A DNA stretch of 46,097 nucleotides from a virus. The number at the start of each line of letters is the position of its first letter. The stretch's first letter is position 1. Position numbers and translations under genes: made by a program. This document shows, piece by piece, positions 1 to 46,097 of the stretch. Location: positions 191,513 through 237,609 of IMG/VR virus record IMGVR_UViG_3300045972_000138; one strand, 5' to 3'. Below the pieces are notes generated by a model that did no database searches, had not been told where the DNA came from, and saw nothing but the letters and a program-made list of their open reading frames with translations.

Positions 1-312
1 TCTTTTTATAACGAACCATTTTTAATAGCCGGAGTTTCGCGGGAAATGATAAGCGTAATAGTAATGAAGAGCGGGTCCGACGATAGAAATTTAGTGTTAG
101 AGGATAATTTCAGAGAAGCTCTTTTTGCAGCTCATTATGTGTTTGATGCCAATGCTGTAAAATTTATGGAAAGAATATATAGTAATTATTCGACGGTAAG
201 ATCATATTATGGCCAAGGATCTGCCTATTCAGATAAATTTACCAATGCTATGAACGATATGTTGCTATGCATAAACGAACTACCTATTGCATTTAAAAAA
301 TTAAATAAATGA
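1..312 (+). CDS. hypothetical protein, 5' end outside window
   Basis: The frame is open from base 1 and reads as ordinary protein (begins SFYNEPFLIAGVSREM), so the gene probably starts upstream. An internal ATG at 46 with GGAG at 31-34 is an alternative start giving 88 aa. The product is mixed alpha/beta in composition with no signal peptide or recognisable motif. It ends just before a strong promoter. Function unknown. Confidence 0.6.
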   Translation, partial: SFYNEPFLIAGVSREMISVIVMKSGSDDRNLVLEDNFREALFAAHYVFDANAVKFMERIYSNYSTVRSYYGQGSAYSDKFTNAMNDMLLCINELPIAFKKLNK

Positions 313-316
313 CAGG

Positions 317-345
317 TTGACTATTTGCATCCTTTGTGTTATAAT
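317..345 (+). promoter_or_regulatory. sigma70-type promoter
   Basis: TTGACT (317-322), 17-bp spacer, TATAAT (340-345). It drives the 373-1408 operon. Confidence 0.85.
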
Positions 346-372
346 TAATACATACAAACACAAAGGTTCAAG

Positions 373-732
373 ATGTCTGCATTTAAAAACACTGTCTTAG
401 CTATAGCATTAGGATTTCTGCCTGCAGTATTAGTTGCATCAATAATGGGCGATCCGTTCCTTACACCGTTTGCTGCCTGGGCGATTTCGTCTTTTATAAT
501 TGCAATTAAATTGCAGGAAGATAGCGAAGTTTCGGCACGCGAAAAGCAACGGGTTAAGCACATAACAGCTATTGAACAAAATGAAGACGAATATGTAACA
601 CAATTTATTCGTAAAGCTAAAATCGAATCCTTTAATCCCGAGCAAACACGCGACGATGTTATTGCTGTGTTAATGGAAAGTGGTTATTCTAAAATGACCG
701 CAAGTTCAATCTATAACAGCGTGAAGGTGTAA
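373..732 (+). CDS. small membrane protein, two TM segments
   Basis: This 119-aa protein has two hydrophobic segments near residues 8-24 and 30-47, then a charged cytoplasmic-type tail. The tail end (TRDDVIAVLMESGYSK.. SIYNSVKV) resembles the C-terminal module of the SprT-like protein at 30171 (YEQIISAMMLANGYDR.. TYKANFEKV), suggesting a shared small helical domain; that link is an inference. First gene after the 317 promoter, SD AAAGG, 1 base before the next gene. Function unknown. Confidence 0.75.
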   Translation: MSAFKNTVLAIALGFLPAVLVASIMGDPFLTPFAAWAISSFIIAIKLQEDSEVSAREKQRVKHITAIEQNEDEYVTQFIRKAKIESFNPEQTRDDVIAVLMESGYSKMTASSIYNSVKV

Positions 733-733
733 T

Positions 734-1177
734 ATGCTTAATATATTCCGGTTAGCGAATTTAGTTGCTATTGTGTTATTAGTTGGCTGTAATAATCCAA
801 CACCTGTTGCACAACATACAGATACACGTCAACCTACAGAACTCGATCTGCCTATTACTGTGAAATTTTTATCAGGCCAGGAATGTGCAGATTTTCTCGA
901 TACTGTTCGTGTTAAATTTAATAAAGAACCGCACCCGCCAGGTTATTGGCAATATTTAGTATCAGTCGGTATGGCATATGAGTTGGAAGAATTTGATCTA
1001 CCAAGTACTCATATTGAAATTAAGTGCGACAATGATAGGCACGAATTTGAATCTGAGTCTATGTCACAGAAATTTTATAAAGAAGTTATGCGTCAGTGGA
1101 GAGAACAGGGTGTAAAAGATGCTGCCGATAAAGAAGCACGGTTAAGTAGTAATTTGGCAGCAATGGGAATTAAATAA
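734..1177 (+). CDS. lipoprotein, hypothetical
   Basis: A 147-aa protein with a signal peptide II: hydrophobic stretch then lipobox LVGC with Cys19. Mature part is hydrophilic with two further cysteines (near residues 51 and 98). It should be anchored to the inner or outer membrane of the host. GAAGGTG is the SD. It lies between two genes of the same operon; the role is unknown, but phage lipoproteins often act in superinfection exclusion or lysis. Confidence 0.75.
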   Translation: MLNIFRLANLVAIVLLVGCNNPTPVAQHTDTRQPTELDLPITVKFLSGQECADFLDTVRVKFNKEPHPPGYWQYLVSVGMAYELEEFDLPSTHIEIKCDNDRHEFESESMSQKFYKEVMRQWREQGVKDAADKEARLSSNLAAMGIK

Positions 1178-1186
1178 GGAATAACT

Positions 1187-1408
1187 ATGTTCGAATATTT
1201 ACTTAACATTTTTAAGAAACCAGTTAATGAATCAGTTAATGATATAAAAGAAGTTCAACAACGAGTAAACGATTTAGAAACATATTTTAAAGACAACTTC
1301 AGTGAAGATTATTTTAAGCCACCTGTCTCAAATGATGAGCAATGGGAAAGGTCTAAACAATTAGCCGCAGAATATAGAAATTCTTGTATGAATAGGGTAG
1401 ATCTTTAA
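1187..1408 (+). CDS. hypothetical protein
   Basis: 73 aa, charged, predicted helical (a coiled-coil-like stretch near residues 15-35). SD AAGGA 7 bases before ATG. Last gene of the 373 operon. No family recognised. Confidence 0.7.
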   Translation: MFEYLLNIFKKPVNESVNDIKEVQQRVNDLETYFKDNFSEDYFKPPVSNDEQWERSKQLAAEYRNSCMNRVDL

Positions 1409-1419
1409 GAATATAATAG

Positions 1420-1448
1420 TTGACCACATTCTATCTTAGCGTTATAAT
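1420..1448 (+). promoter_or_regulatory. sigma70-type promoter
   Basis: TTGACC (1420-1425), 17-bp spacer, TATAAT (1443-1448); leader contains ACACATACACACAAACAGGA. It drives the operon starting at 1479. Confidence 0.85.
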
Positions 1449-1478
1449 TAACACATACACACAAACAGGATACGTAGG

Positions 1479-1808
1479 ATGTTCTCTAAACCACTTAGCG
1501 ACTTGGCAGACAAGTACAAGACACCGGATGGTCAGATTTCGTTGTTATACAATGTGCCAATGGATCATTTGGCGGCGGTGAGGAAAGTGTTGCAAGAACA
1601 CTTTGAGCACAGCAAGGACACTTACAGCATTCGGTTTCGCGGGCCACGGCCTTCTTATATGCAGCAAAGCACACTTAAGAAGGATGCTACAGCGTTCTCT
1701 GTGTATGTTACGCCAAAGCGTAAGAGATATACTTCGATTTTTACAACACGCGGGCAGGCGTCGGTCAACGCAGTAGAATACATTAACGGACAATGGGTAT
1801 CACTATGA
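1479..1808 (+). CDS. hypothetical protein
   Basis: 109 aa, basic, with an alternation of polar and hydrophobic residues suggesting a small alpha/beta fold. First gene of a six-gene operon (1479-3418). Its stop overlaps the ATG of the first MKTS-family paralogue (ATGA at 1805-1808). No family recognised. Confidence 0.7.
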   Translation: MFSKPLSDLADKYKTPDGQISLLYNVPMDHLAAVRKVLQEHFEHSKDTYSIRFRGPRPSYMQQSTLKKDATAFSVYVTPKRKRYTSIFTTRGQASVNAVEYINGQWVSL

Positions 1809-2143
1809 AAACATCCGAACTGCTCAAGAAAGCTAAACGCAAACTGGCACACACCGATATTGACAGCAAGGAGCAATTTATTTGCCACTCAATCGATGAG
1901 GTAGTCTGGAAGCGTCATCGTGATATTGCGACCGAAGAAAACGCAGCCCGGCTGAAGCGCGTTATTTCGCAGCGGCTTGCACCACATCGCACATTGGAAG
2001 CGTGGCTCGAAGCTACGCACAGCATTAAGGAGCCGCCTTGCTGGTACCAACACGAATTTAATCTGTACCTAACAAAGGTACAGACCACTCGTCACGCATG
2101 GGTCAAGAGCATGATTGCTGAATACACGGTCAAAGGAGATTGA
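1805..2143 (+). CDS. MKTS tandem family, copy 1
   Basis: 112 aa. Start chosen at 1805 because the MKTSxLLKxA opening then matches the next three genes; ATG at 1793 is an alternative. Shared blocks in order: MKTSxxLKLA; FICHSID near residue 28; RLxxxxTLExWL near residue 63; QTTRHAWVKSMIAEY near the C-terminus; last residues KGD. The invariant W and TRHAW block suggest a compact helical domain. Translationally coupled to the gene before. No known function. Confidence 0.8.
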   Translation: MKTSELLKKAKRKLAHTDIDSKEQFICHSIDEVVWKRHRDIATEENAARLKRVISQRLAPHRTLEAWLEATHSIKEPPCWYQHEFNLYLTKVQTTRHAWVKSMIAEYTVKGD

Positions 2144-2144
2144 T

Positions 2145-2447
2145 ATGAAAACATCCAAAGTCCTGAAACTTGCACGCCCACTTATCAAAGATTACGAATT
2201 CCTCTGTCGCGCAGTTGATTCGACAAGGTGTCGCGACAGTAATGTAACTATCGAAGATGTAATCCGCGTCCAGGCAATGATCTCTAAGAGGCTCGATGGT
2301 TACTTCACACTAGATTCTTGGCTGTTATATGTACACGGAGTTCTTGCCAAAGATATGGATGATAATAAGTATGAAAAGAAAATGCTTCAAACTCGTCTTG
2401 CTTGGTGCGATTCAATGATTGCAGAATTTGCTGCCAAAGGAGATTGA
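2145..2447 (+). CDS. MKTS tandem family, copy 2
   Basis: 100 aa, with the same blocks as its neighbours (MKTSKVLKLA, FTLDSWL, TRLAWCDSMIAEFAAKGD). The junction AAAGGAGATTGATATGAA carries SD, stop and start together and is repeated at each gene border of the array, a sign of recent tandem duplication. TRHAW is changed to TRLAW here. Function unknown. Confidence 0.8.
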   Translation: MKTSKVLKLARPLIKDYEFLCRAVDSTRCRDSNVTIEDVIRVQAMISKRLDGYFTLDSWLLYVHGVLAKDMDDNKYEKKMLQTRLAWCDSMIAEFAAKGD

Positions 2448-2448
2448 T

Positions 2449-2796
2449 ATGAAGACATCCAAGGTCCTGAAACTTGCTAAAACATATTTGGCGGCGAGTC
2501 ACTGTGAGATGCGTAACAATTATAAGGAAGAATATATTTGTTACTCGGTAAATGATGTATATCTCAATCACCATAAGTGTAGTATAGATGATCGAAACCG
2601 TGTCAAGGATATGATTGCCAATCGACTCGGTGACTACTGCACACTTGACGACTGGCTCGAGAGCCTTCACAACATCGTGCATCCCGACTGGGATGAAGCC
2701 AAATCTAAAATGGATGCATTTGTTGATAAGATGCAGAAGACGCGCCACGCCTGGGTTGATTCGATGATTGCAGAATTTGCAGCAAAAGGAGATTGA
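2449..2796 (+). CDS. MKTS tandem family, copy 3
   Basis: 115 aa. Blocks MKTSKVLKLA, YICYSVNDVY, RLGDYCTLDDWLESLHNI, KTRHAWVDSMIAEFAAKGD. Same fused SD/stop/start junction as copies 2 and 4. Function unknown. Confidence 0.8.
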   Translation: MKTSKVLKLAKTYLAASHCEMRNNYKEEYICYSVNDVYLNHHKCSIDDRNRVKDMIANRLGDYCTLDDWLESLHNIVHPDWDEAKSKMDAFVDKMQKTRHAWVDSMIAEFAAKGD

Positions 2797-2797
2797 T

Positions 2798-3160
2798 ATG
2801 AAAACATCACAAATACTGAAACTTGCCAAGGTCCACCTATCTGATGGTGCCGGCAACGGTAGTCAACAATTTATTTGCTGGGCAATCGGCAAAGTATATG
2901 GTGTGCCAGAGCACGCACTTATGAACCTCAAACAGGATATAACTCACAAGTTGGGCTATGACTATGAGGGCGAAAACTATACAAGCACACTTGAGCTGTG
3001 GTTGTCTAAGAACCACAATATCCCGATGGTCAAGCCCGTCTACAACGGCAATGAATGGGTAAACAAAGCCGAAGTGGCAGCGTATCAGGCCAAACTTCAG
3101 CGAACTCGCCACGCCTGGATTGACAGCATGATTGCAGAGTTTGAAGCACAAGGTGATTAA
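2798..3160 (+). CDS. MKTS tandem family, copy 4
   Basis: 120 aa. Blocks MKTSQILKLAK, FICWAIGKVYG, STLELWLSKNHNI, RTRHAWIDSMIAEFEAQGD; an insertion of about 20 residues follows the WL block. The stop TAA is directly followed by the ATG of the next gene. A fifth, dispersed relative lies at 19993. Function unknown. Confidence 0.8.
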   Translation: MKTSQILKLAKVHLSDGAGNGSQQFICWAIGKVYGVPEHALMNLKQDITHKLGYDYEGENYTSTLELWLSKNHNIPMVKPVYNGNEWVNKAEVAAYQAKLQRTRHAWIDSMIAEFEAQGD

Positions 3161-3418
3161 ATGACATCTGAACAGAATGCAATCGTTGACCTAATAACTT
3201 ATCTTTATGAGAATCGCGAAAAGCTTTCTACGGATAAGTTTAGTGGAATGCACAAAGTGGACAATGTCTACCGCGTGCATAAGAGCTCATTTGTTCCGCA
3301 ATTGCTTAATAGCCGCCTTGTAGACGTGGATAAAACCATTGCTGCTGTAGCTGATATCTACTTCCATAACAAAGGCCTTGTGTGGGATGCAGAATCTTAT
3401 TGGATCACAATTTCTTAA
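3161..3418 (+). CDS. hypothetical protein
   Basis: 85 aa, soluble, no motif recognised. Starts immediately after the stop of MKTS copy 4, with ACAAGGTGA as SD inside that gene. Last gene of the 1479 operon. Confidence 0.7.
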   Translation: MTSEQNAIVDLITYLYENREKLSTDKFSGMHKVDNVYRVHKSSFVPQLLNSRLVDVDKTIAAVADIYFHNKGLVWDAESYWITIS

Positions 3419-3423
3419 AGTTG

Positions 3424-3451
3424 TAGACATCATTCTAAATGATGTTATAAT
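3424..3451 (+). promoter_or_regulatory. sigma70-type promoter, extended -10
   Basis: TAGACA (3424-3429), 16-bp spacer, TGTTATAAT ending at 3451. Drives 3480 onwards. Confidence 0.75.
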
Positions 3452-3479
3452 AAAGACATACACACAAAAGGAGTAGTAT

Positions 3480-4037
3480 ATGAGCGCTAAAGACCGTGCA
3501 GTTGAATTGTATAACAAACACATCGAGTTGGCTTCCGCAGATGGTCGTTTGTTCCGCAAGACGGTTATGCAGACACTTATGGATGAGACTGGTTGCACAT
3601 TGGCTGCCGCTGCCACTCACTACAATAGCGCAAAGAAACTTGCTGCTCCTGTTGAAGGATTGGGTCGTCCTGTTGTTTCTGCTGCTGTTCGTAAGCCTGC
3701 TGCTACAAAGCACAAGGGCGAAGAGCTGCAAGAAGATGACGAGTGCTACACTGTTATGGAACTGCTCGCACATGAAGATGGTTCCGTTACTGTTGGTCGC
3801 AACCGTTCGCATTTGATGCAGGGCGATGCAAGCGAAGAATTCGACGAAAAGGCAGACTACAGCCCTGTCAACACTTGGGTGATGATTAAGGGTCTTGGCC
3901 CGCTGTATGGCGAAACCTTCAAGCTATCCGGTCGCGAAGCAGAGATTAAACGTTATACTCCTACCGTAGTGGCAGTGGTTGCTAAGGAAGCACCGTTGCT
4001 TATTCAGGAAGATGATTTGGAAGAAGAGGATATTTAA
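3480..4037 (+). CDS. ATHYN-family protein, long form
   Basis: 185 aa. Residues 1-60 match the N-terminal domain of the proteins at 27843 and 33005-33421: FRKTVMQTLMDETGCTLAAAATHYN then LGRP. The predicted helix-turn-helix-like spacing and the conserved ATHYN suggest nucleic acid binding, but this is inference. The remainder (residues 80-185) is unique and ends in an acidic tail (EDDLEEEDI). Strong SD AAGGAG. Heads the operon 3480-6313. Confidence 0.75.
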   Translation: MSAKDRAVELYNKHIELASADGRLFRKTVMQTLMDETGCTLAAAATHYNSAKKLAAPVEGLGRPVVSAAVRKPAATKHKGEELQEDDECYTVMELLAHEDGSVTVGRNRSHLMQGDASEEFDEKADYSPVNTWVMIKGLGPLYGETFKLSGREAEIKRYTPTVVAVVAKEAPLLIQEDDLEEEDI

Positions 4038-4038
4038 A

Positions 4039-4239
4039 ATGACTAAATTTGTTATGCTCCCTCAACATTACAATAAAGCACCATTCGCGGCCAATGTTGA
4101 TAAAATCTATTTCGTAGAACGCAGTTCCAATCATCCGCTTTCTGCAAGGATCGTTTTTGGTTCGGACTGCTACGCCGAAGTCAACTTGCCGCTCGATGAG
4201 TTGATTGTGTTGCTTAACAATGCTGCACAGGAAGACTGA
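4039..4239 (+). CDS. hypothetical protein
   Basis: 66 aa, start at 4039 just after the stop of the previous gene. Alternating hydrophobic pattern suggests a small beta-rich fold. No family recognised. Confidence 0.65.
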   Translation: MTKFVMLPQHYNKAPFAANVDKIYFVERSSNHPLSARIVFGSDCYAEVNLPLDELIVLLNNAAQED

Positions 4240-4240
4240 A

Positions 4241-4459
4241 ATGGCATTCATACCAAACAATCCAGCATCGTCCGGCAAGTACGGCATATCAAATATCCAA
4301 ACTTTGAAAAAGGATGTTTCGACTATGAGTGGCACTATTACCAAAGGTAGTCAGGTGCAAATAGTAGGAATTGGGGATCGTGGATACGAAATCAAGGATA
4401 TTGACAGCGGTGTCGTATTCATTGAATGCGGATACGATCTTTTCGAACCAAAGGTGTAA
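4241..4459 (+). CDS. hypothetical protein
   Basis: 72 aa from ATG 4241 (SD AGGAAG). A downstream ATG at 4325, also with an SD (AAGGATG), would give a 44-aa product. Residues 34-70 (TITKGSQVQIVGIGDRGYEI) look like a small SH3-type beta barrel. Function unknown. Confidence 0.6.
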   Translation: MAFIPNNPASSGKYGISNIQTLKKDVSTMSGTITKGSQVQIVGIGDRGYEIKDIDSGVVFIECGYDLFEPKV

Positions 4460-4460
4460 A

Positions 4461-4697
4461 ATGAAAAAGATTCTGCTCATTGCACTCGCTGTAATGTTTT
4501 TGGTAGGTTGCACAACACGAAACGAATACGGTAATTGTGTTGGCATCAATGACGATGACCGCGACCCGGCTCTTCGGTACAAGTTAGATGGTTGGAATAT
4601 AGCAATGGCAGTTATCTTTGTCGAAACTGTTGTTGCTCCGATTATTGTTATTGTCGACGAAACTTACTGCCCAATAGGCAAGAAGGAAGTGAAATGA
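4461..4697 (+). CDS. small lipoprotein, YceK/YidQ-like
   Basis: 78 aa. Signal peptide II with lipobox FLVGC (Cys17). After it come RYKLDGWNIAMAVIFVETVVAP and a short polar end, an arrangement that recalls YceK/YidQ lipoproteins; the match is weak and from memory. Overlaps the next gene by ATGA. It sits in a cluster of envelope proteins (4461-5147). Confidence 0.7.
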   Translation: MKKILLIALAVMFLVGCTTRNEYGNCVGINDDDRDPALRYKLDGWNIAMAVIFVETVVAPIIVIVDETYCPIGKKEVK

Positions 4698-4882
4698 TCA
4701 AACTTACAATTGGATTCATCCTTGGTGTAGTTGTTGCAACCATTGGCTTCAGCGGGCTTGCAAATATGGCAGACAAGGGTGTTGCACAAGTGCAGGCCGC
4801 TGCTAAAGATGCAGCAAAGTCCGACACAGCAACTGAAGTAAAGAAGACGGTGAAGAAGGCCGTCGACGAGGTGACAAAATGA
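4694..4882 (+). CDS. small membrane-anchored protein
   Basis: 62 aa. One hydrophobic segment (residues 4-24, IGFILGVVVATIGFSGLA) followed by an Ala/Lys-rich helix, as in single-pass anchored proteins with a coiled tail. ATGA overlap on both sides. Function unknown. Confidence 0.7.
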   Translation: MIKLTIGFILGVVVATIGFSGLANMADKGVAQVQAAAKDAAKSDTATEVKKTVKKAVDEVTK

Positions 4883-5067
4883 GCAAGTATAGCTACGGTG
4901 TCTGGCTGTTGGCCTTTGCAGTAGGTGTTATTGTTGGTTATAACGTTAACATCGTAACGGCCATTGCAAGCCTGTTCGCAGTGTGGGGAATTGCCTATAT
5001 GATTACAGGTACGCTGGAAGGTGTACTGAAGGCAGTGTTTAACGCACTGCGAGAGATGAAGAAATGA
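4879..5067 (+). CDS. small membrane protein, two TM segments
   Basis: 62 aa with hydrophobic segments near residues 6-22 and 26-46 and a positively charged end. ATGA overlap with the following microgene. Function unknown. Confidence 0.7.
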   Translation: MSKYSYGVWLLAFAVGVIVGYNVNIVTAIASLFAVWGIAYMITGTLEGVLKAVFNALREMKK

Positions 5068-5147
5068 CCTTCTTTGGTGTTATGGGTGCGGTTGTGTTAG
5101 TATTGCTAGGTGCATTGTGGGCACTTAAACCAACCAATCGCAAATAA
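5064..5147 (+). CDS. 27-aa membrane micropeptide
   Basis: ATG overlaps the stop of the previous gene (ATGA). Reads MTFFGVMGAVVLVLLGALW followed by a short basic tail ending NRK: a single TM helix. The coupling and the envelope-gene neighbourhood support it as a real gene. Confidence 0.55.
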   Translation: MTFFGVMGAVVLVLLGALWALKPTNRK

Positions 5148-5148
5148 T

Positions 5149-5304
5149 ATGGAACAATGGTGGCAGGTTAAGGTATATGATGCTCAGTCATCATCCACGA
5201 CAGCAGTGTCCAAATTCGGAGAGTTAGATGATATTATTGCCGGATTAAAAGAAGATGGATTGTGGGAGTTTGTATCTGCACACCCGGAGGAACAAAATGA
5301 ATAA
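5149..5304 (+). CDS. hypothetical protein
   Basis: 51 aa, acidic (MEQWWQVKVYDAQSSS..). No clear SD; translation probably relies on coupling to the micropeptide. An ATG at 5110 in the same frame is an alternative start. Confidence 0.55.
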   Translation: MEQWWQVKVYDAQSSSTTAVSKFGELDDIIAGLKEDGLWEFVSAHPEEQNE

Positions 5305-5449
5305 CGACGAAGATTTAGTTACCGTTCCAATTGAACAGATTCAATTTATGTTGCTCAAAGCAAACATTGAATTGATGCAACGAGTTAACAAATTAGTTGA
5401 ATTATTGGAAAAGCAAAATGATCAAAGCTCAACCAGCATCATTCGTTAA
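5297..5449 (+). CDS. hypothetical coiled-coil microprotein
   Basis: 50 aa with heptad-like leucines and isoleucines (IQFMLLKANIELMQRVNKLV), so a likely short coiled coil. SD GGAGG; overlaps both neighbours. Confidence 0.6.
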   Translation: MNNDEDLVTVPIEQIQFMLLKANIELMQRVNKLVELLEKQNDQSSTSIIR

Positions 5450-5630
5450 AATCAGATACGACGATCCGCGGTTTATTATGACTGACGGATTTGTTAACTG
5501 TAATCCTGCAGGCATTGAAATTACATCTAAGTGTCCGCAAAAGCATCAAGATTACATTGTGGAAGCAATGGAAAACGGATGGTTGGTGCCGTTTGCAATG
5601 ATTAAACAGGAAATGGATTACTGTATATGA
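5418..5630 (+). CDS. hypothetical protein
   Basis: 70 aa, start at 5418 inside the previous gene (SD GGAAAAG). Contains three cysteines and a probable small alpha/beta fold. Overlaps the next gene by ATGA. Function unknown. Confidence 0.6.
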   Translation: MIKAQPASFVKIRYDDPRFIMTDGFVNCNPAGIEITSKCPQKHQDYIVEAMENGWLVPFAMIKQEMDYCI

Positions 5631-5833
5631 ATGAACGAATTAAAGAACTTGCTGAAAAGTCTGGTTTATACAACTTTGTACTAGAAGCAATGGGTATTGA
5701 TGAAGAGATGGGAAAGTTTGCCGAGTTGATTGTCAAGGAATGTGTAAAGATCGTAACCGATAATCACGAAAGTTTGATTACTTCCCCGCTGCACCCGGGT
5801 GATTTACTTAAAGAACATTTCGGAGTTGAATAA
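5627..5833 (+). CDS. conserved phage small protein (MNERIKELAEKSG type)
   Basis: 68 aa. The opening MNERIKELAEKSGLY and FAELIVKECVKIV are recognisable from small hypothetical proteins common in many tailed phages; no function is known to me. Helical throughout. Ends HPGDLLKEHFGVE, reminiscent of the HigA antitoxin start HPGEhLrE, probably by chance. Confidence 0.7.
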   Translation: MNERIKELAEKSGLYNFVLEAMGIDEEMGKFAELIVKECVKIVTDNHESLITSPLHPGDLLKEHFGVE

Positions 5834-6024
5834 TGAGTAAACAAGTTGTATACAAAGGTCTGGGTCTTGCAAAGGGCAGCACTGCGCTGGAACTGTGGGA
5901 AGCCTGGCAAAAAGAAACAAAGGACCGGAATGGCGCGCAGAAGAAACTCGATGTGCATATGAAAGATGTCGAAACACGACACAAAGAATTATTGGAGCGT
6001 TACAGGAGTACAGAACGTGAGTAA
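5833..6024 (+). CDS. hypothetical helical protein
   Basis: 63 aa, highly charged, mostly predicted helix. TAATG overlap with the gene before. Function unknown. Confidence 0.65.
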   Translation: MSKQVVYKGLGLAKGSTALELWEAWQKETKDRNGAQKKLDVHMKDVETRHKELLERYRSTERE

Positions 6025-6313
6025 AGGTATTGTTTATTTCTTCGAAGGCGAACACCGCGCCTGGTTCTGCAAGAACATAACTGTTACAGACACAACCATT
6101 CGTGGCTATGTGCTAGACGGCTGTTGGTGGATGGATTACATTATTGCAACCGGCACCGTGAATGTGTGCATTGCGACAATGGGCGAAGTCAATTGGCAGA
6201 AACCAATAAACACATTCAAAGCAAAATTAGTCAACCAAGTTGATGTACCCGATAGTGTCGACGGTACCGCATTTGAACTATTGCAATGGGCAAGACGCCA
6301 GTTGACAATATAG
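6017..6313 (+). CDS. hypothetical protein, GTG start
   Basis: 98 aa from GTG 6017; SD CAGGAG is 8 bases upstream and overlaps the previous gene, which decides this start over the ATG at 5966. Many aromatic residues (WWMDY, W at 6 positions). Last gene of the 3480 operon. Confidence 0.7.
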   Translation: MSKGIVYFFEGEHRAWFCKNITVTDTTIRGYVLDGCWWMDYIIATGTVNVCIATMGEVNWQKPINTFKAKLVNQVDVPDSVDGTAFELLQWARRQLTI

Positions 6314-6330
6314 CAAGCATCTGCTATAAT
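6302..6330 (+). promoter_or_regulatory. consensus sigma70-type promoter
   Basis: TTGACA (6302-6307), 17-bp spacer, TGCTATAAT with TATAAT at 6325-6330. The -35 lies inside the end of the preceding gene. Confidence 0.85.
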
Positions 6331-6386
6331 TAATTAACAGTTAGTGGTATACTGTGTCTTATACCACAAAAGTGAAAGTTAATAAA

Positions 6387-6647
6387 ATGGATTCACGTAT
6401 TTTCATCAAGGACGCCGCAGTTTTGATTTCTGATATCAAGGCTTTTCAGGCATCCTATTTGTCGCCAGAAGACGAAATGGCGCAAGGCACTGTGTTGCAG
6501 AAACGCATCACTGGCCTGTTCTCCAGTCTGCAAAACCCCACGCTGCCATCCGCATACAAGCTGCGCGATGCTGCATTGGGTGCTGGTTTCGCAATTGAAA
6601 CCAAGCGTTTGCACTTGTTGGCATCTTTCGAGACGCTCCGGGCGTAA
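6387..6647 (+). CDS. hypothetical protein
   Basis: 86 aa from ATG 6387; a GTG at 6354 would add 11 residues, and neither start has a strong SD. Mostly helical, soluble. First gene after the 6302 promoter. Confidence 0.65.
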   Translation: MDSRIFIKDAAVLISDIKAFQASYLSPEDEMAQGTVLQKRITGLFSSLQNPTLPSAYKLRDAALGAGFAIETKRLHLLASFETLRA

Positions 6648-6652
6648 AGAAA

Positions 6653-6973
6653 ATGGGCACGGTCGTTCTTGGTAGCTTGGCAATAAGCACATTGGTGATT
6701 CTTCACTATTGCTTATTGCCCGTTGAAACAGTCTGGACAGGCGCAATGGATCTTACATTGATAGCCTTTACGATGATATGGGGCATGTCGGTAATCGGAC
6801 TCTTTGTCTGGCTCGATGATGTGCGTAAATTCTATCGTGACAAGAACGACCCGCTTGCAATGGCGATTAAGATTATCACCTTTCCAATTTGGATTATTGG
6901 ATTCGTACTATTTGCCTGGGGCTCTTACGAAACTGCCAAAGGTGTGCGTAACTGGATGAACAAGAAGGATTGA
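6653..6973 (+). CDS. membrane protein, three TM segments
   Basis: 106 aa with hydrophobic segments near residues 5-23, 34-54 and 74-92, and a charged loop (RKFYRDKND). Basic C-terminal tail. Followed at once by another membrane protein gene. Function unknown. Confidence 0.7.
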   Translation: MGTVVLGSLAISTLVILHYCLLPVETVWTGAMDLTLIAFTMIWGMSVIGLFVWLDDVRKFYRDKNDPLAMAIKIITFPIWIIGFVLFAWGSYETAKGVRNWMNKKD

Positions 6974-6981
6974 GGTATATC

Positions 6982-7188
6982 ATGCACATACAAGCTCTTA
7001 CAATATTTATTTTCAGCACGTTGTCTATCATTGCTACCGGTTTGATTCTTAGTCTGCCTGTTATGTGGCTGTGGAACGGATGCCTCATCGGTGCTGTTGC
7101 AGGCGTGTCCGAAATCGGTTGGTTGCAGGCGTGGGGCATTTCTGCACTCTGTGGTTTGTTGTTCAAAACCACTATAACAAAGGACTAA
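6982..7188 (+). CDS. membrane protein, two TM segments
   Basis: 68 aa. Start ATG 6982 preferred (SD TTGAGG); a TTG at 6970 is in frame. Hydrophobic segments near residues 6-29 and 33-61. Function unknown. Confidence 0.65.
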   Translation: MHIQALTIFIFSTLSIIATGLILSLPVMWLWNGCLIGAVAGVSEIGWLQAWGISALCGLLFKTTITKD

Positions 7189-7189
7189 A

Positions 7190-7558
7190 GTGATTACACA
7201 CTTTGACATTACTTGTCCACGCAACCCAACCAACAAGGTTGCAATCATTAAGGCAATTCGTTGCCTTACTGGTTCTGGACTCAAGGAAGCGAAAGATACT
7301 TCCGAAATATACGACCTGCAATCTCTGCAAATCAGCCTAACATCCGGGCTCAACATTGCAGCTGGTCGTGAGGAAGATTACATTGAAGAACAATTTAAGG
7401 TTCTTCGTCAAGAAGGCTGCTTGATTGGGCCGTCTGTGCATCGCTTGCTGCAAGAATTGCGTATACTTGGCAGTCAAGCACTCGAACAAGGTGAAGATGA
7501 ATTGGCAAACGAAATTCTGCAACTTGTGTTGGCAGAAAAGCTCAGGAGAAAACAATAA
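7190..7558 (+). CDS. ribosomal protein L7/L12 C-terminal-domain-like protein
   Basis: 122 aa from GTG 7190 (SD AAGGA). Residues 5-75 follow the bL12 C-terminal domain: FDI at the start, then NKVAIIKAIRCLTGSGLKEAKD, matching the family's KvaVIKavRgaTGLGLKEAKd segment, which in bL12 binds translational GTPases. The bL12 N-terminal dimerisation domain is absent; instead there is a helical C-terminal extension (residues 85-122, Leu/Glu-rich). It could compete for or recruit translation factors; that is inference. Confidence 0.8.
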   Translation: MITHFDITCPRNPTNKVAIIKAIRCLTGSGLKEAKDTSEIYDLQSLQISLTSGLNIAAGREEDYIEEQFKVLRQEGCLIGPSVHRLLQELRILGSQALEQGEDELANEILQLVLAEKLRRKQ

Positions 7559-8097
7559 TGGCAAAGATTCCAGCAAAACTGTACGTAACGGCCCGATTGG
7601 CCCCAATCGATCAACAAACCGGCTTGCGGTCGGATGACCCAATGGGTTTCCTTAATGGATACGAACCCGGCAAGTCTGCATTCGAAAAGAAAAAAGCAAC
7701 ACAAGACAAGTGGGCATATCTTGACTACAGCGGGCTCTCATATGGTGGCCGACTCGAAATGCAAGGAGGCACCTACGTTATGATTGGCGAAAAGATTGAA
7801 TGGGTGCAAGGACAACCTTATCCGCATAACCAGCGCAAGATTCCTGTATGCAAGCCAGTTGACTTCCAACCACAGATTTGGGACAATGTTCCTACAGTGG
7901 GATTCAAGATTGTCGACACTGTAAGCCGTTACTCGACATCAAACAAGTTCTGGTTGATCCTTGATCCACGTGGTGTTAAGTTCGAAATCTCTACTGGTAC
8001 GTTTGAAGAAATTATCATGCAGACTACCATTATCAGGGGTGTGATTCAAGAGGCGTGTGTTTGGGAAGCCAATAAAAAACTTGTTGTAGCACCTTAA
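7558..8097 (+). CDS. hypothetical protein
   Basis: 179 aa, soluble, beta-rich composition, no cysteine cluster and no known motif. SD AGGAG lies within the previous gene, TAATG overlap. Unique, larger than its neighbours. Confidence 0.75.
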   Translation: MAKIPAKLYVTARLAPIDQQTGLRSDDPMGFLNGYEPGKSAFEKKKATQDKWAYLDYSGLSYGGRLEMQGGTYVMIGEKIEWVQGQPYPHNQRKIPVCKPVDFQPQIWDNVPTVGFKIVDTVSRYSTSNKFWLILDPRGVKFEISTGTFEEIIMQTTIIRGVIQEACVWEANKKLVVAP

Positions 8098-8110
8098 ACT
8101 GTGCTATAAT
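8081..8110 (+). promoter_or_regulatory. sigma70-type promoter, extended -10
   Basis: Weak TTGTTG (8081-8086), 18-bp spacer, TGCTATAAT ending at 8110. Drives 8130 onwards. Confidence 0.65.
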
Positions 8111-8129
8111 AAACGCATAGGAGTTTATT

Positions 8130-8282
8130 ATGGACACAAATTTGGTAGTATATATGGCAATCGTGTTTTCGATTGTGTGCGGTGCAGAAGCGTACAGCGA
8201 TTACACCCACTCGGAGTGTGCTAAGGCCTATGCTACTAGCAATCGTACCGGTGACGAAATAGCTAAGATTTGTCACAAGTGA
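8130..8282 (+). CDS. 50-aa secreted microprotein
   Basis: Strong SD TAGGAG 7 bases upstream and a promoter directly before it. Hydrophobic N-terminus (LVVYMAIVFSIVCGAEA) looks like a short signal peptide or anchor; the mature part holds two Cys (residues 30 and 48) that could form a disulfide in the periplasm. No family recognised. Confidence 0.65.
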   Translation: MDTNLVVYMAIVFSIVCGAEAYSDYTHSECAKAYATSNRTGDEIAKICHK

Positions 8283-8291
8283 AAGATCGAT

Positions 8292-8444
8292 ATGAACGAC
8301 AAGAAGCAACTTTACATAATCGAATGGTCCTATCCTTACAATAAGGAATGGAAAGAGATGCAAGAAGCTATTGTTGAAGTAATGGTAGACAATAGCGATC
8401 TCAAAGAAGCACGAGCCCTACTTAAACAAATAATGGATCAGTAA
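8292..8444 (+). CDS. 50-aa hypothetical protein
   Basis: Reads MNDKKQLYIIEWSYPYNKEW and then a helical acidic segment. SD GAAAGA is weak. The stop overlaps the ATG of the next gene, which supports it. Confidence 0.6.
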   Translation: MNDKKQLYIIEWSYPYNKEWKEMQEAIVEVMVDNSDLKEARALLKQIMDQ

Positions 8445-8740
8445 TGGAAATTATTGCGGATATGGGTAATGGCAGAAAAATGGTATCTGTCCATAACGAC
8501 GAGCTTGCTGTTATACTAGGATACGACAGCCAGTATGATAACAAGTTTGATAAAACTTCAACAGCGGTTGGCAAAACGATTGATGTTAACGGATTTAAGA
8601 GAATTAGTGGATACGTTCAGTCAATGAATACTAGCCAACTTAAAAGTATTCTATCTCGTCTCAAAGATACACAGTCTGAATTAGAAAAAGCAATTGAGTT
8701 GGCAGACGAGTTGCAAGTATTTGACAAATTAAAGGGATAA
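8444..8740 (+). CDS. hypothetical protein
   Basis: 98 aa; C-terminal third (residues 62-92) is a strong amphipathic coiled-coil-like helix (LKSILSRLKDTQSELEKAIE). TAATG coupling with the gene before. Function unknown. Confidence 0.7.
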   Translation: MEIIADMGNGRKMVSVHNDELAVILGYDSQYDNKFDKTSTAVGKTIDVNGFKRISGYVQSMNTSQLKSILSRLKDTQSELEKAIELADELQVFDKLKG

Positions 8741-8741
8741 T

Positions 8742-9221
8742 ATGAAAAAAGTAGAAGTAAACAATGGACGCGATGAAGCTCAATTTAAGATTGACGTTGT
8801 TGAAACAAAATACAACGCGCATTTTGTTGGACAGTTTTGCCTGAAGACCGTAGGCGGTGGATGGGCAAATGCACCCGCTGATGTATATTGGCAAGCAGAA
8901 CCGCCCATTGCAGGTTATTCCAACTACTTTGCGCTGATTTATCAGGGCGGAAGTCCATACATTACGTCCGGCGCGTCCGCTGTTGAGCAGGTTATTGGCG
9001 CGGTGGAATCGGACGGAGAGATTATTTACAGCCGCTACCGCCACGATTACCGCCAAACAAAGGACGGAAAAGCTATTATTGATGGTGGACGCGACTATAC
9101 AAAGCGTGCAGGCGGCGGACGCGACCTGTTGCTTAAGGTTATAGATGGTTACTTCTACGAACTTGAGCTCGCAGATATGGACGAATTTAACGTTAAAGAA
9201 TCAGTGGATGACGAATCATGA
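8742..9221 (+). CDS. hypothetical protein
   Basis: 159 aa, soluble, beta-rich, with Gly-rich turns (VGGGWANAPADVYW, KRAGGGRD). SD AAGGG. The stop overlaps the ATG of the next microgene. Function unknown. Confidence 0.75.
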   Translation: MKKVEVNNGRDEAQFKIDVVETKYNAHFVGQFCLKTVGGGWANAPADVYWQAEPPIAGYSNYFALIYQGGSPYITSGASAVEQVIGAVESDGEIIYSRYRHDYRQTKDGKAIIDGGRDYTKRAGGGRDLLLKVIDGYFYELELADMDEFNVKESVDDES

Positions 9222-9310
9222 ACGCAATGGCTGAAGCAATCCTCCGTGTTTGGCAAAGCTTCAACGATTGGTGCGAACGATATCTTGAAGCACACAATCC
9301 AGATCAGTAG
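9218..9310 (+). CDS. 30-aa micropeptide
   Basis: ATGA overlap with the gene before; reads MNAMAEAILRVWQSFNDWCE and then ten residues, an amphipathic helix with two Trp. Supported only by the coupling and its clean fit before the next promoter. Confidence 0.45.
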   Translation: MNAMAEAILRVWQSFNDWCERYLEAHNPDQ

Positions 9311-9340
9311 TCGACCTATTAGTAATTTTTAGTGTAAAAT
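9311..9340 (+). promoter_or_regulatory. promoter giving a near-leaderless transcript
   Basis: TCGACC (9311-9316), 18-bp spacer, TAAAAT (9335-9340), then only 5 bases to the ATG at 9346. The expected start site coincides with the start codon. Confidence 0.6.
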
Positions 9341-9345
9341 ACATT

Positions 9346-9675
9346 ATGAACAACACAACCTTCACTGTTTACTGGATGTATAAGCGCCTTGTGCCTAATG
9401 CACTACAGTTTACGGATATGAACAAAGCACTTTTCTGGATGGCTGATCTCCGTGATCGTGCTAAAACCGAACCAATTGCTGCCATTACAATGTGCTCCGA
9501 AATGACTGATCACGTTGGCAAGGTGGGTGTTGATTCTGTAGAGGACGGAAAGACGCCCGATGGCCACGTCTACGATTGGAACAAAGACAGCCGCATTGGA
9601 GCAATGAAACGCTCCAAACGTCTTATCCCGCCAGTTAGTACAGATATGGTTGTGGTCAAATTGGACGACGAATAA
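9346..9675 (+). CDS. hypothetical protein, probably leaderless mRNA
   Basis: 109 aa, mixed alpha/beta. No SD; the -10 box ends 5 bases before the ATG. Overlaps the next gene by TAATG. Function unknown. Confidence 0.7.
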   Translation: MNNTTFTVYWMYKRLVPNALQFTDMNKALFWMADLRDRAKTEPIAAITMCSEMTDHVGKVGVDSVEDGKTPDGHVYDWNKDSRIGAMKRSKRLIPPVSTDMVVVKLDDE

Positions 9676-9923
9676 TGTTTAAATCCAAATACATTATTGT
9701 TAAATCGGGCAGTAGCACTATTCCTGTGATATTCGGGGATGATGCTGTTCACAAGGATGTTGCGAGAGCGTTTATGCCCGCAAAGATAGTTGGCGCAGGG
9801 TTCTGTTACATCGCAGACGACCAATATCACTGTTACGGTGAGAGCACCAGTCTGCAAATAAAGTCCAACGGCGAAGAAGATGCTAAACTGTTGAACACAT
9901 TTCTGGGTGTAGACTACCAATGA
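9675..9923 (+). CDS. hypothetical protein
   Basis: 82 aa, small beta-rich domain with two or three cysteines (CYIADDQYHCYGE). Overlaps the next gene by ATGA. Function unknown. Confidence 0.7.
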   Translation: MFKSKYIIVKSGSSTIPVIFGDDAVHKDVARAFMPAKIVGAGFCYIADDQYHCYGESTSLQIKSNGEEDAKLLNTFLGVDYQ

Positions 9924-10414
9924 AAACACGCAACGCATCTGGTGTGGAAGGTGTACTACTTAACCCGTACCACAACGAAGGTAAGTGGGTGTTTCGTACA
10001 TATGAGGAAGACGGGACGTTCAAGGACTACGATCTCAACCATTCGGATTTGTCCATAACAATTGATGATATCGATGCTTGCCTGTACGAGCACGATGATG
10101 GAACGAACAGTCTAGATCACAGTCCCGAAACATTGGGAATTTATTGGGAATTTAAAATGACGAATGCAACTTACTTTAGCGCATCGCAAGCAAAGAAATT
10201 AGCAGAAGATGCACAATCTTTGCACGGCGAGCATATGCGTGCAGAAACAAACAAGGCGCTGGACAACATCAAGGCTGCTGCAAAGAAAGGTATGAGGACG
10301 ATTACCTTTTACAGTTGCGATCCTATAGTTGTTGCCAGACTGGAGAAATTGGACTATACAGTATCTATTGTACGCGATGGACGCGACGGCGATTTTATTA
10401 ATATTTCTTGGTGA
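9920..10414 (+). CDS. hypothetical two-part protein
   Basis: 164 aa. Residues 1-79 are an acidic beta-rich part; residues 80-164 (from MTNATYFSASQAKKLAED) resemble a common small phage protein of helix then two or three strands, with AAKKGMRTITFYS and LEKLDYTV.. ending INISW. The second part has its own internal ATG, so this may be a fusion of two once separate genes. Confidence 0.7.
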   Translation: MKTRNASGVEGVLLNPYHNEGKWVFRTYEEDGTFKDYDLNHSDLSITIDDIDACLYEHDDGTNSLDHSPETLGIYWEFKMTNATYFSASQAKKLAEDAQSLHGEHMRAETNKALDNIKAAAKKGMRTITFYSCDPIVVARLEKLDYTVSIVRDGRDGDFINISW

Positions 10415-10419
10415 ACAAA

Positions 10420-10863
10420 ATGACATTATTTGCACAAATCAAATCCGATCAACTTACTGCACGTAAGGCAAAGGACGGCCTAAAGGCAACCTTGTTGACT
10501 ACTCTAATTGGCGAACTTACCGCAGTAGGTAAGAACGACGGTAATCGTGAAGTTACCGATACTGATGTTGTTAAGCTCGTTAAGAAGTTTCTCGACGGCG
10601 TAAACGAAACAATCAAACTAATGCCCGATGCAACCAATGTTGACGGCAGTGCTGATCGGTATGTAAATCTGCTAAAGGAACAAAGTTATCTTGCTCCGTA
10701 CCTGCCGCAGCAAATGGACGAAGCTGCTCTTACTATCGCAGTGAAAGCACTCATCCTCGAACAAGGCCCAAATATGGGCAAGATTATGGCAGGACTGAAG
10801 ACATTGTACGCTGGCAAGTACGACGGTGCAATGGCCTCGAAGATTGTAAAGATCTTGCTGTGA
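10420..10863 (+). CDS. GatB/YqeY-domain protein
   Basis: 147 aa, full length for YqeY. The N-terminal pattern (LFAQIKSDQLTARKAKDG..TTLIGEL) and the C-terminal MGKIMAGLKTLYAGKYDGAM match the YqeY family, whose domain also forms the tail of GatB and binds tRNA in the amidotransferase. Stand-alone YqeY function is poorly understood. Start at 10420 (SD GGTGA); GTG at 10411 also possible. Confidence 0.8.
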   Translation: MTLFAQIKSDQLTARKAKDGLKATLLTTLIGELTAVGKNDGNREVTDTDVVKLVKKFLDGVNETIKLMPDATNVDGSADRYVNLLKEQSYLAPYLPQQMDEAALTIAVKALILEQGPNMGKIMAGLKTLYAGKYDGAMASKIVKILL

Positions 10864-11099
10864 AACACTTCAGCCAACTTAACGAGCTTGATACACAAAT
10901 CTGCCGCCTTGGCGAAATGTACAAGTTGTTTCGTGTAATTTGTAATGGTGCCGATACATCCGATCTAGAAGAGCTTCGTAGTTCCATTCATTACATTGAA
11001 GGCTCGCTGGGCGATATAGCAGAATCGCTTCAGACAAACTTTCAAACGTTGTTTGAAACACTTGCACGTGAACCCGACGAGGACGATAATGGCAATTGA
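10860..11099 (+). CDS. hypothetical helical protein, GTG start
   Basis: 79 aa from GTG 10860, overlapping the stop of the previous gene (GTGA). Mostly helical with an acidic tail (REPDEDDNGN). Function unknown. Confidence 0.65.
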   Translation: MKHFSQLNELDTQICRLGEMYKLFRVICNGADTSDLEELRSSIHYIEGSLGDIAESLQTNFQTLFETLAREPDEDDNGN

Positions 11100-11412
11100 A
11101 GTAAACTATAATCGGAAGATGGTGCCCAAGCAGCAGACTTCATTGAACTTCGAGTACGATACGTTAGAGACCGTCCTTAAAGAAGTCAAGCGCCTAATCA
11201 AGGACTACGGCAAGGATGCAAAAATTCAATGCCACTGCGATGCATATAGCAATTCTGACAAAGAGTATATGTATGTCTATATGGACGAACTCGAGACTGA
11301 TGGCGAAATGGCAAAGCGTATTGCACAAGAAGAACAGTGGAAGAAAGATTGCGACGAGCGCGATGCGTCCGAATACAGGCGTTTGCAGGAAAAATATAAC
11401 GCAAAGCAATGA
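11089..11412 (+). CDS. hypothetical protein
   Basis: 107 aa from ATG 11089 (SD CGAGGA, nested in the preceding gene). N-terminal beta part, long charged C-terminal helix (residues 75-107). Overlaps the next gene by ATGA. Function unknown. Confidence 0.7.
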   Translation: MAIEVNYNRKMVPKQQTSLNFEYDTLETVLKEVKRLIKDYGKDAKIQCHCDAYSNSDKEYMYVYMDELETDGEMAKRIAQEEQWKKDCDERDASEYRRLQEKYNAKQ

Positions 11413-11597
11413 ACGAGTCGACTAAACAGTCGTTAGCACGCTATTATGCACGTATATCGGACGACGATTTAACGCAGTGCAAAGCAGATATTGGCGAACT
11501 GTTGAAGCATAGCAAAGTACAAAATCTAGATGATATAAAAGAAAATATATCTCTTATAAATAACGAAATAAAAATACGGTTACAACGAAAGGTCTAA
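11409..11597 (+). CDS. hypothetical helical protein
   Basis: 62 aa, all helix by composition, charged. ATGA overlap with the gene before. Function unknown. Confidence 0.65.
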   Translation: MNESTKQSLARYYARISDDDLTQCKADIGELLKHSKVQNLDDIKENISLINNEIKIRLQRKV

Positions 11598-11602
11598 GGG
11601 AA

Positions 11603-11983
11603 ATGAACAAGATTAAAGCGTATGCCATTGAGCACTGGAACGGTAAATTCTCTCTTAGCCATAGCTATTGGTTAAACTCGGTTATCATTGCAACTGTTAT
11701 CACACTGATATTCGCATTCGCTATTGGGTTTATATTGGGTGCATCTGCAACAATGGTTGGTGCCGCAATGCCTAGTTCGGCTGTATGCAATTTCTTAGGC
11801 ACATTAGCATCTATTCCTGTGTTGGTGTGGTCACTAACAGGTACGTGGAGATCTGCAGAGGCATACAACGCTGCTCGCCCCGACAGCTCGTTTACGTGGG
11901 GTAGCCTTGCTAAAATCGCCATTTGCTTAGGTGTATTACGGACTGTACTGTACTTTATTGGTACATTTATGTTAATATTATAA
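11603..11983 (+). CDS. membrane protein, three TM segments
   Basis: 126 aa. Hydrophobic segments near residues 24-48, 60-80 and 100-124. Motifs HWNGKFSLSHSYWLN near the N-terminus and VWSLTGTWRSAEAYNAARP in the middle are like a bacterial inner-membrane family with W.G..sL..SYW and VW.l.GvWRSA; the function of that family is unknown to me. SD AAGGG. Confidence 0.75.
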   Translation: MNKIKAYAIEHWNGKFSLSHSYWLNSVIIATVITLIFAFAIGFILGASATMVGAAMPSSAVCNFLGTLASIPVLVWSLTGTWRSAEAYNAARPDSSFTWGSLAKIAICLGVLRTVLYFIGTFMLIL

Positions 11984-11984
11984 T

Positions 11985-12119
11985 ATGGCAAACAAGAAAC
12001 AAGGTAACCTAACACCTAGCCCGCAATGGTGGAAACACTTACGCGACTGGAAACGTATCTTTTGGAAAAGCGAACGCAATGCCCAAAAGAAAGACATCAA
12101 AGAGCGGGTTAAAGAATGA
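11985..12119 (+). CDS. 44-aa basic protein
   Basis: Reads MANKKQGNLTPSPQWWKHLR then a Lys/Arg/Trp-rich helix ending RVKE. The stop overlaps the ATG of the next gene (ATGA). Strongly basic, possibly nucleic-acid or membrane associated. Confidence 0.6.
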   Translation: MANKKQGNLTPSPQWWKHLRDWKRIFWKSERNAQKKDIKERVKE

Positions 12120-12346
12120 ACTACAAAGATAACCGAACATGTGATTGCTGCAAACGATCATTTGATGGTGGAATGTCATCCGGTAAGCGTACTTGGTGGC
12201 ACCTTAACCACTATCATGGATTCACCGGATTCTTCTGCCCACAATGTTATGACACGGTAAGTCACGATAGCTATAACAAGCCAGAGGATCCGGCGGGCTT
12301 ATTAGCAATGACAATTAAACTCGGAGTTAAATATGAAACTTGTTAA
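12116..12346 (+). CDS. zinc-finger-like protein
   Basis: 76 aa with CDCCKRSF (Cys9, 11, 12) and CPQC (near residues 41-44), plus several His between them: a probable four-ligand zinc ribbon. Overlaps the next gene by 14 bases. Could bind nucleic acid or a protein partner; no family recognised. Confidence 0.7.
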   Translation: MNYKDNRTCDCCKRSFDGGMSSGKRTWWHLNHYHGFTGFFCPQCYDTVSHDSYNKPEDPAGLLAMTIKLGVKYETC

Positions 12347-12554
12347 TATTTTTACAGTGCGTATTGTCTACAAGAGTGGATATACACACGACTTCGATGT
12401 TACCAAATTCACTATTAAAGGTTCAACCTATGTGTGGGAAAGTGCCAATGATAGCAATAAGCCAATTCAACTAGGTGCAAACGATATTGTAGCCGTCTAC
12501 CAAGTCGGTATGCGTAAAAAACTTGTATGGGGTAAACAAAATGCGGAAAGTTAA
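12333..12554 (+). CDS. hypothetical beta-rich protein
   Basis: 73 aa, regular alternation of hydrophobic residues suggesting a small beta barrel. SD CGGAG in the previous gene. Function unknown. Confidence 0.65.
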   Translation: MKLVNIFTVRIVYKSGYTHDFDVTKFTIKGSTYVWESANDSNKPIQLGANDIVAVYQVGMRKKLVWGKQNAES

Positions 12555-12741
12555 AATCGATGCAATCACGGCTGACAACATTACCATTTGCACACTTCGG
12601 GATTATCGTAAAACTCTTAAGCAAGAACTAAAGGCTTTCAAGAGGGGCGAGTGGATGCATCCAGAAGATGTGGGCCCTACAATACGCAAGATTGATATGC
12701 TTACTGAAATCTTAAAGGACTTTGGATATGACAGCGTTTAG
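12541..12741 (+). CDS. hypothetical helical protein
   Basis: 66 aa from ATG 12541, basic, helical. Nested start in the previous gene and overlap with the next. Function unknown. Confidence 0.65.
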   Translation: MRKVKIDAITADNITICTLRDYRKTLKQELKAFKRGEWMHPEDVGPTIRKIDMLTEILKDFGYDSV

Positions 12742-12922
12742 TCAATTAAAGAAAATAATGGGTAAAAGAATGCCTGCGCGTGAAATGATCACTACGCTGG
12801 AATATTCATTACCTAATTGGAAAAATATGGTCAAGTCAGGCGATAATCAAGTTCAAACATTCTTAAGCCACTTTGATTGGACATTGGACGAACTAAATGA
12901 ACACCTACCGTCTAACAATTAA
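12728..12922 (+). CDS. hypothetical protein, possible HHWT relative
   Basis: 64 aa from ATG 12728 (SD AAAGGA). The C-terminal HFDWTLDELNEHL is similar in form to the HHWTEEEY block of the 13854-15142 family, so it may be a distant member. Function unknown. Confidence 0.65.
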   Translation: MTAFSQLKKIMGKRMPAREMITTLEYSLPNWKNMVKSGDNQVQTFLSHFDWTLDELNEHLPSNN

Positions 12923-13106
12923 GACGGAAGATATTAAACGTCTAAAGGAAGATTTTGCCCAACTTACCGATAGTAAGTTATACACTATTGGTAACACATC
13001 GAAAGTAGCTTCGTTTGATGCTCAGGTAACAGACGAAGACATTTCCTATTTAAAACTACGATATAAATTTATTCTATTCTATGATCGATATGGTAGTAGT
13101 TTCTAG
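12897..13106 (+). CDS. LKL-tail family, copy 1
   Basis: 69 aa. N-terminal strand plus helix (YRLTIKTEDIKRLKEDF), then FDAQVTDEDISYLKLRYKF near the end. The C-terminal block is like those of the next two genes and of the FKL array at 40 kb. Nested start in the previous gene. Confidence 0.65.
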   Translation: MNTYRLTIKTEDIKRLKEDFAQLTDSKLYTIGNTSKVASFDAQVTDEDISYLKLRYKFILFYDRYGSSF

Positions 13107-13314
13107 TAATTTCCAGGCACCGACACAAGAGTGGCCACCAACACGAACATTAAATGTCTTACCACATAATCAAGCTAAAATGTATACGGCATTAGTGGAG
13201 AGCTCTGCACAGTTCTACGAATTTAAGTACACTATACTAAATGATATAGTGGTTTTCACTTTCAGAGCTAACAACGAAGATTACGTTGCTCTTAAACTAG
13301 CGTATGGAACATGA
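13081..13314 (+). CDS. LKL-tail family, copy 2
   Basis: 77 aa. C-terminus VVFTFRANNEDYVALKLAYG has the same strand, acidic turn and LKL motif. Starts within the previous gene, no clear SD, so probably coupled. Confidence 0.6.
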   Translation: MIDMVVVSSNFQAPTQEWPPTRTLNVLPHNQAKMYTALVESSAQFYEFKYTILNDIVVFTFRANNEDYVALKLAYGT

Positions 13315-13510
13315 TTCCGATAGTGAATTAGTAACTGCTTGCTTCCGAATGCGTAGCGAAGATGCTATAGATTTGCTGAATTACTGTGAATTAACCAATA
13401 TCTCCGTGTATTATGAGTTGTTTGGCACACAATCTGCTGTTGTGGCACTAAAAGCAACAGAGGAGGACATATCTTTCCTTAAGCTGCTATTCAGGACGCG
13501 GCGATGGTAA
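13304..13510 (+). CDS. LKL-tail family, copy 3
   Basis: 68 aa. N-terminal RMRSEDAIDLLNYCE and C-terminal VALKATEEDISFLKLLFRTRRW repeat the family pattern. Overlaps both neighbours. Confidence 0.6.
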   Translation: MEHDSDSELVTACFRMRSEDAIDLLNYCELTNISVYYELFGTQSAVVALKATEEDISFLKLLFRTRRW

Positions 13511-13806
13511 ATACTATTATGGAACCCACCTGCCTAGCTACAATCACAATAAGTGCCGAAGAAGAGATAATGCTCCTTTCTCTTATTTCCGAATTAAAAC
13601 TAGAGCATCCATCTTATAAGTGCAACTGCATTGCTCGCAGTAAACCTTACAAAGGTAGGTCCGTATCTAAGTTCGAATTAGATGTTGATCATGCTTGCAT
13701 AGAAATTATAAGAAAGCAGTTAGACATTATCCGTATGACAGTTACAGATTACAGCGTAAGCGATTTTCTTGGTCTGCGTACAATGGATATACCCGAACAC
13801 AGATAA
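13504..13806 (+). CDS. LKL-tail family, divergent copy 4
   Basis: 100 aa. N-terminal TITISAEEEIMLLSLISEL aligns with the strand-helix start of its neighbours; the tail block reads SKFELDVDHACIEIIRKQL instead of a clear LKL. Relationship probable but not certain. Last gene before a new promoter. Confidence 0.6.
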   Translation: MVNTIMEPTCLATITISAEEEIMLLSLISELKLEHPSYKCNCIARSKPYKGRSVSKFELDVDHACIEIIRKQLDIIRMTVTDYSVSDFLGLRTMDIPEHR

Positions 13807-13818
13807 TCGCGCAATCAC

Positions 13819-13847
13819 TTTACAACCTATTACAAATAGTGTAATAT
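13819..13847 (+). promoter_or_regulatory. promoter giving a leaderless transcript
   Basis: TTTACA (13819-13824), 17-bp spacer, TAATAT (13842-13847); ATG of the next gene is only 6 bases further. Confidence 0.6.
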
Positions 13848-13853
13848 ATAGGT

Positions 13854-14138
13854 ATGTCTACATATACTGAAGATCAAACATTTGAAGCTTTATCTAAACC
13901 TGAATTCGACGTATTAAATGAATTGTTTAGATCTAAGTTTCCTCACGCTTCAGCAGATCTATTCAGCGTAGAAGAAATAGAATTCATTCGCTCATATTAT
14001 TGGGATCATATTGTATTTGGGCAGGCACGAAGCCAAGCCGTGTATAAATCAATTGTTGATATGGCTCGCACAATAGCTAAGAATATGAAGATAACATGGT
14101 CACTAACTACACAGAAGACGATACATTTCGGCGATTAA
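13854..14138 (+). CDS. HHWT tandem family, copy 1
   Basis: 94 aa. Begins MSTYTEDQTFEALSKPEFD, matching the EDDTFRKL..PF start of the following five genes; the WTxEEY part is degenerate (FIRSYYWDH). First gene of the array, without an SD, directly after a promoter. Function unknown. Confidence 0.7.
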   Translation: MSTYTEDQTFEALSKPEFDVLNELFRSKFPHASADLFSVEEIEFIRSYYWDHIVFGQARSQAVYKSIVDMARTIAKNMKITWSLTTQKTIHFGD

Positions 14139-14317
14139 GGCAAGTACCATATCACGAAGTACTTGCTTTCGTAAATAATTACTTCAGCGCAAACCCACAT
14201 CACGATGACCACGACGTAGAAGAACACATAATCCCAATGGGTTGGACGTATAACGAATTCTTAAAGATATACAGGCTGCAAGGCAATGACACAAAGAAAA
14301 CAGTATTCAGAGGATGA
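14096..14317 (+). CDS. HHWT tandem family, copy 2
   Basis: 73 aa. TEDDTFRRLRQVPYHEVLAF at residues 6-25 and GWTYNEF near residue 51. Start nested 43 bases into copy 1. Confidence 0.7.
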   Translation: MVTNYTEDDTFRRLRQVPYHEVLAFVNNYFSANPHHDDHDVEEHIIPMGWTYNEFLKIYRLQGNDTKKTVFRG

Positions 14318-14510
14318 CACATTCAATAAGTTGCGCCGCACTACAATACAAGAAATGGCAGCAACTGTAACCGATTACTGTCTTGCCAACGGCGTATTTC
14401 AGCTACCCAAAGAAATACTAGAACCAATGCTTAACTCGCAAGGATGGACAAAAGAGACATACTTAGGCGAAGTTGAGCGGTTGGAAAGAAAGCTAGGAAT
14501 AATAGAATGA
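14286..14510 (+). CDS. HHWT tandem family, copy 3
   Basis: 74 aa. YSEDDTFNKLRRTTIQEMA then GWTKETYLGEVERLE. Nested start in copy 2; ATGA overlap with copy 4. Confidence 0.7.
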   Translation: MTQRKQYSEDDTFNKLRRTTIQEMAATVTDYCLANGVFQLPKEILEPMLNSQGWTKETYLGEVERLERKLGIIE

Positions 14511-14695
14511 ATACTGAAGCAGAAACTATTCGCAAACTCAAACGCTCGGACTTTGCTACCACTCTCAATGCTATGCGTAATAGAATGGGGATGGTTACGA
14601 CGACATATAAAACCTACGACCAAGTATTAAAAGAACATCACTGGACCGAAGAAGAGTATAAAATAGCATGTAATAGAGTATATGGTGCACTCTGA
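14507..14695 (+). CDS. HHWT tandem family, copy 4
   Basis: 62 aa. TEAETIRKLKRSDFATTL then LKEHHWTEEEYKIACNRVY. The shortest copy and the clearest form of the C-terminal block. Confidence 0.7.
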   Translation: MNTEAETIRKLKRSDFATTLNAMRNRMGMVTTTYKTYDQVLKEHHWTEEEYKIACNRVYGAL

Positions 14696-14879
14696 AGACG
14701 ACACTTTCCGCAAGCTAATCCAATCCCCATTCAGAGATGTGTATATGGATATAGTTAAACACGGTGCTGTTGATTCCAGCGATGTTATAGCCAAGCATCA
14801 TTGGACAACAGAAGAATACATGTCTGAACTAAATTGTCGCTTATATTTTTTTAAAGTAGAAGGTCGAATGGTGCTATGA
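14682..14879 (+). CDS. HHWT tandem family, copy 5
   Basis: 65 aa. SEDDTFRKLIQSPFRDVYMD then IAKHHWTTEEYMSELN. Overlaps copy 4 by 14 bases and copy 6 by ATGA. Confidence 0.7.
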   Translation: MVHSEDDTFRKLIQSPFRDVYMDIVKHGAVDSSDVIAKHHWTTEEYMSELNCRLYFFKVEGRMVL

Positions 14880-15142
14880 AAACTGAAGATGATACCTACC
14901 GTAAACTAATGCAAACACCATTTAGGGAAGTATTGGACGCACATAGAGCGCTCAACCTATCTACAAGTGAACAATTAGATGCTGTGTTGAAAATACATCA
15001 TTGGACTAAAGACGAGTACAACGCTGCACTCAACCAATATTACACCGATCTAATCGGTAAACAAATTGTTATACAAATGGGCACTGAAAATCTATGTGCA
15101 GGTTTAAGCGATCTAGTAGAAAAATCTATCTACAAGAAATAG
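14876..15142 (+). CDS. HHWT tandem family, copy 6
   Basis: 88 aa. TEDDTYRKLMQTPFREVLDA then LKIHHWTKDEYNAALNQYY, followed by a 30-residue extension absent from the others. Ends 1 base before the convergent beta-propeller gene. Confidence 0.7.
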   Translation: MKTEDDTYRKLMQTPFREVLDAHRALNLSTSEQLDAVLKIHHWTKDEYNAALNQYYTDLIGKQIVIQMGTENLCAGLSDLVEKSIYKK

Positions 15143-15143
15143 T

Positions 15144-16643
15144 TTAAATTGGATATACAGTAGTAGTGAGTCCTGGCATTGTCGAAAACGTTGCACTACT
15201 TGGAGTATATGCTAATCCTGTAGGGCCTGTATCACAACCTTCTACATATTGCGCCATTACTATTGATTCATTCTGATATGGTTGCATTGGGGTAGAATAC
15301 ACCAAATTACCGTATGTACCTGCAGGTAAACTATATCCAGGAAGTTTTATTATATAGTCGTTAGATAAATTGGTACTGCTATCGTAAAAATAACCACCAA
15401 TAAACATATCTGTTCCTAGTGTAGAAACATTACAATTGAATGCACTTCCTATAAACATACCTATTGTATTTGCCAGGTCGGCCTGTAATCCAATAGTACC
15501 ATCCGAATTATATCTTATAACAAATGCCGGTGTCTGTGCTGAATCGCTTAATGTATATCCTACGTAATAAAGACTGCCGTTAGTATCAATCGCCAATCCG
15601 TACGTAATCAGTCCTACTAGATTACCAGGAATAACTGTTAATTTCTGTGTCCACACTACATTCATATTAGTATCAAGTTTCATTAACATACCTGCATACA
15701 AGCTACCATCAACTGCAAATGTTCCAGCTGTGCCTGCAATATATAAGTTTCCAGCTGTATCTAAAACAATACCGCTTGGATTAAATCCTACATACAGTTC
15801 TGGTTGATTAATCGAATTGTATGCATAGGTAGATTGACTTGTTACTAAGCCAGTGGTTGCATCAAATATTACTAAACGAGTATGTGCTACTCCACCAACC
15901 ATTGTGTATCCAGTAAAGTATGCATTATTGTTGATATCGACTACCACTGCATTAAACGATCCAGGATTACTATAGTAATCCCCATAGTGTCTACTCCAGG
16001 CTCTTATGCCATCCGATGTTATCTTAAACGCAAATGCCTGTTGTAACGTAGCATCCGACTTACTAAGCATTGCCCCTGCTATGAATATACTGCCTGCCGA
16101 ATCCGTACATAAGTTATTCACAGACACATCATCGGCAACCGACTCACCAATGAATATAGTGTACTGCCATAGAAAGTTTCCGTCTGCTGCTAACTTAATA
16201 ACAACTGTTTCAACATTACCAGTATCGGCCGAATTCCTGTATACGAATATAACACTGCCTCCTGCATCTGCTGTTACAGCCATATTTGTATTTTCCCCAT
16301 ATCCATAGACTGTTCTAGAGTTAACATATAGATAATTCCATAGCAACGCTCCATTAGGATCATACTTAACTATGTAAACTTGATTAAGGTTATTCGATCC
16401 AATACCAAAGCTATTACCTGCGCTATCTATACAGGAATTAATAAAGCTCTTGTTTTCAGCTAACCCTTGCGATATCCAGTAAGGGGAAGTAGGAGGCGGT
16501 GTAGGTGTTGGTGGACCTGGATTTATAACAATAGTCGTTGACTTCTTAACTATATCGCCCGTACCTGAAGGGGCACCTGTCCCATCTTCAACGGATAAGA
16601 ATACATTAGGTGCTTTCTTTGTGCTATCTGCTGGCATTGACAT
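15144..16643 (-). CDS. beta-propeller repeat protein, paralogue A
   Basis: 499 aa. N-terminal 55 residues are low-complexity with Pro/Thr (PGPPTPTPPPTSPYWIS), then about seven repeats of the type DsaGNxYxxGxt (DSAGNSFGIG, DSAGSIFIAG, DINNNAYFTG, DTAGNLYIAG, DTNGSLYYVG), which fits a seven-bladed propeller (SBBP-type). No signal peptide. SD AAGGAAAG. Second gene of a minus-strand pair with a late-like promoter at 18121. Likely a virion tail/fibre or surface-binding protein; the role is inferred. Confidence 0.75.
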   Translation of the reverse strand: MSMPADSTKKAPNVFLSVEDGTGAPSGTGDIVKKSTTIVINPGPPTPTPPPTSPYWISQGLAENKSFINSCIDSAGNSFGIGSNNLNQVYIVKYDPNGALLWNYLYVNSRTVYGYGENTNMAVTADAGGSVIFVYRNSADTGNVETVVIKLAADGNFLWQYTIFIGESVADDVSVNNLCTDSAGSIFIAGAMLSKSDATLQQAFAFKITSDGIRAWSRHYGDYYSNPGSFNAVVVDINNNAYFTGYTMVGGVAHTRLVIFDATTGLVTSQSTYAYNSINQPELYVGFNPSGIVLDTAGNLYIAGTAGTFAVDGSLYAGMLMKLDTNMNVVWTQKLTVIPGNLVGLITYGLAIDTNGSLYYVGYTLSDSAQTPAFVIRYNSDGTIGLQADLANTIGMFIGSAFNCNVSTLGTDMFIGGYFYDSSTNLSNDYIIKLPGYSLPAGTYGNLVYSTPMQPYQNESIVMAQYVEGCDTGPTGLAYTPSSATFSTMPGLTTTVYPI

Positions 16644-16663
16644 AATGTGTGCTTTCCTTAAAC

Positions 16664-18079
16664 TTAAACTATTGGAGTAACGATAGTAGTAAGTATATAT
16701 GTTTCGTTTGAAACACTTGGTGTCGGTGTTGAGAATCCAGCATCAGCAGTAGGTATTGTTTGTGGTATAAACCATCCTGCCAATGCCAAATACACAGGAC
16801 TATATGATAAGTCAAAGTATGAAAAATTACTATACACGCCTGTCTGTACCGCCGCGCCCGATAACGTAGCAACAGTATCAGCACCAGTACTGGCGGCATT
16901 ATCATCCATGCCGCCTGTGTAAACTATATTAGAACCAGACACACCTAGATTACCATAACTAACCAATCCATCTGTTGCAGGAGAATATGATATTCCACCT
17001 AGGAATCCAGTTCCACCTTCTGCACTGGTGTATTTAAGTATAACTGCATTAACATTCGGATCGTTATAAACATATCCACCAGTAAAAGCATTACCACTTG
17101 CATCCAACGAAATACCATTTGTGTAGATGCTTGCCGAACCTCCTCCCGACAATGCTCTCTGCCAAACAATCCCACCAGCACTAGTAAGTTTCATTGTAAC
17201 CGAATCAACAATCCCACCAGCAAGATTAACAGTGCGTCCGCTTATAAGAATATTACCTGCTGCATCTGCCGCAATACCTGTTGGAACAATCGTGTTGTAA
17301 TATCCAACACCAAAGGAAGAAGGATACACATATGCAGAGTTTTGCTGCACTGTTCCATCTGTACGTGAATACTTTACTACCACTCCCTTAGCAAATCCGC
17401 TGATTTGAATTGCTCCACCAACCCAAATATTGTATGAAGAATCCACCGTAACAGAATAGAAAGAACCACCAGTTCCACTAGCATATGTTCCATAAGTCTT
17501 CTGCCAGTTTATATTCCCAAATGGTGCGGCCTGTATAATAAACGATGAAGTATCAACCCTTACACCAGGCACACTGATATCAACAACTGCTCCAACAATA
17601 CATATATTGTTAGAAGCATCAATGCATATATCGTTAATCGCTACCGCATATCCAGACCCCTTGCTGTACGATGTCTGCCATACTATATTTCCAGTATCAT
17701 CAAACTTCATTAACACTGTATCAACAACCGACCCATTTCCAGCACTATCATATCTGAAAGCAACCAAAGCAGATCCACCCTGATCCACTATAAACATACC
17801 TCTATCACCCGTACCAGAAACAGTTGGGGGATACGTCAATATCCTAGTAGAATAAAGTAATCCCCCAGATGTATCATACTTGGCAACAAACATATGCATT
17901 CCGGTACTAAACTCCGTTCCTATAACAAGTGTATTACCTGCATAATCAATACACGAATCAACTATACCGCCTGCAACAGGATCCGATTTAGATATCCAAT
18001 AAGGAGATGCAGGTGGAGGAGGAGTCGAACTACTTGTTACAATAATGTTTGATACTTTCGTGTTTGATATTTTAGTCAT
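16664..18079 (-). CDS. beta-propeller repeat protein, paralogue B
   Basis: 471 aa. Same plan as its neighbour: short N-terminal tail (SSSTPPPPASPYWIS), then propeller repeats (DYAGNTLVIG, DASNNICIVG, DSSYNIWVGG, DAAGNILISG, DASGNAFTGG). Shares SPYWIS and the repeat phase with paralogue A, so the pair arose by duplication. SD CCGGAG 12 bases upstream. Possible receptor or surface-binding virion protein. Confidence 0.75.
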   Translation of the reverse strand: MTKISNTKVSNIIVTSSSTPPPPASPYWISKSDPVAGGIVDSCIDYAGNTLVIGTEFSTGMHMFVAKYDTSGGLLYSTRILTYPPTVSGTGDRGMFIVDQGGSALVAFRYDSAGNGSVVDTVLMKFDDTGNIVWQTSYSKGSGYAVAINDICIDASNNICIVGAVVDISVPGVRVDTSSFIIQAAPFGNINWQKTYGTYASGTGGSFYSVTVDSSYNIWVGGAIQISGFAKGVVVKYSRTDGTVQQNSAYVYPSSFGVGYYNTIVPTGIAADAAGNILISGRTVNLAGGIVDSVTMKLTSAGGIVWQRALSGGGSASIYTNGISLDASGNAFTGGYVYNDPNVNAVILKYTSAEGGTGFLGGISYSPATDGLVSYGNLGVSGSNIVYTGGMDDNAASTGADTVATLSGAAVQTGVYSNFSYFDLSYSPVYLALAGWFIPQTIPTADAGFSTPTPSVSNETYILTTIVTPIV

Positions 18080-18120
18080 TTTAGAATTTGGCTCCGGAAA
18101 TAGTTAGGATTAATAACACA

Positions 18121-18128
18121 TATTTACC
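18121..18128 (-). promoter_or_regulatory. late-type promoter motif GGTAAATA
   Basis: On the minus strand GGTAAATATG, close to the T4 late motif TATAAATA, 41 bases before the propeller-gene start. Compare 39650, 40084, 40548 and 31036. Confidence 0.4.
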
Positions 18129-18736
18129 TAAAATACGACATAACACACAGTAGACCTAAAATGTGTAACACTAGACTAAATCCACAATAAAAAGGACGAA
18201 AAATGCATAGTAAACAGTAGTTTTGCTATAGAACATACTAGCTAGAACCTTTAAACTACACTCAAAAACACTATATAGCATCCAACTACATAGAATATTG
18301 CACTTTGTTGCACATTATTGCACTTTTATGGACGTATATAGAATTGAATGTTTTACGTCTAGGTCTCTGTAAGAAAAGAGATCTAAAATAGGAATCCCCC
18401 ATAAGAGAATTAGGCCAGATTTCTATCTCAGATTTGGAATTTCAAATAGGAATCCTAGGTTAAAATCTTAAACTTGGCGCTTGAGTCAGAATCCTACGCC
18501 AAAATCCTGCCTATAGGCGTGTAGAGCACCCTATGTGGGCATTATAGAAGAATAGACCCACCGTGACGAATATCGAGCGCAGCGGTGTAAACATAATAGA
18601 AATTCAATTAGAATCGATGTCGAACCTTCCTAGACCACGCAGCACCACATAGGATTATCTTTCACTATGCAAACGTTTCAACATAGTTACCGCTTTCGAT
18701 ATTCTCCAGTATAACCGCATCGACACTGTTATGCTT

Positions 18737-18893
18737 ACTATAGAAACCCACTTTAGCCAAATCTTTCACTATAGCATACCGACGTGAAACCCTATTGGAA
18801 GCCTATTTATACTATAGTTTCACAGTGATAACCGCAGAAATCCTTTTGCTAGGCTAACGGGAAGCAACTGTAACCCACTTTGCTGCACTATAG
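18737..18893 (+). repeat. ACTATAG direct repeats (four)
   Basis: ACTATAG at 18737-18743, 18768-18774, 18811-18817 and 18887-18893, with variable flanks. Could be protein-binding sites; no full T7-type promoter consensus is present. Confidence 0.45.
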
Positions 18894-18949
18894 TCTAGCA
18901 AGATTCTCATAGTGCGCTATGTATAGTGATCGCTATAAGAGTATCACAT

Positions 18950-19135
18950 AGAGTTTCAAAAGGGTTTCGTCTAGGGTTTCGATCAATGAATTTCGAGTTT
19001 CGAAGAGTTTCAAGTGTGGGTTTCTTACAACGGTTTTCGATAAAATTTCTCGTGGTGTGGTTTTTATACAACGGATTTCTGATTGGGTTTCGAATAACTA
19101 AATCACTTTGATTTAAGAAGTCTAGGGTTTCGATG
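18950..19135 (+). repeat. degenerate GGGTTTCG repeat tract
   Basis: At least ten copies of GTTTC(G/A) in 190 bases, often as AGGGTTTCG. The ORF across it (18926-19111) is a by-product of the repeat. Confidence 0.5.
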
Positions 19136-19284
19136 TGGGCGGTATGTTAGCATATAAACGGCGAATAGGTCAACCACTGGATGGAGACCTTTGTAAAACG
19201 TTTGTTAACTTGTGGCAAGTATACGACACTTGGTGGATCTGGTGTTTATCTCGCTTTAAGCGATCGGCCACTAGTGATCAAGTT

Positions 19285-19366
19285 GCGAGGTCCGGGAATA
19301 CCTCGCATTGTCTGCAGTGCTTTTAATTTTTTATAAGCGAGGTTAGGAGTAGAGTTTCTACCTCGC
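19285..19366 (+). other. two GCGAGGT/ACCTCGC hairpins before gene 19414
   Basis: Perfect 7-bp stems at 19285-19306 (loop CCGGGAAT) and 19337-19366. A third GCGAGGT at 19397-19403 contains the GAGG SD of the next gene and could pair instead with either ACCTCGC, hiding the SD. Confidence 0.55.
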
Positions 19367-19413
19367 GGGCACTAGTCTTGTGCAATGAATATTAAAGCGA
19401 GGTAAATAGCACT

Positions 19414-19644
19414 ATGAAAGAAACTATCATTATTTGTTTAATGTGCTCTATACTTGTTCTCGGCTATGCTGGTTCAAGGCCGGCCACTAAGCAGACCGAG
19501 ACTGTGCAATGCCCTAACTTAGAGCAATTACTTGCTGAAAAGGTAGCAAAGGAAAAACAGGATCGCTTAGACAAAGCTAAAGAGCGCCGCGATAAAATCA
19601 TCGAAGGTCTTCAAACAATAGACAAAATATTCAGCGACCCTTGA
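19414..19644 (+). CDS. secreted or anchored coiled-coil protein
   Basis: 76 aa. N-terminal hydrophobic stretch (IIICLMCSILVLGYAG) serves as signal peptide or anchor; the rest is a charged helix (LLAEKVAKEKQDRLDKAKER), like small Rz-type or anchored coiled-coil proteins, though no specific match is claimed. SD GAGG at 19399-19402. Confidence 0.65.
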   Translation: MKETIIICLMCSILVLGYAGSRPATKQTETVQCPNLEQLLAEKVAKEKQDRLDKAKERRDKIIEGLQTIDKIFSDP

Positions 19645-19653
19645 CCAAAACTC

Positions 19654-19662
19654 TGCTATAAT
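19654..19662 (+). promoter_or_regulatory. extended -10 promoter
   Basis: TGCTATAAT; no good -35 at 16-18 bp. Before gene 19683. Confidence 0.6.
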
Positions 19663-19682
19663 GTTTGCATAGGAGAAAAGAT

Positions 19683-19955
19683 ATGAATCCTTACAAGATC
19701 AAAGTAGTCAAGAAAATATACATCAGTGGGACACTCTTCTCTAAACCAGAGATGGCCGCGAGGGCTTATACTGACGCACAATGCCAAGCTTGGTGGTTGT
19801 GCTATAAAGCAATAACACAACTACCACCAAATGCAACCATACGTGGGAGGGCTGCTGTTAACACTACCTTTGATGTTTCTTTGCTACGTGAGCGCCAAGT
19901 GCGTATGTACAAAAGAGTCTTGCCCATATTCAAAAGAATGTTGCAACAGGAATAA
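19683..19955 (+). CDS. hypothetical basic protein
   Basis: 90 aa from ATG 19683 (SD AGGAG). Very rich in Lys and Arg (VKKIYISG, RERQVRMYKRVLPIFKRML), so possibly nucleic-acid binding. Own promoter. Family unknown. Confidence 0.75.
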   Translation: MNPYKIKVVKKIYISGTLFSKPEMAARAYTDAQCQAWWLCYKAITQLPPNATIRGRAAVNTTFDVSLLRERQVRMYKRVLPIFKRMLQQE

Positions 19956-19968
19956 TTCCTGCTATAAT
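19941..19968 (+). promoter_or_regulatory. sigma70-type promoter
   Basis: TTGCAA, 16-bp spacer, TGCTATAAT ending 19968. Drives 19993. Confidence 0.75.
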
Positions 19969-19992
19969 GTTTTAACTTAACAAGGAGTTGAT

Positions 19993-20331
19993 ATGGAATA
20001 CACAGAACGCCAACGCCGCACACTGGCCAACACGTTTAAGAAGGCACTCAAACGCTTGCCGGATTCGTTCAATGAGGTCGGGCCAACCTATGCAAGTCCG
20101 TACATCTGCGACAACATCTATCACGTATCCTGTACCCGATCTGCTGCCTTGGCATCTAGCTTGATTGCTGAACGCATTAACCGCGCATTTAGTATTGAGC
20201 GTTGGTTGAAAGATCAAAGCCCATCGATTTCCGATGATGTGCAACACGATGTACTTTGCAATGACGGCAAGAAGCTGCAAGCTTATCGCAAGGCTTGGCT
20301 TCGTAAGCTGATTGCAGAGTTTGAGGTGTAA
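19993..20331 (+). CDS. MKTS-family relative, dispersed copy 5
   Basis: 112 aa. Although the MKTS start is lost (MEYTERQRRTLANTF), it keeps the family order: YICDNIYHV, LIAERINRAFSIERWL, LQAYRKAWLRKLIAEFEV, equivalent to FICxS, RLxxxTLExWL and TRHAWxxSMIAEF in genes 1805-3160. SD AAGGAG. Function unknown. Confidence 0.7.
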   Translation: MEYTERQRRTLANTFKKALKRLPDSFNEVGPTYASPYICDNIYHVSCTRSAALASSLIAERINRAFSIERWLKDQSPSISDDVQHDVLCNDGKKLQAYRKAWLRKLIAEFEV

Positions 20332-20332
20332 C

Positions 20333-20521
20333 ATGCCAACAGTAGGAGACCTTTGCTGTGCAGACCCCGAAGAAGAAGGGGTGTTTTTGTACGGTGTTAT
20401 TACACGCATCGAGGGAGACATCGCATACTCGGACCTTATGCCCGACCATAGCCCCGAGGGATTCGGTGGTGATGTTCCAACAAGTAAACGTGATGGCATT
20501 TGGGTGTTTACTTCCTTTTAG
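20333..20521 (+). CDS. hypothetical acidic protein
   Basis: 62 aa from ATG 20333. Begins MPTVGDLCCADPEEEGVFL; looks like a small beta barrel with an acidic loop. Coupled to the gene before. Confidence 0.6.
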   Translation: MPTVGDLCCADPEEEGVFLYGVITRIEGDIAYSDLMPDHSPEGFGGDVPTSKRDGIWVFTSF

Positions 20522-20530
20522 TGTTATAAT
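20522..20530 (+). promoter_or_regulatory. extended -10 promoter
   Basis: TGTTATAAT; leader ACATATCGCAACAAGGAG. Drives 20555-21667. Confidence 0.65.
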
Positions 20531-20554
20531 AAACATATCGCAACAAGGAGTTAT

Positions 20555-20875
20555 ATGGCAACAGTTAAAATCAAGTTCACATCGCCCGGAATGATGGGAA
20601 CTATGTACACGCATATGGTAGGGGAGAAGACTGTTCCCTATGTGCGTGCTTGCCTTAAAGAAGGTGGCTACTACATCGAAGAGTCTGCATTGTTTGATGT
20701 GCAAGGCGATAGCCAAGACGCAGCCGATGAAGTGTTTGACCTTACCAACAACCCTTCGCGTCAAGATGAGCGTGAGCAGGTTTACGGTCGTGGTCGTAGC
20801 TTGTCTGTAGGCGATATCGTTGTTGTGGGCGAGGAACAGTGGCTTTGCTGTTCCATGGGTTGGAAGGAACTGTAA
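20555..20875 (+). CDS. hypothetical protein with SVGD.V..g..W.C tail
   Basis: 106 aa. C-terminal RSLSVGDIVVVGEEQWLCCSMGW resembles the tail motif of several phage and plasmid accessory proteins (YodL-like) of unknown function. SD AAGGAG. Confidence 0.75.
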   Translation: MATVKIKFTSPGMMGTMYTHMVGEKTVPYVRACLKEGGYYIEESALFDVQGDSQDAADEVFDLTNNPSRQDEREQVYGRGRSLSVGDIVVVGEEQWLCCSMGWKEL

Positions 20876-21249
20876 TGTTTAAACTAGATAGTACACCAAT
20901 CGCATCCGAGTATCTTGAACACAAGAATATGGAATGCACACTGGGCGAGTATGTTGTTACTATTCGCACTCGCACAAAGGACTCGCGGACAGGCAGCTAT
21001 GCGCGTGGCTTTAAGTTCAGCAGCAACACATATGGCTTCTTGGTACGCACGCTCAGGGGCACCAAGTACTACAAGCCCTCGCGCTACAGTGCTGATCACG
21101 GCAAGAGCTGGCACGAGACATTTGAATCAATGCTGAAGCAACGTGCAGGGCTTGTTAAGTTGGATAGCAGCCAGCACAAAGAGTTCGCTTTCGACAGCAT
21201 CCAACAGATCAACAAAGACTACGATCGCAACTATGCGTGGCACCCGTAA
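20875..21249 (+). CDS. hypothetical protein
   Basis: 124 aa from ATG 20875 (SD GGAAGGA), TAATG overlap. Basic N-terminal half with many Arg/Lys/Tyr. Function unknown. Confidence 0.75.
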   Translation: MFKLDSTPIASEYLEHKNMECTLGEYVVTIRTRTKDSRTGSYARGFKFSSNTYGFLVRTLRGTKYYKPSRYSADHGKSWHETFESMLKQRAGLVKLDSSQHKEFAFDSIQQINKDYDRNYAWHP

Positions 21250-21667
21250 GATACTTGCTGCGCTAGTGTTAGCGGCAGCAATGCCCGCATATGCCCTTAT
21301 CACCACAGGGGAAATACTAGCAGCAGCCTCTTGCAACAGCATCGCAGACAATGCATACTTCGCGAGGGAGTTCGAAGCAGCATTTGGTAAGCCTGTACGC
21401 AATGAGCAGGGTGCGCTGTGGTATAAGGCAAGCGGGGAGGCATATGGCACACAGATCCGCGAAGTCTTTGTGTCTAACGTGAGTTCTCGCTTGTTCGTAG
21501 GTGTGGTTCTCACAGGTAAGCCCGAGGCTGTAGTTGCCAGTGTCCCTACCTCCCAACTCTATCCAACTAATGTATTCCCAACCAACAATCACTGGATAGG
21601 AACTGATGGCCGCAGCATTATGTGGCACGATGGCAAATATACGAAAATGTTTTGTACACCAAAGTAG
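21233..21667 (+). CDS. secreted protein, hypothetical
   Basis: 144 aa from ATG 21233. A Sec signal peptide is clear: RGTRKILAALVLAAAMPAYA with the cleavage site after Ala-Tyr-Ala. Mature part has two Cys (near residues 32 and 141). Nested 17 bases into the gene before. Would act in the periplasm; role unknown. Confidence 0.75.
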   Translation: MRGTRKILAALVLAAAMPAYALITTGEILAAASCNSIADNAYFAREFEAAFGKPVRNEQGALWYKASGEAYGTQIREVFVSNVSSRLFVGVVLTGKPEAVVASVPTSQLYPTNVFPTNNHWIGTDGRSIMWHDGKYTKMFCTPK

Positions 21668-21674
21668 GATTTGG

Positions 21675-21683
21675 TGTTATAAT
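21675..21683 (+). promoter_or_regulatory. extended -10 promoter
   Basis: TGTTATAAT; leader TTATCGCAACAAGGAG. Drives 21709-22505. Confidence 0.65.
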
Positions 21684-21708
21684 TGCTTATCGCAACAAGG
21701 AGCAGCAA

Positions 21709-21966
21709 ATGAAAAAGTTCTTTAAGTACACAGCAGAACACATTGGTCGTGAACGTGCAACCAAGTTTGTTAAGCTGCTGGAATCGGAAGACGTGGATGT
21801 GATGCACGCAATGATGGACCCGGTCTTCGAAAACCAGTTCGTGTTGTTCGTGCAATGCACCGATGCTGAAGCGAAGGTTATCAAGAATCGTGTGTGGGAA
21901 CTGAACAACGGTGCCTACAACGAGATGTTGGTCGTGGATGCAGACGAGATGGAGGAGTATCTGTAA
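21709..21966 (+). CDS. hypothetical protein
   Basis: 85 aa from ATG 21709 (SD AAGGAG). N-terminal basic helix, acidic end (DADEMEEYL). Function unknown. Confidence 0.75.
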   Translation: MKKFFKYTAEHIGRERATKFVKLLESEDVDVMHAMMDPVFENQFVLFVQCTDAEAKVIKNRVWELNNGAYNEMLVVDADEMEEYL

Positions 21967-22172
21967 TGGCTAAGCTAAACGAAACGCAAGTAAACAAAGC
22001 ATACGGGAAGCTGGAAACAGCTATGCTTGCACTGCAAGAGGAAGTGGTGGACTTCAAGCGTGCTTTCCCCATTGAGTCCAGTAAGCTGGCTCTCGACGAC
22101 GCTATGAGATCAGCGATGGGCGCACTCGAGGATGTGGACAGTGACATCACATCGCATTTTGCAACTCGTTAA
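21966..22172 (+). CDS. hypothetical helical protein
   Basis: 68 aa, all-helical composition. TAATG overlap with the gene before. Function unknown. Confidence 0.7.
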   Translation: MAKLNETQVNKAYGKLETAMLALQEEVVDFKRAFPIESSKLALDDAMRSAMGALEDVDSDITSHFATR

Positions 22173-22181
22173 GGATATCAA

Positions 22182-22505
22182 ATGACTATCGTACGCAAAG
22201 GTGTTCGTGGAACTTGGGAAGCCGAAGACAGCATTGATCTTGTAGCACTGCGGGTGCTTAAGATCCACACGCATAAGGTAAGCACCGGGCAGCTTGTTAC
22301 TACTGCCACAGTGCTTACAAAGGACAATGGTTTCCTATCGCATATGGTGTATCACGACTTCTCGCAACGTGTGATCGTGAGCAAAGATCGCTGCACCGAG
22401 GGCAATGTTACTGCACAGCACGCAGCGGCAATGGCCGGGATTAACCAGATCCACAGTGCCATCACTGCACACTATGTGAAGAAAGATGAAGTGGTGACTG
22501 CCTAA
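22182..22505 (+). CDS. hypothetical protein
   Basis: 107 aa, SD AAGGA. Residues 20-70 strand-rich, then a helix. Function unknown. Confidence 0.75.
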   Translation: MTIVRKGVRGTWEAEDSIDLVALRVLKIHTHKVSTGQLVTTATVLTKDNGFLSHMVYHDFSQRVIVSKDRCTEGNVTAQHAAAMAGINQIHSAITAHYVKKDEVVTA

Positions 22506-22517
22506 CAGGAATTTTAG

Positions 22518-22526
22518 TGTTATAAT
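22518..22526 (+). promoter_or_regulatory. extended -10 promoter
   Basis: TGTTATAAT; leader ACACATCAACAAAGGAG. Drives 22552-23076. Confidence 0.65.
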
Positions 22527-22551
22527 GTACACATCAACAAAGGAGTACACT

Positions 22552-22854
22552 ATGCAAAACACTAAACCCAAGGGCGTATGTCCCTGCTGCAATGGTTCGG
22601 GTCGTATGCCTGTACCAGAGTCATCGCAACGTTGGAAGACTGTCTGTGCCGGGTATGATGCTGCCACAGACACCTTCACTTGTCATAACTGCGGCGGCCA
22701 GTATATGTATGGTCAGGCAAAAGGGGAAGTTAGCCTCAACAAAGACGGCGAACCCTGCACACACGCCTACGAGGGCATTAACGCAGGTCGTTGCTGGACC
22801 AAGTACACTTGCAAGCACTGCGGCGACAAGTATGACGTCGATTCTTCGGATTAA
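22552..22854 (+). CDS. zinc-ribbon protein
   Basis: 100 aa from ATG 22552. Three CxxC pairs: CPCCNGSGRMP (DnaJ-type knuckle) near residue 10, CHNC near residue 43 and CKHC near residue 87, enough for one or two zinc sites. Acidic end. SD AAGGAG. Could mediate protein or nucleic acid contacts. Confidence 0.8.
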   Translation: MQNTKPKGVCPCCNGSGRMPVPESSQRWKTVCAGYDAATDTFTCHNCGGQYMYGQAKGEVSLNKDGEPCTHAYEGINAGRCWTKYTCKHCGDKYDVDSSD

Positions 22855-22866
22855 AAGGAGCACACT

Positions 22867-23076
22867 ATGTTGATCACTCGCATTAGCCCATTTACCGGTA
22901 AGGTCAACTCTATGGAGTTGAATGTTACCTCGGAACAAATGAATGAGTTGGATTCCCCCGACCGTCGTTTGATCCAAGAGATCTTCCCTACGCTTGCCGT
23001 ACACGAACGGGAATTCATTAAGACTGGATACACCCAGGAAGATTGGGACCAAATGTTTGCGGGAATGGAAGATTAA
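22867..23076 (+). CDS. conserved phage small protein (MLITRISPFTGK type)
   Basis: 69 aa. LITRISPFTGKVNSMELNVT and EREFIKTGYTQEDWDQMF are familiar from small proteins found in many Proteobacteria phages; no function is known to me. SD AAGGAG, coupled to the zinc-ribbon gene. Confidence 0.8.
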   Translation: MLITRISPFTGKVNSMELNVTSEQMNELDSPDRRLIQEIFPTLAVHEREFIKTGYTQEDWDQMFAGMED

Positions 23077-23087
23077 TCCCAGACCTG

Positions 23088-23096
23088 TGTTATAAT
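23088..23096 (+). promoter_or_regulatory. extended -10 promoter
   Basis: TGTTATAAT; before gene 23123. Confidence 0.65.
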
Positions 23097-23122
23097 GTTT
23101 TTACTTTAACAAAGGAAGTGAA

Positions 23123-23431
23123 ATGAAAATTGCAACTACACTCCAGTTCCGTAAAGCTGTTCGCAAGTACGCGGAGAAGAAGGGACTGCTTATTGGCGAG
23201 TCCTGGACAAACAAGACTACAGCTGATGGCGAATTCGACGGGCACCGCACTGTTGGCTTCTGGATTGGGCACGCTACCGAAAAGGTTGCTGCAAAGATCG
23301 AGAAGAAGCTCAACAAGAAAGGGCTTACTGCCAAGACACGTTTTACAGATGCAGACAGCCGCATGCCTTCGGGTAGCAGCTTTCGCAGCTGGTCCGGTAC
23401 TTACATCCGCGGTACCTGCGTGCTTCCTTAA
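23123..23431 (+). CDS. hypothetical basic protein
   Basis: 102 aa, Lys-rich, with two helical Lys/Ala stretches (EKVAAKIEKKLNKKG) and a Ser/Arg-rich end. SD AAGGAAG. Possibly nucleic-acid binding; family not recognised. Confidence 0.75.
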   Translation: MKIATTLQFRKAVRKYAEKKGLLIGESWTNKTTADGEFDGHRTVGFWIGHATEKVAAKIEKKLNKKGLTAKTRFTDADSRMPSGSSFRSWSGTYIRGTCVLP

Positions 23432-23440
23432 GGAGCTATG

Positions 23441-23767
23441 ATGCGCCCTGTAATTGTGGCGGCCCTCGTGGCGGCCCTTACAGGGTGTGCCGTCCCTGTA
23501 CCGAGGTTTGAGACGGCAGTAGGGTTAGTGCAGTGGCACAAAGTGAAAGACTTACAGGATATGCGCGTCATTTGCGATGATGTGCGATTCAAAATGCCGG
23601 GAATCACATACGGCTGCTATAAGATGGATAGCGAGAACAAGGTGTGCCACATCTACGCAATGGATAACGAACGATACTTCGGTACACTTGGGCACGAACT
23701 CAAGCATTGTTTTGATGGCAGGTTCCACGATCAATTTGGAAATAGTGCGTATCCAATCGACAAATAG
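23441..23767 (+). CDS. lipoprotein with zincin-like motif, paralogue 1
   Basis: 108 aa. Signal peptide II, lipobox LTGC (Cys16). The C-terminal half carries GHELKHCFDGRFH: an HExxH zinc motif followed by GxxH, as in zinc metallopeptidases, with one residue more between HExxH and G than the usual metzincin. Two Cys pairs (near 47/60 and 69/88). Closely similar to the product of 39663. ATG 23441 preferred over 23438 for SD spacing. Peptidase activity unproven. Confidence 0.75.
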   Translation: MRPVIVAALVAALTGCAVPVPRFETAVGLVQWHKVKDLQDMRVICDDVRFKMPGITYGCYKMDSENKVCHIYAMDNERYFGTLGHELKHCFDGRFHDQFGNSAYPIDK

Positions 23768-23771
23768 GATG

Positions 23772-23777
23772 TATAAT
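23772..23777 (+). promoter_or_regulatory. -10 element
   Basis: TATAAT directly after the stop of the previous gene; leader ACATCGCAACACACTAGGAG. Drives 23808. Confidence 0.55.
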
Positions 23778-23807
23778 ACATACATCGCAACACACTAGGA
23801 GAAGCAG

Positions 23808-24218
23808 ATGGCTTATATGTCCCAAGAGAAGAAGGCACAGCTTGCACCCGCAATCAAGGCAGTGCTGAAGAAGTATGGTATGAAGGGCACTATCGGTGTT
23901 CGCAACCATAGCTCGCTTGTGTGCAATGTTACATCCGGCCCGTTGGATGTGATTGGCAATATGTTTGAACTGGCAAAGAGCAAGCCGGGCACGCATTACA
24001 ACCGCAACCCTGTGAAGCCTACGCACATTCAAGTGAACCCTCACTGGATCAGCGAGCACTACACGGGCAAGGTGTGCGAGTTCGTGCAAGATCTCAGAGA
24101 CGCAATGGATGTTGGCAATCACGATCGCAGCGATATCCAGACAGACTATTTTGATGTGGGCTGGTACATTGATATCAACATCGGTCAGTGGAATAAGCCG
24201 TTTCAACTTACCGCCTAA
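23808..24218 (+). CDS. conserved phage/plasmid protein (LPD29-like)
   Basis: 136 aa. YMSQEKKAQLAPAIKAVLKK then YGMKGTIGVRNHSSLVCNV resembles the LPD29-type domain seen in large polyvalent plasmid and phage proteins; here it stands alone. C-terminal DYFDVGWYIDINIGQW. SD TAGGAG. Function unknown. Confidence 0.75.
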   Translation: MAYMSQEKKAQLAPAIKAVLKKYGMKGTIGVRNHSSLVCNVTSGPLDVIGNMFELAKSKPGTHYNRNPVKPTHIQVNPHWISEHYTGKVCEFVQDLRDAMDVGNHDRSDIQTDYFDVGWYIDINIGQWNKPFQLTA

Positions 24219-24232
24219 AGATCAAACAACCA

Positions 24233-24261
24233 TCGACCAAAGTAGCATTTGGTCGTATAAT
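24233..24261 (+). promoter_or_regulatory. sigma70-type promoter
   Basis: TCGACC (24233-24238), 17-bp spacer, TATAAT (24256-24261). Drives the AAA+ gene. Confidence 0.7.
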
Positions 24262-24292
24262 TAATACTTCAGCAACACACTAGGAACACTTA

Positions 24293-25420
24293 ATGTCCCA
24301 AATCCAAGTTAGTATCGTTCGTGGCGTCTATCGTGGGGAAGTTATCAGCGGAGTCTACCCGCTGGTTAAAGCTTACCAGGATGGTGCACGCGGTGGATTC
24401 GTTACGATCAAGAACCCTGATCACAAGCCTGGCACCCCGATGGTGCAACGTGTGCAAGTGGAAGCCGATGGGTTCAAGCTGTTGGATGCAGCAGGTGCTG
24501 AACTTGAAGCACACATTGTGATTGAAGCAGGTGGTTCCACCGCAGTCACTGACTTCGAGTCTGCCTTTGCTGCGAACGAGAGCGAAGATGAAGCAATGGA
24601 ACGCATTGCAAACACCTTCTTGATGCTGGACAAGATCACTGATGCAGCAGCACGCGGCATTGTACGTGGACTCGTTGTTAGCGGCCCTCCTGGCATTGGC
24701 AAGAGCTTTGGTGTTGAAAAGCAACTCGAAGCCGCCAACATGTTCCGCAAGATGGATGGCAAAGACCCCAAGTACGAAGTTATCAGCGGTGGCGTAAGCA
24801 GCATTGGGCTCTATCAGAAGCTGTACCACAATCGCAGCCCTGAGAACGTGTTGGTGTTCGACGATTGCGATGGCGTACTGGAAGACAGCGAAATGCTCAA
24901 CCTGCTTAAGGCAGCGTTGAACAGCGGCGACAAGCGTCGTATTTGCTGGAACAAGGAAAGTCGCGTGCTGTTGACGGATGACATTCCGAATGCATTCGAC
25001 TTTGAGGGCTCTGTGTTGTTCTTGAGCAACAAAGACTTCGATAAAGAGATCGAGCGTGGAAGCCGCATCGCTGTACACTTGTCTGCGATTATGTCCCGCT
25101 GCCATTACTTGGATCTGGAGATTGGATCCACACGCGATAAGCTTTTGCGTATCAAACAAGTGGTGCGTGACGGTATGCTTACTAGTTTCGAGTTCACACA
25201 AGAACAAGAAGACGATATCGTGGCATTCGTTATCGACAACGCCGAGTACTTGCGTGAGATCAGCTTGCGTATGGTAAAGAAAGTTGCTGACTGGATGAAA
25301 GCTGATCCAGAAGGTTGGTACGAAATGGCCGAGTCCACTTGCTTGACCAAAGAAGCATACTTTAAACGTATGCTTGCAAAACAACAAAAGGCTATTCATA
25401 CGCCCTTGTTGACAGCGTAG
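24293..25420 (+). CDS. AAA+ ATPase
   Basis: 375 aa. Walker A GPPGIGKS (131-138), Walker B VLVFDD (186-191), sensor-1-like FLSNKDF (243-249), possible arginine finger in MSRCHY (near 269). N-terminal 110 residues are a separate domain; C-terminal helical lid (300-350). Belongs to the stand-alone phage AAA+ proteins of unknown client, which may remodel DNA or protein complexes. Monocistronic: own promoter and terminator. SD TAGGAA. Confidence 0.85.
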   Translation: MSQIQVSIVRGVYRGEVISGVYPLVKAYQDGARGGFVTIKNPDHKPGTPMVQRVQVEADGFKLLDAAGAELEAHIVIEAGGSTAVTDFESAFAANESEDEAMERIANTFLMLDKITDAAARGIVRGLVVSGPPGIGKSFGVEKQLEAANMFRKMDGKDPKYEVISGGVSSIGLYQKLYHNRSPENVLVFDDCDGVLEDSEMLNLLKAALNSGDKRRICWNKESRVLLTDDIPNAFDFEGSVLFLSNKDFDKEIERGSRIAVHLSAIMSRCHYLDLEIGSTRDKLLRIKQVVRDGMLTSFEFTQEQEDDIVAFVIDNAEYLREISLRMVKKVADWMKADPEGWYEMAESTCLTKEAYFKRMLAKQQKAIHTPLLTA

Positions 25421-25430
25421 TACTAAATAG

Positions 25431-25465
25431 ACTGGGTATCACAAAATGCCCAGTTTGTTTTGTTT
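25431..25465 (+). terminator. intrinsic terminator
   Basis: 9-bp stem ACTGGGTAT/ATGCCCAGT (one G-T pair), loop CACAAA, T-rich tail. Ends the AAA+ gene. Confidence 0.75.
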
Positions 25466-25468
25466 GAT

Positions 25469-25497
25469 TTGACATTTGGTTAAATCAGTACTATAAT
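25469..25497 (+). promoter_or_regulatory. consensus sigma70-type promoter
   Basis: TTGACA, 17-bp spacer, TATAAT. Drives the sedolisin gene. Confidence 0.85.
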
Positions 25498-25524
25498 TCA
25501 AACACTTAAACAAAGGAGTCAGAA

Positions 25525-26958
25525 ATGATTAAACTATTATCAGTTCTAGCTGTTGCTACCGCGCTCACAGCGTGCGGTGGTGGCAGTGGTGGTCTCGACG
25601 TTGCAGGTGCAAACCCTGCAACAACCGAAGCCACGATGTCGCCAATGGCGGCAATTACAAGTGCCAGTGCAGCAATGCAAGCATCTGTCACAACCGCAGG
25701 TGGGTTATCTAGCTTCGGTCAAAGTCCAGCAGCAGTTCGTACTCGTTACGGATTTGACGCACTTACTACCCCAGCCCAACAGGGTTCGGGCCAAACTATC
25801 GTGATCATTAGTGCTTACGATAATCCTACAGCGGGTGCTGACTTAGCAGCATTCTCAGCAGCAAAAGGTATCGCAGGATGCCCTACTGTTGCAACGACAT
25901 TCGTTACACCAACGAACAGCTATCCTCAGGCAGTTGTACCAAAGCCAGTGATTGGCGATGGATGCACCTTCCAGAAGTTCAATGCAAACCCTAACGGTTT
26001 GGGTGCAAACCCAACTGCTATCCAGTACGATACGTCTGGTATGTGGATTGCAGAGAGCAACATGGATATCCAGTGGGCACACGCAATGGCTCCAATGGCA
26101 AAGATTGTATTGGTACAAGGGTCCAACAACTTCATCAGCTCACTTAGTGGTGCGGTTGCAGTTGCTAACCAATTTGCCGACGTAATCTCTATGTCGTGGG
26201 GTGGATACGAAAGCGCATTGAACCAAACCACAGCGTGTACGACAAACGAAATGGTGTTCATCCCAGGATGTACATTGTTTACGAAGACTCAGTACTCGTT
26301 GTTTGGTGCACCAAACACAACATACGGCACAGCAGGTGGATACGACACGAAAATGTTCTCCAATCCTAATGTGACATATGTTGCGGCATCGGGCGATGCA
26401 GGATCTAAACCACTTTGGCCATCAGTGTCAACAAAGGTACTCGCAGTTGGTGGAACAAACAGCAGCGGTGCAACTGATACAGGTTGGACAGGCAGTGGTG
26501 GCGGTGTTTCTACATACTACACACGCCCAAGCTGGCAAACTGTTTCGGGTAATGCTCAACGCACTACACCCGACGTAGCAATGCCAGCAGACAGCGCAAC
26601 CCCAATGAGTGTATACGTTAGCCCGCAAAAGGGTATGCCAGATACTGCTTGCGTAACAGCAAAAGGTGCGGCAGCTTGTGGCTGGTATGCAGGTTACGGT
26701 ACAAGTGTTAGCGCACCTATGTGGGCAGGACTTGCAGCGGTTACCAAAGCAGTTCGTACACAAAATGGAAAGCCAGTAGTAGACTTCATTGCATCACTAT
26801 ACAACGTGGCGGCAGTACAAGGCAACTATGTTACAGCATTTGGGGACGTTACAACAGGAACAAACGGATTATACTCGTCGAAGGCCGGATATGATTTGGT
26901 TACAGGACTTGGTGTACCTAAAGCGAATGCACTAGTTGGAATGTTAGCAGCTCAATAA
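25525..26958 (+). CDS. S53 family (sedolisin) peptidase, lipoprotein
   Basis: 477 aa. Lipobox LTAC (Cys17) then a Gly/Ser linker. Catalytic pattern of sedolisins: Glu177 and Asp181 in AESNMDIQWAHAMAP, oxyanion Asp291 in AASGDAG, nucleophile Ser394 in GYGTSVSAPMWAG, and the calcium site Asp441..Asp457 in FGDVTTGTNG and AGYDLVTGLG. All key residues are present, so it should be active. The usual N-terminal pro-domain is short or absent (about 40-65 residues before the catalytic domain). It would be exported and anchored to the envelope. Monocistronic with strong promoter, SD AAAGGAG and terminator. Confidence 0.9.
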   Translation: MIKLLSVLAVATALTACGGGSGGLDVAGANPATTEATMSPMAAITSASAAMQASVTTAGGLSSFGQSPAAVRTRYGFDALTTPAQQGSGQTIVIISAYDNPTAGADLAAFSAAKGIAGCPTVATTFVTPTNSYPQAVVPKPVIGDGCTFQKFNANPNGLGANPTAIQYDTSGMWIAESNMDIQWAHAMAPMAKIVLVQGSNNFISSLSGAVAVANQFADVISMSWGGYESALNQTTACTTNEMVFIPGCTLFTKTQYSLFGAPNTTYGTAGGYDTKMFSNPNVTYVAASGDAGSKPLWPSVSTKVLAVGGTNSSGATDTGWTGSGGGVSTYYTRPSWQTVSGNAQRTTPDVAMPADSATPMSVYVSPQKGMPDTACVTAKGAAACGWYAGYGTSVSAPMWAGLAAVTKAVRTQNGKPVVDFIASLYNVAAVQGNYVTAFGDVTTGTNGLYSSKAGYDLVTGLGVPKANALVGMLAAQ

Positions 26959-26975
26959 CTAAGATGAGCTTTAGG

Positions 26976-26999
26976 AGGCCCCGCAAGGGGCTTTCTTTT
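26976..26999 (+). terminator. intrinsic terminator
   Basis: GCCCC, loop GCAA, GGGGC, then TTTCTTTT. Confidence 0.85.
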
Positions 27000-27021
27000 G
27001 GGCTATTCGTTTTTGAATACC

Positions 27022-27050
27022 TTGACACTCTAAATCTGATATGTTATACT
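27022..27050 (+). promoter_or_regulatory. sigma70-type promoter
   Basis: TTGACA, 17-bp spacer, TATACT. Drives 27079. Confidence 0.8.
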
Positions 27051-27078
27051 TAGATCATAACTTATTAAGGAGCCACAG

Positions 27079-27324
27079 ATGGCATTCACAACTCTCACCA
27101 CAACCCAGAAGACATTCTTGGAATCTCACCTTCGTGGCACCGGCAAAGCATTGAGCTCTGCCCAGGCTCGCGAGACTTATGGCATTATGAACTTACGTGC
27201 TCGCATCTCTGAAATGCGTAGCGCAGGGCTTAATGTTCGCAAGGTTGTTAATACAAACGGTCGCAATGCATACACTATCGCTCGCCGCGATGTTGCAGGC
27301 GTACAAGGCAAGATCTTCGCATAA
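27079..27324 (+). CDS. winged helix-turn-helix protein
   Basis: 81 aa. Helix, then LSSAQARETYGIMNLRARIS as the turn and recognition helix, then GLNVRKVVNTNGRNAYTI as the wing: the HTH_39-like pattern of small phage and bacterial DNA-binding proteins. Candidate transcription regulator. Own promoter, SD AAGGAG and terminator. Confidence 0.8.
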   Translation: MAFTTLTTTQKTFLESHLRGTGKALSSAQARETYGIMNLRARISEMRSAGLNVRKVVNTNGRNAYTIARRDVAGVQGKIFA

Positions 27325-27347
27325 GCATTAGTCCTTTGTGTGTAAAG

Positions 27348-27374
27348 AAGCCACCTTAGGGTGGTTTTCTTTTG
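27348..27374 (+). terminator. intrinsic terminator, copy 1
   Basis: CCACC, loop TTAG, GGTGG, TTTTCTTTT. The 27 bases from 27351 recur exactly at 27702. Confidence 0.85.
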
Positions 27375-27388
27375 GTTGGATAAACAGG

Positions 27389-27417
27389 TTGCCCATTCAT
27401 ATCATATGTTGTATTAT
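27389..27417 (+). promoter_or_regulatory. sigma70-type promoter
   Basis: TTGCCC, 17-bp spacer, TATTAT. Drives 27445. Confidence 0.65.
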
Positions 27418-27444
27418 ACATGTATTAACTACTTAAGGACTTGT

Positions 27445-27681
27445 ATGAAAAATCTCTCTATTATCATTGCTTCGATGGTACTAGCATCAGCAGCGTTTGC
27501 AGCAGATTCTACCGCTACACAAACAATTGTGTTGGCAAAAGGGCTGACACTTACCTGCTCGAACGTCTCGTCTGTTTACGGTGTGGCCAATGGCGATACA
27601 ACCGAGGCTCCTGCGGCAAAAGGTTCGCTGACTGTCAATTACAACGGCCGCCTCTATTTCTGCTCTACGGCTACGAAATAA
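27445..27681 (+). CDS. secreted small protein
   Basis: 78 aa from ATG 27445. Sec signal peptide with cleavage after AFA (MKNLSIIIASMVLASAAFA). Mature chain of about 59 residues with two Cys (near 40 and 74) likely bridged in the periplasm. Own promoter and terminator. Role unknown. Confidence 0.8.
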   Translation: MKNLSIIIASMVLASAAFAADSTATQTIVLAKGLTLTCSNVSSVYGVANGDTTEAPAAKGSLTVNYNGRLYFCSTATK

Positions 27682-27698
27682 CCGATCTGCACATCCGC

Positions 27699-27724
27699 AA
27701 ACCACCTTAGGGTGGTTTTCTTTT
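27699..27724 (+). terminator. intrinsic terminator, copy 2
   Basis: Identical stem, loop and tail to the terminator at 27348. Confidence 0.85.
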
Positions 27725-27748
27725 GGTTAAAATATCTTTAAAAATCCG

Positions 27749-27777
27749 TAGACCTACAACTCTTCCTGCAGTATAAT
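27749..27777 (+). promoter_or_regulatory. sigma70-type promoter
   Basis: TAGACC, 17-bp spacer, TATAAT. The 5' UTR to 27843 is long (about 60 nt) compared with other genes here. Confidence 0.75.
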
Positions 27778-27842
27778 CAATACATGGGCAGCAGATATAG
27801 CGGTCCAGAGTTAGTTTACTTTAATCAACTTTAGGAGTCTAT

Positions 27843-28301
27843 ATGACAAAAGGTATCCGCGCATTCGTTAACGACACGTTCAACAACACACTGTCCAAGC
27901 TGGGCGAACTGGGCAACATTGCCTTCCGTGCAGAAGTGATGAACCAGGCTATCATGGCCTTTGGTATCAACGTTGCATCCGCTGCAACGCATTACAACCA
28001 CAGCCTGAAGATGGCGCGTGCTGCAAACCCCGAAGCTGTTGCTACGCTGGGTCGTCCGGAAGACAAGAAGGGCGGACGCAAGCCCACGCTGGTGGATGTG
28101 GTTAAGGCCAAGTCCGGCGAAGTGGTTGCAACTGGCGTCACCAAAGCTGCCGCTGAAGCAATGATTGCCAAAGCTGTTGCTGCCAAGAAGACCAAACTGT
28201 CCATCAAGGTGGTGATCAACACCCCGGCCGAAGCTCCTGCAACCCCTGTGGAAGCTGCACTTGAATCCGGTGCACTGCACGCAGAAGCTGCATTGGCATA
28301 A
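27843..28301 (+). CDS. ATHYN-family protein
   Basis: 152 aa. FRAEVMNQAIMAFGINVASAATHYN near residues 29-53 as in 3480 and 33005; then a DKKGGRKP patch (AT-hook-like) and an Ala/Lys-rich tail (KAAAEAMIAKAVAAKKTKL). The pattern suggests a DNA-binding or nucleoid-associated protein; inference only. Higher GC codon use than neighbours suggests strong expression. SD TAGGAG. Confidence 0.75.
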   Translation: MTKGIRAFVNDTFNNTLSKLGELGNIAFRAEVMNQAIMAFGINVASAATHYNHSLKMARAANPEAVATLGRPEDKKGGRKPTLVDVVKAKSGEVVATGVTKAAAEAMIAKAVAAKKTKLSIKVVINTPAEAPATPVEAALESGALHAEAALA

Positions 28302-28303
28302 GC

Positions 28304-28326
28304 AGGGCCCGCAAGGGCCTTGTTTG
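28304..28326 (+). terminator. intrinsic terminator
   Basis: GGCCC, loop GCAA, GGGCC, TTGTTT. Confidence 0.75.
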
Positions 28327-28331
28327 CAGAG

Positions 28332-28340
28332 TGTTATAAT
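28332..28340 (+). promoter_or_regulatory. extended -10 promoter
   Basis: TGTTATAAT, immediately after the terminator. Drives 28371. Confidence 0.65.
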
Positions 28341-28370
28341 GTAGCACTCTCCAAACAAGAAGGAGTTATC

Positions 28371-28517
28371 ATGCCAGACTTTGATGATGTAGCCCTTGAA
28401 GATGCAATGTGTGCTGGATGTCAACCCGACAACGAATGGGAAGACGAAGATGATCAATGGGAAGACGATCTCACTATTGATTCCGGCGATCCTCTTGACA
28501 TCGAGTACGATCGTTAA
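28371..28517 (+). CDS. hyperacidic microprotein
   Basis: 48 aa from ATG 28371 (SD AAGGAG). Twenty Asp/Glu against one Arg, with a CAGC pair near residue 14 and EWEDEDDQWEDD in the middle. The charge suggests a DNA-mimic or an inhibitor of a basic protein; no family recognised. Own promoter. Confidence 0.75.
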   Translation: MPDFDDVALEDAMCAGCQPDNEWEDEDDQWEDDLTIDSGDPLDIEYDR

Positions 28518-28536
28518 TTTTCCAAGATGGATTATT

Positions 28537-28552
28537 ATTCCTAAGTAGGAAT
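28537..28552. other. palindrome ATTCCTA-AG-TAGGAAT
   Basis: 7-bp inverted arms in a gene-free gap; possible operator site. Confidence 0.35.
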
Positions 28553-28595
28553 TTAAAATCCGAAACTTGGCCTGTCCTTTACACGTAACACGCAT

Positions 28596-28697
28596 ATGAC
28601 ACTTACTACCCTCATCCTGCTCATTGCAGCGTGCGTCTTATTTTCAGAGGACCACCCTATACTTGGCATTTTGATGTTGTTCATCATCTTCCGATAG
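28596..28697 (+). CDS. possible 33-aa membrane micropeptide
   Basis: Reads MTLTTLILLIAACVLF, four polar residues (SEDH), then PILGILMLFIIFR: two short hydrophobic segments. No SD; its end contains the -35 of the next promoter. Weak candidate. Confidence 0.35.
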   Translation: MTLTTLILLIAACVLFSEDHPILGILMLFIIFR

Positions 28698-28705
28698 TAT
28701 ATAAT
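28677..28705 (+). promoter_or_regulatory. sigma70-type promoter
   Basis: TTGTTC, 17-bp spacer, TATAAT; leader ACATCAACAACAGGAG. Drives 28732. Confidence 0.75.
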
Positions 28706-28731
28706 ATAAACATCAACAACAGGAGTTTACT

Positions 28732-29160
28732 ATGCTAATGAACGACGCACACACAGATTGGGACGTAGCTGACAACGATACACGTCCTGCCATTGCTACA
28801 CTGCACACAGGTGGCGGCGGATACTGGAGTAACATCAAACGTGATGTACACATTACTGAACTCACTGTTCCGTACATTAACGAAGAAGGCGACTTTGGTG
28901 AACTGCGTGTACATTTCAACACAGACAGCTGGCGCGTTGACAAAGTTGGATTGATATACACTGACAAGCAGTTTATGATAGAACTGCAAGCGTGGTTGTT
29001 GTCTATGGGACTTGCTGGATTAGATGTTGAATACAGCGAGCAAGGTATGCAGGGCGACAACTATGTTTCGTGCGATGTTGAAGCAGAATTCCTGAAAACC
29101 TGGAAAGTAGCACATCCGGAAGCCTACAAGGCCGCATACGACAACATTTGGGCAGACTAA
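28732..29160 (+). CDS. conserved phage hypothetical protein
   Basis: 142 aa. Contains VEYSEQGMQGDNYVSCDVEAEF, a pattern I associate with hypothetical proteins in large phages. Soluble, alpha/beta. Own promoter and terminator. Function unknown. Confidence 0.8.
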   Translation: MLMNDAHTDWDVADNDTRPAIATLHTGGGGYWSNIKRDVHITELTVPYINEEGDFGELRVHFNTDSWRVDKVGLIYTDKQFMIELQAWLLSMGLAGLDVEYSEQGMQGDNYVSCDVEAEFLKTWKVAHPEAYKAAYDNIWAD

Positions 29161-29171
29161 GCGACAGCGAG

Positions 29172-29197
29172 GAAGGGGCTTAGGCCCTTTTCGTTTG
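29172..29197 (+). terminator. intrinsic terminator
   Basis: AAGGG..CCCTT stem, then TTTCGTTT. Confidence 0.65.
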
Positions 29198-29207
29198 GTC
29201 ATTTGAA

Positions 29208-29250
29208 CCTCGGTGGCATAGATCAAGGCGCCGGTCGGACTAGAGCGAGG
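29208..29250 (+). repeat. 43-nt dispersed element, copy A
   Basis: CCTCGGTGG..GATCAAGGCGCCG..AGAGCGAGG. The ends CCTCG/CGAGG can pair. Lies between a terminator and a promoter. Confidence 0.7.
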
Positions 29251-29274
29251 TTGCATAAAGATCAAACAAAACGG

Positions 29275-29302
29275 TTGCACACCAATCAATTCCTGTTATA
29301 AT
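29275..29302 (+). promoter_or_regulatory. sigma70-type promoter
   Basis: TTGCAC, 16-bp spacer, TGTTATAAT; leader AAACACATCGCAACAAGGAG. Drives 29329-30107. Confidence 0.8.
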
Positions 29303-29328
29303 AAACACATCGCAACAAGGAGCACATT

Positions 29329-29643
29329 ATGCTACTTCAACTCACTCCGTTCCCCATCAAGATGTTTGCACACAATCCAGAATCCAAGATGCTCGTTGTT
29401 GAATTGAGCGACTTTGGTTTGCCTGTTGGTATGTTGCCCTTTGGTCAGCTCTACGATGATGCGTGCGACGAAGGCTTTGCAATATATAACCATCGTACTG
29501 GCAGCACAACCTTTTGGCACACTGCTGCCGATGTGCGCGATGCAGACGGCGACCTGACTACATGGATCCTGCAACCCACAACCGAGTCCTGCCGCAAGCA
29601 TCCGGGCGTGCAGAACTACACGATGCACATACTCAACGACTAG
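29329..29643 (+). CDS. hypothetical protein
   Basis: 104 aa, soluble, two Cys. SD AAGGAG. First of a three-gene operon. Function unknown. Confidence 0.75.
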   Translation: MLLQLTPFPIKMFAHNPESKMLVVELSDFGLPVGMLPFGQLYDDACDEGFAIYNHRTGSTTFWHTAADVRDADGDLTTWILQPTTESCRKHPGVQNYTMHILND

Positions 29644-29652
29644 GAGCACACC

Positions 29653-29847
29653 ATGTTCGACATTATCCTTATTCGCTGGGGCTGGTACAAGTATCGCAAG
29701 GAGTTGGGTTATCCCATCGGCCTGCGTCGTGCTATGTTCTCGCAGATGCCACGATTCGGATCTTTTTACGAAGGCGAGGCGGGTTGCCCGGCATCTGACA
29801 AACGTGATTACGTGTTAGTTCGCAAATACGAAACGGAGAATCCATAA
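29653..29847 (+). CDS. hypothetical basic protein
   Basis: 64 aa, rich in Arg, Tyr and Trp (RWGWYKYRKELGYP). SD TAGGAG. TAATG overlap with the next gene. Confidence 0.7.
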   Translation: MFDIILIRWGWYKYRKELGYPIGLRRAMFSQMPRFGSFYEGEAGCPASDKRDYVLVRKYETENP

Positions 29848-30107
29848 TGGCTTATCATCTTACTGGTCACGGAGCCTACAAGAAGGCAATTCAACGCAGC
29901 CTGCTACCTGTCGAGGGTGGATTGCATTATACGGCAAGCACAGACATCACCTCGGAGGACGCACTCGGATCGCCGGTCAACATACAGCGAGGCACAGGTT
30001 ACAAGATAACTGGTACCAAAGACGGCAACGGCTACGTGGTGACCATCCTCGATGGATCCAAAGCAACCTATTACTTAGAGGCAGAAGAAGGTTGTAAACT
30101 TTGCTAA
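29847..30107 (+). CDS. hypothetical protein
   Basis: 86 aa, beta-rich, ends CKLC (possible metal site). Coupled to the gene before; followed by a promoter. Confidence 0.7.
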   Translation: MAYHLTGHGAYKKAIQRSLLPVEGGLHYTASTDITSEDALGSPVNIQRGTGYKITGTKDGNGYVVTILDGSKATYYLEAEEGCKLC

Positions 30108-30112
30108 AGTGG

Positions 30113-30140
30113 TTGCACAAACGGTTTCTGGTGTTATAAT
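30113..30140 (+). promoter_or_regulatory. sigma70-type promoter
   Basis: TTGCAC, 16-bp spacer, TGTTATAAT, the same layout as at 29275. Drives 30171. Confidence 0.8.
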
Positions 30141-30170
30141 AAACACATCAGCAACACAATAGGAACTTAA

Positions 30171-31037
30171 ATGCCTACTCCACAACAGCAAATTATCGAC
30201 AAGTGCAAGGAAGTGTACGAAACGGCTACACTCCTGTACGGTGTTGATATGTCCCGTGTAACCATTCACTTTGATCTTAAAGGTCACAATGCTGGAATGG
30301 CATGCCGCCGCGGTGCCCAATACTACATGCGCTTCAACCGCGACATGCTTACACGTGATGCATTCGATCATGTGCTCAACAACACTGTGCCGCACGAAAT
30401 TGCACACATTGTCTGCTTCATGAAACCCCAATATGGTCGCAATCACGACAGCGGCTGGGAGCGTGTTTGCCGTGCATTGGGCGGAACGGGCGCTCGCGCA
30501 CATACCGAGGAAGTAGTGTATGGAAAAGGCACTACATATGAATATGTCACAAGCACTGGAAAGACTGTACGTGTTGGTGATCGTCATCACAAAGTTATCC
30601 AAGCTGGCCGTTCACTTACTTGGAAACGTGGTTTGGGCACTGTTACAAACGCATGCCAATACAGCATTGTTGGTGTCCAAGGGCGCACACTTGCAAACCC
30701 GCGTACTATTGTACCAACTGTACCTGCAGCCACTCCGGCATATGTTCCGGCATACCCATTTGGGGTTATTGGAACACAACTGCAACCAAAGGTACCGCAC
30801 ACAGTGGAAGTACCGAAACGTACACCACGCACTGTTGCCCCAACTGCCCCACACTTCCGCGAAGGTGCAAGCAAAGCAGCTATATCGCGTTCCATTATGC
30901 TTGCAGGGCATACACGCGGTCAAACATATGAGCAAATCATTAGCGCAATGATGCTCGCGAATGGATATGATCGCCAACTTGCCCGTGCAACATACAAAGC
31001 AAACTTTGAAAAGGTTGGAGTGCCTGCTCCACAGTGA
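30171..31037 (+). CDS. SprT-like zinc metallopeptidase
   Basis: 288 aa. Residues 7-115 follow the SprT-like fold: HEIAH at 75-79 with the third ligand His92 in RNHDSGWERVCRALGG. SprT/Spartan proteins cut DNA-protein crosslinks, which is the likely activity. Middle part (160-240) is Pro/Thr-rich linker; C-terminal 50 residues form a helical module (YEQIISAMMLANGYDRQLAR) also seen in the protein at 373. SD TAGGAA. Own promoter. Confidence 0.85.
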   Translation: MPTPQQQIIDKCKEVYETATLLYGVDMSRVTIHFDLKGHNAGMACRRGAQYYMRFNRDMLTRDAFDHVLNNTVPHEIAHIVCFMKPQYGRNHDSGWERVCRALGGTGARAHTEEVVYGKGTTYEYVTSTGKTVRVGDRHHKVIQAGRSLTWKRGLGTVTNACQYSIVGVQGRTLANPRTIVPTVPAATPAYVPAYPFGVIGTQLQPKVPHTVEVPKRTPRTVAPTAPHFREGASKAAISRSIMLAGHTRGQTYEQIISAMMLANGYDRQLARATYKANFEKVGVPAPQ

Positions 31038-31043
31038 TAAATA
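31036..31043 (+). promoter_or_regulatory. late-type promoter motif GATAAATA
   Basis: GATAAATATGGGAT directly before ATG 31050; expected start site at the start codon. The same 14 bases precede the ATG at 40099. Confidence 0.55.
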
Positions 31044-31049
31044 TGGGAT

Positions 31050-31583
31050 ATGAACTTAACTGAAATATCCCTACCCTCAACACAATACCTTACAGAAGCC
31101 TTCCGTAGCAATACAGAGGGCTTCTCTCTTGACGATCTTCTACTCATAGCACACACCTTCTTGTCTGAGGCAAAGAACAATAAGTCTCGCTCTGTGCCCA
31201 TCGGCACCTTGAACAACGCTACCGAGGGCGTAGTCTTTGTAGAAGCATCCTGCTATGCATCTATGACTGCCCCTAAGATACAGCACTTGCCTAAGCTACA
31301 AGCTAAAGTAGATGAGTTTAAAGCTAGTAAAAAGGCGAACAAAATGCAGCCATACGGTCCTAACGACAATGCGTTTGTGGGCGGTGGTCCTATCTCGAAT
31401 ATGATGCCGGGATTACGCCACGCGCACGTAACAAGGGACCTAAGCATTGTGTATGCCCTCTCGGGTGCCAATCCAACTGTCATTACATTGTACGGTATCT
31501 TTAGCCACGCAGAGACAGGTACTGGAACACCGGGCAAACCCGATAGGCAGAAGAGTTTCGCAAAGTTTATAAAGAACCAATAA
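31050..31583 (+). CDS. RelE/YafQ-like domain protein
   Basis: 177 aa. The C-terminal half, MMPGLRHAHVTRDLSIVYAL followed by VITLYGIFSHAETGTGTP and RQKSF, has the strand order and the R..H....D.s..Y pattern of RelE/YafQ-fold toxins. No antitoxin-like gene is adjacent, so a toxin role is doubtful; a late-type promoter suggests a late or virion protein. Bases 31185-31227 inside it match the 43-nt dispersed element. Confidence 0.6.
   Translation: MNLTEISLPSTQYLTEAFRSNTEGFSLDDLLLIAHTFLSEAKNNKSRSVPIGTLNNATEGVVFVEASCYASMTAPKIQHLPKLQAKVDEFKASKKANKMQPYGPNDNAFVGGGPISNMMPGLRHAHVTRDLSIVYALSGANPTVITLYGIFSHAETGTGTPGKPDRQKSFAKFIKNQ
31185..31227 (-). repeat. 43-nt dispersed element, copy E, inside a CDS
   Basis: On the minus strand CCTCGG..GTTCAAGGTGCCGATGGGCACAGAGCGAGA. 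The first 23 bases of the plus strand are identical to copies at 33521 and 36346. Confidence 0.65.
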
Positions 31584-31588
31584 ATCGG

Positions 31589-31616
31589 TTTACTTGCTTC
31601 GTGTTGATGCTATAAT
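31589..31616 (+). promoter_or_regulatory. sigma70-type promoter
   Basis: TTTACT, 16-bp spacer, TGCTATAAT; leader ACATCAACAACAGGAG. Drives 31643. Confidence 0.75.
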
Positions 31617-31642
31617 TAAAACATCAACAACAGGAGCTCTTA

Positions 31643-31951
31643 ATGCAAGCAAAGAAAGCAACACCACAACATTTTTCACTTAACACTGTAGCAGGCCGCG
31701 TTGCTTTGCTTACAGGCATTGTGGAGGGGGTTGTACTGCAAAAAGAAATTATGCACGCAGTAATTCAAGACACTGAAAAGCGCCCGTACCGCAAGCCTGT
31801 CGTTGCATACGGCAAACGTTACCCGAGTGTTACAGCAGCAGCATTGGCCAATTCGGGTGCAGTGGGGCGCAAAGCAGTAAACGCAATGCAGAAGAACATT
31901 GCACGCTGGTGCAACGAAGACTGCCACGTGGGCTTCTACTGGTCCGAATAA
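31643..31951 (+). CDS. hypothetical basic protein
   Basis: 102 aa, basic, helical; ends WCNEDCHVGFYW. SD CAGGAG. Possibly nucleic-acid binding. Followed by terminator. Confidence 0.75.
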   Translation: MQAKKATPQHFSLNTVAGRVALLTGIVEGVVLQKEIMHAVIQDTEKRPYRKPVVAYGKRYPSVTAAALANSGAVGRKAVNAMQKNIARWCNEDCHVGFYWSE

Positions 31952-31959
31952 CATAAACG

Positions 31960-31990
31960 AAAAGGGGTTGACAGCCCCTTTTTTCTTTTG
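31960..31990 (+). terminator. terminator whose loop holds the next -35 box
   Basis: AAAAGGGG, loop TTGACAG, CCCCTTTT, TTCTTTT. The loop carries TTGACA of the following promoter. Confidence 0.8.
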
Positions 31991-31996
31991 TATAAT
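31968..31996 (+). promoter_or_regulatory. consensus promoter, leaderless transcript
   Basis: TTGACA (31968-31973), 17-bp spacer, TATAAT (31991-31996), ATG 5 bases later at 32002. Confidence 0.8.
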
Positions 31997-32001
31997 ACAT
32001 T

Positions 32002-32256
32002 ATGGCACAAATCACTATTATGGATCACGTTGTATTCCCCGATGGAAGTACCAACGAAGTCCATGCGACTATCACACACAGTGGTTGCAACATCGAATAC
32101 AGCGGGGCATTAACATCTGTCTCGTGGGAACAAATGGCAGATGTAGAGCAGCTTAGTGAGTTGTTTGGTTCACAGACTGTCCGCGTGTTTAAGGTTATAG
32201 TACAGCTCTTGGGCAGGATCTACAGCGGCAAGGATGCATACAAACTTGTAGTCTGA
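32002..32256 (+). CDS. hypothetical protein, leaderless mRNA
   Basis: 84 aa, beta-rich then helical. No SD and no room for a 5' UTR. Function unknown. Confidence 0.7.
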   Translation: MAQITIMDHVVFPDGSTNEVHATITHSGCNIEYSGALTSVSWEQMADVEQLSELFGSQTVRVFKVIVQLLGRIYSGKDAYKLVV

Positions 32257-32382
32257 TTTGCGTGCCTAGATTTCAAGGTCAGATTTATGTTTCTAAATCG
32301 GATTTTTAAACAAGGATCTGGCACAGGTTTCGTGCCTAAAGACTCAAAGGCACCTGAGCAGGCAGACCGAGGCACGTATACA

Positions 32383-32571
32383 ATGGACAACCACACACTA
32401 ATCATTACACCGGAACAGAAGCGACTAATCATAAAAGCTCTGGAAAAGTTCTCGCAATTGCAGCTCGGGCAGACTAGTCTAGAGCAGCGAGAAGCAAAGA
32501 AGCTGGAGCAGTTGCTGGCACGTCATAAAGATAGTATAGTTGTAGACGCGGTAAATAGCGATACGCGCTAG
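32383..32571 (+). CDS. hypothetical helical protein
   Basis: 62 aa from ATG 32383 (GAGG upstream); an ATG at 32287 would add 32 residues, but bases 32260-32340 look like intergenic repeat. Helical, charged (KKLEQLLARHKDS). Confidence 0.55.
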   Translation: MDNHTLIITPEQKRLIIKALEKFSQLQLGQTSLEQREAKKLEQLLARHKDSIVVDAVNSDTR

Positions 32572-32862
32572 TATATAATTAACTCTTGCCGGGTACGCAA
32601 GGGATCACTACAACCGCAACATTATACACCCACTGTATACGACGATACTGCTTTGAAGATAGCAGAGGGTCACTACGTTGTGGGGAGTAGCAGCAAACTA
32701 ATATGCGTAAGGATTTGGGTAAGACCCATTGGCTTCTATTAGCATTGCTTTTCTTATCTGGATATACTGTAACGCAATGCATCGCGTTGTCCCTATCCTA
32801 GATTTTCATCCTTGGATTTCATTTTCTGCTCTTAAATCAATTTCCCTGATTTAAGACGGTAT

Positions 32863-32903
32863 CCTCGCTCCCAATTTTGAGAATGCACTTTGATTGAGCG
32901 AGG
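32863..32903 (+). repeat. 43-nt-like element, variant (41 nt)
   Basis: Ends form a perfect 10-bp stem ATCCTCGCTC/GAGCGAGGAT when one flanking pair each side is included; interior unrelated to the main type. Confidence 0.45.
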
Positions 32904-32920
32904 ATTTCGCAGACTGCCCA

Positions 32921-32963
32921 CCTCGGTATCGATCTGACCCAGTTGTCATTGAATCGAGCGAGG
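32921..32963 (+). repeat. 43-nt dispersed element, divergent copy I
   Basis: CCTCGGTATCGAT..AATCGAGCGAGG, exactly 43 nt with the same ends but a different core. Confidence 0.5.
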
Positions 32964-33004
32964 AGAGCACGCAGTAATAGGAGCATCGTTGCCCCTATTA
33001 TGCA

Positions 33005-33421
33005 TTAGACCCAGTAAAGCTTTGCCTTCTTTGCAGAAGCCGCCTTGCGGACCAGTGCAGTTGCAGCATCAAACGACAGCTTCTCGGCAACAAGTGCCCC
33101 AGTGCTCTTGACGAACACAGAGAACTCAGTTTGCTCAAGCACAACAGCCGCTTCGGGTGCAATGCGAATCTTGGGCTTGCGTCCGCCCTTCTTGTCTTCT
33201 GCACGCCCCAGACCTTCGAGGAGCGGTGCAAGTTCTGCAACCTTCTTAGCCTCTTTGAAAGCGTGATTGTAGTGGGTTGCAGCAGAGGCAAGCGTAATGC
33301 CGTAGTCGTCCATTGCGAATGCAATAACTTCTGCACGGAAGCGCGTGTTGCCCAGTTCCGCACGCTGGGGAAGCAAGTCTACGAACTTGCGGTTAACTGC
33401 GGGGCGAATTCCTTTGTCCAT
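33005..33421 (-). CDS. ATHYN-family protein
   Basis: 138 aa from ATG at 33421 (SD CAGGAG). FRAEVIAFAMDDYGITLASAATHYN, then EGLGRAEDKKGGRKP, as in 27843 (same DKKGGRKP patch). C-terminal Ala/Lys-rich helix. Likely DNA-binding by the same reasoning. Minus-strand promoter at 33453-33481 with a TGTAAAG box further upstream. Confidence 0.75.
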   Translation of the reverse strand: MDKGIRPAVNRKFVDLLPQRAELGNTRFRAEVIAFAMDDYGITLASAATHYNHAFKEAKKVAELAPLLEGLGRAEDKKGGRKPKIRIAPEAAVVLEQTEFSVFVKSTGALVAEKLSFDAATALVRKAASAKKAKLYWV

Positions 33422-33452
33422 CTTAAACTCCTGTTGCGTTGTTGATGTATGT

Positions 33453-33481
33453 ATTATGCATCCAAAGGAAGCTTCCGTCAA
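33453..33481 (-). promoter_or_regulatory. sigma70-type promoter, minus strand
   Basis: TTGACG, 17-bp spacer, CATAAT. Confidence 0.7.
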
Positions 33482-33494
33482 CAACTATTTTCCA

Positions 33495-33511
33495 CTTTAC
33501 ATATCTTTACA
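33495..33511 (-). promoter_or_regulatory. TGTAAAG box, copy 1
   Basis: TGTAAAGATATGTAAAG on the minus strand, 36 bp upstream of the -10 of gene 33421 (one helical turn further than the other copies). Confidence 0.65.
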
Positions 33512-33520
33512 GAACATTAG

Positions 33521-33563
33521 TCTCGCTCTGTGCCCATCGGCGTCTTGATCGACTCGTCCGAGG
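33521..33563 (-). repeat. 43-nt dispersed element, copy C
   Basis: Identical over 43 nt to copy D at 36346. Confidence 0.75.
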
Positions 33564-33570
33564 CTAAATA
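33563..33570 (+). promoter_or_regulatory. possible late-type motif GCTAAATA
   Basis: 22 bases before the ATG of the C1A peptidase gene; begins at the edge of 43-nt copy C. Confidence 0.35.
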
Positions 33571-33592
33571 TTCCATCCAATGGAGATATATT

Positions 33593-34336
33593 ATGACAAA
33601 GACCTACAATGTAGTTAAGAGTGCACCAGACGCAAGGGACTATCAGTTCTCGCAGAAGGTATCGATACCAAAGAGCGTGCCCAGCGCGGTGGACTTGCGT
33701 CCGCATATGCCTACCGTTGTTGATCAGGGTAACCTAGGCAGTTGCACCGCGAATGCTATTGTAGCAGCATTTCAATACGATCTTACCAAACAAAAATTAA
33801 ACATATTCACAGGATCCCGCCTGTTTGTGTACTATAATGAACGTGTAATGGAAGGAAGTGTAGGACAGGATAGCGGTGCAATGATTCGTGACGGGATTAA
33901 GTCCCTTAACACGTATGGCGTATGCAGCGAGCCAACGTGGCCTTATATCATAGCTAAGTTCGCAGTTAAACCGTCTACAGCAGCTTACACGCAGGCAAAG
34001 CTAAACAGAGCACTAACCTATTACAGCGTTGCGAGCAATCCTACTGCAATCAAAACAGCACTTGCCGCGGGCTTCCCAGTAGTGATCGGCATCGAAGTCT
34101 ACGAGAGCTTTGAAAGCGATGCTGTAGCAGTAAGCGGTGTTGTTCCTATGCCTGGTCCCTCGGAGCAGTTACTCGGTGGTCATGCAGTCCTAGTGGTAGG
34201 CTACAATGATGTATTAAAACAATTCATTGTACGCAATAGTTGGGGCACTGGTTGGGGCAAAAGCGGATACTTCTTCTTGCCTTATGCATACACATCGCTA
34301 ATGAGCGATTGCTGGGTAGTCTCCTCGGTGAACTAG
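33593..34336 (+). CDS. C1A (papain-like) cysteine peptidase
   Basis: 247 aa from ATG 33593 (SD GGAGA). Catalytic Gln45 and Cys51 in DQGNLGSCTANAI, His197 in GGHAVLVVGYND, Asn215 in VRNSWGTGWGKSGYFFLPYAY. No signal peptide and only a short N-terminal segment, so no inhibitory propeptide. Should be an active cytoplasmic or virion-carried protease. Its last codons form the 5' arm of 43-nt element B. Confidence 0.9.
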   Translation: MTKTYNVVKSAPDARDYQFSQKVSIPKSVPSAVDLRPHMPTVVDQGNLGSCTANAIVAAFQYDLTKQKLNIFTGSRLFVYYNERVMEGSVGQDSGAMIRDGIKSLNTYGVCSEPTWPYIIAKFAVKPSTAAYTQAKLNRALTYYSVASNPTAIKTALAAGFPVVIGIEVYESFESDAVAVSGVVPMPGPSEQLLGGHAVLVVGYNDVLKQFIVRNSWGTGWGKSGYFFLPYAYTSLMSDCWVVSSVN

Positions 34337-34365
34337 ATCAAGACGCCGGGCGCCCTATAGCGAGG
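34323..34365 (+). repeat. 43-nt dispersed element, copy B
   Basis: CCTCGGTGAACTAGATCAAGACGCCG..CTATAGCGAGG; overlaps the stop of the C1A gene and shares AGG with the following terminator stem. Confidence 0.7.
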
Positions 34366-34404
34366 TCTATGTTGTTGCGAAAAAACAACTAGACCTTTTT
34401 CTTT
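34363..34404 (+). terminator. intrinsic terminator, long stem
   Basis: AGGTCTA-T-GTTGTT, loop GCGAAAA, AACAAC-TAGACCT, TTTTCTTT. Its 3' arm contains the -35 TAGACC of the next promoter. Confidence 0.8.
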
Positions 34405-34417
34405 GACCTGTTATAAT
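34390..34417 (+). promoter_or_regulatory. sigma70-type promoter
   Basis: TAGACC, 16-bp spacer, TGTTATAAT; leader ACATCAACAACAGGAG. Drives 34444. Confidence 0.75.
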
Positions 34418-34443
34418 TGATACATCAACAACAGGAGAACTAT

Positions 34444-34674
34444 ATGGCAACAGCACTTCAAGCATCAGTAGTTTCTAAACTCAACAAGCGCCAACAAACC
34501 TCACTCCGCACCCTTCAGAACAAGGTAGAGAGCGGCCGAGGCTACGTATCTACCATTGCTGTAAGCGACGCACAAATGCGTGCATTGCAAGCAGCGTTTG
34601 ATGCAGCGAAAGCCTCGGGGCACACTCTGCCACCCGAAGTTGCAATTGCTGCGGCTAAGTTGGGATTGAAATAA
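34444..34674 (+). CDS. hypothetical helical protein
   Basis: 76 aa from ATG 34444. RQQTSLRTLQNKVESG.. then LPPEVAIAAAKLG. Resembles the next gene in length and in the ending (xPxxxAxxAAxxG), so possibly a paralogue. Function unknown. Confidence 0.7.
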   Translation: MATALQASVVSKLNKRQQTSLRTLQNKVESGRGYVSTIAVSDAQMRALQAAFDAAKASGHTLPPEVAIAAAKLGLK

Positions 34675-34679
34675 AATGG

Positions 34680-34707
34680 TAGCACAGCTTGGAAGCTGTG
34701 CTATAAT
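34680..34707 (+). promoter_or_regulatory. promoter overlapped by a palindrome
   Basis: TAGCAC, 16-bp spacer, TATAAT. The whole spacer is a 22-bp perfect inverted repeat AGCACAGCTT-GG-AAGCTGTGCT (34681-34702): a likely operator or a hairpin. Confidence 0.7.
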
Positions 34708-34731
34708 AAAGCATCACAACAGGAGTTTACT

Positions 34732-34950
34732 ATGCTCACAGCTCAAGAAACAAATAAGCTACGTCTTATTAAAGATATGGCTACCCGTGGTTTGGCGAAT
34801 CAAGTATCGCGTGAAGACAAACAATGGGTTCTGGACATAGCAGCACGGGAAGGATCCTCAGTCCCCGCCCCTGCAGCAGCGATGGCGTTGCGTGAGGGTT
34901 ACAACATTAGCCATCTCACAAACATCAGCAAGCAAACGGTTGCAGTATAA
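34732..34950 (+). CDS. hypothetical helical protein
   Basis: 72 aa, SD CAGGAG. Two helices then SVPAPAAAMALREGYN; probable paralogue of 34444. Function unknown. Confidence 0.7.
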   Translation: MLTAQETNKLRLIKDMATRGLANQVSREDKQWVLDIAAREGSSVPAPAAAMALREGYNISHLTNISKQTVAV

Positions 34951-34962
34951 CAGGAGTATATC

Positions 34963-35166
34963 ATGGCATTTGATGTAATTCAACTGTGCCGCAACGCCGG
35001 CAATGATTTGAAAGCTGACCTCGGTGGTGCGCCACTTGAAGACAGTATGGCATACGAGGTTGCAGGCTGCTTGCTGGATGATGCCGATATCCTCAAGGCT
35101 GCTAAGGCCAAGTGGCCGGGCAAGTCCCGCCAGATCCTGCAAGAGATCATGGCAGACTACATTTAA
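34963..35166 (+). CDS. hypothetical protein
   Basis: 67 aa, SD CAGGAG. Helical, acidic middle; two Cys. Follows 34732 in one operon. Function unknown. Confidence 0.7.
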   Translation: MAFDVIQLCRNAGNDLKADLGGAPLEDSMAYEVAGCLLDDADILKAAKAKWPGKSRQILQEIMADYI

Positions 35167-35169
35167 AGA

Positions 35170-35197
35170 TAGACAGTGTGTTTCTTTGTGTTATAAT
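35170..35197 (+). promoter_or_regulatory. sigma70-type promoter
   Basis: TAGACA, 16-bp spacer, TGTTATAAT; leader ATATCAACAACAGGAG. Drives 35226. Confidence 0.75.
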
Positions 35198-35225
35198 TGA
35201 TATATCAACAACAGGAGCGCACACT

Positions 35226-35450
35226 ATGCAAATTAATGGAAACAAAATTATTTACGCCACCCATGTTGTGGTGTGCGACCCCTCGTGTGCCAGCCCAGAG
35301 TACATGAAGATTATGGCAGAGCTTCTTGAGGATGCAAATGCACCTACTATGCGTGAACACGCACGGACTCTGCGCTATCACAATAATGATGGCACGTGGG
35401 GGATTAAACAGCACAAAGGCTATCAACCCTGTGCTATAATGTCTGCATAG
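35226..35450 (+). CDS. hypothetical protein
   Basis: 74 aa from ATG 35226. CDPSCASPEYMKIMAELL: two Cys near residues 17-21. Its 3' end contains the -10 of the next promoter. Function unknown. Confidence 0.7.
   Translation: MQINGNKIIYATHVVVCDPSCASPEYMKIMAELLEDANAPTMREHARTLRYHNNDGTWGIKQHKGYQPCAIMSA
35432..35440 (+). promoter_or_regulatory. extended -10 promoter inside a CDS
   Basis: TGCTATAAT near the end of gene 35226; leader GCATAGCAACACAAAGGAG. Drives 35470. Confidence 0.6.
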
Positions 35451-35469
35451 CAACACAAAGGAGCACACT

Positions 35470-35808
35470 ATGCAAACAGTTCACGCTTACATCCGCTTAA
35501 CCCACAAATACCGTGATGGTTGGAGTCACTTGGACAGTGACGAGTTTTTGACATCAGTACGCCTCACTCCGCCTAAGATGGTTCGCGAAGGCGAAGGGTA
35601 CGACGACGGTGGCAAGTATGTGCAGTACCTGCGTGTTCCCCGTAATGTTAATCCTGGGCAGCTTGGACAAGCGTTGCGCGATACTATCGGGGGCAGCGAC
35701 TGCCGACACGAGCACGACTGCTGCGGCTGCGCTACACGTTATGTTCGCACTAAGCTAGTTGCACCACGCAAGCTCAAAGTAACGACAAGCGTTACCTACA
35801 ACTATTAA
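35470..35808 (+). CDS. hypothetical protein, Cys/His cluster
   Basis: 112 aa. Cluster CRHEHDCCGCATR near residues 79-91 could bind a metal. Basic C-terminal tail. SD AAGGAG; terminator follows. Function unknown. Confidence 0.75.
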   Translation: MQTVHAYIRLTHKYRDGWSHLDSDEFLTSVRLTPPKMVREGEGYDDGGKYVQYLRVPRNVNPGQLGQALRDTIGGSDCRHEHDCCGCATRYVRTKLVAPRKLKVTTSVTYNY

Positions 35809-35824
35809 GTTAGTTGCTACTAAC

Positions 35825-35850
35825 AGGGGACTTCGGTCCCTTTTGTTTTG
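35825..35850 (+). terminator. intrinsic terminator
   Basis: GGGAC, loop TTCG, GTCCC, TTTTGTTTT. Confidence 0.85.
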
Positions 35851-35860
35851 GCCGCTGTGT

Positions 35861-35902
35861 TCGTGCTCTATGCGATCAAGGTAGCACTGCTTAAGAGCGA
35901 GG
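35861..35902 (+). repeat. 43-nt dispersed element, copy H (42 nt)
   Basis: TCGTGCTCTATGCGATCAAGG..AAGAGCGAGG; shares the 5' part with copy G at 38377. Confidence 0.55.
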
Positions 35903-36083
35903 ATCGCCACAATCGGTATATAGATCAACAGAGTCTCGCTAAGGTACAGATACTGGGCTTAGGTCTATACCTAAGGTGCGAGGTCGGCCTAGACTTCTAA
36001 GCCTGATTTAGATTTTTAAAAATCAGAGTTAAACTCAGAAATCTAATTCTCGCACCTAAACAAGAATCTTAAACAAGAACCCT

Positions 36084-36093
36084 GCCTATAGGC
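36084..36093. repeat. palindrome GCCTATAGGC
   Basis: Same 10-bp palindrome within CCTGCCTATAGGC as at 18509-18518. Confidence 0.45.
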
Positions 36094-36345
36094 CACGATG
36101 CTTGCTAAGGACTACACGCAGGTTATTGTACAGAACTAGTGGCACAAAATAGCCTAAAAAGCGTATTAAAACACGCCTACAAGCTTTAGTAGAGCACTGG
36201 GCAATACTTTAACACGACAGCACGTAATCAATGTGTTGCCTGTTCGTTACTCTCGCTAACGATTGCAAAAGAACCGGTAACAGCAGCAGCAGTCGTACCG
36301 AGGTTGTGGCCTATAAGATTAGAACCTTAGATCGTTTAGACAAAG

Positions 36346-36388
36346 TCTCGCTCTGTGCCCATCGGCGTCTTGATCGACTCGTCCGAGG
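36346..36388 (-). repeat. 43-nt dispersed element, copy D
   Basis: Identical to copy C. Confidence 0.75.
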
Positions 36389-36430
36389 CTACAGATGACT
36401 ACATCTTAGACAGGTGATTGCAGCGGAGAC

Positions 36431-36466
36431 AAAAAAAGAGCGGCTTAGACTTAACTAAGACCGCCC
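36431..36466 (-). terminator. intrinsic terminator of the sRNA
   Basis: 9-bp stem with one bulged U and seven terminal U. Confidence 0.8.
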
Positions 36467-36530
36467 TAACGTGGAGGAGAACCACGACTATGCAACAACA
36501 AGACTCACACTAACAAAAACTATCTAGCTT
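36431..36530 (-). ncRNA. probable small RNA, about 100 nt
   Basis: Minus strand. A -10 TATAAT at 36542-36537 predicts a start near 36530. The 3' end is a strong terminator: GCGG-U-CUUAG, loop UUAAGU, CUAAG-CCGC, then CUCUUUUUUU. Before it is a hairpin CGUGG/CCACG with loop UUCUCCU, complementary to SD sequences, and an open stretch UGUUGUUG complementary to CAACAACA of the phage leaders. No open reading frame of note on this strand. Confidence 0.7.
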
Positions 36531-36536
36531 GATGTA

Positions 36537-36591
36537 ATTATAACACACTAACCTTACATCAAACTTACATATTCCTTACACCAAACTTACA
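36537..36591 (-). promoter_or_regulatory. sRNA promoter with four 11-bp-spaced TGTAAG boxes
   Basis: Minus strand TATAAT (36542-36537) preceded after 10 bp by TGTAAG boxes at 36553-36558, 36564-36569, 36575-36580 and 36586-36591, spacing exactly 11 bp. This is the geometry of PhoB/OmpR-type sites replacing the -35. Confidence 0.7.
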
Positions 36592-36715
36592 GGTTTTCTC
36601 GCTGCAGGATTTAATACCTGCGCTTGCATTTGCGAGAGAAAACCTCACACTGCACGCAAATAACCGATAACCTCGCTGCGAGAACTTCGGTATACTGCGT
36701 GCTATCCGAGAGTGC

Positions 36716-36934
36716 CTAGTAATTAATTAAGCTTGGCACTTCATAGAACTTGCCGATTGTGATCAATGCAGAACGCACGGGTTCTGGGCTGCTTTGATCG
36801 GCTAAGTTTAATATTTCATTACGCAGATACTTCTCGATGCTGTGCTCAAACAAGTCATAGATTTGATCTGAGGACAACTTATTGCACGCAAGCGCAAACG
36901 CTTTTAAGTTGCTAAATTGTTTTACAGTGTGCAT
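36716..36934 (-). CDS. hypothetical helical protein
   Basis: 72 aa, SD AAAGGAG. Helical; LKAFALACNKLSSDQIYDLF. Own minus-strand promoter. Function unknown. Confidence 0.7.
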   Translation of the reverse strand: MHTVKQFSNLKAFALACNKLSSDQIYDLFEHSIEKYLRNEILNLADQSSPEPVRSALITIGKFYEVPSLINY

Positions 36935-36957
36935 AGTGTAACTCCTTTGTGTAATGT

Positions 36958-36963
36958 ATTATA
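36958..36963 (-). promoter_or_regulatory. extended -10, minus strand
   Basis: TGTTATAAT on the minus strand; drives 36934. Confidence 0.6.
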
Positions 36964-36986
36964 ACACAATTTGGAAGTTTTTGCTA

Positions 36987-37181
36987 TTAAAGTTCAACTG
37001 TTTTGTTGGACTCTTCGACCGCACTAACAATCATTGCTCCCTTGAAGAAGCCTCCCGAGGAGATATCAAACGTTACGTCGCCGATACCATCAGTGAAGTG
37101 TTTGAGGAGGATGCGTTCAATCTCCTCAGTGCTGATTTCTATTACCTTCGTTACTTTTACAGAGGTGCGTTGTGTTGCCAT
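36987..37181 (-). CDS. hypothetical protein
   Basis: 64 aa, SD CAGGAG. Strand, helix (STEEIERILLKHF), strand pattern: VTKVIEIST..DVTFDISSGGF. Function unknown. Confidence 0.7.
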   Translation of the reverse strand: MATQRTSVKVTKVIEISTEEIERILLKHFTDGIGDVTFDISSGGFFKGAMIVSAVEESNKTVEL

Positions 37182-37206
37182 TTGTATTCTCCTGTTGTAT
37201 GTCTAT

Positions 37207-37212
37207 ATTATA
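37207..37212 (-). promoter_or_regulatory. extended -10, minus strand
   Basis: TGTTATAAT; drives 37181. Overlaps the end of gene 37208-37390. Confidence 0.6.
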
Positions 37213-37390
37213 ACACAGCAGATGGAAACTTCTCAAGTGCTGCACGCAATACTTCTGGTTGCGGGCCATGAGGTGTACCGTGGAAGTAAGCAAGAGTGTG
37301 ACTCATTGCGGCAGCAAGACATTGCCACTCTTGCAGCGTAAAGTGCGCGTAAGCAATTTGTGTCTTCTGCAATTCAGTAAGTTCGAGCAT
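37208..37390 (-). CDS. hypothetical protein
   Basis: 60 aa, SD AAGGAG. Helical N-terminus (LTELQKTQIAYAHFTLQEW). Second gene of a minus-strand pair with 37555. Function unknown. Confidence 0.65.
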   Translation of the reverse strand: MLELTELQKTQIAYAHFTLQEWQCLAAAMSHTLAYFHGTPHGPQPEVLRAALEKFPSAVL

Positions 37391-37402
37391 CTCGTGTACT
37401 CC

Positions 37403-37555
37403 TTAAGTAGACTTCTTTGCTTTGGGCTCGGGGAAATAAAACAGCTTAGTCTTGCCTGCAAGCCCGTGTTGCAGTGCGTAGCGCAAGCACACAGCTTTAG
37501 TGCCTATGCAATAAGCATACACACCGTCGTTGCTTATAAGTGTCCAGTCGTACAT
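37403..37555 (-). CDS. 50-aa hypothetical protein
   Basis: Minus strand ATG at 37555 with SD AAGGAG and a promoter with TGTAAAG box. Reads MYDWTLISNDGVYAYCIGTK and ends in a Lys-rich tail (PKAKKST). Shares CIGxK with the 38291 microprotein (TYCIGGK), hinting at a common origin. Confidence 0.7.
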   Translation of the reverse strand: MYDWTLISNDGVYAYCIGTKAVCLRYALQHGLAGKTKLFYFPEPKAKKST

Positions 37556-37576
37556 GTTAACTCCTTATGTACGTTT

Positions 37577-37582
37577 ATTATA
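37577..37582 (-). promoter_or_regulatory. extended -10, minus strand
   Basis: TGCTATAAT; 26 bp downstream of a TGTAAAG box. Drives 37555. Confidence 0.65.
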
Positions 37583-37608
37583 GCAGATTTTCTAAGTTAA
37601 AGTTCCAT

Positions 37609-37625
37609 CTTTACATATCTTTACA
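37609..37625 (-). promoter_or_regulatory. TGTAAAG box, copy 2
   Basis: TGTAAAGATATGTAAAG, 26 bp upstream of the -10 of gene 37555. Confidence 0.7.
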
Positions 37626-37711
37626 AAGCAGCAATCGTGCTTTTAGCTTTGAGTTCTGCGATCTTAGGTAGCGAGGTAAGTCATCTTAGGAATCTAAAAT
37701 CTAAGATAGAT

Positions 37712-37754
37712 CCTCACACGACATGCTCAAGACGCCGACCTGTGCTGACCGAGA
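37712..37754 (+). repeat. 43-nt dispersed element, copy F
   Basis: CCTCACACGACATGCTCAAGACGCCG..CTGACCGAGA, exactly 43 nt. Confidence 0.6.
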
Positions 37755-37761
37755 TTGTTTG

Positions 37762-37790
37762 TTGACAACAGCAAGTAAATGTGCTATAAA
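37762..37790 (+). promoter_or_regulatory. consensus promoter, near-leaderless
   Basis: TTGACA, 17-bp spacer, TGCTATAAA; ATG 8 bases later. Confidence 0.75.
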
Positions 37791-37798
37791 ATAACACT

Positions 37799-38005
37799 AT
37801 GCAAACCTACCGATACACTCTGAAGGACCTGAGCACAGGTAACGAGGAGATTAGAGAGTTCACCGGATACGACAACGAAGTCTTCTCGGTTGACTCTATC
37901 GCCTGCAAGAAGGTTAAAGACGAGGCCGCACGCTCTCTTATAGCGTACTGGAACTACTCACACAAAGGTAAGCGGAGTTACACCCTACTCTCGCCGGGGC
38001 ACTAG
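37799..38005 (+). CDS. hypothetical protein, near-leaderless mRNA
   Basis: 68 aa, no SD. YRYTLKDLSTGNEEIREFTG; small alpha/beta. Converges with gene 37985-38155. Function unknown. Confidence 0.7.
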   Translation: MQTYRYTLKDLSTGNEEIREFTGYDNEVFSVDSIACKKVKDEAARSLIAYWNYSHKGKRSYTLLSPGH

Positions 38006-38155
38006 AGATTCTGCGAAGTACATAGGCAAGGCAGCAAGCAGCGATGATGCAGCAGCCTCGAGCACAAATGTCTTTGGTATCATAAATGCATACGCGATAA
38101 CAAACGCTATCGCCTGAACTACCAGGAAGACGGTAAACAAATAACGAGGATGCAT
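37985..38155 (-). CDS. small membrane protein, two TM segments
   Basis: 56 aa from ATG at 38155. Hydrophobic segments near residues 5-26 and 32-48, basic end (VPRRE). 1 base after the stop of the gene before it on this strand; overlaps the plus-strand gene 37799 tail to tail. Function unknown. Confidence 0.6.
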   Translation of the reverse strand: MHPRYLFTVFLVVQAIAFVIAYAFMIPKTFVLEAAASSLLAALPMYFAESLVPRRE

Positions 38156-38156
38156 T

Positions 38157-38291
38157 TTACTTGCTCTCGATGTTTGTCTGAGCGATCTCCCAAACCATCT
38201 GCACGAAACGTTTGAAAGACATTGGCTTACCGCCGATGCAGTAAGTGCGTGTAACGTGTTGCAGGTAAGCGTAGTTGGCTGATGCGGGCAT
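38157..38291 (-). CDS. 44-aa hypothetical protein
   Basis: Minus strand ATG at 38291, SD AAGGAG. Reads MPASANYAYLQHVTRTYCIG then a helix (PMSFKRFVQMVWEIAQTN). Promoter with TGTAAAG box upstream. Function unknown. Confidence 0.7.
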   Translation of the reverse strand: MPASANYAYLQHVTRTYCIGGKPMSFKRFVQMVWEIAQTNIESK

Positions 38292-38317
38292 AGTGTGCTC
38301 CTTGTTGCGATAAAACA

Positions 38318-38345
38318 ATTATAGCATAGAAACATTCCAATGCAA
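38318..38345 (-). promoter_or_regulatory. sigma70-type promoter, minus strand
   Basis: TTGCAT, 16-bp spacer, TATAAT. Drives 38291. Confidence 0.75.
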
Positions 38346-38349
38346 CTCA

Positions 38350-38366
38350 CTTTACATATCTTTACA
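38350..38366 (-). promoter_or_regulatory. TGTAAAG box, copy 3
   Basis: TGTAAAGATATGTAAAG, 26 bp upstream of the -10 of gene 38291. Confidence 0.7.
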
Positions 38367-38376
38367 CAGCACAGGA

Positions 38377-38419
38377 CCGTGCTCTACGTGATCAAGGCCA
38401 GCGACTTGACCTACCGAGG
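38377..38419 (+). repeat. 43-nt dispersed element, copy G
   Basis: CCGTGCTCTACGTGATCAAGGCC..CTACCGAGG, exactly 43 nt. Confidence 0.55.
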
Positions 38420-38752
38420 TTCTAAGTCGCTCGCGTCTTAGGTTTTTGTAACCTTTGATATCTGCAGCGCGACAGCCTCGGTGGAGGTTTTACTGCTGCG
38501 AAAAACCCCTGCGAGGTATAAAAACATACGGCCAGCCTCCTACGTGCAAACATTATAACATAGGACCTCGCTCTACAAGTAAATTCTTTAAGTAGAATTT
38601 AATACCTTAGCGAGAACAAGTATTACCTCGCTGGTACACACTCAAGCCAGCGAGCAAGCATAGCGCGATACATACGCACTGTATAAAACAGCAGTAGTAA
38701 CATTCTCGCAAAACCCATTTGTTCCCCTACACATATAGCACGGCAAATCAAT
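38420..38752. other. gene-free region with CTCG/CGAG hairpins
   Basis: No gene seen. Hairpins include CCTCGGTGGAGG..CCCCTGCGAGG (38477-38517), and CTCGCTGG/CCAGCGAG with loop TACACACTCAAG (38627-38654). Confidence 0.5.
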
Positions 38753-38769
38753 TGTAAAGATATGTAAAG
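38753..38769 (+). promoter_or_regulatory. TGTAAAG box, copy 4
   Basis: TGTAAAGATATGTAAAG on the plus strand, 26 bp upstream of the -10 of gene 38827. Confidence 0.7.
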
Positions 38770-38795
38770 CAGCACACTTTCACCCAAAGAAGCGT

Positions 38796-38801
38796 TATAA
38801 T
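38796..38801 (+). promoter_or_regulatory. -10 element
   Basis: TATAAT, poor -35, 26 bp after a TGTAAAG box; leader ACACATAGCAACAAAGGA. Confidence 0.65.
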
Positions 38802-38826
38802 AAACACATAGCAACAAAGGACTAAC

Positions 38827-39429
38827 ATGCAAGCAAACGAAGCACTACAAGCAATCGCCCTGCACAACAGTGGCAACAGCATCCGCAAGGAACAAGTGAG
38901 CGACATACTAGCAGCAACACGAGGCACAACAATGGCAAGCATTGTGCAAGTAACAAAGGTTGCACTTGCCGCAAAGCATAAGCTGATTAACATTAAAAAG
39001 GTTACTGAGGCTAGCGTGCAACTGTTTAACAACATTAGCGAGCACACAAGCGTATGGGCTAACGCAGTAAAGCGCAGTGCCTCGAAGAACAGCGATAACG
39101 ATGCAGCAAACATCGAGGGCTTCACAGCACAAAGCAACTGGTTTGAGCATACAGATTGCTACAGCATTGTCAAGCACAAAAGCAAAGAACAATACTATCT
39201 GTATGCTATATACAACAAGGCAGCAGCCGTGTATATGTTAGACGGCGTTGAAGTAAGCAAGGACGAGGTAGCAGCATACATGACCCCTGCAGCCGCAAAG
39301 GAACTGTTGGAGCCATACGACGCTACCCTTAACGTAACGCACGACGTACTACATACAGCAGTGTGCCGCGCTACTGCACTGGAGAACATAGTGAGCATAG
39401 TAGCGAACAAGCAACTGCTAATTGTGTAG
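38827..39429 (+). CDS. conserved phage hypothetical protein
   Basis: 200 aa. Contains VWANAVKRSA, NWFEHTDCYSIVKHKS and YMTPAAAKELL, a pattern I recall from hypothetical proteins of several large Proteobacteria phages. Helical N-terminal third, beta-rich rest. SD AAAGGA. Function unknown. Confidence 0.8.
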   Translation: MQANEALQAIALHNSGNSIRKEQVSDILAATRGTTMASIVQVTKVALAAKHKLINIKKVTEASVQLFNNISEHTSVWANAVKRSASKNSDNDAANIEGFTAQSNWFEHTDCYSIVKHKSKEQYYLYAIYNKAAAVYMLDGVEVSKDEVAAYMTPAAAKELLEPYDATLNVTHDVLHTAVCRATALENIVSIVANKQLLIV

Positions 39430-39461
39430 CGTACACACAACAGTACAGCGCAGCATCCGTG

Positions 39462-39497
39462 CTCGCTGTACTCAATCCTAAGAGTAGGCACAGCGAG
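39462..39497 (+). other. hairpin CTCGCTGT/ACAGCGAG
   Basis: 8-bp perfect stem in the 233-base gap after gene 38827; same CTCG/CGAG ends as other elements. Nothing else seen in the gap except TATAGGAA/TTCCTATA (39634-39654). Confidence 0.45.
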
Positions 39498-39649
39498 GGT
39501 TCCGCACCCAGTTGCAAAAGATAACCTCGATGTAGATATTTTAGGAAAAATCCCAGTCAGCACTATATCTGCGAGAATCTGTGATAGAAAATATCTAGTG
39601 GCAAGCCGCAACTAATTTTTTCCTCCAACTCCTATAGGAACCATCTTCC

Positions 39650-39657
39650 TATAAATA
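39650..39657 (+). promoter_or_regulatory. late-type promoter TATAAATA
   Basis: Exact T4 late motif, 5 bases before ATG 39663, so the transcript would be leaderless. Confidence 0.6.
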
Positions 39658-39662
39658 TATCT

Positions 39663-39992
39663 ATGCTACGTATCATTCTATTAACTATCTTACTAACTGG
39701 TTGTGCCACTAAGTTTGAAAAAGGTTCAGCCGGAATGGTGTATTGGCATAAGCTGGATTCTCAAGACGAAATTGTAGAAGCATGTTTACCTCCGCATACT
39801 AGGGGTTCGATTGTATTCAATATTCGTGGATGCTATGTGTTCAATGATAATGTTTGCCATATATACGCACAGGATGATATTAACAGTATGAAGTATTTAG
39901 GGCACGAACTCAAACACTGTTTTGATGGTCACTTTCATAATGCACGCGGGCAATGGTATAAGCTTGATAAGAATGGTAATATCATAGATTAA
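39663..39992 (+). CDS. lipoprotein with zincin-like motif, paralogue 2
   Basis: 109 aa. Lipobox LTGC (Cys14). GHELKHCFDGHFH near residues 79-91, with VYWHKL and NVCHIYAQDD as in paralogue 23441 (VQWHKV, KVCHIYAMD). All candidate zinc ligands kept. No SD; late-type motif. Codon use is more AT-rich than paralogue 1. Confidence 0.75.
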   Translation: MLRIILLTILLTGCATKFEKGSAGMVYWHKLDSQDEIVEACLPPHTRGSIVFNIRGCYVFNDNVCHIYAQDDINSMKYLGHELKHCFDGHFHNARGQWYKLDKNGNIID

Positions 39993-40083
39993 CTTCAATG
40001 CCGGTATTTTTCTAGGCCTTAAAAAAATTTTACAGTAAAATTTTCTCCAGCCCACTATAGGGTCAATCATATTCCTATTTTTA

Positions 40084-40091
40084 GATAAATA
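40084..40091 (+). promoter_or_regulatory. late-type promoter GATAAATA
   Basis: GATAAATATGGGAT, 7 bases before ATG 40099; same 14 bases as at 31036. Confidence 0.55.
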
Positions 40092-40098
40092 TGGGATT

Positions 40099-40302
40099 AT
40101 GGTACTATATATGTTCCTTCCTACAATAAGGCCAGATTCAAGTAAGGAACTTATAAAACGTGTCCGTACAGCCAAAGTATGGCTAATAGAGCATAAGGTA
40201 CTAGCAAGTGGAAGTTGTGTTATGTTCAATAATACCGAAGATTACCTATTCTTTAAACTTCAATTCAGCGACTTGCTACAGGACATATACAATGACAATT
40301 AA
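40099..40302 (+). CDS. FKL-tail family, member 1
   Basis: 67 aa. Strand-helix start, then VMFNNTEDYLFFKLQFSDLL. A second ATG at 40111 is possible. First of 19 genes sharing the tail. Leaderless. Confidence 0.65.
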   Translation: MVLYMFLPTIRPDSSKELIKRVRTAKVWLIEHKVLASGSCVMFNNTEDYLFFKLQFSDLLQDIYNDN

Positions 40303-40552
40303 GATAAATGTAAACAATTCATATATACAGCACGCCTACTCTGCTGCATACAATGCTTTATACGAGCCGGCTCAACGTGAATATGATTTCTTTAATAATA
40401 GAGAACTTCATGATTACTGGATGGTACGTACTAAGGAATTGCTATGTGCTCAAAACAAATTCAAGATTATATCAGAGCGTAGTGGTTACCCTACTGAGAT
40501 AGAGTTTGAGGATGAGAGCGATCTAATTGTGTTCAAATTGAAGTATAGATAA
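40292..40552 (+). CDS. FKL-tail family, member 2
   Basis: 86 aa from ATG 40292 (nested in member 1). Tail EIEFEDESDLIVFKLKYR; middle has DYWMVRTKELLCAQNKF. Confidence 0.7.
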   Translation: MTIKINVNNSYIQHAYSAAYNALYEPAQREYDFFNNRELHDYWMVRTKELLCAQNKFKIISERSGYPTEIEFEDESDLIVFKLKYR

Positions 40553-40555
40553 ATA
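40548..40555 (+). promoter_or_regulatory. late-type promoter GATAAATA
   Basis: 8 bases before ATG 40564, overlapping the stop of member 2. Confidence 0.55.
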
Positions 40556-40563
40556 TAGCAATT

Positions 40564-41793
40564 ATGTTACTATACGAACTCATATCCGAAGCTAGGCGTA
40601 ACCCTGGGCAAAATGTTAAAGCTGAAGGGCACGAAGCGGCTGTTAATTTTCTAAAGAGTAAAGGCAAGGAATTACGATACTACGGGGTTAGTATGACAGA
40701 TATTCCTAAGCTAGGGATTAACCCCGGATCTAGGTATAACACTCCTGTAGGTATTTACTATTACCCTGCTGAATACTATGTAAGAAAGAAGAGTAAGGGT
40801 AAAGAATTAGAGTTTAAGGATGATGCACCTTATATACAGGTTTTTAAGATTAAGGCTAACACTATAGAACTTATCGATGAAGTAAACCACGATACGTATG
40901 GTGGATACGTTAAGTTACTATATAAGAATGTTGGGCAGATTGCGAAGTATATTAATAAGTCGGAAAAAGAAACTTATAGCTTACTTAATAAACTAACAAT
41001 GGAAGCACCGCAAGAAGCTAAGGTTAATTCCTATGGTGGATGTCTATGGTATATACTTTACTCCTTGGGATTCTATGCTGGTAGGGATAAGCGCGATAAT
41101 GCTCCACCACGTAGTTCTGTTGTGTGGAATGCACTTATAAGAATGTTAGGATTAGATGGGATTGAGGATAACGGTGCGGGTATTATACACGAGAATGAAC
41201 CTTACCAGGGTGTTATTGTAAATCCTAGAGGTGTGGAGCACGTTAATACATTTAAGAATGTAGGTAAGAAGGATGATACAACTAGCCTTAGATTTACTAA
41301 GTGGGCTAATGCACCTATTAACGAATTTTCTATAGGTAACTTAGCGGATGATGTAGACGAGTGGGATATGCAATATAGTGATAAGCATAGGAAAGAATGT
41401 AAGGCGATTATGACTAAGGTACTTACTGTATTACGTAACTCTCCTTCTACTTATTTAAGTTTGGGCCAGCGAAAAATATTCTCTTTGTTAAGGTTAAGTA
41501 ATGACACTAATGTTAGGCAGGAATTGGCTGTAGGATATTTTGCTGCTAAGTTTCCTAGAATGAAGGCAGAGCTAGATGAAATAGTTACTGTATGGGAAGA
41601 AGAAAAGAATAGTGTTGAGTGGGCTGCGAAGCCAGAAAGTAGAAAGCAACGTGCATTTGCATTATGGGTACCTCCCGAGAAAGTAGCATACGCGCATGAG
41701 TTTATGCGAAACTTAACTCCGTATAAATCCTCTAGTGCCGATGCTAAGAAGATGATTGATTATATCGAAGCTTCCTTAGCTAGGTTAAAGTAA
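40564..41793 (+). CDS. late phage protein, 409 aa, unknown function
   Basis: Begins LLYELISEAR, a start I associate with virion-related proteins of T4-like phages. Conserved-looking stretches: PGSRYNTPVGIYYYPAEYY (55-73), SYGGCLWYILYSLGFYAGRD (near 155-175), GAGIIHENEPYQGVIVNPRG (near 205-225). Charged helical C-terminal half. Leaderless behind a late-type promoter, so probably a late or structural protein. Enzyme motifs not seen. Confidence 0.75.
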   Translation: MLLYELISEARRNPGQNVKAEGHEAAVNFLKSKGKELRYYGVSMTDIPKLGINPGSRYNTPVGIYYYPAEYYVRKKSKGKELEFKDDAPYIQVFKIKANTIELIDEVNHDTYGGYVKLLYKNVGQIAKYINKSEKETYSLLNKLTMEAPQEAKVNSYGGCLWYILYSLGFYAGRDKRDNAPPRSSVVWNALIRMLGLDGIEDNGAGIIHENEPYQGVIVNPRGVEHVNTFKNVGKKDDTTSLRFTKWANAPINEFSIGNLADDVDEWDMQYSDKHRKECKAIMTKVLTVLRNSPSTYLSLGQRKIFSLLRLSNDTNVRQELAVGYFAAKFPRMKAELDEIVTVWEEEKNSVEWAAKPESRKQRAFALWVPPEKVAYAHEFMRNLTPYKSSSADAKKMIDYIEASLARLK

Positions 41794-41892
41794 TTACATA
41801 ACATTAAAGCAGCGGTTAATAGGTGTTTGAAATTTGCGCTTTTTCGGCGCGCTCGCTGCGTACTGACCTTAACCGCGCCTGAAGGTTTCCAA
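41794..41892. other. intergenic structured RNA candidate
   Basis: GCGGTTAA (41812-41819) pairs with TTAACCGC (41869-41876), enclosing GC-rich inner hairpins (GCGC..GGCGC). No poly-T after it. Confidence 0.4.
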
Positions 41893-41921
41893 TTGACATC
41901 ATTAAATATTAGTTGTATAGT
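41893..41921 (+). promoter_or_regulatory. sigma70-type promoter, leaderless
   Basis: TTGACA, 17-bp spacer, TATAGT; ATG 41930 is 8 bases later. TAAATAT lies in the spacer. Head of the FKL array. Confidence 0.7.
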
Positions 41922-41929
41922 AGCCTAGT

Positions 41930-42142
41930 ATGAGTACATATCAAATATTTCAAGCATGGCAACACAAGGAATTATTCCTGAAAGCGGATGTCTGGCTAAC
42001 TACTGTAGAAGACGGTGCGGAATGGAATTGGAAGCGTGGTAGGTCTACTATAAATGGAGTAGAGTATCCTGCTGCTGTAAATATAGAGCATGAAGAAGAT
42101 TTGTTAGCATTCAAATTAAAGTTTGGTGAATTACTAAGATGA
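41930..42142 (+). CDS. FKL-tail family, member 3
   Basis: 70 aa. Tail VNIEHEEDLLAFKLKFGELL. Opening gene of the compact array; all later members overlap or abut. Confidence 0.7.
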   Translation: MSTYQIFQAWQHKELFLKADVWLTTVEDGAEWNWKRGRSTINGVEYPAAVNIEHEEDLLAFKLKFGELLR

Positions 42143-42333
42143 AAACTATACGTGTGGGCTCTTGGCCTTTTCCAACTGGTGTAGCCGCAGAGCGACAAGT
42201 GTGGCTATTAGAATTACCTAAAATGAAGAATGGAAGCCCTGCATATACATATGATAGTGGGTTAACATTTTCTAGAATAATATTTAAACGCAATGAAGAT
42301 GCAACTGCTTTTAGGTTAAAGTTTGATCTATGA
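42139..42333 (+). CDS. FKL-tail family, member 4
   Basis: 64 aa. Strand KTIRVGSW, tail IIFKRNEDATAFRLKFDL. ATGA overlaps on both sides. Confidence 0.7.
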   Translation: MKTIRVGSWPFPTGVAAERQVWLLELPKMKNGSPAYTYDSGLTFSRIIFKRNEDATAFRLKFDL

Positions 42334-42590
42334 ATATTATTATTGAACCACCTGTCAGCGATTATTATATTGTACAGGTTGATGTTACTGATGCTATGTT
42401 AGCCGAGGATCCGTGGGGCAGAGAATGGTTTCCGGAAATAGAAGCGTGGTGCCACCAAACGCTCGGGCAACAAGATATGTGGGGCGAACCCGTAGTAACT
42501 GGCTGGAAGCGTATGCGTAATAAGTTTTTCTTTGCAGATGAAGATATGCTTACTATGTTTAAGTTAGTGTGGGGTGGACCTGTAGAGTGA
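42330..42590 (+). CDS. FKL-tail family, member 5
   Basis: 86 aa. YYIVQVDVTDAM strand, helix EIEAWCHQTLG, tail KFFFADEDMLTMFKLVWG. W-rich middle typical of the array. Confidence 0.7.
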   Translation: MNIIIEPPVSDYYIVQVDVTDAMLAEDPWGREWFPEIEAWCHQTLGQQDMWGEPVVTGWKRMRNKFFFADEDMLTMFKLVWGGPVE

Positions 42591-42826
42591 AAGCAACAGG
42601 TGACACCGTTTGCCAAGTTACTGTCGGTGATGGTACTCTGTATGAGTTCGAATACTACACATATACTATGCAAGCCGAATACTTTGTTAGACGCGATTGG
42701 GTTAAAGAGAATATAGGAATATTCGGTAAAGACTATTATCATCACCAAGGTACATGGTGGTTTAAAACAGAAGAAGATTTGTTAGCATTTATATTAAGGT
42801 TTGACTACGGAAGAAATAATGTATAA
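42587..42826 (+). CDS. FKL-tail family, member 6, GTG start
   Basis: 79 aa from GTG 42587 (GTGA overlap). Tail WWFKTEEDLLAFILRFDYG (FKL changed to FIL). Confidence 0.65.
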   Translation: MKATGDTVCQVTVGDGTLYEFEYYTYTMQAEYFVRRDWVKENIGIFGKDYYHHQGTWWFKTEEDLLAFILRFDYGRNNV

Positions 42827-43031
42827 TCTAAAGGTAATAAAGGATGGTCGGTCTAATAGCGATGGCGATGACCTCTGGGATCACTTTGTTGATTGGGTTG
42901 TGGATACACGCGGTGTACGGTATGTAGATACTGTATTATCTGAAATGAACGCAAAGAACATAAATGGTACTCCGTACATACAGTTTCGGTCCGAAGAGGA
43001 TGCAATCGTATTTAAGTTGAGGTTTACATAA
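42819..43031 (+). CDS. FKL-tail family, member 7
   Basis: 70 aa from ATG 42819. Tail IQFRSEEDAIVFKLRFT, the cleanest match to the consensus. Confidence 0.7.
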   Translation: MYNLKVIKDGRSNSDGDDLWDHFVDWVVDTRGVRYVDTVLSEMNAKNINGTPYIQFRSEEDAIVFKLRFT

Positions 43032-43052
43032 TGTTCGAATTGGGTGCCGACT

Positions 43053-43301
43053 ATGAATGGAATTAATTTGGGTAGGAAAGAACCTACCTGGTCATTTGTT
43101 AAGTTTCCCGACTTTGATCAAAGAGCAGAATGGAAAATATCAGGTGATACCTTAACTGATTACAGGGCATTTTTGGAAACAAATGCAGGACCAGAAACCG
43201 ATACCTGGTACTGGCTCCGGGGTGACAGATTCGCACAAGGCGTGTATATTAGTGATGCGTCTGTAGCAGTAATGTTTAAATTGAAATTTGATTTATCGTA
43301 A
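43053..43301 (+). CDS. FKL-tail family, member 8
   Basis: 82 aa from ATG 43053 (GTG 43044 possible). Tail VYISDASVAVMFKLKFDLS. An abortive frame ATG..TAA at 43031-43066 sits exactly where a coupled start is expected. Confidence 0.65.
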   Translation: MNGINLGRKEPTWSFVKFPDFDQRAEWKISGDTLTDYRAFLETNAGPETDTWYWLRGDRFAQGVYISDASVAVMFKLKFDLS

Positions 43302-43525
43302 TGTTGCAGCAGGACTTCGACGGATGGTATATAATTAACGGACCTAATTCTGTTAGGATATATAAATCGTTGGACTGGTGTAAGAAAAATCTTCCTGCTG
43401 ATATATGGGAATATTCTTGGCATAATGGGGTCTTCTCATTTAAGAATAGTACAGATGCGTTAATGTTTAAACTTTTATTTGATGATGATTGTAGATCAAG
43501 GGATACTCAACAAAGTGTGGACTAA
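43301..43525 (+). CDS. FKL-tail family, member 9
   Basis: 74 aa. GWYIINGPNSVRIYKSLDWC, tail FSFKNSTDALMFKLLFDDD plus an extension of about 12 residues overlapping member 10. Confidence 0.65.
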   Translation: MLQQDFDGWYIINGPNSVRIYKSLDWCKKNLPADIWEYSWHNGVFSFKNSTDALMFKLLFDDDCRSRDTQQSVD

Positions 43526-43733
43526 CTGGCTCAGAAAAAAATTTACTGATCCATACATAGTAAGATCTAACAGCACGGATTATTCGCGGGTTGCAAGACG
43601 TTCGCATATTGCACAGGAATTTGAAATGTGGTTATGGGCAGAAGGTGCAGCCGTTAGGCGTGCTAACAAGAAATGCACTTTAGAATTCTTTGATGAAGCA
43701 GATGCATTAGCCTTTGTTCTAAGAAACAGTTAA
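43482..43733 (+). CDS. FKL-tail family, member 10
   Basis: 83 aa from ATG 43482 (or 43485). Tail CTLEFFDEADALAFVLRNS. Starts 44 bases inside member 9. Confidence 0.65.
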   Translation: MMIVDQGILNKVWTNWLRKKFTDPYIVRSNSTDYSRVARRSHIAQEFEMWLWAEGAAVRRANKKCTLEFFDEADALAFVLRNS

Positions 43734-43734
43734 T

Positions 43735-43953
43735 ATGATTAAATCAGAATTGAAATTAACAGATAGTCGTAGTGTTGTGTATGTTGCAGCAACAGAGGTG
43801 CAACCCTGGATGGAAGAAACTTTTGGCAAGAAAGAAAACGGTAAGCGCAGGCAATGGTCTGTAAGGGCAGATTACCATAATCGTAAGATTATTATTATGA
43901 CACGTATCCCGGAACAGGCTGTAATAGTTAGATTGCGATGGGGTTCGATATGA
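43735..43953 (+). CDS. FKL-tail family, member 11
   Basis: 72 aa. SVVYVAATEVQPWMEETFG, tail IIIMTRIPEQAVIVRLRWGS: a divergent tail (VRLRW). Confidence 0.65.
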   Translation: MIKSELKLTDSRSVVYVAATEVQPWMEETFGKKENGKRRQWSVRADYHNRKIIIMTRIPEQAVIVRLRWGSI

Positions 43954-44165
43954 CATACCTATTAGACACTGGATTGCCTACTGCTACCGCTCCGTGGTTT
44001 GCTAACTTCATTAATATGTGTGCCGACGAATCGCAGTCTAAGGTTAATTTAGAAGATTCATTCAGAAGTAATTTAGCAAAGTATAACGGGCGCGGTACCA
44101 AGAGTGCCTTTATCGAATTCGATACTCCAGAAGATGCAGTTGCTTTTGTGCTAAAATGGTCGTAA
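43950..44165 (+). CDS. FKL-tail family, member 12
   Basis: 71 aa from ATG 43950. Tail AFIEFDTPEDAVAFVLKWS. ATGA overlap with member 11. Confidence 0.65.
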   Translation: MTYLLDTGLPTATAPWFANFINMCADESQSKVNLEDSFRSNLAKYNGRGTKSAFIEFDTPEDAVAFVLKWS

Positions 44166-44179
44166 CATGTTTATACTAG

Positions 44180-44392
44180 ATGGCTTTAAGATATAATAAT
44201 TCAACTAGAATTTTTCCATACCATGTAAGTTACCCGCGGACTGGCAGCTGGTGGGCCAGCGATTGGAGAGATATGAGCAGTTGGTTAAATGCAACCATCG
44301 GACCGTGCGTCTATGAATGGGAATATCTTAGCGAGTGCTTTTATTTTAAAACTAAAGAAGATTTATTAATATTCAAATTAAGATGGCTATAA
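44180..44392 (+). CDS. FKL-tail family, member 13
   Basis: 70 aa. SWWASDWRDMSSWLNATIG, tail FYFKTKEDLLIFKLRWL. A short abortive frame (44167-44196) precedes it, as before member 8. Confidence 0.65.
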   Translation: MALRYNNSTRIFPYHVSYPRTGSWWASDWRDMSSWLNATIGPCVYEWEYLSECFYFKTKEDLLIFKLRWL

Positions 44393-44706
44393 CTAACGTA
44401 ATGATACCAATGATTAAGCGAATAATGCCCGGGATACTTGCAAATCAAATTACCGGTATTCACCCCATGCCTGCATCCACAGGTAGCATATTTACTGTTA
44501 AGAATAACTGGTTGTTTAGGGATTATAATAAGAAATATTGGCCACACCAATTTATAGTTGAAAACGATAAACGTAGAGAAGTAGAGAAGTGGTGTTGGAA
44601 TCATTTTAATGGCTGGCGTTGGCATAGTAGCCGTGGTAAGTTTGTATTTAAGAAGGCCGATGATGCTATGCTATTTAAAGTAAGATGGGAATGTAGGTCA
44701 GCATGA
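44383..44706 (+). CDS. FKL-tail family, member 14
   Basis: 107 aa. Long N-terminal extension, then KRREVEKWCWNHFNGWRWHS and tail FVFKKADDAMLFKVRWECR. Confidence 0.7.
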   Translation: MAITNVMIPMIKRIMPGILANQITGIHPMPASTGSIFTVKNNWLFRDYNKKYWPHQFIVENDKRREVEKWCWNHFNGWRWHSSRGKFVFKKADDAMLFKVRWECRSA

Positions 44707-44957
44707 GCGAACTCATTACACGCCGCAGAGGGCATGAAGATTTTGAAAAGATGCTCAAAATCATCAAATTCTGCGAAAAGCAATTCGGTAAGACAAATTG
44801 CTTTTACACGTGGGATATCAACTTTGCAGATGATACAGAAGACTACTGTGCATTCAAGTTCTGGGACAATTCAATGGCATCATACCTAAAGTTGATATAT
44901 CCCGAATTAATGACAAGAGAGCAATTTGATAATAGAATATACGATGAGAGTACTTAA
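44703..44957 (+). CDS. FKL-tail family, divergent member 15
   Basis: 84 aa. Tail DYCAFKFWDNSMASYLKLIY keeps the F.f..n.mA.yLKL pattern, followed by an unrelated end. ATGA overlap. Confidence 0.6.
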   Translation: MSELITRRRGHEDFEKMLKIIKFCEKQFGKTNCFYTWDINFADDTEDYCAFKFWDNSMASYLKLIYPELMTREQFDNRIYDEST

Positions 44958-45147
44958 CAAAAAATACTGGCCTTACCAATTTGACTTACCTAAAGAAGTA
45001 GTGTATGTCACTGATGTTGACAAGCGCGAAGCGTGGTGTGAGGAAAATCTAAAAGCTAGTCAATGGAGATCGTTCGGGTGGAATATAAAAACTTTTGCAT
45101 TTAAGAATGCAGAAGATGCAACTGTGTTTAAGTTAATGTTCAAATGA
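44944..45147 (+). CDS. FKL-tail family, member 16
   Basis: 67 aa from ATG 44944. NKKYWPYQFDLPKE repeats NKKYWPHQFIVEN of member 14, so these two are close relatives. Tail FAFKNAEDATVFKLMFK. Confidence 0.7.
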   Translation: MRVLNKKYWPYQFDLPKEVVYVTDVDKREAWCEENLKASQWRSFGWNIKTFAFKNAEDATVFKLMFK

Positions 45148-45341
45148 GCAATATCGTAACGGTTAGTTACACTGTATACGACGAATCACTGAAGTGGGCA
45201 AAAGAACACTGCCCGGGCTATATAACGAACGACTATCATATGATTAGTGAAGATGAACTCGATATATCATATATCGATTTCTTCTTTAGCTTAGATGCAG
45301 AAGAAGATATGACTGCCTTTAAATTAAAATGGGATAAATGA
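45144..45341 (+). CDS. FKL-tail family, member 17
   Basis: 65 aa. TVSYTVYDESLKWAKEHCPG, tail FFFSLDAEEDMTAFKLKWDK. Confidence 0.7.
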   Translation: MSNIVTVSYTVYDESLKWAKEHCPGYITNDYHMISEDELDISYIDFFFSLDAEEDMTAFKLKWDK

Positions 45342-45568
45342 CTGGGTACAGATTACGCATTGTTGGCGAAAGCACTGTTAGCAATATGCTACCGGTGTGG
45401 AAAAAATTTGTAGACACAATTAATCTTCCCACAAATCATACACAGTTTATAAGAGTACGAGATGAAAAGTTGTTATACGAATACAATGCTAAAATCGACA
45501 AAGATAGAAAGCATTTACTCTTTAGATCAGAAACAGATGCAGTAGCATTCAAGTTAAGGCACTCATAA
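45338..45568 (+). CDS. FKL-tail family, member 18
   Basis: 76 aa. GYRLRIVGESTVSNMLPVWK, tail HLLFRSETDAVAFKLRHS: the clearest strand-helix-strand-strand-helix layout. Confidence 0.7.
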   Translation: MTGYRLRIVGESTVSNMLPVWKKFVDTINLPTNHTQFIRVRDEKLLYEYNAKIDKDRKHLLFRSETDAVAFKLRHS

Positions 45569-45799
45569 ATGGATATGGTTAAAATTGATTTAACCGCATA
45601 TTGGAATAGAATATATGCAGGTACAAGTATTCTAAATACTGCGTCGTTTGCTGAATATAGAGTTATGAGAGAATGGTTAGCAAATACTAATACCCAACAC
45701 GAATTCAAATGGAACGACACAGGAATGTATTTGCCGGATTGCGTGTGGATAGATATAACTAGCGACACAGCAACAATATTTAAGTTGAAGTACCTATGA
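45569..45799 (+). CDS. FKL-tail family, member 19
   Basis: 76 aa. MVKIDLTAYWNRIYAG, tail VWIDITSDTATIFKLKYL. Overlaps the next gene by ATGA. Confidence 0.7.
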   Translation: MDMVKIDLTAYWNRIYAGTSILNTASFAEYRVMREWLANTNTQHEFKWNDTGMYLPDCVWIDITSDTATIFKLKYL

Positions 45800-46097
45800 G
45801 TATATCCGAAGATATGTTAGCTGACAAATTAAAGGGTCACTCCTTTAAGATGTCTCAATACCAATATGCAGAAGTGCGGAGTCATATTGATCCAGAGATG
45901 ATGTATATTGTTACAGAGTCAGTATATAACTTTATGAATGATCAACCAAGCGACACATATAAAATGTACTCATTCTTTAAAACAATAGTGCGTATTGTTA
46001 TTAAAGTTATGTGTGAAAGAGAAAAGTGCGATATTGCACTTAACTCTGATAGAATAGAATCAATAGTGTGGAATAAGTATGAAGCAGTTTGCACTAA
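45796..46097 (+). CDS. hypothetical protein, 3' end outside window
   Basis: At least 100 codons open to the window end (MSISEDMLADKLKGHSFKMS..). Helical, different from the FKL type in the visible part. ATGA overlap with member 19. Confidence 0.6.
   Translation, partial: MSISEDMLADKLKGHSFKMSQYQYAEVRSHIDPEMMYIVTESVYNFMNDQPSDTYKMYSFFKTIVRIVIKVMCEREKCDIALNSDRIESIVWNKYEAVCT

Follow-up and report, generated by a model that had tools for sequence, protein, structure and literature searches.

An array of 19 small genes in the genome of a virus encodes a single, undescribed domain family, and one of its members carries a segment of the T4-type major capsid protein gp23. The genes lie in a 46,097-nucleotide stretch (the window), which forms the right end of the 237,609-bp virus record IMGVR_UViG_3300045972_000138, so that the sequence beyond the array is only partly contained in it. 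With a confidence slightly short of even, we read the array as an early accessory repertoire that would be built on the shared domain (FKL), some members being baited with capsid segments. The basis for this reading is what can be taken from the DNA itself, namely the operon-like packing of the genes, a sigma-70 promoter, purifying selection, and the gp23 modules.

All 19 small + strand ORFs that the initial annotation had claimed for positions 40099–45799 were present in the ORF listing, and each was also recovered with the 19-member profile described below. Member 1 (40099–40302, 67 aa) follows a T4-type late-promoter-like motif, GATAAATAT (40083–40092, + strand), and is overlapped by member 2 (40292–40552, 86 aa, ATG at 40292). 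A 409-aa + strand gene of unassigned function (40564–41793), which has its own GATAAATA motif and gave no match in Pfam and PHROG searches, separates the two FKL groups. The claimed run of 17 members at 41930–45799 was found as overlapping ORFs, comprising members 3 (41930–42142, 70 aa), 4 (42139–42333, 64 aa), 5 (42330–42590, 86 aa), 6 (42587–42826, GTG start at 42587), 7 (42822–43031, ATG at 42822), 8 (43044–43301, 85 aa), 9 (43301–43525, 74 aa), 10 (43482–43733), 11 (43735–43953, 72 aa, degenerate tail AVIVRLRW), 12 (43950–44165; longest ORF 43938–44165), 13 (44180–44392, 70 aa), 14 (44383–44706, 107 aa), 15 (44703–44957, 84 aa), 16 (44944–45147, 67 aa), 17 (45144–45341, 65 aa), 18 (45338–45568, 76 aa), and 19 (45569–45799, 76 aa), which closes the run. 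The longest-ORF starts were corrected inward for four members (42587, 42822, 43950, and 44944), leading to the usual short stop/start overlaps.

A C-terminal tail, F.F..EDA..FKL+W, is common to the 19 genes, and the family pattern F.F..[ED]..xxFKL+[WF] was found at or near the end of these small ORFs. A profile constructed from all members recovered 19/19 in the record (E = 2.8e-16 to 2.5e-8), together with four extra copies at record positions 97574, 99364, 140015, and 4823. An independent tail model, built from other phages alone and without this phage, detected 18 ORFs in the 237.6-kb record, of which 14 were in the array region and nearly all matched within 7 residues of the C-terminus. 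The same model gave no match in 20 shuffles of the record, which speaks against a chance recurrence of the tail in random ORFs and indicates that its frequency is well beyond chance and that it is confined to C-termini. A six-frame regular-expression search for the tail across the window likewise returned the cluster, along with two isolated matches elsewhere that were not C-terminal. The shared tail proposed in the initial annotation is thereby borne out, with two amendments: the second residue of the "DA" turn is often L, M, or Y, and in member 15 the tail motif is internal, with approximately 30 residues beyond it. This member is among the weakest of the family by profile (E = 1.1e-8). Judged by these sequence comparisons, the array members are one homologous family.

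The tail appears to be the closing portion of one small domain, which was modeled with AlphaFold2 for member 16 from a 133-row alignment as β-α-β-β-α (pLDDT 85). This order corresponds to a ferredoxin-like fold minus its last strand, so that the proposal of one family with one ferredoxin-like fold agrees with the prediction for the sole member that was modeled well; a second AlphaFold model, built for the YVPMNELI group from only 4 sequences, was of too low a quality for assessment (pLDDT 66). Neighbors of the modeled member in BFVD were phage hypotheticals. No family was matched by the FKL domain in Pfam, PHROG, NCBIfam, or PDB, the only matches being uncharacterized phage proteins, and PADLOC showed no defense link for the 19 members, with one weak match to a DRT model (E = 0.003). 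FKL is an undescribed family of proteins whose members run to hundreds across a few phages. The predicted β-α-β-β order and the F.F..EDA block at β3-α2 are like those of RRM and ferredoxin-like domains, which suggests another reading, that the tail resembles an RRM β3/α2 element of RNA- or DNA-binding proteins and that the array encodes regulators acting early on host or phage RNA. A truncated RRM-like fold is compatible with the prediction, RRM chains appear among the lower-ranked Foldseek matches, and the 43938–44165 ORF of member 12 weakly matched Pfam RRM_1 (E = 0.043). This match is below the cut-off, however, and neither the Pfam profiles nor the PDB folds gave a significant RRM or ferredoxin-like match, the best Foldseek hit in PDB having E = 0.37 and none reaching E ≤ 0.001. 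Fusions to capsid segments and, in one case, to a GNAT acetyltransferase are also atypical of this class, and we consider the regulator reading unlikely.

The FKL family is widespread among T4-superfamily jumbo phages, in which relatives were located with a DNA pattern for EDAxxFKL[KR]W; a tblastn search with one ordinary member against isolate phages gave chance-level matches only. Copies number at least 150 in a 561-kb phage (G002), 43 in the isolated phage Phosso, and 3 in PA5oct, with zero in T4, in keeping with the similar tails that the initial annotation noted in other phage hypotheticals. Conserved single-copy members occur at 97 kb and 99 kb of the record and in PA5oct (gp210), the last lying two genes away from a head maturation protease; these may be expressed alongside middle or late genes. 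The tandem birth proposed earlier was detectable in relatives but not in the present array: pairs scoring above 30 bits made up 39% of adjacent versus 9.5% of distant members in G002, and 21% versus 0.4% in G004. This is consistent with an array that would have arisen in T4-superfamily jumbo phages as tandem copies were duplicated and diverged. A diversifying repertoire was likewise supported as turnover between phages but not as positive selection, since the measurable orthologue pairs were under purifying selection (dN/dS 0.05–0.14). Bacillus phage G contains about 35 zinc-ribbon copies, a lineage-specific expansion of a small protein (PMC7824862). In both cases a giant phage carries one small domain as numerous diverged paralogues, whereas FKL is another domain, lies in overlapping operons, occurs in several phage lineages, and is fused to capsid segments. 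Tandem amplification as a route to counter-defense variety is also known for T6, in which SegB drives segmental amplification of anti-defense loci (PMC13096335); the T6 copies are recent, while those of FKL are old and strongly diverged.

The 17-gene run is near-leaderless, with a strong sigma-70 promoter, TTGACA-N17-TATAGT (41893–41921, + strand), located 8 nt upstream of its first ATG. Such strict sites number 7 in 237.6 kb against 0.6 expected, and 6 of the 7 precede an ORF start against 0 expected. The late motif GATAAATA occurs 56 times in the record (17.8 expected), 45 times with an ORF start within 70 nt (1.0 in shuffles), and the sheath- and tube-like genes carry it as a T4-type late promoter. 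A sigma-70 promoter on the run together with GATAAATA on the sheath and tube genes makes early expression likely. Among 120 FKL runs of the sampled phages, a sigma-70 site matching at least 11/12 positions was present within 120 nt upstream in 10 (0.97 expected), while the late motif preceded 3 (1.16 expected), which is no enrichment. The family is not early throughout, since a late-type motif precedes members 1 and 2, which start at 40099 and 40292.

These observations bear on the earlier idea of interchangeable virion parts and on a reading in which FKL proteins would be minor head proteins and the gp23 segments docking arms that insert into the capsid lattice. The joining of gp23 segments to the FKL domain, the place of gp210 near the protease gene, and the late-type motif before two window members are in its favor. 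The host-type promoter, the lack of late-motif enrichment over FKL runs, and a copy number that ranges from 3 to more than 150 between related phages, which is odd for a structural part, argue against it. An ESI-MS/MS note is carried by 0/3 PA5oct FKL genes, although this absence is weak because the note is likewise missing from every annotated protein there that is shorter than about 120 aa. As likely early expression counts against virion parts, we regard them as an improbable explanation.

Member 14 had been taken as an ordinary array member, which no longer holds, as its residues 4–43 (codons at 44392–44511, + strand) are gp23 sequence. This segment matched PF07068 with E = 3.1e-7 and 30.6 bits, exceeding the gathering score of 24.4, as well as phrog_138 (E = 3.2e-6), and it aligns to T4 gp23 (NC_000866) from about residue 89–92 to about 130. 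Only positions 5–44 of the 376 in PF07068 are covered, the rest being the FKL domain, and member 14 is not a capsid protein. The segments found in small proteins exceed the Pfam gathering score as gp23-type capsid proteins do (PF07068, phrog_138); unlike those proteins they hold approximately 27–60 of 376 profile positions with an unrelated remainder, so that no HK97 fold could form.

The gp23-FKL fusion recurs in at least five phages. It was seen in the window, G011, L023, L169, L170, and L171, with a C-terminal segment in Phosso; the array member has orthologues in four other phages and is the best conserved member of the array across phages. Small proteins without FKL also hold gp23 pieces (G004, Phosso, and XacN1 ORF261 and ORF451). 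An interpretation of XacN1 ORF261 as a terminase-type ATPase with a gp23 tail was rejected, as Pfam backs the gp23 part alone, and searches for relatives found none beyond the query itself for either the C-terminal gp23-FKL protein of Phosso or the G004 protein. When small ORFs were compared without bias with 523 long ORFs, the long protein that most often recurred as a piece in unrelated small ORFs was gp23 (5 small ORFs), the runners-up (3 small ORFs) looking like ordinary shared domains. Gene capture from many phage genes was rejected as well, since FKL bodies recurrently match no long phage ORF besides gp23. By these matches, gp23 segments are the only N-terminal module that recurs in fusion with the FKL domain. 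A recent origin from a known gp23 was also dismissed, with 28–57% identity to every gp23 tested and no near copy; the phage's own full gp23 is absent from the 237,609-bp record and so lies outside this comparison.

A homing endonuclease gene adjoins gp23 in PA5oct and in T4, and the gp23 pieces might accordingly be relics of homing or recombination within arrays of neutral junk. This reading is already disfavored and appears highly improbable, since the 19 ORFs are intact and tightly packed, and orthologous fusions in at least five phages share 41–81% identity with dN/dS of 0.12–0.14 (0.143 for the array member). The array neighbor of the gp23-FKL gene gave 0.05. In the one close pair, the gp23 module was less constrained than the FKL part (0.41 versus 0.06), a point against the early-repertoire reading.

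In the early-repertoire reading, host RNA polymerase would transcribe the array soon after infection, ahead of the capsid genes, and the members would work in the host cell and not in the virion. Their likeliest roles would be host takeover or counter-defense, each member having its own target. The gp23-bearing members would present a free capsid peptide as bait for binding partners of full gp23, the target being either a capsid-sensing defense, for which Gol/EF-Tu/Lit is a precedent, or the assembling capsid of a competing phage. Capsid proteins often trigger defenses (PMC3014915, PMC9712102). Within the first quarter of gp23, the 29-residue Gol region, where the protein is most conserved, binds EF-Tu and activates Lit of E. 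coli (PMC3014915). The array segment similarly aligns to the N-terminal quarter of T4 gp23 (approximately 90–130), but in T4 Gol belongs to the complete capsid protein and is the trigger, whereas here the segment is free, carried by a small accessory protein that has a further domain, and its binding to EF-Tu or Lit is putative. The segment may cover the Gol region. A point against the reading is that gp23 is best conserved in its Gol-like segment (PMC3014915), so that pieces of this region are picked up most readily.

A more specific version, which we hold to be somewhat unlikely, is that giant phages encode pieces of gp23 separately, attached to one shared small domain, and produce them early in infection to serve as decoys, with the remaining array members being wider baits or blockers on that domain. 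Free gp23 segments would then occupy Lit/EF-Tu-like or CapRel-like immune factors, or rival capsids, before the phage's own gp23 appears. Alternatively, the segments may serve solely as an inter-phage weapon that jams co-infecting T4-type capsids in a dominant-negative manner, with other members hitting other rival functions. Early expression ahead of the phage's own capsid genes would suit this, as would the presence of different gp23 regions (N-arm, middle helix, and C-terminal strand) in separate small proteins of a single phage (Phosso, G011, XacN1). We give it a low probability, however, because the segments match conserved parts and would meet the phage's own gp23 too, self-protection was not seen, and the identity range to the gp23s tested is not rival-specific.

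Some FKL phages are cultured (Phosso, PA5oct, Paride, and Atu_ph07), so the family is open to direct testing. If the early-repertoire reading is true, capsid segments that stand alone and are conserved in early accessory proteins would constitute a new class of phage protein. Should they act as decoys, the avoidance of capsid-sensing defenses by T4-type phages would become a testable question; should they instead poison rival capsids, they would represent a new mode of phage–phage competition.

A common C-terminal tail (F.F..EDA..FKL+W, from which we coin the name FKL) was found in 19 ORFs on the + strand at 40099–45799 of the window, which is positions 191,513–237,609 of the 237,609-bp source virus record. 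A profile built from the 19 members recovered 19/19, as the initial annotation had described, plus four further copies in the record at 4.8, 97, 99, and 140 kb. With a tail model trained on other phages only, 18 ORFs of the record matched, of which 14 lie in the array; in almost all 18 the tail is followed by no more than 7 residues before the stop. The model gave no match in 20 shuffled sets, so the tail is not a chance feature of small ORFs. Array neighbours overlap by a few nucleotides or are separated by short gaps, and the same arrangement was observed in relatives, where 68 of 86 measured intergenic gaps were negative (most being −4 or −10). Tandem birth, also proposed initially, was visible in two other genomes (G002, a 561-kb phage, and G004) but not in the source-phage array, and several array members had no detectable relatives in the compared phages.

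Similar tails in other phage hypothetical proteins had been noted initially, and this was borne out. Searching IMG/VR with a degenerate nucleotide pattern encoding EDAxxFKL[KR]W gave 25 stretches; these yielded 153 members with a median length of 83 aa and the tail at the extreme C-terminus, and cultured phages also carry the family. Searched with a 133-member alignment, the whole record of the source phage contained 22 copies and that of the 561-kb contig IMGVR_UViG_3300046616_000314 at least 150. The same search gave 43 copies for Phosso, an isolated Sinorhizobium phage, 30–43 for four other large contigs, and 3 apiece for the Pseudomonas phages PA5oct and Paride. Atu_ph07 carries 6–7 copies, and none was found in T4, XacN1, SCTP-2, RAS14, RaK2, or BcepSauron. 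Two members are conserved single-copy genes outside arrays, namely the ‘YVPMNELI’ group (record 97 kb; its relative is 49% identical to PA5oct gp210) and the ‘FNSGDPM’ group (record 99 kb). A GNAT acetyltransferase of G013 (L150:5456-6139, − strand; PF13302, E = 1.8e-14) ends in an FKL domain. This domain has no counterpart in Pfam, PHROG, or NCBIfam, and the family, its predicted shared fold, and its capsid-segment fusions were absent from the searched libraries and literature. Such expansion of a small domain is known in kind from the zinc ribbons of phage G, likewise a jumbo phage (PMC7824862).

An AlphaFold2 model of member 44944–45147, computed from a 133-row alignment, exhibited a β-α-β-β-α order (pLDDT 85, pTM 0.69), in which the tail forms strand 3, the turn, and helix 2, and the conserved W lies in helix 1. 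The modelled order corresponds to a ferredoxin-like fold without its last strand, which agrees with the small ferredoxin-like fold anticipated initially. Foldseek gave no significant match in the PDB, and the matches near the top of its BFVD list were all uncharacterised proteins, either from uncultured Caudovirales or from Atu_ph07. An RRM-like, RNA-binding reading is possible, for which no support was found, and we consider it unlikely that the FKL proteins are nucleic-acid binders.

The motif GATAAATA, which differs from the T4 late promoter motif TATAAATA, occurs 56 times in the record (17.8 expected); 45 of these copies lie no more than 70 nt from an ORF start (1.0 expected), and two genes behind it are, as we read their sequences, presumably the tail sheath and tail tube. 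GATAAATA is a clear motif of the T4 type and serves as the late promoter of the source phage. Strict sigma-70 sites (TTGACA-N16..18-TATA[AG]T) number 7 in the record against 0.6 expected, 6 of them with an ORF start (0 expected). One, at 41893–41921, ends 8 nt 5′ of the ATG of the 17-gene run (41930–45799), for which a near-leaderless mRNA is therefore predicted; another, at record 223480, lies just 5 nt 5′ of an ATG. At least two such sites 5–8 nt from an ATG suggest leaderless early mRNAs in this phage. Among FKL runs in relatives, 10/120 have a sigma-70 site matching at ≥11/12 positions within 120 nt upstream (0.97 expected) and 3/120 have the late motif (1.16 expected). From these promoter types, the 17-gene run is probably expressed early. 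The late motif, not a sigma-70 site, stands before the first two members and before the 409-aa gene; that FKL proteins are virion parts nevertheless seems improbable to us.

Other genes of the window were also recorded. A 477-aa lipoprotein-like ORF (25525–26958), by its sequence a likely secreted peptidase of the serine type (S53/S8-like), follows one of the 7 strict sigma-70 promoters, and a 268-aa ORF (33530–34336) looks like a cysteine peptidase of the papain type (C1). Two paralogous small lipoproteins (23438–23767 and 39663–39992) with the HExxH-like motif GHELKHCFDG are possibly metallopeptidases. At 1793–3160, a tandem family of 3–4 ORFs shares similar starts (MKTSxxLKLAK) and the C-terminal block W.DSMIAEF.AKGD, with a likely relative at 19993–20331.

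Residues 4–43 of array member 44383–44706 match gp23, the T4-type major capsid protein (PF07068, E = 3.1e-7, over the gathering score), in agreement with phrog_138; no other gp23 was found in the source record, which is possibly incomplete. Orthologues of this fusion are present in G011 (L030:11977-12330) and in three stretches of other phages (L169, L170, L171); in the measured pairs, identity along the full length, linker N.KYWP.Q included, is 41–81%. The segment common to the fusions aligns to T4 gp23 residues ~90–130. A separate fusion, L023:3271-3834, carries a longer gp23 piece. Further segments were found in a second FKL protein of G011 (L030:7636-7905; middle helix, E = 0.0036, below cut-off) and in a Phosso FKL protein (record 113926–114360; C-terminal segment, E = 9e-6, above cut-off). 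Across phages, no gene of the window's array is better conserved than the gp23-FKL member (88 bits to G011; 61 for the runner-up). Between G011 and L169, dN/dS was 0.143 for the fusion (0.41 over the 43 codons of the gp23 module, 0.059 for the FKL part) and 0.050 for its upstream array neighbour; for the L170/L171 fusion it was 0.12. No positive selection was measurable in these orthologue pairs. By these ratios the measured fusions and the neighbour are working genes, and values of 0.05–0.143 make it most improbable that the array and gp23 pieces are debris.

Capsid pieces were also observed without FKL. Pieces of the gp23 N-arm occur in G004 (L065), in a Phosso ORF (182169–182852), and C-terminally in the XacN1 hypothetical protein ORF261 (L165:1298-2083); XacN1 ORF451 (L166:1751-1975) holds a middle-helix piece. 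Translation of the Phosso segment is uncertain, because the start codon annotated for that ORF is placed 3′ of it. The phenomenon is thus wider than FKL arrays, since XacN1 has no FKL family. Weaker cases were found in G010 and Phosso. Ordinary full-length gp23 is also present in Phosso, G001, G002, G004, G010, G013, PA5oct, and XacN1. When 5,918 small ORFs were compared in an unbiased way with 523 long ones, gp23 was the long protein that recurred most often as a piece in unrelated small ORFs, a ranking aided by its high conservation, which eases detection. Adjoining the Phosso N-arm segment is a run of small genes with a different shared C-terminal block, W..FM..LRL-like (L041:13368-15101 and L050, Phosso 182–184 kb).

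The Gol segment of T4 gp23, 29 residues in its first quarter and the most conserved part of the protein, binds EF-Tu and enables the Lit protease to cleave it (PMC3014915), and CapRel is among the other defences that capsid proteins set off (PMC9712102). A free capsid segment, if produced ahead of the capsid itself, could compete for capsid-sensing defence factors or bind the capsid subunits of rivals. That the gp23-carrying members act as such bait is a conjecture we hold with considerable doubt, and a purely anti-rival poison is a still less probable account of the array. Our tentative reading, which we put at a little under an even chance, is that the array is an early, non-virion repertoire directed at the host or at rivals.
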